Source: a virus
DNA length: 53,314 nucleotides
Virus record (IMG/VR): IMGVR_UViG_3300033148_005268
Coordinates: 1 to 53,314 of that record
Direction: 5' to 3' (one strand)
Part shown: one piece after another, positions 1 to 53,314 of the stretch
Numbering within the stretch: the first letter of the stretch is position 1
Layout: every line of letters begins with the position of its first letter
The notes under the pieces: generated by a model
The model's input: only the letters and a program-made list of their open reading frames with translations
What the model was told of the DNA's origin: nothing
Databases searched by the model: none
Made by a program: the position numbers and the translations under genes

Positions 1-114
1 AGGGTGAAGTTTCGTGTAAGTGGCGAGTTCGGCACAAAGATCATATACGGTACGAACCAGGCCAATGTCCGGGCCGGAAGCGGTGGCGATACCGCTACAA
101 CATCTGAGGTCCGG
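1..114. repeat. Circular junction repeat, left copy
   Basis: Identical to the last 114 bases of the window. Because it lies within one continuous reading frame that crosses the window ends, it is best explained as redundancy of a circular or circularly permuted assembly rather than a functional terminal repeat. Unique length is therefore 53,200 bp. Confidence 0.95.
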
Positions 115-2850
115 GCGAGCGTGAACGAGGACTTCTGGGTCACGCACGACTTAACGCTTAGCAACTGGACTTCATCGACATACTATCTGAATTTCCTGGT
201 TGAGCAGGACCGCGACGGCACGCCCAGCTATAGTGGTAACGCGAATGTCTACACGCTTGAAACCTCGCTCGCGGCAAACAATAACCATCCGATTGCCACA
301 GCTTTGCCGCAGTATGGCCCTGTGCCAAGCAGTAGTGATGATTTCAAGGTCGCTACTAGCGGGGACATCCACGGCGGCGAGGACGCCAGCGACGAGTACA
401 CGTTCACTGGTACGGACTGCATACTCAACCATCAGATTTACCATTCAATCAGCGGCAAGAGCGTTGATTTGTTTTGTATGCAGGGCGATGAACACTCACG
501 GGATACATCGAACCTAAAAAAGTATCGTCGAGCCAGTAAGCGACGACGCGGGTACAACTGCGATGCCCGTTATTACCAGGAGCAGATTCTGTCGAAGCTG
601 CCCATAATGCGCTGGCTCTCGGACCACGACCACGCAGGCGGCAATAATTGCCATAAGTGCGGATCAAGTAATTATCCAAGCGTTAATTACTTGCCGGTGT
701 ACAATGCTACTGATGGAGCACGGGAATGCACGCCATTTCCTGACTTTACAATCCCGGATGACATTCAGCAATACGGCACTGGCGGGGCGGCTACGTATGT
801 GCAAGACGATAATCCGCCGGAGTTTTCCATCTCTTACACGGTCACGTCCGGGGACCCTGGCGATGACGATAACCCGACTGGTATCAATGCTGGTGTGAGC
901 GTAACCTGGGACAGCGGAGCGAGCAGTGGCACAGCGGTTGCCATTGACGACGCAAACAACAGGATGATCATAGAGTTCTCATCTGGCAGCTATCCAGCAG
1001 ACGGCGATGTCATAGTTGGCCCGACTTGGCAGGTTACGCAAAGCGGTAGCATCTCAATTCCAACTTGGAGCGTCTATGGCATTCACCCAGGCATGGTCTT
1101 TCATAGGCTTGCGGTCGTGAATTTTTCGTCTGGCAGCAATGAGCCAACGATTGGTGAAAAGATAACAGACACCACGGCGGGTGGCACGGCGATCTTGCGT
1201 GGGGTGGAGGTTACAACAGGCTCATGGGGCGCGAATAACGCGGGTGGGTGGTTCTGGGTAGAAAGCAAGACCGGTACATTCACATCAGGCAATCCGATTT
1301 CTGGCTCAATAACTGGCTCAATCGCAAATGTCGGCACAAGCGGGCACATAGCTGCTAGTCGTGGGCTTGTGACGAGCGTGTCAGACACGAAAATATATCA
1401 AGATGCCGGTAGCTTTTTGACGGGCCATAAGTGGTATCGCGTGCAGCGATTTGCACTATTCTACACCCAGACATTTGGCAATGCTTTGTTTGTCGTAATG
1501 GATGTCCGAACAAAGCGTGACCCAAATAGAACGCCCTGGGTAGATAAGCTGGACGGCACGGTCTTTGGGCCGCTTCAGGATAGCGCATATAAGGATACCG
1601 TTACAACTACAAGCGGTTGTACCACAACGAGCATCGTCTATACCGGCGATGACCCGGATATTGTGAAATGGGACGGAGTGTATGTGTCGTCGGTTTCCGG
1701 GCTTCAGTATTCGCTTGTTGAAGCGTTGGACACCACGACAAAGACAATCACGCTTTCCTGGGCGCTTGGTGCGGCGCCGGCGTCATCCGTGACAGTAGAA
1801 TTTTATGAGACCGGCGCAAGCGACCACGGCGGCGAATGGTCAGGTGGCACATGGGACACCAGCGGTTTTACTAATGAGCAAGCTGATGCGGCAAACATCA
1901 ACGCTGGCCATATCCAGCGGACGCTTGCTGAGCGAGCTATTAGAGACGCCACAGAAGATTGGCGCGTTGTCTGTGCTGAGACGCCACTGCATCATGGCGA
2001 TGCAGGAAATCAGGATAAGTGGAACGACTGTGACGGAAACTGCACATGGGTTAAGGCGAACCAGACGGCCGATTGGACGCAAGACGGCTCAAGCGATTAC
2101 TGGTATTACAATAATGCAACGCCATTCGGATCTGATCCGCCTGGCGGACTAACTCGTTCAGTGGACGGCCTCGCCGATATGATCCAAGAATATGTCGAAT
2201 GGGACACGGACGCGGCGACAACGCTTGGAACCGATTTGCGGAAATGGACCTGGAACTCATCAACGAAATACGTTTGGGTCTACGCTCCGAACGGCAACCC
2301 GGCAGGGCAGCTTGGCTCATCTCCTGGTAGCAACGAACACGACACGGCAGAATATATCAACATCTACTATCCGGAGTTCTGGAAGCGGGCTTGCACGCGA
2401 AAATACATCATAGAAAAATACGGGGGGTTTAATAGCTTCTGGTTTGGGTCAGATCACCATGTTTTCTTTGAAGATGATGCATCCCATGCTGATGACGGCT
2501 GGCCCTGCCTTGGGGCCTCGCCTCTGCACTGCCACCCGAAAAAATCCCATCAGTCAAAGGCGCAGTTTCTTGTTGACGGTGATACCGTCATTTACGAGCG
2601 CGGGGACGGCGAGGTCGGCGGCTCAACTCCTGTTATGGGCGCAGATCAGATCGGCGGTTTTGCCGTGATGGACTTCCAGAACAGCGACGACAAGGTGGTG
2701 ATAACGGGCTATGAGCGTGATGGTGGCGAGATAGTTCATAGTGGTACAAAGAGTGATTGTACGATGGAGATTATATTCAACCCTATCCTCATTGACGAGG
2801 GCTTCGAGGGCGCCGGTACGGAAGAAACCTGGACGGAGACCACGACTTAG
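1..2850 (+). CDS. Tail/fibre protein with PhoD-like metallophosphatase domain, 3' part
   Basis: This is the C-terminal 949 residues of a 1363-aa protein whose first 414 codons are at 51959-53200. The frame is open across the junction. In full numbering, a calcineurin/PhoD-type metal-binding pattern is visible: SGDIHGG (D536, H538), MQGDEH (576-579), LSDHDHAGGNN (about 621-630) and FGSDHHVFF (1232-1234), with an ALFVVMDVRTKRDP stretch between, as in PhoD phosphodiesterases. A beta-rich insertion separates the middle motifs. PhoD-family enzymes cleave phosphodiesters, including teichoic acids; I infer a virion enzyme acting on a phosphodiester-containing host surface polymer. The protein ends at an amber codon inside a jellyroll domain that continues in frame in the next gene. 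The annotated GTG at base 4 is not a real start. Confidence 0.8.
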   Translation, partial: RVKFRVSGEFGTKIIYGTNQANVRAGSGGDTATTSEVRASVNEDFWVTHDLTLSNWTSSTYYLNFLVEQDRDGTPSYSGNANVYTLETSLAANNNHPIATALPQYGPVPSSSDDFKVATSGDIHGGEDASDEYTFTGTDCILNHQIYHSISGKSVDLFCMQGDEHSRDTSNLKKYRRASKRRRGYNCDARYYQEQILSKLPIMRWLSDHDHAGGNNCHKCGSSNYPSVNYLPVYNATDGARECTPFPDFTIPDDIQQYGTGGAATYVQDDNPPEFSISYTVTSGDPGDDDNPTGINAGVSVTWDSGASSGTAVAIDDANNRMIIEFSSGSYPADGDVIVGPTWQVTQSGSISIPTWSVYGIHPGMVFHRLAVVNFSSGSNEPTIGEKITDTTAGGTAILRGVEVTTGSWGANNAGGWFWVESKTGTFTSGNPISGSITGSIANVGTSGHIAASRGLVTSVSDTKIYQDAGSFLTGHKWYRVQRFALFYTQTFGNALFVVMDVRTKRDPNRTPWVDKLDGTVFGPLQDSAYKDTVTTTSGCTTTSIVYTGDDPDIVKWDGVYVSSVSGLQYSLVEALDTTTKTITLSWALGAAPASSVTVEFYETGASDHGGEWSGGTWDTSGFTNEQADAANINAGHIQRTLAERAIRDATEDWRVVCAETPLHHGDAGNQDKWNDCDGNCTWVKANQTADWTQDGSSDYWYYNNATPFGSDPPGGLTRSVDGLADMIQEYVEWDTDAATTLGTDLRKWTWNSSTKYVWVYAPNGNPAGQLGSSPGSNEHDTAEYINIYYPEFWKRACTRKYIIEKYGGFNSFWFGSDHHVFFEDDASHADDGWPCLGASPLHCHPKKSHQSKAQFLVDGDTVIYERGDGEVGGSTPVMGADQIGGFAVMDFQNSDDKVVITGYERDGGEIVHSGTKSDCTMEIIFNPILIDEGFEGAGTEETWTETTT

Positions 2851-4116
2851 ATGGCAGGGACATTAACATACGACAACACCACCCCGACGCCGCCTGAGGG
2901 CAGCCAGTGCATGATGGCGGAGGTGACTTCGGGCTCCGCGAATGCTTATATCACACGCTCGAGGGTCAATGCCAAGACTAGTTTCGTGCATCAACATCTT
3001 TACGTCGATGCTGAAGGCCTTGCAGACACAGAAGAATTCAAGACCCTTCAGGTCCTTGACTCAAGCGACAACATAGCAGCATATATCAGGATCTATGACG
3101 ACTCCGGCACGCTGAAATACGACTTCTACTGCTACGACGGGAGCCTTACGGCAAAGGTCACAGGGCAAACACTGAGCCTTCAGACTTGGTACGAGTTCGA
3201 GTACAAGTACGACATCGACGGCGAGGCCTGGGAGCTTAGGCTTGACGGAAGCTCAGTAGATAGTGGCAGCATCGGCGGCGCAACGCGCACGCCACGCAAA
3301 GTCAGCACCGGGATCATAGGATGCACGGGCTCCGGCACGACACGGGTCTATATTGATGATGTGGTGTGGCGCACGGATAATTGGCAAAGCGCTTATGTAA
3401 CTTCGGGGTCTCTTGCCCTAAGTGTAATATCCAGCCTAAGTGATACAGCTCTTGCTTCCAGCTCTGGCAGCCTATCTCTTGCGGCCCTGCTGGCACTCTC
3501 GGAAATTGGCTTGGGCTCCACGTATGGCGCTCTTGGGCTAGGAGCGATTTCTACAACCTCACAATCGTCTCTAGCAAGCGCACTATCTTCTTTAACGCTG
3601 TCTGGCATCGCGACCGAGCAGCATATAGGAGTCGCGGATTCTGCCGGCTTATTAAGCCTACAAGCGATCGCAACTATCGCGCAGGTTGGAGCGAATGTGA
3701 TCTTGGCCTCACTAGCTTTAGGTGCATCTGCAGGACAATCGCAGCTTTCAATTGCGACGGCTGTCGGCGACACCACGCTGGCTGGAGGTCTTGGGCTCTC
3801 GAACCAAGGCACAGCGCAAACTCTCGCTACTGTTTCGATGCCAGTCAGTGCGGTAATCACGGAATCCGCAATAGCACAAGCAATAGCAGATACCTCGTTG
3901 GGTGCAATTCTGACCCAGGCCCAAACAGGCTCACTAGGCGCAATAGTCGCAGCGACCTTTGCTGCTGCGGCTCAGGCAGGTCTAATAACCTCTGCCACAA
4001 AGACAGTCACTGTAGCTACGACATTCGACGTCGGCGGCGAAAGCGTGCCGGATACGCTCCTGGATGTCGATGGCAGGCTGTATAGAAGAATCAACGATAA
4101 GTTAATTCCATTATAG
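2851..4116 (+). CDS. Jellyroll plus 20-residue-repeat fibre protein
   Basis: 421 aa in the same frame as the preceding gene, separated from it only by TAG at 2848-2850; the ATG follows immediately. Residues 1-175 are most of a LamG/concanavalin-like jellyroll ending in VYIDDVVW, the same closing motif as IYLDDICV in the N-terminal domain of the upstream protein. Residues about 185-390 are roughly ten imperfect 20-residue repeats rich in Ser, Ala, Leu and Gly (pattern SGSLxLxxIxxxSQxxLAS), probably a repetitive fibre shaft. The C-terminal 30 residues (ending RINDKLIPL) are polar. A weak GGAG lies 12 nt before the ATG, so independent or coupled initiation is possible; amber readthrough would give a 1785-aa fusion. 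Confidence 0.8.
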   Translation: MAGTLTYDNTTPTPPEGSQCMMAEVTSGSANAYITRSRVNAKTSFVHQHLYVDAEGLADTEEFKTLQVLDSSDNIAAYIRIYDDSGTLKYDFYCYDGSLTAKVTGQTLSLQTWYEFEYKYDIDGEAWELRLDGSSVDSGSIGGATRTPRKVSTGIIGCTGSGTTRVYIDDVVWRTDNWQSAYVTSGSLALSVISSLSDTALASSSGSLSLAALLALSEIGLGSTYGALGLGAISTTSQSSLASALSSLTLSGIATEQHIGVADSAGLLSLQAIATIAQVGANVILASLALGASAGQSQLSIATAVGDTTLAGGLGLSNQGTAQTLATVSMPVSAVITESAIAQAIADTSLGAILTQAQTGSLGAIVAATFAAAAQAGLITSATKTVTVATTFDVGGESVPDTLLDVDGRLYRRINDKLIPL

Positions 4117-4129
4117 GAGGACATGCAGA

Positions 4130-4693
4130 ATGCACAACGAAACTAGCGCAAGCATAGGAATGCAAGCAAGCGCAAAACGGAAAGCCACTAATGGCATGCG
4201 AGTCTTCGCAAAAGACATCTTCCATATCACTTGCCGAGACAAGTGCGGCCGTGTCAAATGGACCGACACTGTCGAGAATCTCGTAGTGAATGAGGGCTTG
4301 GACGACTTGCTGGATAAATACTTTAAGGGCTCGTCATACACCGCAGCACATTACGTGGGCCTTACTGACGGCACACCGACGGTCGCGGCTGCTGACACAA
4401 TGGCTAGCCATGCTGGGTGGTCCGAGGTTACGGCTTATGACGAAGCTAATAGGCCGTCATTTACGCCCGGTTCGGTAAGTGGTCAGTCCGTAGACAACTC
4501 AGCCTCTAAGGCCACTTTCACCATCAGCACAAACAGCACCACAATCGGCGGGTGCTTTTTGACTACTGACAACACAAAGAGCGGCACGAGTGGTACTCTC
4601 TATGGCGCAGGGGCTTTTAGTGCTGGCGATAAGACCCTTGACGACAATGACACACTTGAGGTGACCGTGACATGCACTACGTCGGCGAGCTAG
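4130..4693 (+). CDS. Tail-associated protein, unknown
   Basis: 187 aa, 13 nt after the previous gene, with a strong AGGAGGACATGCAGA ribosome site. The N-terminal third is polar (CRDKCGRVKW), followed by NLVVNEGLDDLLDKYF and a Ser/Thr/Gly-rich beta-type C-terminal half (AHYVGLTDGTPTVAAADTM). This looks like the small structural proteins often placed beside phage tail fibres, but no catalytic motif is seen. It ends in TAG, showing that amber is an ordinary stop elsewhere in this operon. The C-terminus overlaps the next gene by 22 nt. Confidence 0.75.
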   Translation: MHNETSASIGMQASAKRKATNGMRVFAKDIFHITCRDKCGRVKWTDTVENLVVNEGLDDLLDKYFKGSSYTAAHYVGLTDGTPTVAAADTMASHAGWSEVTAYDEANRPSFTPGSVSGQSVDNSASKATFTISTNSTTIGGCFLTTDNTKSGTSGTLYGAGAFSAGDKTLDDNDTLEVTVTCTTSAS

Positions 4694-4989
4694 TCCTAGC
4701 TCTAAGCTTGGTCCTCCTTGTTTGGAGCGCCAACACGGAAAGCGACCTGGCTGGCTACCGACTCTACTGGCGGCCATTCGGTGGTCATTGGGAGCAAGTC
4801 TGGCAAGGCACTAGCACGAGCGCAAGGGTTAGCGTCGATGAGGGCGAGCTGGCTGTGGGTGCCTTCGATCTTGCTGGCAACGAGAGCACGCCGAGCAACA
4901 TCGTGCGCTATTTGCGCTGCGATCTCGATGGAGACGGAGATTGCGACGGAATAGACTTGAGTCTATTTGGAAGGAGTTTTGGGAGATGA
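4672..4989 (+). CDS. Exported FN3-like protein with C-terminal dockerin-like repeat
   Basis: 105 aa; GAGG lies 10 nt before the ATG. Residues 5-19 are strongly hydrophobic (signal peptide or anchor), followed by an FN3-like domain with NTESDLAGYRLYWRP and AFDLAGNESTPSN, the usual start and end motifs of bacterial FN3 modules. The last 22 residues contain DLDGDGDCDGIDLSLFGRSF, a single dockerin/EF-hand-type calcium loop. Dockerins dock extracellular proteins on cohesins; a lone half-dockerin may only be a calcium-stabilised cap. It overlaps the next gene by ATGA, suggesting translational coupling and joint export. Confidence 0.72.
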   Translation: MHYVGELVLALSLVLLVWSANTESDLAGYRLYWRPFGGHWEQVWQGTSTSARVSVDEGELAVGAFDLAGNESTPSNIVRYLRCDLDGDGDCDGIDLSLFGRSFGR

Positions 4990-7900
4990 AAAAACTCTTG
5001 CTAATAACGCTTTGCTTCTTGCTCCTGACTAGAGTTGCGTACAGCGCAGAAAGTCTCGACGAGCTTGAAGCCAGAACATCTAGGAAATCAACAAACACGT
5101 TTTACTCTGGGGAGGACTCTGGCAACTACTATATTTGGCAGCCACAGACGGCGATATACAAAGACACCAGCACGAATCACGAGGTATGGATATGGACACA
5201 AACGAATGACAAGTCTACATTAGGAACGCGCTATTCAGCTACAGAATATAACTGGCAACCTTGGAGTGCCGACGGAAAGAGAATCGCCTTTTATCAGGAT
5301 GTTGATACTAACGCATATACAAGATCAGGGCATCCGTGGTTTGTCGCGCGTTCTGACGGTTCATATTGGCGCCCAGCACACGAGTCCGCTGCACGGGCAA
5401 GTACGATGAGATTCTACTACGATTGGTCTCCCATTATCCAGGACGTCGCGTATGCAACTGGTGCAAACTACGATGGCAACACGGGGCTTGACGAAAACGC
5501 TGTTTATCGTGAGGTACATACAGACACCTCGATAACATCGACTTTGATAATAGATATGATTCCTGGAGATACTACGACAGAGCGGCTCGGCGGACTTAAG
5601 GATAGAATTACTGGCGACGGGTTGTACCTTGTTGAAGGCAACTATCTAGAGGACGAACCGTACTATGTGGTTCAGGTCGAGCCTGCAGGATCTAGGCAAC
5701 TAAAAGTAAGCTGGGATCTACCAGCCCTTGATACATATTGGTACAGTACAGTAAACCCAGCCGATGGCCACGCACACGATGAAGGTATTGTAGGCAACTC
5801 CGCACATGGCTATGTAATGTATTTTATGCCTTCCGGTGCTTCTGTATGGTGGAGAATACACCTTTGGGGATCGGATGGCAATGCGCCGAATCACGTGCAG
5901 GACCATACATCTTCTGGCGCACCTGGATACTACTCGTGGTGGAATGATGACGGTCTTGGGTGGGATTGTCCTACCGCTCAAGCCGATAAAGAAGTCCAGG
6001 TGGTTGGTGATGAGTACGGGCAATCTCAAGGAAACTATCCGGCGTTTACAACTGACGCGAGGCTGAGCCATAGTGCATTCGACAGATGGGGGACCCATGT
6101 TGTTTACAGCGACGTAGAAGCATCGCCAATAGGTCCAGCTTGCTTAGATATTGGCAGCTACACAAGAGTAGGCTACAACTCGAATCCTGGCGGAAATCAG
6201 TATTCGTCATACACTGGCTGGAGTGATTATTTCGTGAGCGCCGCAGGGGCTCCTGCTGCTGTTATGGTGGCGACGAAGTATAACTCAACAACTGCTGCAG
6301 ACCACATAACGGTTGGCGAAAGTCACACCAGCACGACAGGTGACTTCCAAAACCCAGGCCAATCACCTGACGGCACCAAGATGGTGTTCAGAACAGATTG
6401 GCTGCAACCCACCTCTGGCAATGCGGACTTGCTGGTGGGTGTTGTGTACTATCCGTATCCACCAGAAATAACGCAGTGTTCTGCTACTGGCGGCACTGTA
6501 ACAACAAGGTTCGACTGGCGTCTTGATCAAGCAAATCCGCGCGGTTATACTACCAGGGGCTGGCCTGATGAAGATGACGATGATCCTCCTCCGCCGCGTG
6601 AAATCGAAAAATTCAGACTATGGCGTTCTTCTGATAAGTCAACGTGGGTGCCAATCGGTACAGTTGATCACAGCATATTCTCCAGGTACGATTTTTCAGA
6701 TGGAACATGGGATGGAAATAGTTACTGGGAGATTACCGATACCCCAGGAAACGGCACTTGGTACTATGCCATAACATCAGTTGAGTGGTCTGGATTGGAG
6801 AGCCGCACATTGAGCAACATTTACTCAATTACTGTCTCTGGCGGCTCGGGCACAGGCTCGCAGGACACTGCATATCCATCTAGCCCCGGGGACCTCGACG
6901 ACATCTCGACATCAGACTTCTATACGTCATTCTCGTCAAGCTATCCAGAGCTGATAAGATATTATAATGTCTACGCAGAGGACGGCTCTGCACCTACGGT
7001 TTCCCAGACGAACAGAATTGCGTCAATATCTGTAAACGCTTGCTCTGATGGATCGTGCTCATGGGTTGATTGGCTTGGAAACACTGGCGGGACTACTCAA
7101 TATGTTGTTACGGCAGTTGACACACAGGGGAATGAGAGTGCTTCAGATTATGTTACTAACCAAGCATACACGCATAAAAAATCTCCTGCTACTGCTGATG
7201 GGCAATACACTATTGAGTGGGATGACATGTCTGCAGCTGGATCAGCGAGCGGGGCAACGTATTACGTTTGTGAAGGCGGAACAGGCGATGGCTCCAGTGC
7301 AGCACAATGTATGGACGATTCTAGTATTTCTTATGATGGCAGCGATACGTATCTACTAAAACGAGGCGACACATTCTGGGGCTCGCAATATTTTTATTGC
7401 ACAACCAACAATGAAACTTGGAGCACTTATGGCTCCGGCGATAGGCCGATTATTACAAGCCGGAAACAGGTAACTGGCTCATGGACAGACGACGGTGCTG
7501 GTAATTATTACATAGACGTTGGTGCCGGCCCCAGTAATTTCTATGCTTCTCCAGCTGGCACAACCTGGGCGGCAGAAGAAACGTATCATGGATCTTCGAC
7601 AACGGACCCAGATGACGGAAAATGGTCATATGTCGGAACGATCATCTATTACGACCCGTCAGATTCAGATCCGGTTCCTGGCTCAGGCGTGTTTCAGTAT
7701 ACACCCGAAGCTTACAACAGGGGAATGAAGTTGACAGGAACGGGCGGCTCGGTCACTGGCATCCGATTTGCTTACTGTGGGATTCACGGTGCTTGGGTTG
7801 ACGGCGAAGCCGGCGTAGCGGCTTCTGCCGACTTTACTGATTGCTATTTTGACCACAACGGTCAGACCACAGTAAGCAAATCGGGGAACGCTATGGGCAA

Positions 7901-8888
7901 CGGCTTATGCTATGAAGAAAAAGCAAGCGGGATCGTCTCAAACTGTATAGCAGAATACAATGAAGATTTTGGGATTAACTGTGAAGAAAACGACGGTGAC
8001 GCGAATAACTACCCATCTTTAATAGTGACCAACTCCACATCCAGATATAACAAAGACACAGGCTTTGTTTGTCAAGGTGAGACAGATGGGCTTGAAACAG
8101 AGATGTCGTATTTATCTCTGACCAACTGCGTTTCTCATGACAATGGACAAAGTGCTGGCCTGAGCGGTCATGGGGTTAAGTTCTTTTGGGGCTATGGAGA
8201 CATTTCAGGCTGTCTCATATATAATAACCATGAGGCTGGCATCTATCTTCAGCGTTGTGAATCTACTACGCTTGAAACGACAATAGAGAACTGCATTATT
8301 TTTGACAACAACCAAGGCTCAAACGCAGACGCAGACGATACTTCTGCGATTACGATCTGGGGCACATATGAACCGACAATGAATATTTATAACAATACCT
8401 TTTACGGTCAAGCTAGGGGATTCAGGAGTGGCGGAACAGCGACAGTGGCATACGTGCTTAACTTCAAGAATAATATATCTGTCGCCCCAACGCTAGCGTT
8501 TGACTTCGATAACCATGACTTGAAGGCTGGCTCTAGTATAGATACCAATTGTTATTGGGATTCTGATGGTGCTGGCGGAAATATAATTGCATATGATCTT
8601 GATGGCATAGGTGGGACTTACACAACGGCACAAATCAGTACATGGAACGCACTTGATGCTATGATTGGTACGGACATTTCTTCCAACCCCCTCTTCATCT
8701 CCAGCTCGCCGAGTCGGGCCTGGCAGTTCAACATAAAATACAAGAGTCCGTGTAGGAGCGCTGGAACGGACCTATCTGGTACATTTACGACAGACTATTA
8801 TGGTACACACCGCCCGATTGGGAGCGGGTGGGATATTGGCGCGATTGAGTGGACGCTGATGCGTTCGCCGCTTGGACGATTTGATTAG
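4986..8888 (+). CDS. Secreted beta-propeller / FN3 / parallel beta-helix protein
   Basis: 1300 aa from ATG 4986 (AAGGAG 9 nt upstream; an upstream in-frame ATG lacks a site). Residues 1-20 (KKLLLITLCFLLLTRVAYS) form a clear Sec signal peptide. Residues about 40-500 carry TolB/WD40-like blades (WSADGKRIAF, GQSPDGTKMVF). Residues about 500-760 contain two FN3-like modules (WYYAITSVEWSGLESRTLSN; VVTAVDTQGNES). Residues about 770-1270 are a right-handed parallel beta-helix with repeated NxxxxYN/NCxxxDN turns, ending in the common GSGWDIGAIEW cap. Beta-helices often bind or cleave polysaccharides. A signal peptide on a gene in a virion operon is unusual; it may act on the host surface rather than in the particle. 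Confidence 0.8.
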   Translation: MKKLLLITLCFLLLTRVAYSAESLDELEARTSRKSTNTFYSGEDSGNYYIWQPQTAIYKDTSTNHEVWIWTQTNDKSTLGTRYSATEYNWQPWSADGKRIAFYQDVDTNAYTRSGHPWFVARSDGSYWRPAHESAARASTMRFYYDWSPIIQDVAYATGANYDGNTGLDENAVYREVHTDTSITSTLIIDMIPGDTTTERLGGLKDRITGDGLYLVEGNYLEDEPYYVVQVEPAGSRQLKVSWDLPALDTYWYSTVNPADGHAHDEGIVGNSAHGYVMYFMPSGASVWWRIHLWGSDGNAPNHVQDHTSSGAPGYYSWWNDDGLGWDCPTAQADKEVQVVGDEYGQSQGNYPAFTTDARLSHSAFDRWGTHVVYSDVEASPIGPACLDIGSYTRVGYNSNPGGNQYSSYTGWSDYFVSAAGAPAAVMVATKYNSTTAADHITVGESHTSTTGDFQNPGQSPDGTKMVFRTDWLQPTSGNADLLVGVVYYPYPPEITQCSATGGTVTTRFDWRLDQANPRGYTTRGWPDEDDDDPPPPREIEKFRLWRSSDKSTWVPIGTVDHSIFSRYDFSDGTWDGNSYWEITDTPGNGTWYYAITSVEWSGLESRTLSNIYSITVSGGSGTGSQDTAYPSSPGDLDDISTSDFYTSFSSSYPELIRYYNVYAEDGSAPTVSQTNRIASISVNACSDGSCSWVDWLGNTGGTTQYVVTAVDTQGNESASDYVTNQAYTHKKSPATADGQYTIEWDDMSAAGSASGATYYVCEGGTGDGSSAAQCMDDSSISYDGSDTYLLKRGDTFWGSQYFYCTTNNETWSTYGSGDRPIITSRKQVTGSWTDDGAGNYYIDVGAGPSNFYASPAGTTWAAEETYHGSSTTDPDDGKWSYVGTIIYYDPSDSDPVPGSGVFQYTPEAYNRGMKLTGTGGSVTGIRFAYCGIHGAWVDGEAGVAASADFTDCYFDHNGQTTVSKSGNAMGNGLCYEEKASGIVSNCIAEYNEDFGINCEENDGDANNYPSLIVTNSTSRYNKDTGFVCQGETDGLETEMSYLSLTNCVSHDNGQSAGLSGHGVKFFWGYGDISGCLIYNNHEAGIYLQRCESTTLETTIENCIIFDNNQGSNADADDTSAITIWGTYEPTMNIYNNTFYGQARGFRSGGTATVAYVLNFKNNISVAPTLAFDFDNHDLKAGSSIDTNCYWDSDGAGGNIIAYDLDGIGGTYTTAQISTWNALDAMIGTDISSNPLFISSSPSRAWQFNIKYKSPCRSAGTDLSGTFTTDYYGTHRPIGSGWDIGAIEWTLMRSPLGRFD

Positions 8889-8913
8889 AGTTGATAAGGA
8901 GCTGTGTAGTACA

Positions 8914-9207
8914 ATGGAGCTTTCATCTGAGGCGGTAGTTGGAGCGGTTACAATACTAGGAGGTGCTGTCGTGTTACTTAATCGTGTAGGCTGGCTTAGG
9001 ATTGGAGGAAATAACAACAACAAGAAAGGGAACGGAAAGTGCCCGGACCCCGACTGTCATGGCAAGGTCATTGAGTGCCATGACACAATGATCTCGATGA
9101 AGGCCTCCATTGAGGGCCTGAGTGATACCCAGAGGTTGCTTTTGGAGAATTACACGGGCGTGAAGGAGGACATCGCGTTTATACGCGGTAAGCTGGAAAG
9201 CAGCTAA
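8914..9207 (+). CDS. Small membrane protein, lysis-region candidate (holin or spanin-like)
   Basis: 97 aa from ATG 8914, with AAGGAG 12 nt upstream. Residues 8-27 (AVVGAVTILGGAVVLLNRVG) form one transmembrane segment, followed by a Lys/Asn-rich linker, a CPDPDC...C cluster and a charged, probably coiled-coil C-terminus. Its position just before the endolysin and its N-in single-span topology suggest a lysis accessory protein, but no holin family is recognisable. Confidence 0.65.
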   Translation: MELSSEAVVGAVTILGGAVVLLNRVGWLRIGGNNNNKKGNGKCPDPDCHGKVIECHDTMISMKASIEGLSDTQRLLLENYTGVKEDIAFIRGKLESS

Positions 9208-9208
9208 G

Positions 9209-9412
9209 ATGAGTCCTCGATCTGATACGGATCCGCTTGACGATTTTGCGGACCAGGTACGGCACCACACGTGCCTGGTTGAGTATTGGCTGAGGAAGCT
9301 TGTTAAAGAGCTAAGGAGTTGCCCATATGCTTCTAAAGATGGGAGTAAGTGTAAGGCGCTTGCGAAGGCGAATAAGAAGGGCCCTTCCGGCCGTGGAGGG
9401 CATATTCCGTGA
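9209..9412 (+). CDS. Small charged protein overlapping the endolysin gene
   Basis: 67 aa, starting 1 nt after the preceding stop. It is hydrophilic, with a central segment FADQVRHHTCLVEYWLRKL and a basic Cys-containing C-terminus. Its last 86 bases overlap the M15 endolysin in another frame. The ribosome site is weak, so expression would rely on coupling. Function unknown. Confidence 0.45.
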   Translation: MSPRSDTDPLDDFADQVRHHTCLVEYWLRKLVKELRSCPYASKDGSKCKALAKANKKGPSGRGGHIP

Positions 9413-9650
9413 GTTCGGATACGAGGCAGTTCTTACTAGCACTGATGAAGGAAATCATTCTCCTGGGTCTCTTCATTACGCTGGCCTTGCTGTGGATGTG
9501 CGCCTTCCGCCCGATAACGAAATGGCTATTGTGGCGAAGCTGAAGGTAAAGCTCGGGCATGATTACGATGTCGTGCATGAATCGAATCATATCCATATTG
9601 AGTACGATCCGAAGAGCCTTGGCAATACAAATGGGCGGTATCCGAAATGA
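9327..9650 (+). CDS. Endolysin, peptidase M15 family
   Basis: 107 aa; AAGGAG 8 nt before ATG 9327 fixes the start. The zinc pattern of M15 (VanY/L-Ala-D-Glu or D-Ala-D-Ala peptidases) is visible: SLHYAGLAVDVRL supplies the first His and Asp, and the C-terminal SNHIHIEYD supplies the HxH pair. The length matches minimal single-domain phage M15 endolysins. There is no signal peptide, so it needs a holin; candidate membrane proteins are at 8914 and 10391. It cuts peptidoglycan cross-links or stems for host lysis. Confidence 0.85.
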   Translation: MLLKMGVSVRRLRRRIRRALPAVEGIFREFGYEAVLTSTDEGNHSPGSLHYAGLAVDVRLPPDNEMAIVAKLKVKLGHDYDVVHESNHIHIEYDPKSLGNTNGRYPK

Positions 9651-9802
9651 GCACTGAACGTGACATAACATTTTACCTCGCCATTCGCGAGAAGCTACAA
9701 ACTGGCGATCTTTTGCTCTGGCAGAGCAAGTCAGTGCTTAGCTGGCTTATACGGAAGTTCAACGAAAACCACTATTCTTGGGGAGAAGGAAAGGGGGCTT
9801 AA
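9647..9802 (+). pseudogene. Truncated YiiX-like (NlpC/P60 superfamily) hydrolase
   Basis: 51 codons overlapping the endolysin stop by ATGA. The sequence LQTGDLLLWQSKSVLSWLIR followed by KFNENHYSW matches the N-terminus of permuted papain-like YiiX/NlpC proteins, which read GDLIL...SxLIRxxxxSPYSHVG. The frame stops just where the catalytic His region should begin and continues as GEGKGA*. The remaining catalytic part is missing, so this is a fragment, unless a frameshift or assembly error is present. Confidence 0.5.
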
Positions 9803-9805
9803 TCC

Positions 9806-10168
9806 ATGAAACACAAAAAAAATTATGCCACTACAATCTTTTTTCTGGCATGGCTTTTGCTGTCGGGCTGCGCTGGCCTGCATCAGGTCAAGCAACATCC
9901 TGTTAAGGGCAGCTACTATGTTGCCCGGGCAACTTTCAACGATGCCCTGGAAAGCTACCTCGCGCAGCGTCCTGCCGTAACAGAGGAAGAGCGCCAGGAA
10001 ATTGAGCCTGTCTTTTTTGAAGGGAAAAGAGCCCTTGATCTTTGGGGGACGGCAATTAAAGCAGGGGACAGTGACGACATTACCGAAAAGGCTCGGGCGT
10101 ATGACTTAATCAAGACAGAATTATTCCGGGCGCTGATCCGATATGGTGTAATTGATATCAGTGAATAA
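9806..10168 (+). CDS. Lipoprotein, lysis region
   Basis: 120 aa with GGAGAAGGAAAGGGGG upstream. The N-terminus has a basic n-region, a hydrophobic core and the lipobox LLSGC (Cys21), so it should be lipidated and anchored in the envelope. The mature part is helical and charged (TEEERQEIEPVFFEGKRALD). Its position after the endolysin is that of an outer-membrane spanin or a phage envelope lipoprotein. It is longer than typical Rz1 and not proline-rich, so the spanin call is only a possibility. Confidence 0.7.
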   Translation: MKHKKNYATTIFFLAWLLLSGCAGLHQVKQHPVKGSYYVARATFNDALESYLAQRPAVTEEERQEIEPVFFEGKRALDLWGTAIKAGDSDDITEKARAYDLIKTELFRALIRYGVIDISE

Positions 10169-10181
10169 AGGAGGGGCGGCC

Positions 10182-10352
10182 ATGCATATCTCAGAGAAAC
10201 AATTTACGTTGTTGATGATGGCCCTGGATATGGCGGCAAAATGGGCTTTACGGCAAGCTGAAGGCGACATTGATCGGCTGATTGCCGACGAGGAAGCCCG
10301 CACCGAGTCGTTAATGTCGCAGCTTGAAGGGAGGGAGGACGATGCAGTTTAA
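10182..10352 (+). CDS. Small acidic helical protein
   Basis: 56 aa from ATG 10182, preceded by AAAGGAGGGGCGGCC. An amphipathic helix (FTLLMMALDMAAKWALRQAE) is followed by an acidic tail. No family recognised. It lies in the compact lysis-region operon. Confidence 0.55.
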   Translation: MHISEKQFTLLMMALDMAAKWALRQAEGDIDRLIADEEARTESLMSQLEGREDDAV

Positions 10353-10390
10353 GTGGACTACACGATAATCTTGCCGGGGGTGATGATCCT

Positions 10391-10549
10391 ATGAAATTCG
10401 ATGACAAACAACTGGCCATCATATGCCTCTTAGCCCTGGGCCTCGCGGCGCTCTGGGCTGGTGGCACAGAATCGCTTGACTTGATTCGGGATATTGTGAT
10501 TGCAGTCGGGAGTTTTGTTACTGGAGTGAAGATTGGTGATAAGTCATGA
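10391..10549 (+). CDS. Two-span small membrane protein, holin candidate
   Basis: 52 aa. Two hydrophobic segments (LAIICLLALGLAALWAGG and IVIAVGSFVTGVKIG) with a charged start and a short basic end give the size and topology of a class II holin. The ATG follows GGGGGTGATGATCCT, and the stop overlaps the next ATG (ATGA). I favour this over the 8914 product as the holin, by topology only. Confidence 0.6.
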   Translation: MKFDDKQLAIICLLALGLAALWAGGTESLDLIRDIVIAVGSFVTGVKIGDKS

Positions 10550-10746
10550 CTGCCGTGCGTCTACAGACCGAGCGTAGCCTGCAGCAAGCCCTCTCTCTTT
10601 CCATCATCAAAGCCATCGTGAAACGCTATGGCGGCACCTGCCGAGTTGATCTTGCGACGGACACCGTATTCATAAACGTGGACAAAGACAAAGAAGCTGA
10701 GTGCGCGAAGGAGATTGAGGAAAGAGTTGGTGCGATGTGTGGCTAA
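10546..10746 (+). CDS. Small conserved-looking protein, end of late operon
   Basis: 66 aa coupled by ATGA to the preceding gene. Predicted alpha-beta mix (LSLSIIKAIVKRYGGTCRVD, DTVFINVDKDKEAECAKEIE), possibly a small ferredoxin-like fold. Function unknown. It is the last plus-strand gene before the convergent minus-strand operon; no hairpin terminator is seen in the AT-rich 76 nt that follow. Confidence 0.55.
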   Translation: MTAVRLQTERSLQQALSLSIIKAIVKRYGGTCRVDLATDTVFINVDKDKEAECAKEIEERVGAMCG

Positions 10747-10822
10747 CTATTCACACGGTTCATCATCCTCACCACCTCACCCATATATAATCAAACCAAC
10801 AAAAACTGCAAAACAAAACACC

Positions 10823-11308
10823 TTAATCATCTTCAACAGCCAAACCAAACGGCACACGCCCGTTAACTATAGCCTCCCAATGATCGACTACATCCGGGTG
10901 TACTGCACCGTGCTCCGTAGACCGTAATCTTCTTTTTGCTTCTTTCTGCACCCACTTCCATGTGCTTCTTGTAATAGACATAAACATATTCCGATGCTGC
11001 GGATAAAGCAAACACTCGTAGTTCAGCAGTCTAAGTGGCTTCCCATTATAACTAGAATCCCAACCATCTAAAAACCACCAGTGAACAATACTGGCCTGAA
11101 ATCCTGACAACCCGCCTTGTGGAGACCGTTCGACTGCCCAAGCTGCTGCAACAGCCGCCGCAGCAATAGCATGAACAATTGTTCCATAATCATGCTCATA
11201 ATCCTTAGTCAACTCCCTGATAAACTCCGGGAGTTCCCCAACGGTCATATTCTTTGCACGTTTGTACCACTCCTTATGAACACCATCTACCTCAGTGATC
11301 TTCTTCAT
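10823..11308 (-). CDS. Conserved phage early protein, unknown
   Basis: 161 aa, last gene of the minus-strand operon. It has a recognisable phage-type layout: MTVGELPEFIRELTKDYEHD, then the alanine-rich GTIVHAIAAAAVAAAWAVER, then SGFQASIVHWWF and a C-terminal segment rich in Trp and Arg. I recall similar proteins among tailed-phage hypotheticals, but their function is not known to me. It overlaps the 11305 gene by 4 nt (ATGA). Confidence 0.7.
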   Translation of the reverse strand: MKKITEVDGVHKEWYKRAKNMTVGELPEFIRELTKDYEHDYGTIVHAIAAAAVAAAWAVERSPQGGLSGFQASIVHWWFLDGWDSSYNGKPLRLLNYECLLYPQHRNMFMSITRSTWKWVQKEAKRRLRSTEHGAVHPDVVDHWEAIVNGRVPFGLAVEDD

Positions 11309-11670
11309 ACGCCCTCCTTTTTCAAACCGCTTATAGTAGCAATTATTTCCGGTATCGTGTGCTGTGGTAAGCCATTACCAGAACCGACACTTATAGAATC
11401 TATTACTAACTCATTAGAATCGTCGTCCGCACAAGTATCCACACAAGTTATGCAATTACTAGTAGTTCCAGTTTCATCAGCGGTTTTCACACGTTTTACA
11501 AAGTACTGCATAAAAGAGTCGGTTGGTTTGTCATAGATACGCACTTTTCTACAACCATTAGTATGACCCGTAACCGACACAACAACGTCCTTTTCCACCA
11601 CCACCCCATCGTTTACAAACGGAAAAAGACCTAATAACGGTAAACGCTTTAAAAACTGCCGCCTATTCAT
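11305..11670 (-). CDS. Small exported protein with Tat-like N-terminus
   Basis: 121 aa from the ATG at 11670, with GGAGG at ideal distance. The start NRRQFLKRLPLLGLFPFV resembles a short twin-arginine signal (RRxFLK plus hydrophobic core). The rest contains a cysteine-rich stretch (NCITCVDTC) and no known domain. If exported by Tat it would act in the periplasm. A basic N-terminus of a cytoplasmic protein is the alternative. Confidence 0.6.
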   Translation of the reverse strand: MNRRQFLKRLPLLGLFPFVNDGVVVEKDVVVSVTGHTNGCRKVRIYDKPTDSFMQYFVKRVKTADETGTTSNCITCVDTCADDDSNELVIDSISVGSGNGLPQHTIPEIIATISGLKKEGV

Positions 11671-12013
11671 TTTTATACACCTCCAAGTATACCGGCAAAC
11701 ACCTCTTTCTTGCTTTACTAAGTATATCAAAAGTACCACGACTCTTACCGTCCCACACAACTATTAAAGCATCTGCAAACTTCAACATCTCAGCATTCCT
11801 AATAAAGCCAGCAACACGACCATATGTGTTCCAGTCTGCCTGGAAGCGCGATAATTTCACACCATTTATCTTTGCCCACAACTCCCCCAAACGATCCACA
11901 CCTTTAGCTCCACCTGAAATGATTTCCGTTACATTGAATCCAGAAGCTATCACAGCTTTTTCTACAATACTATAGTCAGTAATCGTTCTGGAACCAGCTA
12001 TTATTACTCGCAT
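11663..12013 (-). CDS. SLOG-family protein, DUF2493 (YspA-like)
   Basis: 116 aa. The nucleotide-binding SLOG pattern is plain: RVIIAGSRTITD at the N-terminus, IISGGAKGVDRLGELWA, FQADWNTYGRVAGFIRN and LIVVWDGKSRGTFDIL. SLOG proteins bind nucleotides or nucleotide-derived signals; small DUF2493 proteins are common in phages and are thought to process or sense them. Its N-terminal 38 bases overlap the upstream membrane-protein gene, implying coupled translation. Confidence 0.85.
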   Translation of the reverse strand: MRVIIAGSRTITDYSIVEKAVIASGFNVTEIISGGAKGVDRLGELWAKINGVKLSRFQADWNTYGRVAGFIRNAEMLKFADALIVVWDGKSRGTFDILSKARKRCLPVYLEVYKNE

Positions 12014-12311
12014 TGCTTACCCACACACATGACCGCAAGTTATCGTCGCGTGCAGTATCATCAAGCGCCAAAAAGTGCCTATCCGCTCCTACCCAAATGG
12101 TGTTTAGATTCTCGTAATGCTTTGCAATATATTCCCGAAACTTACAACAAATCTTACAAACAATATAAATCATAAAACAAAAGCACCGCACGCAAAAGTA
12201 AAGCGCTATCAACCTAATGCCCAGCACATCTACAAAAATAATTGCCCACAAACAAACAGCGAGGCAGAACGTCAGAATAAAAATAGCAAGGCAACACAGT
12301 TCAGTTTTCAT
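11976..12311 (-). CDS. Small membrane protein
   Basis: 111 aa. Two long hydrophobic segments in residues 5-55 (IFILTFCLAVCLWAIIFVDV; FCFMIYIVCKICC) are followed by a soluble tail with GADRHFLALDDTARDD. Unusually rich in cysteine. GGAAGAGGC precedes the ATG, and the ATG overlaps the upstream stop. Function unknown; it could be a superinfection or membrane-active early protein. Confidence 0.55.
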   Translation of the reverse strand: MKTELCCLAIFILTFCLAVCLWAIIFVDVLGIRLIALYFCVRCFCFMIYIVCKICCKFREYIAKHYENLNTIWVGADRHFLALDDTARDDNLRSCVWVSNASNNSWFQNDY

Positions 12312-12445
12312 GCCTCTTCCTCACAACTGTCGTAGCAGTTCCAACATGGTTCATCGCCTACATTGAACATGGTTCCATGAACGTTGCAGCCTCCAAACCA
12401 CTCACTTCGAAAATACCTACAACCAAAGCATGTATCAGTATCCAT
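12308..12445 (-). CDS. 45-residue cysteine-rich protein
   Basis: Short gene fitting exactly between its neighbours: it overlaps the 12435 gene by 11 nt and its stop overlaps the next ATG (ATGA). The product has six cysteines, including CFGC and CWNC pairs spaced as in a zinc ribbon. No function can be assigned beyond probable metal binding. Confidence 0.55.
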   Translation of the reverse strand: MDTDTCFGCRYFRSEWFGGCNVHGTMFNVGDEPCWNCYDSCEEEA

Positions 12446-13184
12446 CATACTTCACCACTGCCTGCACAAGCTGAAGCGTTGGACGTTGAAGCACACCTGT
12501 TGTAGAATAGTAAACAGCAACACCACCTAACAACTCCCACCCGTCCTTGAGGCGTTTCTTGACTGCTACAGGTAACTGCTCCGGAGCTTCAATCAAGACG
12601 TCATAATCAACCACTTTACGCTGTGGCCTAAAATGATTAACGGTACGCACAGGCCATGCCCAGCGTTTATAATGTCTGTTTGTACAATACACGCTTCCAT
12701 GATCTATATCCACTCCCCATACTGCAGTTGATTCGGGATAAGCATCTACAGTATTGGACCAGTAAAACCCTGGAAAGACATTCTCAAAAGGATGATCTCT
12801 TGGCAGGGCGGGGTGCTTCTGACTATAATCTATTATACTTATAAGTTCTTGAAGTTCTGGAAGTCTCCAGCCGGACCCGAGCGTTCTGCACCACGTCTTA
12901 GCATCTTCCCAAGACATCTTGCCAAAATTGGCAGCATTAACCAACCACTCTAGCCCGGTCTTTTCATCTACCCAAGTTTTCATATCAACCACTTTACGCT
13001 GTTCACCCAACGTCTCGTGCGTGACCTCAATTTGGCCTTGAGCTTTCGCATCCTGAAGGCACTTTTCGCACGGCGTAACGCGTATCTCTGTTTTACCATC
13101 GTCACGATATGCCATGGTCGTATTTATCTCGCTGCCACATTTCCCACACAGAAACACTGTAAACGATCTAATCGGCGCGCTCAT
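12435..13184 (-). CDS. Zinc-ribbon / DUF1566 (C-type lectin-like) / DUF1737 fusion
   Basis: 249 aa in three parts. Residues 10-45 hold CGKCG...CEKC, a zinc ribbon. Residues about 70-185 are a DUF1566/Lcl domain: MSWEDAKTWCRTLGSGWRLP, IIDYSQKHPALP, FYWSNT and AWPVRTV, a C-type-lectin-like fold used for ligand display. Residues about 190-245 match DUF1737 (YDVLIEAPEQL, LKDGWELLGGVAVY, LVQAVVKYDG). The phrase QRKVVD recurs at both domain boundaries, suggesting modular assembly. DUF1566 domains are frequent targets of diversity-generating retroelements, but no reverse transcriptase is in this window. Confidence 0.8.
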   Translation of the reverse strand: MSAPIRSFTVFLCGKCGSEINTTMAYRDDGKTEIRVTPCEKCLQDAKAQGQIEVTHETLGEQRKVVDMKTWVDEKTGLEWLVNAANFGKMSWEDAKTWCRTLGSGWRLPELQELISIIDYSQKHPALPRDHPFENVFPGFYWSNTVDAYPESTAVWGVDIDHGSVYCTNRHYKRWAWPVRTVNHFRPQRKVVDYDVLIEAPEQLPVAVKKRLKDGWELLGGVAVYYSTTGVLQRPTLQLVQAVVKYDGY

Positions 13185-13566
13185 TTAGCCTCCTCTCAAT
13201 CTCCTCCGCCAGCTTCTTCGCTATCCCGATCAGGAACCAAAGCTCCTTCAGGGCGGCGCGGTATTGGGCTTCGGTCATAACGTCCATGTGTGGCCCAGCC
13301 ACTTTATCCCAATCTGCATAAGGCGTTGCTCTGCAATATGCACCACCACGACCGATATAGCGAATAGGACATTCCTCACACTTAATGTATTTCATAACGC
13401 GTGCTTTGAAAAACGGGCTTGGATGATATTTGTTGCATAAGGGGCAGTCGGTTGTCGTGTAATCTGTTTTACCCTCAAATACAATCCCGATCCATTTATA
13501 GATAGATAATACCGTCAGATCAAGATCAACGGCCAGCTTGCTTAGAGAGACGTTTTTTGCTTTCAT
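13168..13566 (-). CDS. Zinc-finger protein, unknown
   Basis: 132 aa from ATG 13566, chosen because it overlaps the upstream stop by ATGA. An N-terminal helix-turn-helix-like stretch (LSKLAVDLDLTVLSIYKWIG) precedes CPLC and CEEC pairs separated by about 25 residues, a CHC2-like or treble-clef zinc module (YHPSPFFKARVMKYIKCEEC). The C-terminal half is a long charged helix. CHC2-type fingers occur in primases, but no TOPRIM part is present. Confidence 0.65.
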   Translation of the reverse strand: MKAKNVSLSKLAVDLDLTVLSIYKWIGIVFEGKTDYTTTDCPLCNKYHPSPFFKARVMKYIKCEECPIRYIGRGGAYCRATPYADWDKVAGPHMDVMTEAQYRAALKELWFLIGIAKKLAEEIERRLNERAD

Positions 13567-13991
13567 GCTTTTTCTATCCCAAATCCTTTTCGTTTTACCC
13601 ATTCTTTTATTGTGCACAACTTCTTGCCGATACTCCACCGCAAGATTGGAGCTGCTTGAGTTATAACGCTATTGTTAACGATGATGCCAGCATACATATA
13701 CGGAGCGTTAACAATATAGAGATTTTCCTGATTTTCTAAATATTCCACAATAATATCACCATGGCATTCTTTTGGTTTACAAAAGCATCCTAGTCGCTTG
13801 CCCGCTAAGCTTAAAACTTCTGAATGGAATCTGTCGTCTTTTAGCCGTTCCGAAAACCAGGCTCGGTATTTCTTGATAACCTCTAAACGTGTCCCGTCGT
13901 TTCCGATAACGAATGGGTTGCCGAAGATAGATCCGCGACCAATGTATACATCATATGGTTCTCTGTAAAGATTTACGACTTTTGTTTTCAT
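13563..13991 (-). CDS. DUF4326 protein
   Basis: 142 aa from ATG 13991 (ATGA overlap with the upstream stop). Shows the DUF4326 signature: VVNLYREPYDVYIGRGSIFG, NPFVIGNDGTR, and GKRLGCFCKPKECHGDIIVE with its CxC...CH metal-like cluster. The family is widespread in phages and its biochemical role is not established. It sits near the SLOG gene in the same early operon, a context where nucleotide-signal handling is plausible but unproven. Confidence 0.85.
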   Translation of the reverse strand: MKTKVVNLYREPYDVYIGRGSIFGNPFVIGNDGTRLEVIKKYRAWFSERLKDDRFHSEVLSLAGKRLGCFCKPKECHGDIIVEYLENQENLYIVNAPYMYAGIIVNNSVITQAAPILRWSIGKKLCTIKEWVKRKGFGIEKA

Positions 13992-14620
13992 CAGAACCCC
14001 AATTCCATAATCACCCCAACCCGGTACCCGCCAAAGTCCCAACCTTCTATCACCTGCCATCCGGTCTCGCCAGGATTTCCGTCTGGTTCAAGGCCGTATG
14101 CGGAGACTTCGTGCCGTGCAATCTTCCAGGCGCCGAATAGGCCAAGCGATACATGATCGGTAAAGCGTTGCTTGTAATCCAGGCCTAGTTCCCCAGTAAA
14201 AGCATTGTCGATAGTTGCCACATAATGATCAAATCTCTCGGGTTGATACGTAGGTGCGAGATGCTGGCACTGATAGAACCACACTGGCTCCCACGCAAAA
14301 CCGTTTGGATCATATCTAGGGATGTCGTATCCGACCTTGAGATACATTGAGAAGTTGCCGATGAGGGCATGTTGATAGCCAAATCCGATTGAGTACATCT
14401 TGACATCCTGCCCCCACATTCGGAATGGGTCGATAGAACCATAAGCAAAGAAATCGTTGTGGATAACTCGAAGCTCCAGGTTTTCCAGTTCTTCGCCAGG
14501 GTTGGCCTTCAGTTCGGCATTGTTGTAGATCATCTGTGAGGTCCGCAACTGGATCTCGATGGCCGCAACTGGCATAGCAGATGCCATGACAAGTGATATG
14601 GCGATGATGATTGTTTTCAT
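13991..14620 (-). CDS. Phage-encoded outer-membrane beta-barrel protein
   Basis: 209 aa. Residues 1-20 (KTIIIAISLVMASAMPVAA) are a Sec signal peptide. The remainder alternates polar and hydrophobic residues in strands separated by turns, and the chain ends in RVGVIMELGF, with the C-terminal Phe and preceding aromatic/hydrophobic alternation of a BAM recognition signal. The size would suit an 8-strand barrel. Expressed early, it might alter the host surface, for example by masking a receptor against superinfection; that role is inference. It implies a diderm host. The stop overlaps the DUF4326 start. Confidence 0.72.
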   Translation of the reverse strand: MKTIIIAISLVMASAMPVAAIEIQLRTSQMIYNNAELKANPGEELENLELRVIHNDFFAYGSIDPFRMWGQDVKMYSIGFGYQHALIGNFSMYLKVGYDIPRYDPNGFAWEPVWFYQCQHLAPTYQPERFDHYVATIDNAFTGELGLDYKQRFTDHVSLGLFGAWKIARHEVSAYGLEPDGNPGETGWQVIEGWDFGGYRVGVIMELGF

Positions 14621-14988
14621 TTGTTAAGCTCCTTCCGAATGTTGTCCATCAGCTTTCGTTCTTCTTCTCCGGTCATATAACAATCTGGCTTCCTAAGCTT
14701 ATACACAATGCTAGCGAGGGTTTCCTTGATAACTGCGGAGGCCCCGAAAACGGCAGAATCAATCACCTGATCTGCGATTTTTTCGGCCAAATTTTTCGTG
14801 TCAGCGTTGAGTTTTTGCGAAAGCATTGCTGAAATTGCGGCAAAAAATTCTTGCTCAACAAACGCCTTGCTGATGGCGTCCTTTAAAGAGCTTTGGAATT
14901 CCCATTGGTTTATTGCGTCAAGAGTTGCCTTATCAAGAGCCTTCTGAATTGCATCGTTCATCTCTTCTTCGCTTACAGATATATTCAT
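14617..14988 (-). CDS. Helical protein, tandem paralogue A
   Basis: 123 aa, AAAGGTGG before the ATG, 4-nt overlap with the barrel gene. Almost wholly alpha-helical and charged. Its first 55 residues (EEEMNDAIQKALDKATLDAIN, WEFQSSLKDAI) align with the neighbour at 14985, so the two arose by duplication. The C-terminal half is unique. No known family. Confidence 0.65.
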   Translation of the reverse strand: MNISVSEEEMNDAIQKALDKATLDAINQWEFQSSLKDAISKAFVEQEFFAAISAMLSQKLNADTKNLAEKIADQVIDSAVFGASAVIKETLASIVYKLRKPDCYMTGEEERKLMDNIRKELNK

Positions 14989-15275
14989 ACTGCACCACCT
15001 TTCTTCGTTTCGCCCGTGTATTCAGATTTTGTTGTCGCAGTAACAATCCTTTTCGCCAGCTTTTCGGCTATTTTTTCGCTGTTGGTATCGTTTTCAAGTA
15101 TTAGTGAAAGCGCCTCTGAAATTCTTTTCACCAATCTTTGTTCCACAATGGCTCTTAGTATCGCATCGTGTAAATCGCTTTGAAATTCCCAGCTATTTAT
15201 GACTCCATTAATTGCCTTGTCGAGCGCATTCTGGATCGCACTATTCATTTCTTCTTCTCTTATCGTGATAATCAT
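14985..15275 (-). CDS. Helical protein, tandem paralogue B
   Basis: 96 aa. The N-terminal half (REEEMNSAIQNALDKA, NSWEFQSDLHDAILRAIVEQ) is a clear paralogue of the 14617 product. The C-terminal part SEKIAEKLAKRIV also resembles AEKIADQVIDSAV of its partner. GAGGGGGTGCGAC precedes the ATG. Probably self-associating helices; function unknown. Confidence 0.65.
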   Translation of the reverse strand: MIITIREEEMNSAIQNALDKAINGVINSWEFQSDLHDAILRAIVEQRLVKRISEALSLILENDTNSEKIAEKLAKRIVTATTKSEYTGETKKGGAV

Positions 15276-15307
15276 GTCGCACCCCCTCTTTTATTTCGCC
15301 CGTGTAT

Positions 15308-15889
15308 TCAGACCCCACGGGCAGGGGCTTGGGGGTTATTGGGAGGAGATTTTGCCGCCATTCGTCTTCTTGTTTCAAAAGTGTCAAGCGCACATTTCCA
15401 TATATCAGAACAAATATGATCTTTTATTGTATGTGCAAACTCAAATACTTTTTGTTTTGTCTCCTTGGACCAATTAAGGGCCACCACAATGTCCATTATT
15501 ACTCGGAGATGCTCCGGCGGAAAGTCTTCCTTCCGAAGATAGGCTGCGATGCTTTCTGGTGATGTATCGCCACCATTTGCCCCAGGCTCGACGATCTTTT
15601 TTTCTGAAGGGTCTGGTATGGGTTTTTGGGAGGCTTCTTGGATTTTGTTACGCTCCTTGTGGGTGATGGATCTGTCACGTCTAGTGATGTTTGCTTTTGG
15701 CGTATCAGCCTGTCCAAACAGCAAATCTTTTAGTACAACACGCTTGTTGGTCCATCTATCAATGAGTATTAAAATATCGTAGTTATTGTTTTCGCGTAAA
15801 AATTTCAATGCCTTCTTCTTGCGAAAGAAGTATCTAAACTCCCCTTCCCAATAGTTGGTTGCTTGTGCTATCCATCTTCTGAATTTCAT
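15308..15889 (-). CDS. Early protein sharing a linker with the RecT-like protein
   Basis: 193 aa. N-terminal basic/aromatic region (FRRWIAQATNYWEGEFRYFF), then a central linker PSEKKIVEPGANGG that is nearly identical in protein and DNA to the linker of the RecT-like protein at 16410. The C-terminal helical segment (residues 140-180) resembles the product of the 15921 gene. It therefore looks like a mosaic made from neighbouring genes. Function unknown; the link suggests a recombination-related partner. Confidence 0.6.
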   Translation of the reverse strand: MKFRRWIAQATNYWEGEFRYFFRKKKALKFLRENNNYDILILIDRWTNKRVVLKDLLFGQADTPKANITRRDRSITHKERNKIQEASQKPIPDPSEKKIVEPGANGGDTSPESIAAYLRKEDFPPEHLRVIMDIVVALNWSKETKQKVFEFAHTIKDHICSDIWKCALDTFETRRRMAAKSPPNNPQAPARGV

Positions 15890-15920
15890 ATAAAGTCTTC
15901 CTCAATTTCTTGGCTCACAT

Positions 15921-16184
15921 TTATTTCGCTTCAATCAGGTCCAGTAAGCGCTGATACTCGTCTTCCTGTTGTAAAAGTATCAAGCGCACAGCCCCGTATA
16001 TCATAACGAACATGTCTGTATGTTTATTGTGAAAACGGCTAAATATTTGGCTTTTAGAAAAAGCCTCCATCGCGCTCAAGAGGTTTTTGCTGGCCTCAAT
16101 ATCCTTTTTTACTTGAGCGGCACGCTTTTCATAATTTGGTTTACATTCTGACGGTCCGATATCCACTTGGCTACTAAGCATCAT
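15921..16184 (-). CDS. Small helical early protein
   Basis: 87 aa, start at two consecutive ATG codons after GGAGGGAATT. Mostly helical; the segment around IFSRFHNKHTDMFVMIYGAV parallels VFEFAHTIKDHICSDIWKCA in the 15308 product, and the DNA is visibly similar there, indicating duplication. Function unknown. Confidence 0.6.
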   Translation of the reverse strand: MMLSSQVDIGPSECKPNYEKRAAQVKKDIEASKNLLSAMEAFSKSQIFSRFHNKHTDMFVMIYGAVRLILLQQEDEYQRLLDLIEAK

Positions 16185-16253
16185 AATTCCCTCCTATTAT
16201 TCCAGCCGGTCTTCTCTGCTGCAACGGGCAAGGCTTTATATTCATCGTGTCCC

Positions 16254-16400
16254 CTAAAACTTCCGAAACAAAATCTCAAAGCTGTCTAGGTCTTCCATGG
16301 AAAAGCCGGAGATTTCCTGAAACACTTCAGGGTCGAAATTTGGCAGTTTTTTGAGCTGCTCAATCCCCTCGCGCGTAACAAGGTTTTTCCACCCTTTCAT
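16254..16400 (-). CDS. 48-residue protein
   Basis: AAGGAGGG lies 3 nt upstream of the ATG, one of the best ribosome sites in the operon. The product is acidic and helical (TREGIEQLKKLPNFDPEVFQ) and ends in TAG. No family recognised. It fills the gap between the RecT-like gene and the 15921 gene. Confidence 0.55.
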   Translation of the reverse strand: MKGWKNLVTREGIEQLKKLPNFDPEVFQEISGFSMEDLDSFEILFRKF

Positions 16401-16409
16401 ATTCCCTCC

Positions 16410-22912: not shown

Positions 22913-23660
22913 TGAATATGATGGCGCTGATCAAATCGTAACATCACAGTTTTTGCGTCATAAGTTCCAGCGGATGCCGCCAGAGTTAAAGGTTTCCTTC
23001 CGTTCGGCTTTTTTCCCGAGTATCGTCGAGGCCTGTGATGGGTTCAGAGAAGGCGAGATGATTGTTATAAGCGGTCCGACGAAGAGTGGGAAAACCTTAT
23101 TGTCTCAGTCACTTACATACGCTTTCGCTCAATCAAACATTGAATGCCTTTGGTTTTCATACGAGATGCCGGCACGCCAGTTTATTGAAAGTTTCCCAGA
23201 GGATATGTTTCCTAAGTTCTTTTTGCCACAAGAGATCCACGCGCAAAATATCGACTGGTTTGAAGAGCGCACGCTTGAGGCATGGCAAAAATACAACTGC
23301 CGGGTTGTGTTTGTTGACCATTTGCATTTTCTGTTTGATATGGCGAAGATACGAAGCCCGTCCCTTGACATTGGAGCTTATGTGCGTCGAATTAAACGTT
23401 TTGCAGTCAAAAACAAGCTGATCGTGTTTCTATTAACCCACATAACCAAGATAAGCCCGGATGAAAAGCTTTCATACTCAAAGATTCGCGATTCATCTTT
23501 TGTGCCACAGGAGGCCGACAGCGTGTTCATGATCCGCAGAGAAAAACACAAAAATCATGCAGAGTTAAGCATTGAGTTTCACCGCCGAACCGGGGTTATT
23601 TGTAAGACAATACCGCTGGTTAAGCGCGGCGGGTATCTTTGGGAGGAGGTACCGTTTTGA
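22887..23660 (+). CDS. DnaB/RecA-type ATPase, replicative helicase-like
   Basis: 257 aa from ATG 22887. Walker A ISGPTKSGKTLLSQS, an H1a-like stretch NIECLWFSYEMPARQF, Walker B RVVFVDHLHFLFD and LIVFLLTHITKISP follow DnaB C-terminal domain order, and RDSSFVPQEADSVFMIRRE matches the GS/I..DAD.v.ll region of DnaB. The protein lacks the DnaB N-terminal domain, so it is a core-only helicase or a RecA-like accessory ATPase. Confidence 0.8.
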   Translation: MRKSQKPLDEYDGADQIVTSQFLRHKFQRMPPELKVSFRSAFFPSIVEACDGFREGEMIVISGPTKSGKTLLSQSLTYAFAQSNIECLWFSYEMPARQFIESFPEDMFPKFFLPQEIHAQNIDWFEERTLEAWQKYNCRVVFVDHLHFLFDMAKIRSPSLDIGAYVRRIKRFAVKNKLIVFLLTHITKISPDEKLSYSKIRDSSFVPQEADSVFMIRREKHKNHAELSIEFHRRTGVICKTIPLVKRGGYLWEEVPF

Positions 23661-23797
23661 TAATTACATGTACATGTAAGCATGACAAGAGAGTCCATAA
23701 TCCGCCTAAGAAAAAGCAAGGATACCCGCAAGAATATCGTTGCACTGTTTGCCTTGCGATTCGCAGGGCGCCTGTAGTCAGAAAAGAAGAAGCATGA
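23657..23797 (+). CDS. 46-residue zinc-ribbon protein, TTG start
   Basis: Starts at TTG overlapping the ATPase stop, with GGAGGAGGT 6 nt upstream. Contains CTCKHD near the N-terminus and CTVC near the middle, a four-Cys/His zinc knuckle. Function unknown; coupled to replication genes. Confidence 0.6.
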   Translation: MIITCTCKHDKRVHNPPKKKQGYPQEYRCTVCLAIRRAPVVRKEEA

Positions 23798-23807
23798 GGA
23801 GGGCATT

Positions 23808-24008
23808 ATGCTAAACCGAAACATCACCAACAGACTTGAGATTGTCCAGAACCACGAGGACCGCTGGATCTGGCGCGTAGTAGCGACTAAAGGCCGGCAA
23901 GGCAAGAGCTGGATCCGCATGATGGGGAACCCGGAAGGGCATCCGACAAAAGACGCTGCGAAGGGTGCGTTTCAGAGAAGACCAAGGGGGTTGGAGATTC
24001 AAGAATGA
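23808..24008 (+). CDS. Small basic protein
   Basis: 66 aa, GAGGAGGG before the ATG. Sequence HEDRWIWRVVATKGRQGKSW is a compact aromatic/basic beta-like unit. It overlaps the following nuclease by 4 nt. No family recognised. Confidence 0.6.
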   Translation: MLNRNITNRLEIVQNHEDRWIWRVVATKGRQGKSWIRMMGNPEGHPTKDAAKGAFQRRPRGLEIQE

Positions 24009-24430
24009 GCCTCTCTCCAACACAACGCACCATCAGGGCCCTAAAAAACCAAGGTGTAATCTGTGCCGTTGTGGAAAAGTGGAACCCGCATGTCGGGCCC
24101 CATGGCATAAGACAGGACCTTTTCGGCATTATTGACGTGCTGGCCCTGGATCCGGAAAGCGGGGTCCGGGGTATCCAGTGCTGTGCAGGATCCGGCTTTA
24201 CAAAACACTGGACCAAATTAACCGTGGATAACGCGCAAGCAAGCTATGACTGGCTATCAACCCCAGGAACTAGCCTTGAAATTTGGGCATGGCGCAAACT
24301 GAAAGTGAAGCGAGGCGGGAAGGCTATGGTGTGGCAGCCAAGGATTAAGGCTGTAACGCTGAGTGACTTTGGAGATGTTATAAATATGGCCGTGAACGCG
24401 CCCAATTTGGCGCAGGATCGCATAAAATAG
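24005..24430 (+). CDS. PD-(D/E)xK (VRR-NUC-like) nuclease
   Basis: 141 aa. N-terminal helix TQRTIRALKNQGVICAVVEK and WNPHVGPHGIRQDLFGIIDV give the conserved Asp in a beta-strand, followed by the ExQ-like GVRGIQCCAGSGFTKHWTKL, the layout of phage VRR-NUC/resolvase-type nucleases. Likely cuts branched or replication-intermediate DNA. Last gene of the rightward early operon. Confidence 0.7.
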   Translation: MSLSPTQRTIRALKNQGVICAVVEKWNPHVGPHGIRQDLFGIIDVLALDPESGVRGIQCCAGSGFTKHWTKLTVDNAQASYDWLSTPGTSLEIWAWRKLKVKRGGKAMVWQPRIKAVTLSDFGDVINMAVNAPNLAQDRIK

Positions 24431-24798
24431 AAAATTAATATGAGTTATAGGGTGAAGCATGGTGGACGACCTGAGAGAAGATGCGCTCTATGAATAATCT
24501 TGGCGCTGGCTTCTGTGCACATCAAGATCACCTTACAAGCCTAATTACCGGGAACAGCAGAGCGCAACACCCCCCGGCCTCTGGCTTCATCACACCACTA
24601 CACAGAGGCCGCGCCACCAGAGGCCGGGGATACAACAATGAATGTCCCGCCAGCCCCAAAACAACGCTCCTGGCCCTGGGGCCGAGCGATCAACCAAAGT
24701 CAATTTAAAAGGTAAAGAAAGGTCGCAAAATAAATACCGGACCGACATATCAAGCATGTTCGATGGGTGAGAACATCAAGGGGTTGGCGGGATTACAC
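24431..24798. other. Intergenic region with strong inverted repeat
   Basis: About 370 nt without a convincing protein gene. CCCCGGCCTCTGG (24572-24584) is perfectly inverted as CCAGAGGCCGGGG (24617-24629); the 32-nt loop holds a third copy of AGAGGCC (24604-24610), allowing two exclusive folds. ACATCAAG (24773-24780) and CTTGATGT (24828-24835) bracket the terminator. It could hold the end of the early transcript, a structured RNA or an origin. Confidence 0.5.
24638..24715 (+). CDS. Possible 25-residue micro-protein
   Basis: ATG 24638 lies 8 nt after the inverted repeat, with GGGGAT upstream. The product contains PKQRSWPWGRAINQSQFKR and is basic and aromatic. Too short to judge from composition; listed because of its position next to the structured RNA. 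Confidence 0.2.
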   Translation: MNVPPAPKQRSWPWGRAINQSQFKR

Positions 24799-24823
24799 AA
24801 AAAAAGGCCGCTCTAAGGCGGCC
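24799..24823 (-). terminator. Rho-independent terminator of the GC-rich cassette
   Basis: On the minus strand GGCCGC-CTTAGA-GCGGCC is a perfect 6-bp stem followed by seven T. It lies 21 nt after the stop of the last cassette gene. Confidence 0.85.
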
Positions 24824-24843
24824 TGGGCTTGATGTTTACCGTT

Positions 24844-25029
24844 TTATTTCTTCGTAATTATCGCCTTAATATCCCCCCACGGCAGCCCGGCGCACTTACT
24901 ACATACCGGCAAGTGCCAGGGCTCATGTATCCGCCATAGCTTGGCCTGATTCTTGCGACAAATCAGGCACTTAAAGTCCCTTGGTTTTTCCCCCTCCCAG
25001 GTCAAGGGCTCAATCCTGTCCTTTTTCAC
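24844..25029 (-). CDS. Small zinc-finger protein, GTG start
   Basis: 61 aa. GTG 25029 overlaps the upstream TAG region, with AAGGAAGGGGG upstream. CLICRKNQAKLWRIHEPWH followed by CSKC gives two CxxC pairs 20 residues apart, an HNH-like or zinc-ribbon arrangement (the H-x-P-W-H between them is notable), but no HNH catalytic core is complete. Last gene of the cassette. Confidence 0.6.
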   Translation of the reverse strand: MKKDRIEPLTWEGEKPRDFKCLICRKNQAKLWRIHEPWHLPVCSKCAGLPWGDIKAIITKK

Positions 25030-25337
25030 TATTTACCCCCTTCCTTTTCCCTCCACTCGCGCTCCAGGTCCTCAAACACCCGCACCGCGATCTTTGGCAG
25101 TGCCGTGCCGGGCGTCGGGTTGCTCCCGTGCCAGTACGGCAGCGTGGGAATCCCGATCTGCCTCGCCACTTTACTAGCAAGGCAACCCGGACTCTGCCGC
25201 CACCTGGCCCGGTACGCCCAGACCGTGTTAGCGTTATTCCCACCACGCGGTCCGCGGGTGGGGAGCTTTTCCATGTCCGGCCAGCAGGGATATAGCCGGC
25301 CCCTTGCCTGTTCCGCGAAAAACTGTGTTTTGTTCAT
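25029..25337 (-). CDS. Cassette protein, unknown
   Basis: 102 aa, GGAGGTAAGCC before ATG. GC-rich; Arg, Trp and Pro abundant (WAYRARWRQSPGCLASKVAR). The segment ARQIGIPTLPYWHG is HTH-like in spacing but not convincing. No family recognised. Follows a terminator-like hairpin, so it may be partly uncoupled from the genes before it. Confidence 0.6.
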   Translation of the reverse strand: MNKTQFFAEQARGRLYPCWPDMEKLPTRGPRGGNNANTVWAYRARWRQSPGCLASKVARQIGIPTLPYWHGSNPTPGTALPKIAVRVFEDLEREWREKEGGK

Positions 25338-25350
25338 GGCTTACCTCCTA

Positions 25351-25384
25351 AACAAAAGGCGCAGGAGATTTCTCCCCTGCGCCT
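25351..25384 (-). terminator. Terminator-like hairpin inside the cassette
   Basis: On the minus strand GGCGCAGGGGAGA-AA-TCTCCTGCGCC (two-base bulge) is followed by TTTTGTTT. It separates the three upstream cassette genes from the two downstream. Confidence 0.7.
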
Positions 25385-25387
25385 CAT

Positions 25388-25819
25388 CTAGATGTCATCA
25401 ATCGAGACCCGCCGACGCCAGCCTACCGGAGCAACGGCATAGGTGTAGCCGGTGCCGCCGCCGTTACTAGATGCGTGGCGGTAATAGGCGAAATCCTCAT
25501 CCGGCAGCAGCGTGATGTTTTGCCGCCGGTGCCAATCATGCTGTAACAGCATGTGTGGCCCATCCTGCCGGACTCGGAAGCAATCAGTGCCCTTGCGCGA
25601 CTTGAAATACTCGCCGCGCAGCGCACGGATACTCCCTCCGCGCTCCTCGAGATTTAGCTCCTCCGGTCGGAGCTCTTGCCACCCCGCGGCATAGATGCTG
25701 GCCTCGCCGCTATCGTCCGCGGGGAGCTCCCGAAAGAGGAGAGTCAGATTGGGCCGGTACTTCCCGTACCAGTTGTACAGGAAGCCCGCGCCTCCTGCTA
25801 ACTCAATGAAATTACTCAT
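25388..25819 (-). CDS. Cassette protein, unknown
   Basis: 143 aa from ATG 25819 (GGGGAGGTGAGAGT site, ideal). Begins SNFIELAGGAGFLYNWYGKY; the C-terminal half is beta-rich and aromatic (DEDFAYYRHASSNGGG, YTYAVAPVGWRRRV). No known family. The protein ends SIDDI next to a terminator. Confidence 0.65.
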   Translation of the reverse strand: MSNFIELAGGAGFLYNWYGKYRPNLTLLFRELPADDSGEASIYAAGWQELRPEELNLEERGGSIRALRGEYFKSRKGTDCFRVRQDGPHMLLQHDWHRRQNITLLPDEDFAYYRHASSNGGGTGYTYAVAPVGWRRRVSIDDI

Positions 25820-25835
25820 ACTCTCACCTCCCCTT

Positions 25836-26252
25836 CTACACCAGCTTCCACCCATCAGGGTGGAGCCGGTGGATTATCCGGCCATTCTGCTCGACTGCCT
25901 CGCGCCGGTCGTTGAAAAAGACCCTGACCGGCACCATATCGGCCCAGTCAAAGCCTTCCTCGCTCCAGACGGCCTGCGCAAAAGCCGTCTGCATGGTCTT
26001 AACAATCAGCGCCCCTACCGGGGAGGCAAAGACGATAGAACGCCTTCCCCGCGTGGCGCTATTAACTAAGTCCACCGCGGTCTTGTATACCGCGGCCTTG
26101 TCTAGCCCCTCCGCGGGGAGCGGCCACGTTGCCCACTCCCCAAACCTATCAGTGAGCAACGCCTCCTGCTGAGGAAGCAAGGAGTGCTGCTCGTTGAGGA
26201 CGACAATCGCGCCGCCCTTAAACCGGGAACCGAATTTCGGTGCCGTCTCCAT
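25836..26252 (-). CDS. Cassette protein, possible CARF/Csx-like Rossmann fold
   Basis: 138 aa from ATG 26252 (GGAG 8 nt upstream). Order of elements: hydrophobic strand GGAIVVLNEQHSLLPQQEAL, a WPLPAEGLDKAAV loop, a second strand GRRSIVFASPVGALIVKTMQ with a small-residue turn, then VPVRVFFNDRREAVEQNGRI. This resembles, in layout only, small CRISPR-associated Rossmann-like proteins such as Csx20 (strand, TPxQ, LP.., glycine turn). That would suggest cyclic-oligonucleotide binding, but the resemblance is weak. Confidence 0.6.
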   Translation of the reverse strand: METAPKFGSRFKGGAIVVLNEQHSLLPQQEALLTDRFGEWATWPLPAEGLDKAAVYKTAVDLVNSATRGRRSIVFASPVGALIVKTMQTAFAQAVWSEEGFDWADMVPVRVFFNDRREAVEQNGRIIHRLHPDGWKLV

Positions 26253-26268
26253 GACATTTCTCCTTTGC

Positions 26269-26283
26269 CCACCAAGTGGGCTA
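26269..26283. promoter_or_regulatory. Short hairpin before the 25836 gene
   Basis: GCCCAC-CAA-GTGGGC, a perfect 6-bp stem with a 3-nt loop, lies just upstream of the ribosome site of the 25836 gene (minus strand) within a 127-nt gap. No T run follows, so it is more likely an RNA processing or translation-control element than a terminator. Confidence 0.35.
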
Positions 26284-26379
26284 TGGCCTGAATTCCACGC
26301 ATCGCCCGAGACCACCCAACGCGCCCGGGTTGCTGCCCCCAAGTTTTACGCCACCCAGAAGGCCTTCGGGCGGTAAGAG

Positions 26380-26805
26380 TTACCGCTTAGCCCAATATGG
26401 GCGAAATAACCACTCGTCCTCAGCCCCAGGCACCTGCACCCAACCATGTTGGGACAGCCAGCGCCCGAACACCCGCTGACGAGTGGCATCATACGGCTCG
26501 ACCATTACTGCCCAGCCCCCGGCGGCGTACCGCTCTGCCACTGCTTGCAGCGCTTGGCCAAGCCGCAATAACACCCCGATGGAAGACGTGCACCGCGTGC
26601 GCCTCTCCCAAACATCAACGCCCTTCTCCAGCGCAGCAGAATCGTACCAAGGCGAGTCCGCTTGGAGCGCCTGAAGAAGGGCGTTCTCCTCAGTAACCAA
26701 CACACAAAGGCGGCACAGCCGTCCTCGTCGACGACTTGCCGATAACTCCGAGAGAACATAACCACTGGTACGTTCCCCGGAATTAATTTTAGCCTCAATT
26801 AACAT
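26380..26805 (-). CDS. Cassette protein, unknown, first gene
   Basis: 141 aa with AAGGGGG 5 nt before ATG. Starts LIEAKINSGERTSGYVLSEL; the end RVFGRWLSQHGWVQVPGAED is reminiscent of the last strand of GNAT acetyltransferases (xxGF/W.. then aromatic), but the acetyl-CoA loop is not evident. Rich in Arg and Trp. Confidence 0.6.
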   Translation of the reverse strand: MLIEAKINSGERTSGYVLSELSASRRRGRLCRLCVLVTEENALLQALQADSPWYDSAALEKGVDVWERRTRCTSSIGVLLRLGQALQAVAERYAAGGWAVMVEPYDATRQRVFGRWLSQHGWVQVPGAEDEWLFRPYWAKR

Positions 26806-27302
26806 GCCCCCTTAATAAGCACATCCCGTGCCAATATGACAAAAGATTGTCAAAATAACACCCAACTACCTAATACTACACAATAATAACTCGTGCACCA
26901 CTGCACCCACGCCATACCCAAAACGACCCACAACGAAGGAAAATCCCTGCACACATAAGCAATGTTTTACCAATATTTAACGCGCTAACAAGTTAATCTC
27001 CAACAATATCACGCCTTTATCCTGCTACCACACTATGTGTATCCTTTTTCATACAAAAAATTGACAAAATTGTGGGGGAAAAGGTAAAAAATAGCGCAAC
27101 CACCCAATATCACACAGGAATAACCCAAAACAAGAAGTGTAGGAAAAAAAATACAGAAAATTTGGGTTGACAGACAGAAAACCCGACATTTGAATATCAG
27201 GACAGAAAAACGCTATGTATGTAATTTATGTATATGGTTTGTTCAGTTTTTTAACTATGGAAAGTTAAAAATTTAACTAACCAGTGATTTCAATGGGTTA
27301 CA
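26806..27302. promoter_or_regulatory. AT-rich divergent control region
   Basis: About 500 nt with no gene. Candidate rightward promoters: TTGACA 27061-27066 with TAAAAA at 27085, and TTGACA 27167-27172 with TTGAAT 27190-27195 (17-nt spacer). The repeat GACAGAAAA at 27173 and 27201 flanks the latter -10. The palindrome TGACAA-AAGA-TTGTCA (26837-26852), just before the leftward cassette, is a likely operator. Composition drops sharply in GC relative to the cassette. Confidence 0.55.
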
Positions 27303-27794
27303 GTGGATAGAAAAAACAATAAAAACACCATAACTAACCTAATTTATTCAATATCCGGCCAAAAAGCCATCCTGGCCGTGCCAAGAGTGTTCGTCGAGAT
27401 GGTAGGAAGCCTCAATACAGCCTTCTTTCTCTCACAGGCACTGTACTGGTCCGATCGAGGAAAACACGGCTGGTTTTATAAAACTTATACCGACTGGGAA
27501 GCCGAGCTAGCTCTATCCAAGTATCAGGTTAGACAAGCCGTTGCAGTGCTAAAAAAACGCGGAGTCATCGAAACAAAAGTGAAAAAAGCCGCGGGTAATC
27601 CGACAGTCCATTATCGCATGAACATCAATCGGTTGGCTGAGTGGATAATAGAACACTTATCCCATAAAAATAAAGCATACAACAGCTATCACGAGAAAAA
27701 CAAAGATAACGCACGCCAAGAGGCAATAACTGAAGGCCAGCTAAAAACAATCGCGGATATTGTCTCTGTTGGGCAGATTGGCGGGAGAGAGTAG
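27303..27794 (+). CDS. Winged-helix replication-type protein, GTG start
   Basis: 163 aa; GTG 27303 is the only in-frame start near the conserved N-terminus and has no strong ribosome site. AFFLSQALYWSDRGKHGWFY, DWEAELALSKYQVRQAVAVL, KKRGVIETKVKKAAG and TVHYRMNINRL follow the DnaD/replisome-organiser N-terminal winged helix seen in phage and plasmid replication proteins. First gene of the late operon; a regulatory role is also possible. Confidence 0.7.
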   Translation: MDRKNNKNTITNLIYSISGQKAILAVPRVFVEMVGSLNTAFFLSQALYWSDRGKHGWFYKTYTDWEAELALSKYQVRQAVAVLKKRGVIETKVKKAAGNPTVHYRMNINRLAEWIIEHLSHKNKAYNSYHEKNKDNARQEAITEGQLKTIADIVSVGQIGGRE

Positions 27795-27795
27795 G

Positions 27796-28401
27796 GTGAC
27801 GGCTAAGAAGAAAACAAATAAGAAGCCGAAGGCTGGCAGGCCAAGTAAGTTCGAAAAAGTAGCCCCAAAGATAAAGCTACTTAGTCGTCGCGGGTTCACT
27901 GATGCGGAGATTGCGCAACTGCTTGACGTCACCCAAAGAACACTTGATAACTGGAAAAAACGCCATGATTCATTTTTTCGTTCCCTAAATGATTGGAAGA
28001 AATTGCCAGATAAACAGGTAGAAAGGTCGCTTTTTGAGCGTGCATGTGGGTATAGTCACCCAGAAACCAAGGTATTCACCTATAATGGCAAAATACTGAC
28101 CTATGAGGTCATAAAACATTACCCGCCAGACCCAACTTCAATGATCTTTTGGCTGAAGAATCGGCAGCGTGCTAGATGGCGCGATAAGATTGATCACGAT
28201 ATTTCTGGCGACATTGGCATCAAAGGGCTCTCGGAGGCCCTATCGCTTGCCGAGAAGAGCTCCGGGGTGATCCCGATAGAGGATGCGCCGCCTGTTGGCT
28301 TGCTGGCGGGCCCGGATAAGGGTAACGGCAACGGTGGTGGCGCAGAAGGAAAGGAGGATGGCGAGGAGGAGCGAGCACGCGCCGTGGGAAGGGCGCATTA
28401 A
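27796..28401 (+). CDS. terS: Terminase small subunit
   Basis: 201 aa from GTG 27796 (GGAGAGA upstream), 1 nt after the preceding stop. Basic N-terminus, HTH (LSRRGFTDAEIAQLLDVTQR), then ACGYSHPETKV, EVIKHYPPDPTSMIFWLKNR and RARWRDK, the standard small-terminase pattern. It recognises phage DNA for packaging. The Gly/Glu-rich tail overlaps the large subunit by 44 nt. Confidence 0.85.
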   Translation: MTAKKKTNKKPKAGRPSKFEKVAPKIKLLSRRGFTDAEIAQLLDVTQRTLDNWKKRHDSFFRSLNDWKKLPDKQVERSLFERACGYSHPETKVFTYNGKILTYEVIKHYPPDPTSMIFWLKNRQRARWRDKIDHDISGDIGIKGLSEALSLAEKSSGVIPIEDAPPVGLLAGPDKGNGNGGGAEGKEDGEEERARAVGRAH

Positions 28402-29929
28402 GACGGCGCTTAAGGATAAGCGCCTAGCTAACCGCTGGTGGCGGTTGAACACGCTCTATTTCGTGACTGACGAGCATGGGCGCAAGGTTAGATTTCGTCC
28501 CGAGGACCGTGACGTCCAGGTCGAGCTATACAATAACCTCTGGTATCTGAATGAGATCCTCAAGTCCCGCCAACATGGTATAACAACTTTTTTCTGCATC
28601 TATTTTCTGGACGCTTGCCTTTTCCGGTCCAATATCCGGGCCGGCATCATCGCCCACAACCGGGAGGACGCGGAGGCTTTTTTCGCTGATAAGGTCAAAT
28701 ATGCCTACGATCAGCTGGATAGTACCGAGATAGGCCGAGCTATCAAGAAATTGCGCCAAGCCAGCCAGGATAGCGCCCGCGAGCTCAAGTTTTCTAACAA
28801 TTCTGCGATCCGCGTGGGCACGTCCCTTAGGTCGGCAACTTTACAGTTCCTTTTGGTGAGCGAATATGGGAAGATCTGCGCCCGTTATCCCGAAAAAGCC
28901 AAGGAAATTCGCACAGGTGCGCTAAATACCGTTCATCCTGGTCAATTCATAGCGATTGAGTCCACGGCTGAGGGCCGCGAGGGGCACTTTTACGAGCTGG
29001 ATAAGTCAGCGCGTGATCTTCTTATCTCTGGCAAGCCTTTGACCAAGATGGACTTCCGGCACTTCTTTTTCCCGTGGTGGCGCAAGCCGGAGTATAGCAT
29101 CAACCCCGAGAACGTTATTATCCCAAGTGAAATGCAGGAATATTTCAATGCTTTACGTGCCGATCACGGTATTGACCTTACTGCTGGCCAGATGGCGTGG
29201 TACGTCAAGAAGTACGAGACTCAGCAGGACGAGATGAAGCGGGAGTTTCCTTCAACCGAGGACGAGGCGTTTGAGGCGGCGATTATTGGTGCGTACTATG
29301 CGACTCAGCTTCGTAAGGCCCGTGCAGACGGCAGGATCGGCGCTGTACCGCACGATCCATCGGCTGAGGTGCATACCGCCTGGGACCTTGGGATAAACGA
29401 CGAGATGGCGATCTGGTTCTTTCAGCGGCACGGTCAGTGGGTGGATGTGATTGATTATTATGAGCATAGCGGTGAGGGACTAGAACACTACGCTGCGGTT
29501 TTACGGGATAAGCCGTACCTGTACGGACAACATTATGCTCCACACGACATTAAAAAGAGGGATCTAATATCCGGCAGGACCCGGCTGTCCCGTGCCGCAG
29601 ACCTTGGTATCCAGTTCACCCCGATTGATAGGGCTGCGGATGTTGTGGAGGACATCAACGAGGTCCGGCGGTTGTTCTACCGGCTTCGTATTGATGAGGC
29701 TGCCTGTGACCGGGGTTTAGCGGCCCTGGAGGCCTATCGCAAGGAATGGAACGATAAGCGGGGCTGTTTTTCCAGGAAGCCGCTCCACAACTGGGCGTCT
29801 AACGGCGCGGATGCTCTTAGAACGCTAGTCCATGGTGTATTGTCAGAGGATACGATGGCGGCTAGCAAGGCGAACATTGACATCTATCGCAAACGCGTTA
29901 GGCCGGGCCTTAGTTGGATGGCTGCGTAG
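28358..29929 (+). CDS. terL: Terminase large subunit
   Basis: 523 aa from ATG 28358; AGAAGGA about 9 nt upstream serves, since the nearer AAGGAGG abuts the ATG. ATPase motif EILKSRQHGITTFFCIYFLD (Walker-A variant), Walker B FLLVSEYGKI, coupling ESTAEG. Nuclease domain: VHTAWDLGINDEMAIWFFQR and the distal Asp in NGADALRTL. Family is Terminase_6/P22-like, in line with headful packaging. Translocates and cuts concatemeric DNA. Confidence 0.93.
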   Translation: MARRSEHAPWEGRIKTALKDKRLANRWWRLNTLYFVTDEHGRKVRFRPEDRDVQVELYNNLWYLNEILKSRQHGITTFFCIYFLDACLFRSNIRAGIIAHNREDAEAFFADKVKYAYDQLDSTEIGRAIKKLRQASQDSARELKFSNNSAIRVGTSLRSATLQFLLVSEYGKICARYPEKAKEIRTGALNTVHPGQFIAIESTAEGREGHFYELDKSARDLLISGKPLTKMDFRHFFFPWWRKPEYSINPENVIIPSEMQEYFNALRADHGIDLTAGQMAWYVKKYETQQDEMKREFPSTEDEAFEAAIIGAYYATQLRKARADGRIGAVPHDPSAEVHTAWDLGINDEMAIWFFQRHGQWVDVIDYYEHSGEGLEHYAAVLRDKPYLYGQHYAPHDIKKRDLISGRTRLSRAADLGIQFTPIDRAADVVEDINEVRRLFYRLRIDEAACDRGLAALEAYRKEWNDKRGCFSRKPLHNWASNGADALRTLVHGVLSEDTMAASKANIDIYRKRVRPGLSWMAA

Positions 29930-29960
29930 AGGCAGGAGATAGGAGATAGGAGACACATAT

Positions 29961-30128
29961 ATGCTTCGCAGAAGGTACGATTTTAAGACGCACAAGAAAC
30001 GATGGTGCTTAGTTTCTAGGGCGACAGGGCGAGTTCTTGAGTGGTTTGGCGAGCAAAAGCCGTCTAAGGAGCAAGTAACGGCCTCTGAGCGCCGAATTCA
30101 GTACTTCAAGCACCAGAAAGGAGGATAA
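29961..30128 (+). CDS. 55-residue basic protein
   Basis: GGAGATAGGAGACACATAT precedes the ATG; the next ATG follows the stop directly. Very basic (LRRRYDFKTHKKRWCLVSRA). Probably a small nucleic-acid-binding or head-associated protein. No family recognised. Confidence 0.5.
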   Translation: MLRRRYDFKTHKKRWCLVSRATGRVLEWFGEQKPSKEQVTASERRIQYFKHQKGG

Positions 30129-30338
30129 ATGCCGTCAGGGTTGAAGCGAGCGGGCCGGTACGGTCATTCTTACGTGTGGGGCAGGGACCAGAGGATACCG
30201 TCCGAGAGGTATCTTAAGAATTTCGACAAGATCCGGTGGCGCGGGAAGGGCTTTGACAAGTCCTGGCGCCTGATCCGCCGGCCGGGCGAGGGCTACCGTG
30301 TTGGTAATAGGGTTTGGGTGAAGGTATTTCCGGGTTAA
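30129..30338 (+). CDS. 69-residue basic protein
   Basis: AAAGGAGGATAA immediately precedes the ATG. Arg/Gly/Trp-rich with a beta-like end (RPGEGYRVGNRVWVKVFPG). Sits between terminase and portal. Function unknown. Confidence 0.55.
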   Translation: MPSGLKRAGRYGHSYVWGRDQRIPSERYLKNFDKIRWRGKGFDKSWRLIRRPGEGYRVGNRVWVKVFPG

Positions 30339-30366
30339 TGTCTAACAATGAAAGGAGCTTAGGTGC

Positions 30367-30882
30367 ATGAAGCATTATTTCATTCAAATGGTGAGCGGGC
30401 ACAAGCAAGAGATCACGAAGGCCGAGTTTGACGCGATCCTGGCGCGTATGGCGAAGGGTGATGTAACCAGGCGGGCGTTACAGAAGCGGCGCGGGCTTGT
30501 CTACACGGACCGGATTGAGGGTTATTTTGTGGTTGAGGAGAGCGAGTGGCTGAAGATGCTGGAGACGTGCCCGTCAGTTATTACGCTGCCGATTGAGTAC
30601 GGTGAGCCGGTCGGGCTACCGATGGAGGAGCCGGAGGTTGAAGTCCAGGAGCCCCCTGTTAAGTCGGAGGACGATAACGGTCTTAGCGACGAGGAGTTAT
30701 CCGCTCCAATGTCTTCTGAGGAGTTTGAGAAGATCGTCATCGCCTCTGGCCTTACAAAAGCCGAGTTTGCCGGCAAGATTGGTGTCAGCCCTGCGCTGGT
30801 TGGGCTTATGATTTCGGGCCGCAACCGTGTCACCGAGCAGACTGCCGCGAAGGTGCGTACAGTGTTCAAGGAGCTGGTATAA
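30367..30882 (+). CDS. Protein with C-terminal XRE-type HTH
   Basis: 171 aa, AAAGGAGCTTAGGTGC before ATG. Residues 1-75 are an alpha-beta domain (FDAILARMAKGDVTRRALQK). An acidic linker follows (residues 80-115). Residues 118-171 are a canonical HTH: FEKIVIASGLTKAEFAGKIG, VSPALVGLMISGRNRV, AAKVRTVF. A DNA-binding regulator embedded between terminase and portal genes may control the late operon or assist packaging. Confidence 0.75.
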   Translation: MKHYFIQMVSGHKQEITKAEFDAILARMAKGDVTRRALQKRRGLVYTDRIEGYFVVEESEWLKMLETCPSVITLPIEYGEPVGLPMEEPEVEVQEPPVKSEDDNGLSDEELSAPMSSEEFEKIVIASGLTKAEFAGKIGVSPALVGLMISGRNRVTEQTAAKVRTVFKELV

Positions 30883-30885
30883 CGC

Positions 30886-32997
30886 ATGAGAGACGACTCA
30901 AAGCTGGGGGCGCCGTTCTCTAAGCTGGCAAAAGAGGCGAAGCTGCGTGAGGCGAAGAAGCGGTTACGGTATGCTGTTTCGGCTGATTCCGAGTTTCAGC
31001 GTTTGGCCGAGCAGGACTTTCGGTTTCATGCTGGTCATCAATGGAAACCGGAAGAAAAGCGCGTGCTTGAGGTGATCGAGAAGCGCCCGGCGCTTACGTT
31101 CAACTTGATCAAGCCTGCGGTGGACCTCGTGCTTGGTGTGGTTGAGAACAACCAGGTTGCGATCACGCCCGAGCCGACCGAAAAGAACGACCAGTTTCTA
31201 GCCGATATTCTTGCTGATGCGGATAACAAGCTTGTTAACCTTGGTAGCCTATCAGACAAGGAAGATGACGCCTTCGAGAACGCCTGTATCTGCGGCAGGG
31301 GATTTGTTGCGATTGATATTGCGCCGGATCCTGAGCGATTAGGCGAGATTATCATTAACGAGGTCAGCATTCCGCCGCACGAGATCAAGCTGGACCCGGC
31401 CGGCACGCAGGACGATCTTTCCGACCACAGATACATCTTTTGGGATAAGTGGCTTACATTTGAGGACTTCAAGATTCAGTACCCGAAGCACGCGAAGCGT
31501 CTTGACGAGATCGTATCTGCCGACCCGGGTGAGGAGATGCTTTACGCGAAGGCGGCCTCAACGGATGTTTGGGACCTACTGGACGAGGATTCGGACGATA
31601 GCGACTACGATATGCCGCTTGATTTTGCGTACTACGATAAGAGCCGTGGGCGCGTGCACGTGTGTCATATGGAGTACTGGGAGGTGTACGACCGGTATTA
31701 TGGCTTTAATCCGATGACCGGCCAGACCGAGGAGTTTGACCCGCGGGGGTTGAAGTTACTCCAGGAGCGCATACCGGACTTTGAGTACGTTACGATCAAG
31801 GACAAGAAAGTTAAGTGGCTTCAGTTTATTGGTGACGAGGTGCTGTTTGACGGTGATGCTCCGGTGCCGTACCGGGGGTTTTCTATCGTGCCGTGCTTTG
31901 CGTATAAGGACAAGTCCGGCAGGCACGTTAGTCACTTTGGTGTAGTACGGCAGATGATTGACCCGCAAAAGGAGGTTAACAAGCGTTGGTCGCAGACACT
32001 GAACCTGCTGATGAAGCAGGGGCAGGGTGGCTACTTTGCCGAGCTGGACGCTCCGGTTGACCAGGACCAGTGGGAGTCTTCTATTACGTCGCCGGGCGAG
32101 ACCACCTGGGTGAGTAAGGGCGCGATTTCGCAGGTAAAATTTAAAGAGAAGGGTATCCCACAATTCCCCGACGCTGCAATGCGCATGCAGGAGTTTGCAG
32201 CGGACGTTATGAAGAAGATTAGCGGGATCAACCCGGACTTGCTCGGCATGGACCGTGGCAGGCAGGAGCCAGGTGTTGTGATCCGGCTACGGCAGCAACA
32301 GGGCATGGTACTGCTTGCCAAGCTGTTCAAGAGCTATAAGCGCATGAAAAAGCAGATCGCCGAGCGGCGTTTTGCGGTTATCATGGCGTACATGCCAGAC
32401 TCTCAGTTCAAGCGTATCCTGGGCGACTCAGATCGGTACATGTTCCGTGGCGGGCTGGTGGTGGACAAAGAGAACGGCTTTATCGCCCCGATCCGCAACC
32501 TGCGCGACATGCCGTATAACATCACGGCACGCGAGGCGCCTGGGAGCATGACGAAGTCCATGTTTGAGCTGAGCATATTCCTCGAGATGATGTCTAAGGG
32601 CTTTCCGGTTGATCCTGAGACGATCATTTCCAAGCTGGATCTTTCCGCTTCCGAGAAGGCCAAGTGGAAGGATTACATCAAGCGTCAGCAGGATACCCAG
32701 GCTCAGATGGCCCAGCAGGAGCAGGCCGCAAAGCTGATGGAGGCCCAGGCCAAGACGCAGCAGGGGCAGGCTAAGCTAGCCCTTGATGCCAAGAAGCAGG
32801 ACGACGATAAAAAGTTGAAGCTGTTGGAATTACAGGAAAAAGAAAAAGAGGTGTTACGGCAGTACGCCTTAGATGTTGCAAGCTTGGACATTGAAGAGCG
32901 TAAGCTCTTATTTGACCTTGTGGCGAAGCTTAAGCAGGAACACAAGGAGTTCCTCCCCCCAGCGAGGTATGCTGGGAATTTCGTGACGCCGACGTAA
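30886..32997 (+). CDS. Portal protein, P22-like
   Basis: 703 aa. N-terminal FRFHAGHQWKPEEKRVLE, RPALTFNLIKPAVDLVLG and NNQVAITPEP, then IDPQKEVNKRWSQTLNLLMK and SGINPDLLGMDRGRQEPGVV, all typical of P22-type portals. The C-terminal 130 residues are a Gln/Ala/Lys-rich helical barrel region (QAKTQQGQAKLALDAKKQDD). Forms the dodecameric portal at the capsid vertex and docks terminase and connector. Confidence 0.9.
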   Translation: MRDDSKLGAPFSKLAKEAKLREAKKRLRYAVSADSEFQRLAEQDFRFHAGHQWKPEEKRVLEVIEKRPALTFNLIKPAVDLVLGVVENNQVAITPEPTEKNDQFLADILADADNKLVNLGSLSDKEDDAFENACICGRGFVAIDIAPDPERLGEIIINEVSIPPHEIKLDPAGTQDDLSDHRYIFWDKWLTFEDFKIQYPKHAKRLDEIVSADPGEEMLYAKAASTDVWDLLDEDSDDSDYDMPLDFAYYDKSRGRVHVCHMEYWEVYDRYYGFNPMTGQTEEFDPRGLKLLQERIPDFEYVTIKDKKVKWLQFIGDEVLFDGDAPVPYRGFSIVPCFAYKDKSGRHVSHFGVVRQMIDPQKEVNKRWSQTLNLLMKQGQGGYFAELDAPVDQDQWESSITSPGETTWVSKGAISQVKFKEKGIPQFPDAAMRMQEFAADVMKKISGINPDLLGMDRGRQEPGVVIRLRQQQGMVLLAKLFKSYKRMKKQIAERRFAVIMAYMPDSQFKRILGDSDRYMFRGGLVVDKENGFIAPIRNLRDMPYNITAREAPGSMTKSMFELSIFLEMMSKGFPVDPETIISKLDLSASEKAKWKDYIKRQQDTQAQMAQQEQAAKLMEAQAKTQQGQAKLALDAKKQDDDKKLKLLELQEKEKEVLRQYALDVASLDIEERKLLFDLVAKLKQEHKEFLPPARYAGNFVTPT

Positions 32998-33021
32998 CGG
33001 GCGTGAAAGGAGATAGCGAGT

Positions 33022-34143
33022 ATGGGTAACAACGACAGTGCAATGGGCAATGTAGGCGGAGAAGGAGAATTTGAGAAGGTAATGGACGGGGAGCTTGAGC
33101 CTCCTGCGGATGACAGTGATCAATCTGCTGCGGGCGAAGGAGATGGATCGCCGCCGCCGGGCGAGCAGGATGATGCTGGTAAGTCTGAGGGTGGCGAGGG
33201 CGACGACTCGGATGCTGTTGACATTAAGGCCCTTCAGGAGCGCATTGACGCCCTCGAGCGCGAGAGCGCAGGACGGTTGAAGGGTCTCCGGGCGGAGCGC
33301 GAGCAGCGTAAGGCGCTTGAGGCGAAGGTTGCCACGGTCGTGGATCTTGTAAGCAAGTCAAAGTCTGCGCGACAGCAACAGGCGAGCGGAGAAAGCGGTA
33401 CTGACGATGAGACAGTTAGCGCGGGCGGGAAGAAGATCCCGGTATCGTTTGACGATGACGGCAACCCGTACATTGACCCGGAGGACCTGATTGGTCTTAC
33501 AAAGAAGCAGGTCAGCTCGGTTGAGAAGCAGCTTGCGAGCAAGGTTGAGCAGGTCGAGCAAACCCAGCAGGTCTTGGCTGCTCAAACGGAGAACGCAAAA
33601 GCTGTTGATAGTATTCTTAGCCGTGATCCTGCGTTTCCTGCGGCTTATGCGAGGCTGAATCAGGCGTTTCGTATGCTTGATGAGGGCATGGACAAGATTG
33701 TAGCGCGGACGGACATTGACCCGTCAACGCTTACGATCGAGCAATGCCTGGAGCTGATGGAGTCCGACGCGGGCCTGATGAAGCAGTTTCAGTCGCAGTT
33801 CCCGGGGGTTGATGTTGACACTGTTGTTGAAGCCATGGCCCTTTCTCCCGCTGGCAGGGTGAATACGCGCAAGTTGTCTAAGGCCCTATCTGCCCTTAAA
33901 TCCAAGGATGACGAAAGCGCCACTGGCGACACCGGAGGTAAGCAAAAGAAGGGAATAGGGAAAACTCTTAAGGCGATTACGGCAGCGCGTAATCTTGCTG
34001 GCGCAACGAACCAGAAGGGCTCGCGTGAGACGAGTCTTGACGATATTGCGAGCCTGACAACGGAAGATTTTCTAGCGTTGTCGGATGCTCAGGTGAAAGA
34101 GATTGAGAGGGCGCTCCTCCAGGAAGAGATGGCGGAGGTCTGA
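33022..34143 (+). CDS. Scaffolding protein candidate
   Basis: 373 aa between portal and capsid. The first 65 residues are acidic and disordered; residues 66-110 and 150-200 are coiled coil (ALQERIDALERESAGRLKGL; KKQVSSVEKQLASKVEQVEQ); the end is basic-acidic (KQKKGIGKTLKAITAARNLA). This composition and position are those of podoviral scaffolds. It has no protease motif. Confidence 0.8.
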   Translation: MGNNDSAMGNVGGEGEFEKVMDGELEPPADDSDQSAAGEGDGSPPPGEQDDAGKSEGGEGDDSDAVDIKALQERIDALERESAGRLKGLRAEREQRKALEAKVATVVDLVSKSKSARQQQASGESGTDDETVSAGGKKIPVSFDDDGNPYIDPEDLIGLTKKQVSSVEKQLASKVEQVEQTQQVLAAQTENAKAVDSILSRDPAFPAAYARLNQAFRMLDEGMDKIVARTDIDPSTLTIEQCLELMESDAGLMKQFQSQFPGVDVDTVVEAMALSPAGRVNTRKLSKALSALKSKDDESATGDTGGKQKKGIGKTLKAITAARNLAGATNQKGSRETSLDDIASLTTEDFLALSDAQVKEIERALLQEEMAEV

Positions 34144-34161
34144 CAATAGGAGGCGATAACT

Positions 34162-35235
34162 ATGGCAGTAACAGAGTTCGGTACGAATGATGCCCAGAGC
34201 GTAAGCATTTGGTCTAAGATGACCATGCGCGAGGCGCTGAAGGCGACCAAGTTCCGCAAGTACATGGGTACGAGTAAGAAAGCGATTATCCAGAGGCTTA
34301 CGGAGCTTGAGAAGAACGCAGGCGACACTATCAAGTACGACCTGCTTATGCAGATGACAAGCGCTGGTGTATCCGGCGATGAGCGCCTGAAGGGCAACGA
34401 GGAAGCCCTGGTCTATGAGCAGGATGCGGTGGTGATTAACCAGCTCCGTAACGCGCACGCCTTCAGGCAGATGACCCAGCAAAGGACGGTCCATAACCTG
34501 CGCATTGATGCCAAGGAGAACCTGGCTGACTGGTTTGCCGGCAAGCTGGATTCGTATATGTTCCGGTATCTTTGTGGTGATACGTCGATTAACCACGGCC
34601 AGGCGGGCGTGGCCCCCGACTCGGATCATTACGTTGTAACCGGGGACGTGTCTCACACTGGCACGATCGCAACAGACGAGGCAAGCCTCGGCTCAAACGA
34701 CCAGGTTGATCTGATGGACATCGACTACGCCAAGGAAAAGGCTGGCACGATTTCCCCGATGATCAGACCATGCCTGATTGATGGTGACGAGTTCTACGTT
34801 GCCTGTTTCCACGACTATGCTCTTACGGACATCAAGATTTCTGCAAACACGAACGCTACGATCAAGTGGGCGGAGATTCAGCAGTACGCGAACGTGCGGG
34901 GCTTGCAGAACCCGATCTTTAAGGGCACGAACGGTGTTTACAATAACGTCATTATCGACAACTCAACCCGTATCTATTCCCCGACCAGTAATGTGCGCCG
35001 GAACTTGTTTCTTGGTGCTCAGGCCGGGGTGTTTGCGATCGGTAACGCATATAAGCCGATTGTGCAGAAGCGCGTTGGTAAGGACAACCTGATGTCCTGG
35101 TATGAGGAAGTGGACGATTACGGCAACGAGACCGGTGTTGCTGTTGGCATGGTCTTCGGAATCAAAGCTTGCCGGTTCAATTCCAAGAACCACGGCTGCA
35201 TGGTGATCACCAGCTACGCTGCCTCGCACGGCTAA
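34162..35235 (+). CDS. Major capsid protein, N4-gp56/DUF4043 family
   Basis: 357 aa, strong AGGAGGCGATAACT site. HK97-fold family pattern: SVSIWSKMTMREALKATKFR, KNAGDTIKYDLLMQMTSAGV, LNxRIDAKENLADWFAGKLD-type helix (here LRIDAKENLADWFAGKLDSY), NPIFKGTNGVYNNVIIDNST and NLFLGAQAGVFAIGN. Most abundant virion protein; followed by a terminator, consistent with gene-dosage control. Confidence 0.9.
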   Translation: MAVTEFGTNDAQSVSIWSKMTMREALKATKFRKYMGTSKKAIIQRLTELEKNAGDTIKYDLLMQMTSAGVSGDERLKGNEEALVYEQDAVVINQLRNAHAFRQMTQQRTVHNLRIDAKENLADWFAGKLDSYMFRYLCGDTSINHGQAGVAPDSDHYVVTGDVSHTGTIATDEASLGSNDQVDLMDIDYAKEKAGTISPMIRPCLIDGDEFYVACFHDYALTDIKISANTNATIKWAEIQQYANVRGLQNPIFKGTNGVYNNVIIDNSTRIYSPTSNVRRNLFLGAQAGVFAIGNAYKPIVQKRVGKDNLMSWYEEVDDYGNETGVAVGMVFGIKACRFNSKNHGCMVITSYAASHG

Positions 35236-35245
35236 TGGGTAGGCT

Positions 35246-35285
35246 AGCGCCGGGATCGTAGCCCCGGCGCTTATTATTAACTTTT
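35246..35285 (+). terminator. Terminator after the capsid gene
   Basis: AGCGCCGGG (35246-35254) pairs with CCCGGCGCT (35263-35271), 9 bp, followed by TATTATTAACTTTT. A second, shorter hairpin TTCGGG-ATCGTAA-CCCGAA follows just before the next ribosome site; both loops contain ATCGTA. Confidence 0.8.
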
Positions 35286-35318
35286 ATTCGGGATCGTAAC
35301 CCGAAAGGAGGAACTAAG

Positions 35319-35948
35319 ATGGCAACATTTACGACAACTGGAGGCACAACCTACGACCTGACCGATACCTCGGTAAACCCGGACGCAGTACCGGTTGCAA
35401 CGCCTCGGGAGGGCGGGTTCGTTCTCAGGAACCGGATCAACTTTTCCAGCGTGACCGCGCCGACTGCGACCAATCGGGTGGCGAACGTGCTTCGGCTTCT
35501 GAAGGTGCCGAAGCGCACGGTTATCCGCGAGCTGCGCTTTCACGCAATTCGTGGCCAGACCGCGCCTACGCATGGCTTTTCTAGCGCATCCTCGCTTGGC
35601 TCAAGTGCTGGGAGTGGCGCAACGCTGAACGTTGGCGGGGTTTGGTACATGGACGCCTCGCAGACGGCGTCTTCTGCTGCAACGGATACGGATGCGCTGG
35701 CTGATCACGTGATCACGAAAAAGACTGGCGTGGCGGCTGGCATGCCGACCCTGTCAGCTTCGACCCCGGTTCTGGACTATACGTCCCAATCGGACGGTAA
35801 CGCCCCGACTCTGCCGTTCACGTTCCCGTATGGCGGCTGGATCACGATGGGAATCGAGGATAGTACCGGGTCCTCGGCGTCTTCTGTGTCAGCGAAGATG
35901 TCTGGCGTGCTCGAAGTTCGGGCAGTGTGTGACTACATCCCTGAATAG
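35319..35948 (+). CDS. Capsid-associated (decoration-type) protein
   Basis: 209 aa, AAAGGAGG upstream, right after the capsid terminator. Beta-rich: VLRLLKVPKRTVIRELRFHA, FTFPYGGWITMGIEDS, ending GVLEVRAVCDYIPE. The gene at 37042 has a similar ending (GVIEVCALIF) and similar core organisation, so the two may be distant paralogues forming head decoration or minor capsid subunits. Confidence 0.65.
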   Translation: MATFTTTGGTTYDLTDTSVNPDAVPVATPREGGFVLRNRINFSSVTAPTATNRVANVLRLLKVPKRTVIRELRFHAIRGQTAPTHGFSSASSLGSSAGSGATLNVGGVWYMDASQTASSAATDTDALADHVITKKTGVAAGMPTLSASTPVLDYTSQSDGNAPTLPFTFPYGGWITMGIEDSTGSSASSVSAKMSGVLEVRAVCDYIPE

Positions 35949-35959
35949 GGTGTTTACTG

Positions 35960-36017
35960 ATCGGGGGATAGACGGACCCGTCGAACGATAAGTGAACCCG
36001 GCTTATCTTCCCCCGAT
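35960..36017 (+). promoter_or_regulatory. Folded intergenic RNA
   Basis: ATCGGGGGA (35960-35968) and TCCCCCGAT (36009-36017) pair perfectly and enclose GACGG-AC-CCGTC and GATAAG/CTTATC helices. No T run follows, so processing or translation control is likelier than termination. Confidence 0.45.
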
Positions 36018-36060
36018 TTACCCCCGGGTCGTCCGAGACGGGAAAGGACAAAGAATAAGC

Positions 36061-37029
36061 ATGTACCATACAGGATCAAAGAACCTGAGACGACTACTCC
36101 AAGGGAGTGGTAAGTTCAAGCAATGGTGCTCGCTGGATATTATCGAGTACCTTGAGCCTCTCCTGAGCAGTGCAGGATATTACATAAATGAGCGTGGCAA
36201 GATTACGCGCAAGGGTGGCCTTGCGTGGAATACGCCCTGGGTGCACGTGGTTGCTGCGCCGAACAAGAGATGCAACCTTGACCATAACATTATCTTCAAC
36301 AACTTTGAGTTCATACCAAAGCGGTGTCATGAGTGCTGGAAGGTAGTGGTGTCACCACGAACGCTTTCTGAGCTTATGCAGCTTGAGACGGTTGAGCGCG
36401 AGCTTGGACTTCCGTCCAAGTGCGGGATTGAGATCCGGTCGTACACTCCGAGGTTGTATGGCGGGTATTTTTACTGCGATAGTCTGGAGCACGGGAGAAG
36501 TACGTATAAGACTGTGCGTGAGGCTGTGTCTGATGCGATCTCACCGGACATCAGCGTTATCCTGAAGCGCGGGTGCACGGAGTACGAGCTTATTGTTGGC
36601 CCGTCGCCGTACTGGGTGATCACGCCCGAGCACGAGGAGCTTGAGAGACGTATTGAGCAGCGTGTGGAGCTCCCGGTTCAGCTTGGGGTAAATCAGCCGG
36701 ATTATGTGATTGATCACGTGAAAAAGCGTTGGGTGGAGTGGGCCTACGCTGCCGGCGATGAGACCTATAAGGAGTTTACGGGCGGGGAGGCCATCTATCC
36801 AGACACTGTAAAGTACCATGAGGGCAAGCTGGAGGAGATTAAGGCCGACCTTGCCAGGGCGCGTACTGCGAAGCTGTACCAGGCTGACATGGAAGCGATC
36901 AATGGGCTTTTAACTGATATTGGTTCTCTTATGGAGAAGCATCATGTGAATCCTGCCGTTATTGGCACGGCACTTGGGCACCACGAGTTCAACCCGCTCT
37001 TTATTGGGGAGCATGACGATACAACATAG
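36061..37029 (+). CDS. Head-region protein, unknown
   Basis: 322 aa from ATG 36061 (AAAGGACAAAG site). N-terminal half has a CNLDHN...CHEC cluster (residues 71-102) that may bind zinc, with ECWKVVVSPRTLSELMQLET; middle: YFYCDSLEHGRSTYKTVREA; C-terminal long helix KYHEGKLEEIKADLARARTA. Lies between two decoration-type genes, an odd place for a protein that looks catalytic or DNA-binding. No family recognised. Confidence 0.65.
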   Translation: MYHTGSKNLRRLLQGSGKFKQWCSLDIIEYLEPLLSSAGYYINERGKITRKGGLAWNTPWVHVVAAPNKRCNLDHNIIFNNFEFIPKRCHECWKVVVSPRTLSELMQLETVERELGLPSKCGIEIRSYTPRLYGGYFYCDSLEHGRSTYKTVREAVSDAISPDISVILKRGCTEYELIVGPSPYWVITPEHEELERRIEQRVELPVQLGVNQPDYVIDHVKKRWVEWAYAAGDETYKEFTGGEAIYPDTVKYHEGKLEEIKADLARARTAKLYQADMEAINGLLTDIGSLMEKHHVNPAVIGTALGHHEFNPLFIGEHDDTT

Positions 37030-37041
37030 GAGGGGATTGTA

Positions 37042-37527
37042 ATGGCGTCAAAGACATGGACGGATTTTTCGGACGGTACGTACAAGAATCCGAATCCTGT
37101 GAAGATCACAAGGGGCGGGCTTGAGCTGCATCGCCATAAGGTGGATTTCGGCTATAAGACGCTTGACGCCGGCAACGGTGACGTATTTGAGGTCTTGGTG
37201 ATTCCAGCGAATAGCTGGGTGCTGAACGCCTGGATTCGCGTAATATCCAAGTGCCCGACCAACTCTACGGTTCATCTGGGCTATGGAAGCGACGCGAACT
37301 GCTGGGGCCATGCGCTTCCGCTTGATACGGTTGGTGCGGTTGTGCAGAAGGTCCCGGAGGAAGACGCCGGGCAGACCATGATCTATCAGGACCGCGCCCC
37401 GATTGCGAACGTGCCGAGGTACTTTGCGGCTTCCGACACGATTGATATTAAAGGCACGACCAATAAGGGAGACGTGAATGTTTCGGCAGGCGTGATCGAG
37501 GTATGCGCGTTGATATTCAGAGAATAA
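37042..37527 (+). CDS. Capsid-associated (decoration-type) protein
   Basis: 161 aa, AGGAGGGGATTGTA site. Beta-structured: VDFGYKTLDAGNGDVFEVLV, IPANSWVLNAWIRVISKC, ending VSAGVIEVCALIFRE. Possible distant paralogue of the 35319 product. Minor head protein by position. Confidence 0.6.
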   Translation: MASKTWTDFSDGTYKNPNPVKITRGGLELHRHKVDFGYKTLDAGNGDVFEVLVIPANSWVLNAWIRVISKCPTNSTVHLGYGSDANCWGHALPLDTVGAVVQKVPEEDAGQTMIYQDRAPIANVPRYFAASDTIDIKGTTNKGDVNVSAGVIEVCALIFRE

Positions 37528-37544
37528 AAAAGGAGGGTACAGAA

Positions 37545-37703
37545 ATGGCTCTACCGGAAAGACTTGCAATGGTGAAAAAGGAAGTAATGGCAACGATCCA
37601 AAAGCTGGAGGAGCAGGTTCAGGAGCTTGAGGCGTTCTCGAAGCTGTTGAACTCCACGATCGGCGCCATGCGGACCGGCAAGGTCCAAAAAGATAAAAAG
37701 TAA
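37545..37703 (+). CDS. 52-residue coiled-coil protein
   Basis: From ATG 37545 (AAAGGAGGGTACAGAA site). One amphipathic helix (MVKKEVMATIQKLEEQVQEL) with a basic tail; TAATG overlap with the next gene. Possible head-completion or assembly factor. Confidence 0.55.
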   Translation: MALPERLAMVKKEVMATIQKLEEQVQELEAFSKLLNSTIGAMRTGKVQKDKK

Positions 37704-38320
37704 TGGCAACCGCAGCGAGTGTGATAGCCTCGGCGCGGTATGACTTGCGGGACACGGACAGCAACCAGTACACGGACGCCGAACTGCTGGACTACCTGAA
37801 CCGTGGGCTTCGGCAGCTTGACGCTGTGCTGTCTACGATGTCAAGCGACAGGGTGTACGTTGAGGACACGTCAACGACGCTAGCGTCCGGGGATAACCAT
37901 GTAGCAGCGCGTGACCGCTGTCTGAAGGTGCGCCAGGTCTGGATCGGCACATCCCAGCTTACGCCAAAGAGCCTGAATTACATCTACTATAAGCGGAACA
38001 TTATCGGCTCTACGACGGGCCGACCGTCCTATTACGCCCAGGGCGGCGAAAACATCCTGTTTGAGCGTACTGCGGACCAGGACTATTCCTTGAAGATTTA
38101 TTTCGATCAAAGAACAGACACGCTGGCATCGGGCACAACGATGCCGTACAGCGACGAATTCAATGATCCGCTTCGGGAAAGCATTATCATTCTGGCTAAG
38201 CGCCGTAACGAGTACGATGTAAACCTTGATGCCGTGCTATACGACTTTTTCTTGGACGCTACACGATCTATCGTGGCTAAGCGTCGTTACAACCAAAAGC
38301 CGTATTATTTGGACTTCTAA
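37703..38320 (+). CDS. Head-tail connector/adaptor
   Basis: 205 aa. YDLRDTDSNQYTDAELLDYL, NRGLRQLDAVLST, a beta-sheet middle and LRESIIILAKRRNEYDVNLD, ending in a C-terminal helix, match the helical-bundle-plus-beta architecture of podoviral adaptors (T7 gp11/P22 gp4-like functional class). It binds beneath the portal. Confidence 0.75.
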   Translation: MATAASVIASARYDLRDTDSNQYTDAELLDYLNRGLRQLDAVLSTMSSDRVYVEDTSTTLASGDNHVAARDRCLKVRQVWIGTSQLTPKSLNYIYYKRNIIGSTTGRPSYYAQGGENILFERTADQDYSLKIYFDQRTDTLASGTTMPYSDEFNDPLRESIIILAKRRNEYDVNLDAVLYDFFLDATRSIVAKRRYNQKPYYLDF

Positions 38321-38321
38321 G

Positions 38322-40667
38322 ATGGCTCTTGCAGCGCAGATAACGAGGCGATCAACCAGGGCAAGAAGCAGGCCGACTGCGGTGGTTTCTGTTGGGCCGT
38401 TTCCGCTTGGGCTGAATACTGTCCAGGCGGCAAATGAGCTTGCGGACGGCGAGGCCTCTGCGCTTCTAAACATGAAGCTCAACCCGATGGGCGGCCTTGA
38501 GACGCGGGCTGGCCTATCGCGTTATACTGCAGCGGCGCTTACGAACCCTCCGGTCTATATTGCCAACTTCCCGCTTCTAGGGGAGGCGACCGGAGCTTTT
38601 GGGTTATTCACAGACACCTCGGATGTAGAGTGGGAGCCAACCTCAAGCGTTGAATGGGTTGTTGAGTACCCGTCAAGCACAGAGTCGGACGAGCTGATTG
38701 TAACAAAAAGCGATAACAAGCTCTATTACCTGGACGGCACACGAACCCCAGTGCTTGCCGGAACGTTATTGGGCGAGGCAACTATTTTACCCTTCGGAAA
38801 CTACGCCCTTCTTCTTGACGGAAGCTATGTCAAGTACTGGGACCGTGCAAACGGCGTGATTAAGCTGTGCTATGACGACGGAACCGGCTCAAGAGGCTAT
38901 CAGCACTCGGGGCTGGGCTTAACGGCAGATACAGGCATCGCGCTATATAACGGCGGAAACACAAAGGCTGGCGTGCGGTTTGTTACGCAGTCCTGGGACA
39001 ACGGCTACACCATACCCGTTACCACTGTTGAGATTTACATGAAAAGCTCCGGCAGCCCGACCGGGGATATTGGCTGCGAGATATACACAGATGCCGGCGC
39101 GCTTGTTGCGACAAGCGATACAACGGTTGACTCGTCCACGCTTGGCGCAACTGCAGAAAAGCTGTCGTTTTCTTTTTCCTCTGGTGACCTTGATCCGTCA
39201 ACGGCCTACTGGGCAGTCGCAACGTATTCCAGTGGGGATAGCTCAAACTATGTGCAGGTGGAGTGCGAGAACGTAGGCTCTAACGGCGATGGAAAGTATT
39301 ATGATGGCTCCTGGAACGATGACACGACCAAGGCTGTGCTGGCAGGGGTTAAGCCCGGCAGGCCGCCAAAGGCGAAATTCGGTATCGTATCAGAAGGGCG
39401 CGTGTATCTTGCAGGAGACGGCAATAATCCCGGCTGGGTATGGTACTCCAACGTCGGCGATTGCTTTGACTGGTCAACGTCGAACGGCGGCGGGTACGTC
39501 GGTGCCGTTGATGAGAATGCTAATAATTTCCCCGTCGGCGCAATAACCGCGCAGTATGGAGAGGTCTACGTTTTTGGTCAGCAGGACCAGCCCTATTTAT
39601 GCAAGCTGACAGGTGATGAGCCCCAGGATTTTAGCCTGCCGCCGGTTTATCAAAAGATTTCTTCAACGCACAAGACATGTCTTAATATCATAAACGATAT
39701 ATGGTTTGGCAGCTCTGACGGTGTCAATAACATTACGGGCGTCTTGCAATATGGTGATTTAAGGACATTTCACGAGTCGGACCCGGTAAAGAACCTTATC
39801 ACCTCGTATTGGGACAATAGCGAGGCTTTTGCCGGATATTTTGGAGATACCGGCCAATACTTCCTGAAATTGCCGAATTACTTGCGGGTCTTGGTTGCTC
39901 ATACCAAAAGCCCGATTAGGGAAAAGACGGGACGCGTAAGATACCCATGGGTCGAATACCTGTTTGTCGGCTTGGGCCTGACATCCGATACCTATAGGTG
40001 GACTGCGTCGGGCAGCGGGACAAACGAGTATTATTGCGAGCTTGCAGGCGGGGGCGATCCGTCTTTATCAGAGCCTGCCGGCCTTATCCTTGGCGAGTCT
40101 GTTTTAACTTCTGGCACTCTCGGGAGCCTGTCGGATCACGCCTGGGCTTATGGCGATAACGACAGCCTCGGCTATTCTACGGTTTACATCCGGGACGATA
40201 GCGGAGATCCCGATACGTCCGGCGTAACGATTAGAACAGTGCTTGAACCGACGTGCTTTGCGGCATTTAGCGGAAGATTCTATATTGGTTTTGATGACGG
40301 CTACGTCTATTATCTGGACGACGATGTTGTGCAGGACAACGGCGTTGATCCGCCTTTCTGTATCGGCGGGAAACTACACAAGGCGCTCTTTACCGAGCTT
40401 TGCTTGAACAGATTTAAGCTGAGCCTGGAGGCAGAGGCGGCGGGTGCTGGGCTGACGCTGGATATATTTGACGAAAAGGTGGGCATTGATTCGCTTCATT
40501 CCAGCACGCCGAACGTAACTGCAGATATTGACATAGACACTGCAACCAGCGGAAACATTAACTGGAACGCCGAGCAATTTATGGCGTTCATAAGAAACGT
40601 CTCTCCGAATAACGCCCCTGTTCGGTTTGAAAAGATTGATATTGATGCGGCGGTACTGAGCAAATGA
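38322..40667 (+). CDS. Tail nozzle / head-closure protein
   Basis: 781 aa from ATG 38322. The N-terminal VSVGPFPLGLNTVQAANELA, DGEASALLNMKLNPMGGLET, RAGLS is the typical opening of P22 gp10-like and T7 gp12-like tail-tube proteins. A long beta-propeller-like body with Asp/Gly/Tyr turns follows (FGIVSEGRVYLAGDGNNPGW; FSGRFYIGFDDGYVYYLDDD), with an inserted jellyroll at about residues 205-335. Forms the lower tail channel. Confidence 0.75.
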   Translation: MALAAQITRRSTRARSRPTAVVSVGPFPLGLNTVQAANELADGEASALLNMKLNPMGGLETRAGLSRYTAAALTNPPVYIANFPLLGEATGAFGLFTDTSDVEWEPTSSVEWVVEYPSSTESDELIVTKSDNKLYYLDGTRTPVLAGTLLGEATILPFGNYALLLDGSYVKYWDRANGVIKLCYDDGTGSRGYQHSGLGLTADTGIALYNGGNTKAGVRFVTQSWDNGYTIPVTTVEIYMKSSGSPTGDIGCEIYTDAGALVATSDTTVDSSTLGATAEKLSFSFSSGDLDPSTAYWAVATYSSGDSSNYVQVECENVGSNGDGKYYDGSWNDDTTKAVLAGVKPGRPPKAKFGIVSEGRVYLAGDGNNPGWVWYSNVGDCFDWSTSNGGGYVGAVDENANNFPVGAITAQYGEVYVFGQQDQPYLCKLTGDEPQDFSLPPVYQKISSTHKTCLNIINDIWFGSSDGVNNITGVLQYGDLRTFHESDPVKNLITSYWDNSEAFAGYFGDTGQYFLKLPNYLRVLVAHTKSPIREKTGRVRYPWVEYLFVGLGLTSDTYRWTASGSGTNEYYCELAGGGDPSLSEPAGLILGESVLTSGTLGSLSDHAWAYGDNDSLGYSTVYIRDDSGDPDTSGVTIRTVLEPTCFAAFSGRFYIGFDDGYVYYLDDDVVQDNGVDPPFCIGGKLHKALFTELCLNRFKLSLEAEAAGAGLTLDIFDEKVGIDSLHSSTPNVTADIDIDTATSGNINWNAEQFMAFIRNVSPNNAPVRFEKIDIDAAVLSK

Positions 40668-41050
40668 CGACACGATTTTATCAGAAGATACCAGCAGCGC
40701 ACAGGGCTGTCAGCAAGGTCGCGGCCAAGGACCTGAGGCCGGTCGAGTCCTCGTTGCTGTATCTTTATGACCAGCTTACGCACGAGCTTGGTGATACCGT
40801 TCCGCATTATAGCGATTACACGATCACGGCAGAAGATGATGTTATCCTTATGTCCGGCGATGTTACCACCTATCTTCCAACGGCGGTCGGCGCTACCGGC
40901 AGCGAAAAAAACATCAAGAACGTCGGCACTGGCACCGTAACCCTTGCGACATCTTTAAACGAAACCATTGATGGGGAGGCAACACAATCAATCGGTCCGG
41001 GTGAGTGTATAACTTGCGTATCGGATAATGCCAACTGGTGGGTGATATGA
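40664..41050 (+). CDS. Small tail protein with beta-prism end
   Basis: 128 aa, 4-nt overlap with the nozzle gene. Residues 70-128 (NIKNVGTGTVTLATSLNETI, DGEATQSIGPGECITCVSDN, WWVI) form the triple beta motif used by many phage trimeric fibre tips. N-terminal helix may attach it to the tail. Confidence 0.65.
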   Translation: MTTRFYQKIPAAHRAVSKVAAKDLRPVESSLLYLYDQLTHELGDTVPHYSDYTITAEDDVILMSGDVTTYLPTAVGATGSEKNIKNVGTGTVTLATSLNETIDGEATQSIGPGECITCVSDNANWWVI

Positions 41051-41640
41051 GCGTTTGGAAGCTGTTAACTGCACGATGGGGGAGCGGCTCGGGCGAAATA
41101 GACGATGTTCGCATTGATGCTGTTTCAAGCTCCCTGCAAACGATTACAACAGCGCACCACGAGATTCACGATGGCGACCATTACTTTGTTTTCGGCGCTC
41201 AGGATCTTGCTGTAAACAATGTGCTAGATTTCACATGGCAGATGCCGGACAGCACAACATGGATCCATTGGCTCTGGGACATAGACAGTGAAGGCGAGAT
41301 GCTGTGGCGAGTCTATGAAGGGGCAACGATTATCAACCCGCTGGCGAACACGGCAACCCCGCTTAACAGCAACCGAAACTCAAACAATACGTCTGTAACA
41401 ACTATGCGATATGAAATCCAGACAGACCTTACCGCAGCAAATGCGGATACCTCTGTTGGCGGCGCAACTCTGATATCGTCTGGCACTACAGGCTCTGGCA
41501 AGAAGCTGGGCGGGGTAGCCAGCAGGGACTCCGAGCTTATCCTGAAACAAAACACAGTGTATTGCATGCGTGCAATTGCGAATGAGGCTGGATACATTAA
41601 CTATCAGATGCAATGGTATGAGCACGCGAATCACCATTAA
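41047..41640 (+). CDS. Virion-associated protein, unknown
   Basis: 197 aa, ATGA overlap. Beta-sandwich-like (DVRIDAVSSSLQTITTAHHE, HDGDHYFVFGAQDLAVNNVL, ELILKQNTVYCMRAIANEAG, INYQMQWYEHANHH). Similar proteins are common among structural genes of environmental phages. Probably a head or tail decoration subunit. Confidence 0.6.
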   Translation: MSVWKLLTARWGSGSGEIDDVRIDAVSSSLQTITTAHHEIHDGDHYFVFGAQDLAVNNVLDFTWQMPDSTTWIHWLWDIDSEGEMLWRVYEGATIINPLANTATPLNSNRNSNNTSVTTMRYEIQTDLTAANADTSVGGATLISSGTTGSGKKLGGVASRDSELILKQNTVYCMRAIANEAGYINYQMQWYEHANHH

Positions 41641-41663
41641 CGAGCAGCGGAGGTGACTATCAT

Positions 41664-42254
41664 ATGGCCTTAGCCGAAAACGTAACGAACATTCCGACTG
41701 ATGTGTATGCTTGGTCTGGCTTGCCGAAGCAGTATAGAACATCCGTGCTTGAGAGTGTCATTCCGAGCTTGACAACCACGGCAAAGGCGTTGCCTGAGAC
41801 CATATCAAGCGGCATCGGTGCGGCAAAAGGAACCCTTGGGCAGCTTGGCAGTTTCTGGCAAAACGCGCCGAACGTAATCAACCCGTACCTTGAAAGAAAG
41901 ATGCGAGGGTTCAAGGACGCCACAACCGGGGCCTTCCAGGGCGTGCTAAACAACCTTGCCAGACGTGGCGTGCTCGGCAGCCAAGTGGCCTCCGACACGC
42001 TTGCAAACCTTGGGGCGCAGCTAAACCAGCAGCAATATGGCGCACTCGCGGATCTTGCGTTACGCGGTCAGCTTGAATCGCAAAAAGGCCAAGCCGAAGC
42101 CCTGGGGAAGCAGGCCGAGCTTGATCTGGCAGGCACAGAGATGCTCTCAAGGGTGCCCGGCACGCTTGCCACTATTGCCGGGCTTGGCAAGGCTTCAGAG
42201 CAGCCGTGGCAGCCGTATCAGGCATTTTTGAACCTGCTTCAGACGATGATATAG
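41664..42254 (+). CDS. Internal virion-type protein, small
   Basis: 196 aa, GGAGGTGACTATCAT site. Gly/Ala/Leu-rich helices (ISSGIGAAKGTLGQLGSFWQ; NNLARRGVLGSQVASDTLAN; LAGTEMLSRVPGTLATIAGL) like the short ejected proteins that precede the large internal protein in podoviruses. Confidence 0.65.
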   Translation: MALAENVTNIPTDVYAWSGLPKQYRTSVLESVIPSLTTTAKALPETISSGIGAAKGTLGQLGSFWQNAPNVINPYLERKMRGFKDATTGAFQGVLNNLARRGVLGSQVASDTLANLGAQLNQQQYGALADLALRGQLESQKGQAEALGKQAELDLAGTEMLSRVPGTLATIAGLGKASEQPWQPYQAFLNLLQTMI

Positions 42255-42270
42255 ATGGAGGTATGATCTA

Positions 42271-42846
42271 ATGGGACTCTTTAGTAGTGTCGGAAAGTTT
42301 TTAGGGCTTGGCGGCTCCGAGTCTAGCGGTACACAGACTTCCACGGTACGTGCAGCGCCGAGAACTTCTGAGGCAAAGCGGCTCTGGGAAAAGTTCATGG
42401 CTGACATTGAAAAGTTGCCTGCAACGTATGCCGAGCAGGAGGCCGCCCTCAGGCCGAAGGTTGAAGAATATACCGGCCTGTTAAGAAACCTTGTCGCTGG
42501 AGGCGGCGAGCCAGGTCGTGATTATTATAGGCAGTACGGCATCAGTCTCGGAGGCAGTTCGCCGATCATGTTTACGCCGCGGTCAAACATTGCAGCTGCG
42601 GAGTCCCTTGCAAAGCTGGGCGGGCTGAAGCTGGGCACCGAAGGGCAGTACGCTCCCGGATGGTCCCGGCAGGCATTCTTGGACTATATAACGCCGATTT
42701 TGATGCAGACCGAGGCCATGCGCTATAAGATTCCAAGCACAACGACAACTGCAACTGCACGGGATTGGAGTGGAGCTCAATTGTTAAGCGACCTTGGAAA
42801 TCTTGGAACGCTCGGGATGTCTGCTTTGAATTTTTTTAAGGGGTAA
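42271..42846 (+). CDS. Internal virion-type protein, small
   Basis: 191 aa, GGAGG site. Begins GLFSSVGKFLGLGGSESSG, a myristoyl-like or membrane-active start, and has helical body and LGNLGTLGMSALNFFKG end. Likely ejected or tail-lumen protein by position. Confidence 0.6.
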   Translation: MGLFSSVGKFLGLGGSESSGTQTSTVRAAPRTSEAKRLWEKFMADIEKLPATYAEQEAALRPKVEEYTGLLRNLVAGGGEPGRDYYRQYGISLGGSSPIMFTPRSNIAAAESLAKLGGLKLGTEGQYAPGWSRQAFLDYITPILMQTEAMRYKIPSTTTTATARDWSGAQLLSDLGNLGTLGMSALNFFKG

Positions 42847-42886
42847 ACAACGCCAACAACACCCTAGCAAGCACAGAGGTGGTCTT

Positions 42887-43789
42887 ATGCCAAACCTATT
42901 ATCTCAACTTATGAATCAAGTATCATCGGGCCGGGGTGATCAATCGGGTGTTACAAACTTTCTTCTTGCGACACAGTTGCGAAAAGAAGAACAAAAAAAG
43001 CGGCGGATACAGCAGTTCGGCAATGACCTTCTGGGCCATGTTGAATCAGGTGCTCCTATGGACGCGAAAACTGTTTATGGGCTCATTAGGCAGCACGATA
43101 TATCACCCGAGGACGCAACAGCGGCTCTGAAGTTTCTGAAGGACTCGCAGGCGTGGGATATTGCACTGCGCGAGCGGAACAAGAAGATTTCTGATATTGT
43201 TGGCGCAGAAGGCGGCTTTCAGCCGGGCGCAACCGTTGGCGAGGCGACCACGCTGGGCCAAGGGATCGGTACTGGCACGCTTGAAAAGCTGGTTGCAAGG
43301 CCTGAGGCAAAGAAGCCGAAAATTACGAAAGGAGCCCCATATATTGATGAGCGCGGCGTTCGTGTTGTTCCGTTCTACGATGAGCAGGGGGATCTCGTTA
43401 GAAAAGTAGAGCTTGGGAAAATCAAACAAGAAGAGAAGGCGCCTCCAGTATCAGACAAAAACGCGCCGTTCACAATTGCAAAGGAGCTGAGAAGCCTTAC
43501 GCACGATAGGGACGGTGTCCCACGCGAATCGGTCCCCACGAATGATATTGTGGCTCTTGACGAGAAAGCGAAGAATTATGGCATGGAGATTGTTCGAGTT
43601 AGGGTGCCGCAGATAAAAAACAAGGGATTGTTTGGCATAGACATGCTTTCCCCGGATAAGAACGCAAGCGTCATTTACGTTCTCGTTAAGAAGGGCACAT
43701 CAAACGATGATCTTCGCAGGATCGTAAAAGAACAGCTCGTGTCAGCGTATGAGTATACACCAGAGGAAGTAAACAAGATTATCCAGTAA
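42887..43789 (+). CDS. Internal virion-type protein
   Basis: 300 aa. Helical N-terminus (LATQLRKEEQKKRRIQQFGN; IRQHDISPEDATAALKFLKD), then a basic linker and a compact C-terminal domain (GMEIVRVRVPQIKNKGLFGI; DLRRIVKEQLVSAYEYTPEE). Directly before the giant gene, 10 nt away, so probably a partner in genome ejection. Confidence 0.6.
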   Translation: MPNLLSQLMNQVSSGRGDQSGVTNFLLATQLRKEEQKKRRIQQFGNDLLGHVESGAPMDAKTVYGLIRQHDISPEDATAALKFLKDSQAWDIALRERNKKISDIVGAEGGFQPGATVGEATTLGQGIGTGTLEKLVARPEAKKPKITKGAPYIDERGVRVVPFYDEQGDLVRKVELGKIKQEEKAPPVSDKNAPFTIAKELRSLTHDRDGVPRESVPTNDIVALDEKAKNYGMEIVRVRVPQIKNKGLFGIDMLSPDKNASVIYVLVKKGTSNDDLRRIVKEQLVSAYEYTPEEVNKIIQ

Positions 43790-43799
43790 CGGAAATATT

Positions 43800-46700
43800 A
43801 TGAGAGAACTTATACTTAATGTCCCACAAGAAGAAAGCAGCACACAAACTGCTGTGCGCTTGCGCACGCTTGATCTTGTTGGGACAGCGCCGCAGCCTAC
43901 GCCTGAACCTGTTGTGGATAAGCCACCACCCGGGATATATCAGGAAGAGCCTAAATATAGCCTAGCGGAAAAGGCCTTAAAAGCCATAGGCATTCCTATT
44001 GCACGCGAGGAGGGCATATCCGAAGCGGCCAAAGCAAAAGCTCTTGTGGAATATATGGCAGGACAAGAGGGGGTCCCGATAAGCGAGTATCGAGAAGCCC
44101 CAGGTCCAATGGAGCAAGTAGCGGAAGGGTTTGTTAGTGGAGCATCTGGCGGTATCTATCCTGCCGTTCGACGCGCCGTTACTGGCGAAGAAGCCTTTTC
44201 ACCTACAACCACTGCTGAAAAAATTACACGCGGTGTTGGAGAATTGGGCGGCTTTGTTTTTGGCCCCGCCAAGTTTGCGGAGTCTATTATCGGCAGAGCT
44301 ATTCCCGGCCTTGCCAAGGTTGCCCCTAAGGTTGCTGATAAAAAGAAGATCAGGCTTCTCAAGGCAATGGCAAGAGAGGCAGCGGTGTTGGCTCCTGCAA
44401 CCGGAATATCACAAACAGGCGAGGCAATCTCAAAGCAAACATGGGGCGAAGCAACTACCGAGCTTGCTAAGGGCACGCTAAGCGGTGCGGTTACGGGTGC
44501 TATATTTGGAGCTTCGAGAGGTTTATTCCCAAAAACTGTAGAGGATAGAGCAAAGCGCATCATTGCTGGCCTGATTGGACTAAACGCGCGACGAGCCGTT
44601 ATGGGCCAGGGATTCCCGACGGATATGCCTCTTGAGGATGTTGTGTTTGATACCGCAATGGACGTGTTTTTCCTGTGGGGTGGGCTCGGGTCAGAAGGAC
44701 TGAAGAAAGCCGAAAATGCAATCAAGAAAGGCAAGCTCCCATCATTTTCAGAAAAACAGCAACAGCGAATTGCCGAGGCGTGGAATCAACACCTAAAAGA
44801 ATATGGCAAGAGCAGGGCGAAAGAAATCTTAAGGAAAAGGGCTGAGAAGAAAGCGTTTGAGCGAACACCAGAGTGGCGGCAACAACAGATCGAGAAAGAA
44901 TTTGCTGGCGAGGAACGTAAGCCCCCGACAAAAGAAGAGATAGCGGCAGCAAGACAGCGATACGGGTTACGCGGGGCAGAAACAGAAAGGCCTTATCCGT
45001 ATGAACGATTACGTGAGGCGGTTGTCCCGGTTGAAAGGGCTGGGATTGTGCCTGTTAAGGATATGGGCTATGGGGAGAAAATCCCTGAGGCCGAAATTGC
45101 CCCAGCGGGGCTTCTTGAAGCGCCAAAGGATATTGGTGAAGGCTTTGTGCTCCGCCCAAAAACAATCCTAAAAAAAGACGTCTATCAAGAAAAGGCCCCG
45201 TTCAGGGCTATTACCGAGACAAAAGAGCCAATCATCGAATACAAAGACATCCGCCCGAAGTCTGGCAAGCCGTACAAGACGAAGGGCGCGGCAATGATGG
45301 CCCTGCGGACCAGGAAGGACATCCCCGAAGGCTACAGTCCTGTCAAGGTCTTTGGCGGCTGGGTGCTGCGAAAGCCGAGCGTTATTCCTGAGCGGTTGCA
45401 GGTAGAGCCGAAAGCCCCAGAAGAAAGGGCTGTTCAGGAAGAAGCGCTAGAAGTTGTCGAGGCTGCACCCGAAAAGCCGGAGGCCGTTGTTCCCGCGAAA
45501 GAAGCGCCTTCGCCCGAAAAGCCCGAACCGACGTCCGAGATCAAAACAGCCGCTTCAAGGATGAGAGAAGCGGGCGGAGAAGACTTTCCGCTTAATGTGC
45601 CGCCGGAATCGAAAGAGCTTGATGAATACGAAAAGGCTTACAAAAACGAAGCCAAGGAAGTTATTGAAGAATACAAGAATCGCGTCGGCTCAGATCGAGT
45701 AATTGTTCTCACGGACAAGGAAGGCAAGCGCGGGGCGATAATCGCACCAAGCACGAAAGAGGGTAATTTTCAGGCAACTTATTGGGATAAACGCGGGTTC
45801 AGTAATGATACTCAGCACGATACCAAAGAAGAAGCTGTGAAGGAGGTGTTCAATAGTTTTCAATATCCGAACCCGGAAGCGTTCAAGCGTATCTCAAAAG
45901 AGCCTGAGTTTGTTGATGGAATCTTGGCTGCCGAGAAAGCGCAGAAAGAACATATGAAGAGAATGGCCGAAACGGCGAAGAAACCATCTAAAGAGCCGAC
46001 GCTAAAAACAGCAGCCGAGAAGAATTATCGGGAAGTGCTTGATCTAATAAAAAAGGGGAACAATAGGTTTGCAGATGATCTTGTTAGTTATGGGAGATTA
46101 GCCGACAAGCCAGACAAAGAAATGGCTGCTGATTTATTGCGTGCTGGTATTCCCGTTGAAGATGTGGACGGGAGCCTTGGGAAACCTATTTCTCGCCGTA
46201 TTATCGAAGAGCATAAGGGTGAGAAGTGGGCGGATGATGCGCTGGAAAAGCTTGAAGGCACTGAGGGAAAGCCAACCCCCGCCGAAAAACAACAACAAGC
46301 TGGACCAAGCCCAAAAGAAAAAGCCAAGCCCACGCAACCACCACCGGCTGAACAGCAAGAAGAAGCACGTCCAGGGCTTCAAGAACCCAAGCCGACCGAG
46401 ACCCCAAAAGAAAAGAAAGCGGGCAGAGAAAAGCCGAAGCAACCCGCTCCAAAGCAAACATGGGACGTTAAGGGCTCCAAAAAGGCCTTCCAGATGGTAA
46501 TTGCGCGAGCTGTTGAGAAAGCCCCAAAGCCCACCGGCGAGGACGTGGAGGCTGAGTTTTCAAAGCCATACTCTTATAGCGGTACCAGGGCCATTGATGT
46601 TCGCGGAGGCGACAGGAGGCTGAAGCTCGAGCGAGATCGATATAACAAAACATGGGCCGTCTATGACGAAGGCGGAAAGCGACTGATTGGCGGGCTGGCT

Positions 46701-49379
46701 CTAAAGGAAGCCAAGTCGTTCGCACAAGCGGAGATTCGGGGCGAGGCCAAGCCTGACGGATTCGTTGTCTTCCGTGGTCCGAACAATTCGTTCGAGTATA
46801 AGATCCCAAGCTCAAGATGGCATCTGAGGGAGTTTGCTAGAAGGATCGCAAAAACGCGCGGGGTAAGATTTGAAAGCAAGGCAGGAGTAGCCGCCCCTGC
46901 TGCGGTCGATGAATCCGCAAAAGCCAAGAAGGGTCTCGCTGATACACTGAAACGTATCATCAAGGAAGAAAAGGGCGCAATTGACATAAAGCCTCTTGTT
47001 AATAAGGTGAAAGCCGTCCGCGTTGCGGAAAAAGGCGAGCCCTACCAGGAGATCGAAGAAGCTGCCAAGAAAGGCGACACCGACAAAACAAGACGCGCCA
47101 TACGCAAGCTACACGAAGATTTTTTGACTCCTATTGAAGGCAGTGCGCTTGATAAGGCGGCCGTTGCCTATTTGAAAAGCGAGAAGTTGAGTGATTACCT
47201 TGCGGCAATGCCGAACCTGGGCGAAATATCCCCAAAAGAGCTGTTCAGGTATGATCCGAAGGCAAAAAAGCATATAGCGCAGTATCTTACAAGGGACGGG
47301 AACCTAAAGCCTGCGCTGAGGAAGTCCGGGTTTTTTGCGATCAAGCGGTTTGATGATGCAATCAAAAATTATAAGGACATCTCAAAGACCCTTGCCGCAA
47401 CGTCTGACCCAGTCAGGATGATGCAAGCAATAGACCAGGGCAGGTGGGGCGGTGTTGTGCAGCGGTATATAGGTTGGCCAACACACATGACGGAGCTTGC
47501 GAAGCTAAGATGGGCTGACATTCAGAAAGCGCGTCTTGCAAGTATTGTTGATAAGTACGAAATAAGGTCTAAGAAGAAAAGAAACGCAGTCGGCGATATT
47601 ATTGAGCATGTTAGTGGTAATGACGCTTGGAACTGGAAGGTTGAAAAAATACTCAACATTCCTGCAGTAAAATTATACCTATCGCAGTTCAAGATCGGCG
47701 ATCAAATAAAAATTGTTAAGGCGGCGATGGAATTCCGTAGAATGTTTCAGAACTTGCTCGATAACCAGAATGCTGCACGGAAGCCTAGAAAGCAGCGCAT
47801 AATACCATACCGGGCTTTTTATAGGCCATGGATTATGGAAGCGAACTTGTGGTCAAGAGTATTTGGCTTAAAGGTTCGTCCTAAAGAGATCATGGAACGG
47901 GCGGAAGCTCCTGACTTCATATTCCCGAATCGTCCATGGAACCCGCGAGCCGAGGCAAGAAGCGGACTGTTAGAGAAGTATGAGAAGGAACGCGATATTG
48001 TAAGCCTGATGTCTGGGTATATTGAAACGGCCGCGCGGGATATATTCGACACAAACATCGTTCACAACAACAAAATTTATTCGGCGGTATTGCGCGGCAG
48101 AGGGCTTGAGCACGCCGCGAATGGTATCGATAGCTGGACTGCTGAATCGTTTGCTGGCGTGAAGCCGCGATTATCAAGGTTTTTTGCTGAAACCGTTCCT
48201 GTTCCTGTAAGGGCGGGGTTGAAAAAGCTAAGAAGCGGTGTAACGAAGGCAGCGTTCCCGCTTAACTGGCCTTGGAACCTGTTTGTTCAAACATCGTCTG
48301 CCGGGCTTACTTATACAAGATACGGCGAAGCGCCGACCCTGGCTGGCCTTCAGTACTTTTATAATATGCCCATGCGTCAAGCAATAAAACAAAACGCATA
48401 CAGCCTGATCCTTAAAAGCCGGTGGGGCGGTAAGGCAGCATACCAGGATCTTCAAAACTCTATCCTGCGGAACAAGCGCCTTGATACCAAGCCGATTGAA
48501 AAGATCGAGGACTACGCGAACTTTCTCACGTCTGCTGTCGAGGACGCACTTACGGGCCATGCGGTTTCAGCGGCATACCATTACGGCAAAAACAAGCTGG
48601 GGCTTAAGGGCCGTGAGCTTTGGCAGTTTGCTTCAGAAGGCGGCGCAAAGACCCAGTCCATGTATAACTATTCAGGGCTCCCGGGAGTGTTAAGAAATAG
48701 AGAGACCGGGCAAATTTTTTGGTTCTCAACGTTTTCGTTTGATGTGTTCAATACTCTACGAGAAATGAACCTTCCGGTGCTTAGGAAGGTGATCGGCAGA
48801 ACCGGGCTATATGAGACAATGACGGCTGATTCCGTTGGAGGGAAGGCGCTGTTATCGAATCGCCTAAAGATGTTGGCCCGGTGGGCGGCGGCCATTATAG
48901 TTACAAATGCTGTTGCAGAGAAAGTGATTGGTCGCAAGCCGTGGATGCCGTCGTCTTTTCTCCCGTTGCTTGGGTCGTACTTGTTTGGCGGGTATAGCGG
49001 GCTTGGTAGACCACTCGGCCCAAAACAATATATTGATGATCTTAGGATTGGGATCAGGCATCTAATAAAGTACGGCAATTTTAAGAAATTGCGCAAGTGG
49101 CTGGTGCGGTATCATGTGCTTGGAGGCGTACAGCTAAACAGAACAATAGGCGGCATCGAGGCTGTTGCAAAAGGCGAGGTTAGGGATGTTAGGGGGCGAC
49201 GGCTTTATAGAGTAAAAGGCACTGGCGAGCAGGTAAAGGCTATTACGATGGGACCTTCTAAGACCGAGGCTGCCAGAAAGCATTATGAAAAGAAAAATAA
49301 GAATAAAGGAATTTTGGGCGCGATTGTCTCTGGTCGACGAAGAACCGGAAACCGTGGCATTGCACAAATGACGAGATAG
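43800..49379 (+). CDS. Giant internal (ejection) virion protein with polyvalent-type domains
   Basis: 1859 aa, the largest gene. Residues 100-330 are Gly/Ala-rich amphipathic and hydrophobic (FVSGASGGIYPAVRRAVTG; AVTGAIFGASRGLF), likely membrane-interacting. Residues 480-530 hold KPYKTKGAAMMALRTRKDIP, a pattern of large-polyvalent-protein linkers in phage ejected proteins. Residues 560-720 and 820-910 are Glu/Lys/Pro-rich spacers. Residues 920-1020 form a small folded domain (YSYSGTRAIDVRGGDRRLKL). The last 700 residues are helical, with WNLFVQTSSAGLTYTRYG and FWFSTFSFDVFNTLREMNLP, as in LPD-type C-termini. No transglycosylase or polymerase motif is seen. Confidence 0.75.
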   Translation: MRELILNVPQEESSTQTAVRLRTLDLVGTAPQPTPEPVVDKPPPGIYQEEPKYSLAEKALKAIGIPIAREEGISEAAKAKALVEYMAGQEGVPISEYREAPGPMEQVAEGFVSGASGGIYPAVRRAVTGEEAFSPTTTAEKITRGVGELGGFVFGPAKFAESIIGRAIPGLAKVAPKVADKKKIRLLKAMAREAAVLAPATGISQTGEAISKQTWGEATTELAKGTLSGAVTGAIFGASRGLFPKTVEDRAKRIIAGLIGLNARRAVMGQGFPTDMPLEDVVFDTAMDVFFLWGGLGSEGLKKAENAIKKGKLPSFSEKQQQRIAEAWNQHLKEYGKSRAKEILRKRAEKKAFERTPEWRQQQIEKEFAGEERKPPTKEEIAAARQRYGLRGAETERPYPYERLREAVVPVERAGIVPVKDMGYGEKIPEAEIAPAGLLEAPKDIGEGFVLRPKTILKKDVYQEKAPFRAITETKEPIIEYKDIRPKSGKPYKTKGAAMMALRTRKDIPEGYSPVKVFGGWVLRKPSVIPERLQVEPKAPEERAVQEEALEVVEAAPEKPEAVVPAKEAPSPEKPEPTSEIKTAASRMREAGGEDFPLNVPPESKELDEYEKAYKNEAKEVIEEYKNRVGSDRVIVLTDKEGKRGAIIAPSTKEGNFQATYWDKRGFSNDTQHDTKEEAVKEVFNSFQYPNPEAFKRISKEPEFVDGILAAEKAQKEHMKRMAETAKKPSKEPTLKTAAEKNYREVLDLIKKGNNRFADDLVSYGRLADKPDKEMAADLLRAGIPVEDVDGSLGKPISRRIIEEHKGEKWADDALEKLEGTEGKPTPAEKQQQAGPSPKEKAKPTQPPPAEQQEEARPGLQEPKPTETPKEKKAGREKPKQPAPKQTWDVKGSKKAFQMVIARAVEKAPKPTGEDVEAEFSKPYSYSGTRAIDVRGGDRRLKLERDRYNKTWAVYDEGGKRLIGGLALKEAKSFAQAEIRGEAKPDGFVVFRGPNNSFEYKIPSSRWHLREFARRIAKTRGVRFESKAGVAAPAAVDESAKAKKGLADTLKRIIKEEKGAIDIKPLVNKVKAVRVAEKGEPYQEIEEAAKKGDTDKTRRAIRKLHEDFLTPIEGSALDKAAVAYLKSEKLSDYLAAMPNLGEISPKELFRYDPKAKKHIAQYLTRDGNLKPALRKSGFFAIKRFDDAIKNYKDISKTLAATSDPVRMMQAIDQGRWGGVVQRYIGWPTHMTELAKLRWADIQKARLASIVDKYEIRSKKKRNAVGDIIEHVSGNDAWNWKVEKILNIPAVKLYLSQFKIGDQIKIVKAAMEFRRMFQNLLDNQNAARKPRKQRIIPYRAFYRPWIMEANLWSRVFGLKVRPKEIMERAEAPDFIFPNRPWNPRAEARSGLLEKYEKERDIVSLMSGYIETAARDIFDTNIVHNNKIYSAVLRGRGLEHAANGIDSWTAESFAGVKPRLSRFFAETVPVPVRAGLKKLRSGVTKAAFPLNWPWNLFVQTSSAGLTYTRYGEAPTLAGLQYFYNMPMRQAIKQNAYSLILKSRWGGKAAYQDLQNSILRNKRLDTKPIEKIEDYANFLTSAVEDALTGHAVSAAYHYGKNKLGLKGRELWQFASEGGAKTQSMYNYSGLPGVLRNRETGQIFWFSTFSFDVFNTLREMNLPVLRKVIGRTGLYETMTADSVGGKALLSNRLKMLARWAAAIIVTNAVAEKVIGRKPWMPSSFLPLLGSYLFGGYSGLGRPLGPKQYIDDLRIGIRHLIKYGNFKKLRKWLVRYHVLGGVQLNRTIGGIEAVAKGEVRDVRGRRLYRVKGTGEQVKAITMGPSKTEAARKHYEKKNKNKGILGAIVSGRRRTGNRGIAQMTR

Positions 49380-49392
49380 GAGAAAATATAAT

Positions 49393-50433
49393 ATGGCAAC
49401 CAAAGTATACGCAGCAACAGCATTAACCGGTGGCGGCTCTGGCGCTCTTGATGCGATAGATGGAACGAACCTGGCTGACGGCGATTGCGCTGTTGTTTTT
49501 GTGGCGCTCGGGCAGGTGTATTTTTACACGCTTGATGATGATTCTGGTGCTGCGGAAAGTTCTCCGGCAATTATTTCGCCAGACTCAAACGCTGGCTCAA
49601 AAAGGTGGATCTTAAGCGGGCTCAATGTCGGCGGCAAGAAGGTTGTCCTGGATCTGGACGGCGATACATCCATAACGGCAGATACGGACGATCAGTTGGA
49701 TTTTGAGTGTGCCGGGGCTGATCAGATTACGCTTGTTGACGGCAAGCTCTACCCTGCAACCGATGACGACATAGACCTTGGCGATGCAACCCACGAGTTC
49801 AAGGACCTCTACGTTGACGGCGTAGCGCATATTGATGAGCTCCAGGCCGACGCGCTGGGGGCAAACCTGAACTGCGCCAACTATAACATGACCAATGTTG
49901 ATATAGACAGCGGGGCCATAGATGGCGTTACGATCGGGGCTTCTTCGGCGCCGGCTATAACCGACTGTGATATGAACGGCGGGACAATAGACGGCGTTAC
50001 TTTTGGCGGAGCATCAAATAACACCTATTCGGATCTATGCCCAGCCGGGACAAAGGCCATCTTTTATCAAGACTCTGCCCCGGACGGATGGACGATCCAA
50101 GATACACTTGATGATAAGTTAGTATTCATCACGAAAGGGTCTGCGGCTGGTGGAGAACCAGGGGGGCAAGCTCATTCATCTGGAAGTTGGACACATCTAC
50201 ACGAATGGGTAGAAGGGGAGGCCTCCGGTTCCGACGACTCTACTTGGAATAGTAGTGGAGCAAAGATCGCTCTACCCACTCACTCTAAAGGGGTAGGAGA
50301 TTCTTGGATTGAAGTCAAGGCTGGTAGCACCTCAACTGCTTTAACTACCAGTTATACAAATGGGGCGGTAGATACTTCTGGCAACTCGTGGAGACCTGCT
50401 GCTTACAACTGTATAATTGCGACGAAAGACTAG
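49393..50433 (+). CDS. Tail fibre with receptor-binding tip
   Basis: 346 aa. Residues 1-80 attach (LADGDCAVVFVALGQVYFYT); the middle has fibre-type repeats (DIDLGDATHEFKDLYVDGVA; GAIDGVTIG, GGTIDGVTFGG). From residue about 218 the tip begins: AGTKAIFYQDSAPDGWTIQD, GSWTHLHEW and the end NSWRPAAYNCIIATKD, the collar-type HxH tip found in T4 gp37/gp12-like and lambda-like fibres. Codon use shifts at the tip, suggesting that it was exchanged. Confidence 0.8.
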   Translation: MATKVYAATALTGGGSGALDAIDGTNLADGDCAVVFVALGQVYFYTLDDDSGAAESSPAIISPDSNAGSKRWILSGLNVGGKKVVLDLDGDTSITADTDDQLDFECAGADQITLVDGKLYPATDDDIDLGDATHEFKDLYVDGVAHIDELQADALGANLNCANYNMTNVDIDSGAIDGVTIGASSAPAITDCDMNGGTIDGVTFGGASNNTYSDLCPAGTKAIFYQDSAPDGWTIQDTLDDKLVFITKGSAAGGEPGGQAHSSGSWTHLHEWVEGEASGSDDSTWNSSGAKIALPTHSKGVGDSWIEVKAGSTSTALTTSYTNGAVDTSGNSWRPAAYNCIIATKD

Positions 50434-50437
50434 AGAG

Positions 50438-50797
50438 ATGCAGAACACATGCAAGCATAAAGACTGTGAGCTATGGGAACTGTACGAAACAAAGTGCCCG
50501 AATTATATAGTTTCGCACTGGAAGGACGAGAAGTCGTCAGAAGAAAGGCGCATTGAGGACTGTGCGCCGATCAGGACGATGCTGATGGTTCAGGAGCTGT
50601 ATAATCGCTTAATAGGGGTCCAAAGCTCATTGGAATCGGCAAGGGGTGTCGTGCGTGGCGCAGCGGCTCAAATATGTAGTGCTATTATTTCAAAGGATAA
50701 TCATGCCGAGCTGGTTTCTGCGCAGCCGGACAAATATATAGACGCGGGTAATGAAGGAATGGCCAGGCAGTCACTGGATTACAAAAAGGCGGGATAA
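50438..50797 (+). CDS. Small Cys-containing protein
   Basis: 119 aa from ATG 50438 (GAGAG just upstream). N-terminal QNTCKHKDCELWELYETKCP has four Cys/His positions for a zinc knot; the middle is helical (MLMVQELYNRLIGVQSSLES). Located between fibre and tail genes; possibly a chaperone or assembly factor. Confidence 0.55.
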   Translation: MQNTCKHKDCELWELYETKCPNYIVSHWKDEKSSEERRIEDCAPIRTMLMVQELYNRLIGVQSSLESARGVVRGAAAQICSAIISKDNHAELVSAQPDKYIDAGNEGMARQSLDYKKAG

Positions 50798-50799
50798 TT

Positions 50800-51036
50800 A
50801 TGGCGATAGCATACAAGTGCGATATTTCAGGAGAGTATATAGACGAGCCCAAGAACGGCTTTATCCGGTCCGGTGTGCCTATAACCATTGAACACAACGG
50901 CAAGACGATAACCCTGACCGCAGACATAAAGGTTGTGTTTCAGGTGCCCGGAGCAGAAACGAACCAGTTTTCAAGGGCAATAAACAACAAAATAAAGCGG
51001 GCCATGTTTCAGGAGATTCTAAATTCAACACCGTAA
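50800..51036 (+). CDS. 78-residue protein
   Basis: Two nt after the preceding stop. Starts AIAYKCDISGEYIDEPKNGF, with beta-hairpins (TIEHNGKTITLTADIKVVFQ) and a C-terminal helix. It resembles small zinc-lacking relatives of phage ribbon proteins. Function unknown. Confidence 0.55.
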   Translation: MAIAYKCDISGEYIDEPKNGFIRSGVPITIEHNGKTITLTADIKVVFQVPGAETNQFSRAINNKIKRAMFQEILNSTP

Positions 51037-51056
51037 GCACAGGGAGGGATGGGCGC

Positions 51057-51557
51057 ATGATAAGGGATGTTGCGAAAAAACTTTTAGTAGCGGGTGCCAT
51101 TCTACTTGCAGTGCCAACCATGGCGCTTGCCACGATAACTGTATCAGGGCCGTACATGGGCTATATGCAGGATTCCCAGGGGCGTATTATCGCCAACGAT
51201 TCTTACGCCTACGTCCGGTGGGATTGGAGCACCGGCGCGGCTGAGACTGCGGCGAGCGACAGCAACCAAACTGCCGTGATCACCGGAAGAATCGTAGGCG
51301 TAAAGGCGGTTGAGGGCAGCATTGACACTGCCTATACCATCAAGCTGCTGGATAGTGCGGGCCGTGATGTGCTTCAGGGTCTTTTCTCTGACACTGAAGC
51401 CAGCGCAACCGCAACAGCGGACAGCCACTACAGGGTGCCCGTTGACGATACAAGCGGTGGTCCGATCGTTCTAATAAACGAAACCGTCTATGGCGATATT
51501 TCAAGTGCCGGTAATAGCAACAGTGGTTATTTCATTGTAATCATTAAAGTAAAATAG
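51057..51557 (+). CDS. Secreted small protein in the tail operon
   Basis: 166 aa, GGGAGGGATGGGCGC site. Residues 1-25 (KKLLVAGAILLAVPTMALA) are a Sec signal peptide with an AxA cleavage site. The mature part is a beta-sandwich (SYAYVRWDWSTGAAETAASD; YTIKLLDSAGRDVLQGLF; GYFIVIIKVK). Another exported protein among virion genes. Confidence 0.7.
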   Translation: MIRDVAKKLLVAGAILLAVPTMALATITVSGPYMGYMQDSQGRIIANDSYAYVRWDWSTGAAETAASDSNQTAVITGRIVGVKAVEGSIDTAYTIKLLDSAGRDVLQGLFSDTEASATATADSHYRVPVDDTSGGPIVLINETVYGDISSAGNSNSGYFIVIIKVK

Positions 51558-51569
51558 CGGGCAAGACCA

Positions 51570-51920
51570 ATGCCGGTTGAAAAAGTCATAAGCTATACAA
51601 ATCAGTCGAATAAGACGGCGCTATCGCGCGCCGTAACCGCCCTGGATTCGTCAGCGCAGGTTATGAGGGTTGTGCTGATGAACCCCAGCACGCAGGCACT
51701 GCTTACTGAAGAAGCGAACTATCCGAGGATGAAAGTGTTCAACTACGGATCTGGCAGAATCAAGTATATCTGTAAAAACACTAACATTGACGCAAATGAG
51801 ACAGATACGGATTGGCTTATCTGGAAGTTTACGGATTCTGATGAGTTTGATAGGGAGGGGCCGCGATCTGGAGCTGTAAATACAGAAGCGGTTATTGATG
51901 GTCTGTCATGGAATATTTGA
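51570..51920 (+). CDS. Small beta-rich protein before the PhoD tail gene
   Basis: 116 aa. VISYTNQSNKTALSRAVTAL, ALLTEEANYPRMKVFNYGSG, LIWKFTDSDEFDREGPRSGA. Probably a structural or baseplate-like adaptor for the following 1363-aa protein. No family recognised. Confidence 0.55.
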   Translation: MPVEKVISYTNQSNKTALSRAVTALDSSAQVMRVVLMNPSTQALLTEEANYPRMKVFNYGSGRIKYICKNTNIDANETDTDWLIWKFTDSDEFDREGPRSGAVNTEAVIDGLSWNI

Positions 51921-51958
51921 TCAGAATGTCCAAGCGCAACCGAGGCAGGAGAGGCTAG

Positions 51959-53314
51959 ATGACGGTCTCGCGCGAGATCCTAAACGCTGTTAATTTCCAG
52001 CCGTCTGCGGACTGGACGATCCCGGATGCGCTGAATAATCTTGTCTATGAGTCATTCGATTCTGATGACTACGATGATTGCAAGAAAGGCAGCATCACGT
52101 TTTCGCAGCAAGGATCACCATCTCCAAACACTGCATCTGATCACACCTACCATGGTGATTATGTTTGCCTGTGCAATAATTCTGCTGCGGAGTTCGTAAA
52201 GTGGGACTTCACGGCTAGGACCCCCCGATGCTACAAGGTCCGGTTGCGTTTCTACCTGAAGATTCCGGCGGCAGCAAACTGGCCAAATAGACGCATCTGC
52301 TCCTTGCAGTACTACTACGCTGGCAACAAAAATGCCTTTGAGATCGCAGGAACAACTACAGCAGGCGAGCTGAAATTCAAGTGGGCAACAGGCGCGAGCA
52401 CTTTTGAGAACACCAAGTATACTATTTCATACGATACTTGGTATAGATGTGAACTTGTGATCTATAACGACACCTCATCAGCAAGCGGCACGGTGTATTT
52501 TTATACTTCTACTGGGTCAACCGAGTTGCTCACAGGGTCTGGTTATAGTGCAACGAACCTAAACGCTTCTTTGAGCAACGTTACATACGCTGAATATTTA
52601 GGAATATTGAAGTTAGGGTTGCTTGACACTGGCGATTCAGACGATCAAATTTACCTTGACGACATCTGTGTCCGCGATGCTACGAACGACTACGACGCCA
52701 CAATAGGCGATTGGAACACAAATGCGGGTACGCATATGACTGACCGCATAGGTGTTGGGTCTGGCACGACAGAGGCCTTTGCGACGACGAGTGCTTCACA
52801 AGACCTGGAGTTTGTGTTCGAAAAGCCGAGCATCACAGACCCACTTGCTGTGCGGCTTTGGGTTTACGGGCAGGCGAGCACGGCAAACTCAAACCGTTGT
52901 GTCAACCTCTGCCGTTGGGTGTCTGGGGCAAGTTACGGTTGGGGTAAGGTCCAGTTGCGTGACAGTTACGAGTACCACCACGTGCTCTGGGAGCATGAGC
53001 CAGGAACGACAGAGGACGTTGCCTGGACGCAAGCAAAGCTAGAAACGTTGACTGCCGGAGTGCAGTCATCAGGATCAAACGAAAGCGAGAACCCAGGCGG
53101 CTATATTGCTGAGTGCTATGCGGAGGTTATAAAGGGCAATAGCGATGATGGGCACATGACTCACGGGCCTATCGTGTGGGCGCTTTCTACGACGCAAGCC
53201 AGGGTGAAGTTTCGTGTAAGTGGCGAGTTCGGCACAAAGATCATATACGGTACGAACCAGGCCAATGTCCGGGCCGGAAGCGGTGGCGATACCGCTACAA
53301 CATCTGAGGTCCGG
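51959..53314 (+). CDS. Tail/fibre protein with PhoD-like domain, 5' part
   Basis: First 414 codons of the 1363-aa protein that continues at base 1. ATG 51959 has AGGAGAGG 5-9 nt upstream. Residues about 28-240 are a LamG-like jellyroll opening with VYESFDSDDYDD and closing with DDQIYLDDICVRDA; residues about 245-500 form a second beta-rich domain (TIGDWNTNAGTHMTDRIGVG) leading into the phosphatase domain. The N-terminal jellyroll is paralogous to the one that spans the amber codon near 2850. Bases 53201-53314 duplicate bases 1-114. Confidence 0.85.
   Translation, partial: MTVSREILNAVNFQPSADWTIPDALNNLVYESFDSDDYDDCKKGSITFSQQGSPSPNTASDHTYHGDYVCLCNNSAAEFVKWDFTARTPRCYKVRLRFYLKIPAAANWPNRRICSLQYYYAGNKNAFEIAGTTTAGELKFKWATGASTFENTKYTISYDTWYRCELVIYNDTSSASGTVYFYTSTGSTELLTGSGYSATNLNASLSNVTYAEYLGILKLGLLDTGDSDDQIYLDDICVRDATNDYDATIGDWNTNAGTHMTDRIGVGSGTTEAFATTSASQDLEFVFEKPSITDPLAVRLWVYGQASTANSNRCVNLCRWVSGASYGWGKVQLRDSYEYHHVLWEHEPGTTEDVAWTQAKLETLTAGVQSSGSNESENPGGYIAECYAEVIKGNSDDGHMTHGPIVWALSTTQARVKFRVSGEFGTKIIYGTNQANVRAGSGGDTATTSEVR
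53201..53314. repeat. Circular junction repeat, right copy
   Basis: Exact copy of bases 1-114; the reading frame from 51959 enters it in the same phase as the frame at base 1, confirming circular continuity. Confidence 0.95.

What the first reader, a model, noticed from the sequence alone, without database searches (positions are those of the whole stretch)
2800..3400. In-frame amber codon splits a conserved jellyroll domain
The 1363-aa tail protein ends TAG at 2848 and the next gene starts ATG at 2851 in the same frame. The segment before TAG (IDEGFEGAGTEETWTET) corresponds to the start of the LamG-like domain (YESFDSDDYDD in the paralogous N-terminal domain), while the rest, including VYIDDVVW, is after the TAG. 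Only the joined sequence has the full 185-200-residue domain length. Readthrough would give a 1785-aa enzyme-fibre fusion; TAG is a normal stop elsewhere in the genome.
Basis: partly seen in the sequence, partly recalled or inferred. Interest (0 to 1): 0.82.

Follow-up and report, generated by a model that had tools for sequence, protein, structure and literature searches.

The report
Phage jellyroll domain split between genes
In two otherwise different uncultured phages, one compact sugar-binding-type protein domain is cut by a stop codon, so that its first two strands end one gene and the rest starts the next; both halves look conserved, which suggests that the two virion proteins rebuild the domain together rather than that the stop is an accident.

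Summary
A profile built only from uninterrupted relatives matches the joined sequence over positions 2-207 of 209 (137 bits). The 1363-aa protein's tail matches the start of the profile (24 bits; at most 9.5 in shuffles), and the next gene matches 24-207. AlphaFold2 folds the joined stretch as a ConA/LamG-like jellyroll (pLDDT 90.9), with TAG in a turn between two strands.

The stop is not a one-off or an error. A second phage (IMGVR_UViG_3300033141_001941), whose matching enzyme is only about 30% identical, has the same tail and TAG-ATG at the same place. There a further complete jellyroll stands between the ATG and the rest of the split domain. The tail's 18 core codons changed almost only synonymously (Ka/Ks about 0.03).

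Readthrough is not excluded but has no specific support: 'same frame' is automatic at zero spacing, TAG ends 14 of 38 listed genes, nothing beyond TAG-ATG is shared, and no amber-suppressor tRNA was found.

I favour two proteins made by stop-start coupling, the enzyme's tail supplying the first two strands of the fibre's jellyroll in trans (0.42). Rivals: fission scar (0.30), readthrough (0.20).

The parts
51959..53200 (+). First 414 codons of the 1363-aa enzyme/tail protein (continues at 1 after closing the 114-bp terminal repeat)
1..2850 (+). Rest of the 1363-aa protein, a PhoD/purple-acid-phosphatase-like metallophosphatase by motifs seen by eye and through its relative (below Pfam cut-off), ending in TAG
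2788..2847 (+). C-terminal tail LIDEGFEGAGTEETWTETTT = first two strands of the jellyroll; Ka/Ks 0.03 over its 18 core codons against the relative
2848..2853 (+). TAG-ATG junction, zero spacing, shared with L002:5332-5337; falls in a 3-residue turn between strands 19-23 and 27-33 of the joined model
2851..4116 (+). Downstream 421-aa fibre-like protein
2857..3387 (+). Remaining 13 strands of the same jellyroll (profile positions 24-207)
2834..2837 (+). GGAG region, the best Shine-Dalgarno-like match before the downstream ATG; about 13 nt lie between it and the ATG, unusually far

Best explanation
A jellyroll that once sat in one chain has been cut in the turn after its second strand. The enzyme gene now ends with strands 1-2 and the fibre gene begins, with zero spacing, with strands 3-15. 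Shown: the split, its sharing by two phages, and the conservation of both halves. Inferred: (1) ribosomes that end at TAG restart on the adjacent ATG, so the two proteins are made together; (2) the enzyme's C-terminal two-strand tail docks into the fibre's incomplete jellyroll, completing it in trans and joining enzyme and fibre without a covalent bond, in the manner of strand complementation.
For: Profile and AlphaFold2 place the cut in a turn, with each half retaining its own share of the domain. The relative has the same tail-TAG-ATG although the enzyme bodies are only about 30% identical. Tail LID..TET: 6 synonymous against 1 non-synonymous difference (Ka/Ks 0.03; P 7e-4 against neutrality), while the 9 codons just before it have Ka 0.64. 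The tail has therefore probably been kept as protein after the stop arose; with Ks 0.82 it is not merely conserved DNA. In the relative, a full domain starting MSLIHEQ follows the TAG; the same start opens that phage's upstream gene, and clear sequence similarity begins at the ATG, as expected if the ATG is a real start. The Shine-Dalgarno match is poorly spaced, which fits coupling. Short overlaps or very short distances favour termination-reinitiation, and short overlaps are enriched among subunits of heteromeric complexes (PMC10666635).
Against: No direct evidence of docking. Only two phages carry the split, and the tail is 20 codons, so the selection test is small. If the two stops arose independently, the tail's conservation could predate them. 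The one attempt to model the relative's version failed (pLDDT 33), so whether the tail still fits there is unknown. The published distance work found overlaps of 4 and 1 nt most common, not zero spacing.
Confidence: 0.42

Rival explanations
1. Fission scar. A stop arose in a fused enzyme-fibre gene (or enzyme and fibre genes recombined); the fibre restarts at ATG and tolerates the loss of two strands; the enzyme's tail is a leftover without function.
For: The downstream part alone still scores 106.7 of 137 bits. Uninterrupted relatives begin a gene with this domain (MARIIDENFEG, MTRFWDEKFEG), so a join at the 5' end of a fibre gene is easy to imagine. The window has a RecT-like annealing gene and is mosaic with the relative.
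Against: The tail is kept in two phages at Ka/Ks 0.03, while the codons just before it have diverged, and it still fits the intact-domain profile well (24.4 and 28.0 bits).
Confidence: 0.3
2. Amber readthrough. Some ribosomes decode TAG and make an enzyme-fibre fusion with an intact jellyroll, beside the short enzyme and a restarted fibre.
For: The joined sequence, with TAG as one residue, gives a full-length, well-folding domain. TAG, not TAA or TGA, is in both phages. The tail is conserved as protein.
Against: The sequence after TAGATG is not shared between the two phages, and no RNA structure beyond chance follows the stop (z +0.96 and -0.62). TAG is a common ordinary stop. No suppressor tRNA found in either contig. 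In the relative, readthrough would place a whole domain inside a hairpin of the other.
Confidence: 0.2
3. Global recoding of TAG (genetic code 15 or similar) in late genes, so that the 'stop' is simply a sense codon.
For: Such recoding is known in gut phages (PMC9523058, abstract shown).
Against: 14 of 38 listed genes end in TAG, most of them followed within a few codons by another stop or by a new gene; no suppressor tRNA.
Confidence: 0.03

Closest known systems
Translational coupling by termination-reinitiation at overlapping or adjacent stop-start codons (PMC10666635)
   Same: Stop and start adjacent, weakly placed Shine-Dalgarno, two proteins that plausibly act together
   Different: Here the junction lies inside one folded domain, not between two complete proteins; zero spacing instead of the commonest 4- or 1-nt overlaps
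Stop-codon readthrough extensions of virion proteins (phage Q-beta A1; luteovirus coat readthrough domain; from general knowledge)
   Same: A stop followed by a long in-frame extension in a structural gene
   Different: No conserved readthrough context or structure, an ATG directly after the stop, and the cut is inside a domain
Donor-strand complementation (chaperone-usher pili; from general knowledge)
   Same: The proposal that a strand of one protein completes the fold of its neighbour
   Different: Here a two-strand N-terminal piece at the C-terminus of an enzyme, created by gene fission; docking not shown
ConA-like/LamG jellyroll domains of phage tail proteins
   Same: Fold, length, conserved DExFEGxGxEExW start
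   Different: The domain is distributed over two ORFs

Membership tests
ConA-like/LamG jellyroll domain | Two-sheet jellyroll of about 200 residues over the joined sequence | tested here: met
   AlphaFold2 pLDDT 90.9, pTM 0.89, 15 strands, no helix; Foldseek matches to Cip1 and PL7 lyases and to phage ConA/LamG proteins. No Pfam match by sequence
ConA-like/LamG jellyroll domain | Sequence kinship with uninterrupted phage domains | tested here: met
   Profile from 11 intact rows: 137 bits, positions 2-207 of 209
Termination-reinitiation gene pair | Overlap or very short distance between stop and start | tested here: met
   Distance zero in both phages
Termination-reinitiation gene pair | Translation of the second gene depends on the first | not testable with these tools
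   Needs a two-reporter test
Programmed stop-codon readthrough | Conserved nucleotide context or structure 3' of the stop | tested here: not met
   Only ATG is shared after TAG; fold z-scores +0.96 and -0.62
Programmed stop-codon readthrough | Fusion product present | not testable with these tools
   Needs virion proteomics
TAG-recoded phage (code 15) | TAG rare as a gene end, in-frame TAGs in late genes, suppressor tRNA | tested here: not met
   14 of 38 listed genes end in TAG; no CUA-anticodon tRNA
Split domain completed in trans | Both pieces kept under selection after the split | tested here: inconclusive
   Ka/Ks 0.03 for the 18 core codons of the tail (0.12 for all 20) and 0.10 for the last 120 codons of the domain; synonymous sites saturated in the first 48 codons after the split; two phages only
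Split domain completed in trans | The two proteins bind through the tail | not testable with these tools
   Only single chains can be modelled here; the relative's joined model failed
PhoD/purple acid phosphatase-like enzyme (upstream protein) | Family profile above its curated cut-off | tested here: not met
   No Pfam match for the window protein; the relative matches Pur_ac_phosph_N and PhoD_N below cut-off. Metallophosphatase-like motifs were seen by eye only

The most novel reading that the evidence does not exclude
A virion enzyme and a tail fibre are held together by one jellyroll whose strands are encoded by two adjacent genes, split at a stop-start codon pair so that the halves are made side by side and assemble in trans; in the relative the fibre side has gained a whole domain at the split point without losing the tail.
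Probability: 0.38. Interest if true: 0.72.

Novelty: new variant of a known kind. Interest (0 to 1): 0.5.

Why it matters
If the two halves assemble in trans, this is a natural case in which a gene boundary inside a domain becomes a way to attach modules to each other in a phage tail, with co-translation ensuring that the halves meet. It would also be a ready-made split jellyroll. If readthrough is the answer, it would be an amber readthrough in a DNA phage tail gene. Either outcome can be tested with one proteomics run or one pull-down.

Tried and rejected
(1) Sequencing error or recent nonsense mutation: rejected as the main reading, because an independent contig with a much diverged enzyme has the same TAG-ATG. 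(2) Recoded genetic code: rejected on stop usage. (3) Conserved DNA as a recombination site rather than conserved protein: disfavoured, Ks 0.82 in the tail. (4) More split relatives: viral-contig scans with the upstream C-terminal region, the downstream domain, alignments and degenerate patterns, including one aimed at the split itself, gave only the one relative; the other hits of the split pattern are unrelated. Genome contigs gave none; the phage collection gave no match to the first 20 kb of the window by DNA, nor to the upstream C-terminal region or the downstream domain by tblastn. (5) Modelling the relative's joined version: failed, pLDDT 33 with four sequences. (6) PDB by sequence: nothing useful for either protein. 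(7) Papers on phage tail-gene readthrough or on split fibre domains: none to the point.

Full report
What is there. The window is a virus record of 53,314 bp with a 114-bp direct terminal repeat, hence most likely a complete 53.2-kb genome. Closing the repeat gives a 1363-aa protein (51959-53200 plus 1-2850) that ends in TAG at 2848-2850. The next ORF starts with ATG at 2851 and runs to 4116 (421 aa). The rest of the genome has a terminase-like protein, portal, major head protein and a RecT-like annealing protein. The upstream protein reads like a metallophosphatase of the PhoD/purple acid phosphatase kind. For the window protein this rests on motifs seen by eye; its relative has matches below the Pfam cut-offs.

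Is the domain really split? Uninterrupted relatives of the domain were collected from viral contigs with degenerate patterns on its start; all hits that are clear relatives, other than the one contig discussed next, run through the site without a stop. A profile from eleven intact rows, without the window and without the relative's split domain, matches the joined window sequence at 137.0 bits over positions 2-207 of 209. It matches the downstream ORF at 106.7 bits over 24-207. The last 60 residues of the upstream protein score 24.4 bits, where 5000 shuffles reach 9.5 at most. AlphaFold2 on the joined stretch with TAG read as Q gave pLDDT 90.9 and pTM 0.89: an all-beta fold of 15 strands. Strands at residues 3-7 and 19-23 lie before the TAG (residue 24) and the next strand at 27-33 lies after it, so the cut is in a turn. 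Foldseek finds ConA-like proteins in the PDB and phage ConA/LamG proteins in BFVD.

What is not evidence. That the two ORFs are in the same frame is automatic when ATG follows the stop directly, and three other junctions of the window also have the next gene in frame. Zero-spaced stop-ATG junctions are not rare in such phages: two of the intact fibre genes end TAA-ATG and TAG-ATG.

The relative. IMGVR_UViG_3300033141_001941 (83,238 bp, held as L002 and G001) shares only a handful of genes with the window. Its 1522-aa enzyme is about 30% identical in the body, yet ends LIDEGFEGTGTEETWTETVN-TAG-ATG. Its 864-aa downstream protein starts with a complete jellyroll (MSLIHEQYFESG..., profile 2-207) and only then continues with the cut domain (profile 38-208, about 80% identical to the window's). 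Leaving that extra domain aside, WTETVN and SLRIYHDATSPTPPEG line up with the window's WTETTT*MAGTLTYDNTTPTPPEG. The extra domain is a paralogue of the N-terminal domain of that phage's own enzyme, and the clear similarity begins at the ATG. This points to the ATG being a true start already when the domain was added, and to TAG-ATG being ancestral to both phages.

Selection. Between the two phages the 18 codons LID..TET differ by 6 synonymous and 1 non-synonymous change (Ka/Ks 0.03; P 7e-4 against neutral expectation). All 20 tail codons give Ka/Ks 0.12 (P 0.02). The nine codons just before have Ka 0.64. The last 120 codons of the downstream part of the domain have Ka/Ks 0.10; in the first 48 codons after the split synonymous sites are saturated, but synonymous changes still exceed neutral expectation. 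If the stop is ancestral, the tail has been kept as protein for the whole time in which it could no longer be part of the fibre chain by ordinary translation. The sample is two sequences and 20 codons, so this is an indication, not proof.

Mechanism. Three readings remain. Trans completion (0.42) explains the conservation of the tail, the conserved stop-start pair and the addition of a domain at the ATG in the relative. Scar (0.30) needs the tail's conservation to be luck or inherited from before independent stops. Readthrough (0.20) explains the conserved tail but has no conserved 3' context, no RNA structure and no suppressor tRNA, and in the relative it would place a domain inside a hairpin. 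Published work shows that termination-reinitiation needs overlaps or very short distances and that short overlaps are enriched among subunits of complexes (PMC10666635).

Limits. Only one relative was found, the metagenome collection could not be scanned, complexes could not be modelled, and the one model of the relative's version failed. The names fibre and enzyme are by architecture and weak similarity.

Noticed in passing
window 19607-19681 (-): A tRNA gene by Rfam (52.8 bits) and ARAGORN, but the anticodon arm reads ATAGGTC-GCAA-GACCTAT: either a 4-base anticodon in an 8-nt loop or a 7-bp stem closed by a GCAA tetraloop, so it may be a tRNA-like decoy or frameshift-type tRNA.
   Followed up: partly
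window 10823-11760 (-): Two ORFs (161 and 151 aa) joined by GGAGGGCGTATGA correspond to a single 315-aa ORF in the relative (G001 33957-34904), owing to a 4-nt difference in an A/G homopolymer (AAAAAGGAGGG against AAAAAAAGGGGGGG): gene fission/fusion or a slippery site.
   Followed up: partly
window 10823-12311 against G001 33957-35843: Proteins about 81-93% identical between two phages that otherwise share little, suggesting recent exchange or a common host.
   Followed up: no
window 30367-32997: A 171-aa ORF followed in frame (TAA CGC ATG) by the 703-aa portal protein; another in-frame stop-separated pair.
   Followed up: no
window and G001 ends: Both contigs carry direct terminal repeats of exactly 114 bp; identical length in unrelated assemblies may come from the assembler or trimming.
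   Followed up: no

What the first reader, a model, noticed from the sequence alone, without database searches (positions are those of the whole stretch)
364..2466. PhoD-like phosphodiesterase domain in a phage tail protein
Motifs GDIHGG, MQGDEH, SDHDHAGGNN and FGSDHHVFF, in order, match a calcineurin/PhoD-type dinuclear metal site in a protein that also carries jellyroll binding domains and lies among tail fibres. Virion depolymerases are usually polysaccharide lyases or hydrolases; a metallophosphodiesterase would attack phosphodiester-linked surface polymers or teichoic-like glycans.
Basis: partly seen in the sequence, partly recalled or inferred. Interest (0 to 1): 0.78.

Follow-up and report, generated by a model that had tools for sequence, protein, structure and literature searches.

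The report
Divergent PhoD-like enzyme in phage tail
A phage tail-region protein carries a very diverged version of a known bacterial enzyme fold (PhoD, which cuts phosphodiester bonds), split by large insertions and with part of its metal site changed; other phages already have such enzymes in their tail genes, so this is an unusual variant rather than a new kind of system.

Summary
The four motifs are in the stated order in one reading frame and belong to a real PhoD/purple-acid-phosphatase-like metallophosphoesterase domain. Pfam, NCBIfam, PHROGs and PDB sequence searches miss the domain. It is recovered by a profile of 34 PhoD-like proteins (E 4e-6 against 3,977 sequences; best decoy 0.44), by hhalign (E 7e-6), and by an unguided alignment that lines up the metal-site motifs across three large insertions. 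An alignment-guided AlphaFold model matches B. subtilis PhoD best (Z 21) but has low confidence. The upstream neighbour resembles tail-fibre proteins. PhoD-like proteins in phage tail modules are already known (66-72 records; Thermobifida phage P1312 ORF22, 2015, with the same teichoic-acid proposal). What is unusual is the three insertions, loss of the Tyr iron ligand invariant in all relatives examined, and a calcineurin-type DxH at motif 1. Enzymatic activity, metals, substrate and virion location are inferred. Verdict: new, highly diverged variant of a known kind.

The parts
51959..53314 (+). N-terminal 452 aa of the 1363-aa protein; beta-rich by reading, no signal peptide seen; start preceded by AGGAGAG. 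The last 114 nt repeat window 1-114
   Evidence: no Pfam match; no phage match
115..2850 (+). rest of the same gene (C-terminal 911 aa) up to the TAG stop
1..333 (+). PhoD_N-like Ig/fibronectin-type domain in front of the catalytic core (begins at about 53141 across the junction)
   Evidence: aligns with the N-terminal domain of 34 relatives; VIA-align range begins at model residue 19; PF16655 not hit directly
361..378 (+). motif 1, GDIHGG: D122 at the position of PhoD Cys180 (Asp in the second PhoD subfamily); H124 gives a calcineurin-type DxH
   Evidence: ligand numbering PMC4223295
478..501 (+). motif 2, MQGDEHSR: D163 = PhoD D207; S166 replaces the Tyr invariant in 34 of 34 relatives
619..648 (+). 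motif 3, SDHDHAGGNN: S207 replaces PhoD D265, D208 = D266, N215/N216 candidate Ca-site Asn
   Evidence: Ser here also in Streptomyces and Microbacterium phage proteins
736..1452 (+). insertion 1 (about 240 aa) inside the catalytic core; beta-strand-rich by reading; no counterpart in the relatives at this position
   Evidence: weak tblastn to virion proteins of other phages, E 0.7-7
1453..1620 (+). core strand and helix FYTQTFGNALFVVMDVRTKRDPN...TVFGPLQ, with D501, R503 and Q526 invariant
1621..2022 (+). insertion 2 (about 100-120 aa; borders approximate) followed by a core segment ending DKW (W674 invariant)
2023..2373 (+). insertion 3 (about 115 aa)
   Evidence: MAFFT places its borders loosely; borders are my reading
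2443..2469 (+). motif 4, FGSDHHVFF: D818 = PhoD D436, H820 = the GDxH His; followed by DDGWPCLGASPLHC, matching GGWPVLLGGSLDSS in phage relatives
49393..50433 (+). tail-region neighbour upstream: matches putative tail fibre proteins of Roseobacter, Pelagibacter and Puniceispirillum podophages
   Evidence: tblastn E 2e-20
4130..4693 (+). downstream neighbour with tail-fibre-type PHROG matches
   Evidence: phrog_8123 E 2e-34, phrog_4176 tail fiber E 0.02

Best explanation
A 1363-aa protein of the tail-fibre region of a podovirus-like phage carries a PhoD/purple-acid-phosphatase-like metallophosphoesterase domain behind an Ig-type PhoD_N-like domain. The core is interrupted by three large insertions and its metal-1 site is altered: Asp at the Cys/Asp position, Ser for the iron-binding Tyr, and a new DxH His. 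Most likely it is a virion enzyme that hydrolyses phosphodiester bonds in a phosphate-linked surface polymer of the host (phosphate-linked capsule or O-chain, or teichoic-type glycan) to reach the cell, with the N-terminal and inserted beta-domains binding that polymer. Shown here by computation: homology, motif collinearity, the residue changes and the gene neighbourhood. Inferred: active metal site, phosphodiesterase activity, substrate, virion location. My confidence is about 0.95 for PhoD-like ancestry, 0.75 for a virion/tail protein, and 0.5 for active surface-polymer cleavage.
For: Profiles: 34-relative HMM E 4.1e-6 against best decoy 0.44; 8-phage HMM E 2.6e-6; hhalign 84.7%, E 6.6e-6. 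MAFFT lines up the metal-site motifs across the insertions; 12 columns are invariant in all 35 sequences. The C-terminal extension after motif 4 matches phage relatives. Alignment-guided AlphaFold: core blocks pLDDT 55-80; best PDB match PhoD 2yeq Z 21.0 over 373 residues, then purple acid phosphatases. Tail-fibre-like neighbours. Precedents in tail modules: P1312 ORF22, prophage L047. A3Wally's PhoD protein shares its N-terminal domain with phage glycerophosphodiester phosphodiesterases and a minor tail protein. Virion glycerophosphodiesterases that attack teichoic acid are established (Ld17, cited in PMC10194240). B. subtilis PhoD is a phosphodiesterase proposed to act on teichoic acid (PMC4223295). 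A related phage with the same large virion protein lacks the domain in the 10 kb searched, as expected of a host-specific module.
Against: Two positions whose equivalents matter in B. subtilis PhoD are changed (the Tyr iron ligand to Ser; D265 to Ser; D265A abolished PhoD activity on pNPP), so the domain could be inactive or bind other metals. No family library recognises it. The AlphaFold model is low in confidence overall (mean pLDDT 46.9) and was guided by PhoD sequences, so it is not independent. No virion proteomics. The host is unknown; terminase and portal resemble those of phages of Gram-negative bacteria, where teichoic acid proper is unlikely.
Confidence: 0.55

Rival explanations
1. 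The domain is a catalytically dead PhoD fold kept as a binding or scaffold module of the tail fibre.
For: Loss of the Tyr that is invariant in 34 of 34 relatives and of the Asp265 equivalent; three insertions in the core; 11 of 31 near-invariant positions changed. D265A inactivates B. subtilis PhoD.
Against: D122, D163, H165, D208, D210, D818 and H820 are all retained; Ser at the D265 position is shared with Streptomyces and Microbacterium phage proteins; the gained DxH could replace the Tyr ligand.
Confidence: 0.25
2. A phosphate-scavenging alkaline phosphatase (auxiliary metabolic gene) made in the infected cell, not a virion part.
For: Bacterial PhoD works in phosphate acquisition; some phage copies lie outside tail modules, e.g. 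Streptomyces phage Paradiddles among tRNA genes.
Against: No signal peptide seen at the start of the protein; large N-terminal beta-rich region; tail-fibre-like neighbours on both sides.
Confidence: 0.08
3. A nuclease or superinfection-exclusion enzyme acting on DNA, as the P1312 authors suggested as one option for ORF22.
For: Metallophosphoesterases include Mre11-type nucleases, which appear lower in the fold list (Z about 11); suggestion in PMC4569894.
Against: The best relatives by sequence and fold are PhoD and purple acid phosphatases, with an Ig N-terminal domain.
Confidence: 0.06
4. The motif resemblance is chance and there is no PhoD-like domain.
For: Pfam PhoD and Metallophos find nothing even at E 10 in this record.
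Against: Profile, hhalign and collinear alignment results far outside shuffles and unrelated ORFs.
Confidence: 0.04

Closest known systems
Thermobifida phage P1312 ORF22 'phosphodiesterase' (1096 aa) and its PHROG family 24476
   Same: PhoD-like core with PhoD_N, Asp at motif 1 (AAGDAG), encoded right after tape measure and tail genes, extra carbohydrate-binding-type domain; DVRxxRDPN stretch nearly the same as in the window
   Different: Recognised by Pfam (E 4e-14); keeps the Tyr and the DD of motif 3; compact core without the three insertions; Gram-positive host
PhoD-like 'purple acid phosphatase/phosphoesterase' proteins of Microbacterium and Streptomyces phages (Alleb, A3Wally, Paradiddles)
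   Same: Ser at the first Asp of motif 3 (SDTDSAGGN, SDNDFCGSN against SDHDHAGGNN); C-terminal stretch after motif 4 alike; extra N-terminal domains
   Different: Keep the Tyr of motif 2 and Cys at motif 1; compact core; pairwise BLAST does not reach the window protein
Bacillus subtilis PhoD (2yeq)
   Same: Best fold match (Z 21); positions of D207, D266, D436 and H438 kept; PhoD_N plus catalytic domain
   Different: Cys180 is Asp, iron-binding Tyr is Ser, D265 is Ser; insertions; Pfam PhoD model does not match
Phage virion glycerophosphodiester phosphodiesterases (e.g. Ld17 baseplate enzyme, enterococcal tail GDPD)
   Same: Proposed job: cutting phosphodiester-linked surface glycans from the virion
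   Different: Unrelated fold; biochemically shown for Ld17 (literature), not for this protein
Enterococcus phage Idefix virion protein with calcineurin-like phosphoesterase domain (A0A1M4NET6)
   Same: Annotated virion protein of a podophage with a metallophosphoesterase domain; weak fold hit
   Different: E 1.1 only; annotation not verified here; different phage group and host

Membership tests
PhoD (Pfam PF09423) | match to the Pfam model above its cut-off | tested here: not met
   0 families at E 1; no match at E 10 in the record
PhoD (Pfam PF09423) | collinear sequence homology to PhoD-like proteins over the core | tested here: met
PhoD (Pfam PF09423) | Cys, or Asp in the second subfamily, iron ligand at motif 1 | tested here: met
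   D122; Asp in 7 of 34 relatives, Cys in 27
PhoD (Pfam PF09423) | tyrosinate iron ligand after the GD of motif 2 | tested here: not met
   S166; Tyr in 34 of 34 relatives
PhoD (Pfam PF09423) | calcium-site Asp pair D265/D266 | tested here: not met
   S207 and D208; only the second Asp is kept
PhoD (Pfam PF09423) | calcium-site Asn271/Asn272 | tested here: inconclusive
   N215/N216 present but one residue further along; register uncertain
PhoD (Pfam PF09423) | D436 and H438 (GDxH) at motif 4 | tested here: met
   D818 and H820, invariant in all 35
PhoD (Pfam PF09423) | PhoD fold (Ig domain plus double beta-sheet sandwich) | tested here: inconclusive
   2yeq is the best match, Z 21.0, but model pLDDT 46.9 and guided by PhoD sequences
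PhoD (Pfam PF09423) | Fe3+ plus two Ca2+ and phosphodiesterase activity | not testable with these tools
   needs purified protein
Phage tail PhoD-like proteins (PHROG 24476/13624/25497) | PHROG profile match | tested here: not met
   0 families at E 1
Phage tail PhoD-like proteins (PHROG 24476/13624/25497) | encoded among tail genes with extra virion or carbohydrate-binding domains | tested here: met
   tail-fibre-like neighbours; long N-terminal region
Classical calcineurin-like phosphoesterase (PF00149) | Pfam match | tested here: not met
   no match at E 10
Classical calcineurin-like phosphoesterase (PF00149) | DxH at motif 1 | tested here: met
   D122-I-H124; no other of the 35 sequences has it

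The most novel reading that the evidence does not exclude
A phage virion phosphodiesterase in which a PhoD core has exchanged its tyrosinate-iron site for a calcineurin-type DxH metal site and taken up three virion beta-domains into the catalytic core as a substrate-gripping lid, used by a phage of a Gram-negative-type lineage to depolymerise a phosphodiester-linked capsule or O-chain.
Probability: 0.22. Interest if true: 0.6.

Novelty: new variant of a known kind. Interest (0 to 1): 0.4.

Why it matters
If active, it would widen the enzymes known on virions beyond glycosidases and lyases to a metallophosphoesterase with an altered metal centre. It also shows that phage PhoD-like domains run far beyond what Pfam and PHROGs detect, so their number in phages is underestimated. 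The finding that actinophages put PhoD-like and GDPD enzymes behind the same N-terminal domain points to a common role as phosphodiester-cutting surface depolymerases that can be tested in cultured phages.

Tried and rejected
Pfam, NCBIfam, PHROGs and PDB sequence searches with the window protein: nothing. Close relatives by exact peptides in IMG/VR and genome contigs: none confirmed. DNA patterns for SDHD..GNN (none), GSDHHVFF (one chance match on the wrong strand) and SDxDxAGGN (29 chance matches). AlphaFold on the single sequence: useless, pLDDT 32. Splitting relatives into fragments for the alignment failed; E-INS-i alignment with full-length phage proteins misplaced the N-terminal half; L-INS-i on the cores worked. 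BFVD fold search: no significant match. Genome-wide stop-codon recoding as a reason for the TAG at 2848: rejected, TAG ends many late genes normally. Chance motif matches: rejected.

Full report
WHAT WAS CHECKED. The finding claims a PhoD-type metallophosphoesterase domain at 364-2466 in a phage tail protein. All four motifs are in frame +1 of one long ORF. The window is a whole virus record of 53,314 bp whose first 114 bp repeat exactly at its end. Residue numbers below are those of window:1-2847 (949 aa, P0001); add 414 for the joined protein.

IS IT REAL. Family libraries see nothing: Pfam at E 1, PHROGs at E 1, NCBIfam, PDB sequences, and the Pfam PhoD and Metallophos models find nothing in this record at E 10 although they work in control genomes. 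The bridge was a tblastn hit at E 4 to 'alkaline phosphatase D' of Nostoc phage YongM, covering motifs 2 and 3. YongM's protein is a clear PhoD (PF09423 E 8e-25; 2yeq E 1e-14). A profile of eight phage PhoD-like proteins then scored the window protein E 2.6e-6, against 0.25 for the best other ORF and 0.88 for the best of 200 shuffles. hhalign gave 84.7%, E 6.6e-6. With 34 relatives from IMG/VR and genome contigs, a profile that excluded the window scored it E 4.1e-6 in 3,977 sequences, best decoy 0.44. These E-values are for small, directed searches, not for a whole database.

THE ALIGNMENT. MAFFT L-INS-i of the window protein with the 34 cores puts the motifs into the conserved columns across three insertions, in several variants of the input. 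Invariant in all 35: L90, G162, D163, H165, D208, D210, D501, R503, Q526, W674, D818, H820. Of 31 positions conserved in at least 32 of the 34 relatives the window keeps 20. The stretch after motif 4 (DDGWPCLGASPLHC) also matches phage relatives (GGWPVLLGGSLDSS). The core is interrupted by about 240, 100-120 and 115 residues not present in any relative aligned; their borders are approximate.

THE METAL SITE. In B. subtilis PhoD the metals are Fe3+ and two Ca2+; variants C180A, D265A, N271A, N272A and D436A were inactive, and D207A and D266A drastically reduced; the iron has a Tyr ligand; a second PhoD subfamily has Asp for Cys180 (PMC4223295). The window has Asp at the Cys180 position (D122), as 7 of 34 relatives do, including P1312-type proteins; D163 for D207; Ser (S166) for the Tyr that is present in 34 of 34 relatives and in all eight annotated phage proteins; Ser (S207) for D265, shared with Streptomyces and Microbacterium phage proteins; D208 for D266; N215/N216 near the Asn pair but shifted by one residue; D818 and H820 at motif 4. 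It also has a His two residues after D122. DxH is the classical motif 1 of calcineurin-like enzymes, and no other sequence in the alignment has it. Knowledge of the superfamily (not a test here) says that in calcineurin-like enzymes this His holds the metal that Tyr helps to hold in purple acid phosphatases, so the change reads as a swap of one metal-1 arrangement for another. That is an inference from sequence.

STRUCTURE. AlphaFold on the single sequence failed (pLDDT 32). With the 35-row alignment the core blocks reached pLDDT 55-80, the insertions stayed below 50, mean 46.9, pTM 0.53. VIA-align ranks PhoD 2yeq first (Z 21.0, 373 residues, rmsd 4.5), then purple acid phosphatases at about 20, other metallophosphoesterases at 11-16. 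Foldseek alone puts purple acid phosphatases in its first four places but without significance (best E 0.016). Because the alignment consisted of PhoD-like proteins this agrees with homology but does not independently prove it.

NEIGHBOURHOOD. Upstream lies a protein matching putative tail fibres of Roseobacter, Pelagibacter and Puniceispirillum podophages (E 2e-20), downstream one with tail-fibre-type PHROG matches. The portal and capsid are recognisable; portal relatives are P22-like podovirus portals of Rhizobium and Vibrio phages among others, and the terminase is about 45% identical to those of phages of Pseudomonas and enterobacteria. A Gram-negative host is therefore likelier than a Gram-positive one, but no host was established. 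A distantly related phage contig (L093, 50% identity over part of the 1859-aa virion protein) has no such domain in the 10 kb downstream, as expected of a variable host-recognition module.

PRECEDENT. PhoD-like proteins occur in 66-72 phage records (the second count includes a few that share only the N-terminal domain): cyanophages YongM, Elbi and Dfl-JY23, Streptomyces, Microbacterium and Thermobifida phages. In P1312 the gene follows the tape measure and a tail protein and has a CBM_4_9-like domain (Pfam); its authors proposed in 2015 that it might hydrolyse teichoic acid (PMC4569894). In the prophage L047 it follows tape measure, minor tail and structural genes, and its C-terminus matches a minor tail protein PHROG. 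In Microbacterium phage A3Wally the N-terminal 220 residues of the PhoD-like protein are about 50% identical to those of proteins annotated glycerophosphodiester phosphodiesterase in other phages and 38% to a minor tail protein. Two unrelated phosphodiesterase folds behind one N-terminal domain is, I think, the best available hint to function. Phage baseplate glycerophosphodiesterases acting on teichoic acid are established (Ld17, cited in PMC10194240).

VERDICT. This protein fails the Pfam test and two ligand tests for PhoD proper, so it should be called a PhoD-like variant that may work like a PhoD, not a PhoD. The unusual parts are the insertions and the altered metal site, for which an inactive domain is a live rival (about 25%).

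Noticed in passing
window 1-114 and 53201-53314: Exact 114-bp direct terminal repeat; the record is a circular map of 53,200 bp and the gene studied crosses its ends.
   Followed up: yes
window 2848-2850, ORF 2851-4116: The stop TAG is followed at once by an in-frame ATG opening a 421-aa ORF, and the sequence on either side (DEGFEGAGTEETWTETTT / MAGTLTYDNTTPTPPEGSQ) reads like one beta-sandwich domain. Read-through, coupled restart or a split gene cannot be told apart; other late genes use TAG as a normal stop.
   Followed up: partly
window 4672-4989: 105-aa ORF with hydrophobic start, fibronectin-like middle and a C-terminal CDLDGDGDCDGIDLSLFGRSFGR that looks like half a dockerin calcium-binding repeat.
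   Followed up: no
window 4986-8888: 1300-aa protein with an apparent signal peptide (MKKLLLITLCFLLLTRVAYSA) and a right-handed beta-helix (Pfam PF13229 E 4e-8), odd for a tail-region phage protein.
   Followed up: no
L012:4197-6191 and L092:4001-6421: Microbacterium phages place a PhoD-like enzyme or a glycerophosphodiester phosphodiesterase behind the same N-terminal domain (about 50% identity), i.e. enzyme exchange on a shared base.
   Followed up: partly
L013-L041: PhoD-like proteins with GDLHY and WDDHD[FY] motifs are frequent in Verrucomicrobiota, Planctomycetes and Bacteroidota genomes as free-standing proteins of 420-600 aa.
   Followed up: no
window 19607-19681 (-): ARAGORN calls one odd tRNA with a four-base anticodon gcaa; possibly a degenerate tRNA or a false call.
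   Followed up: no
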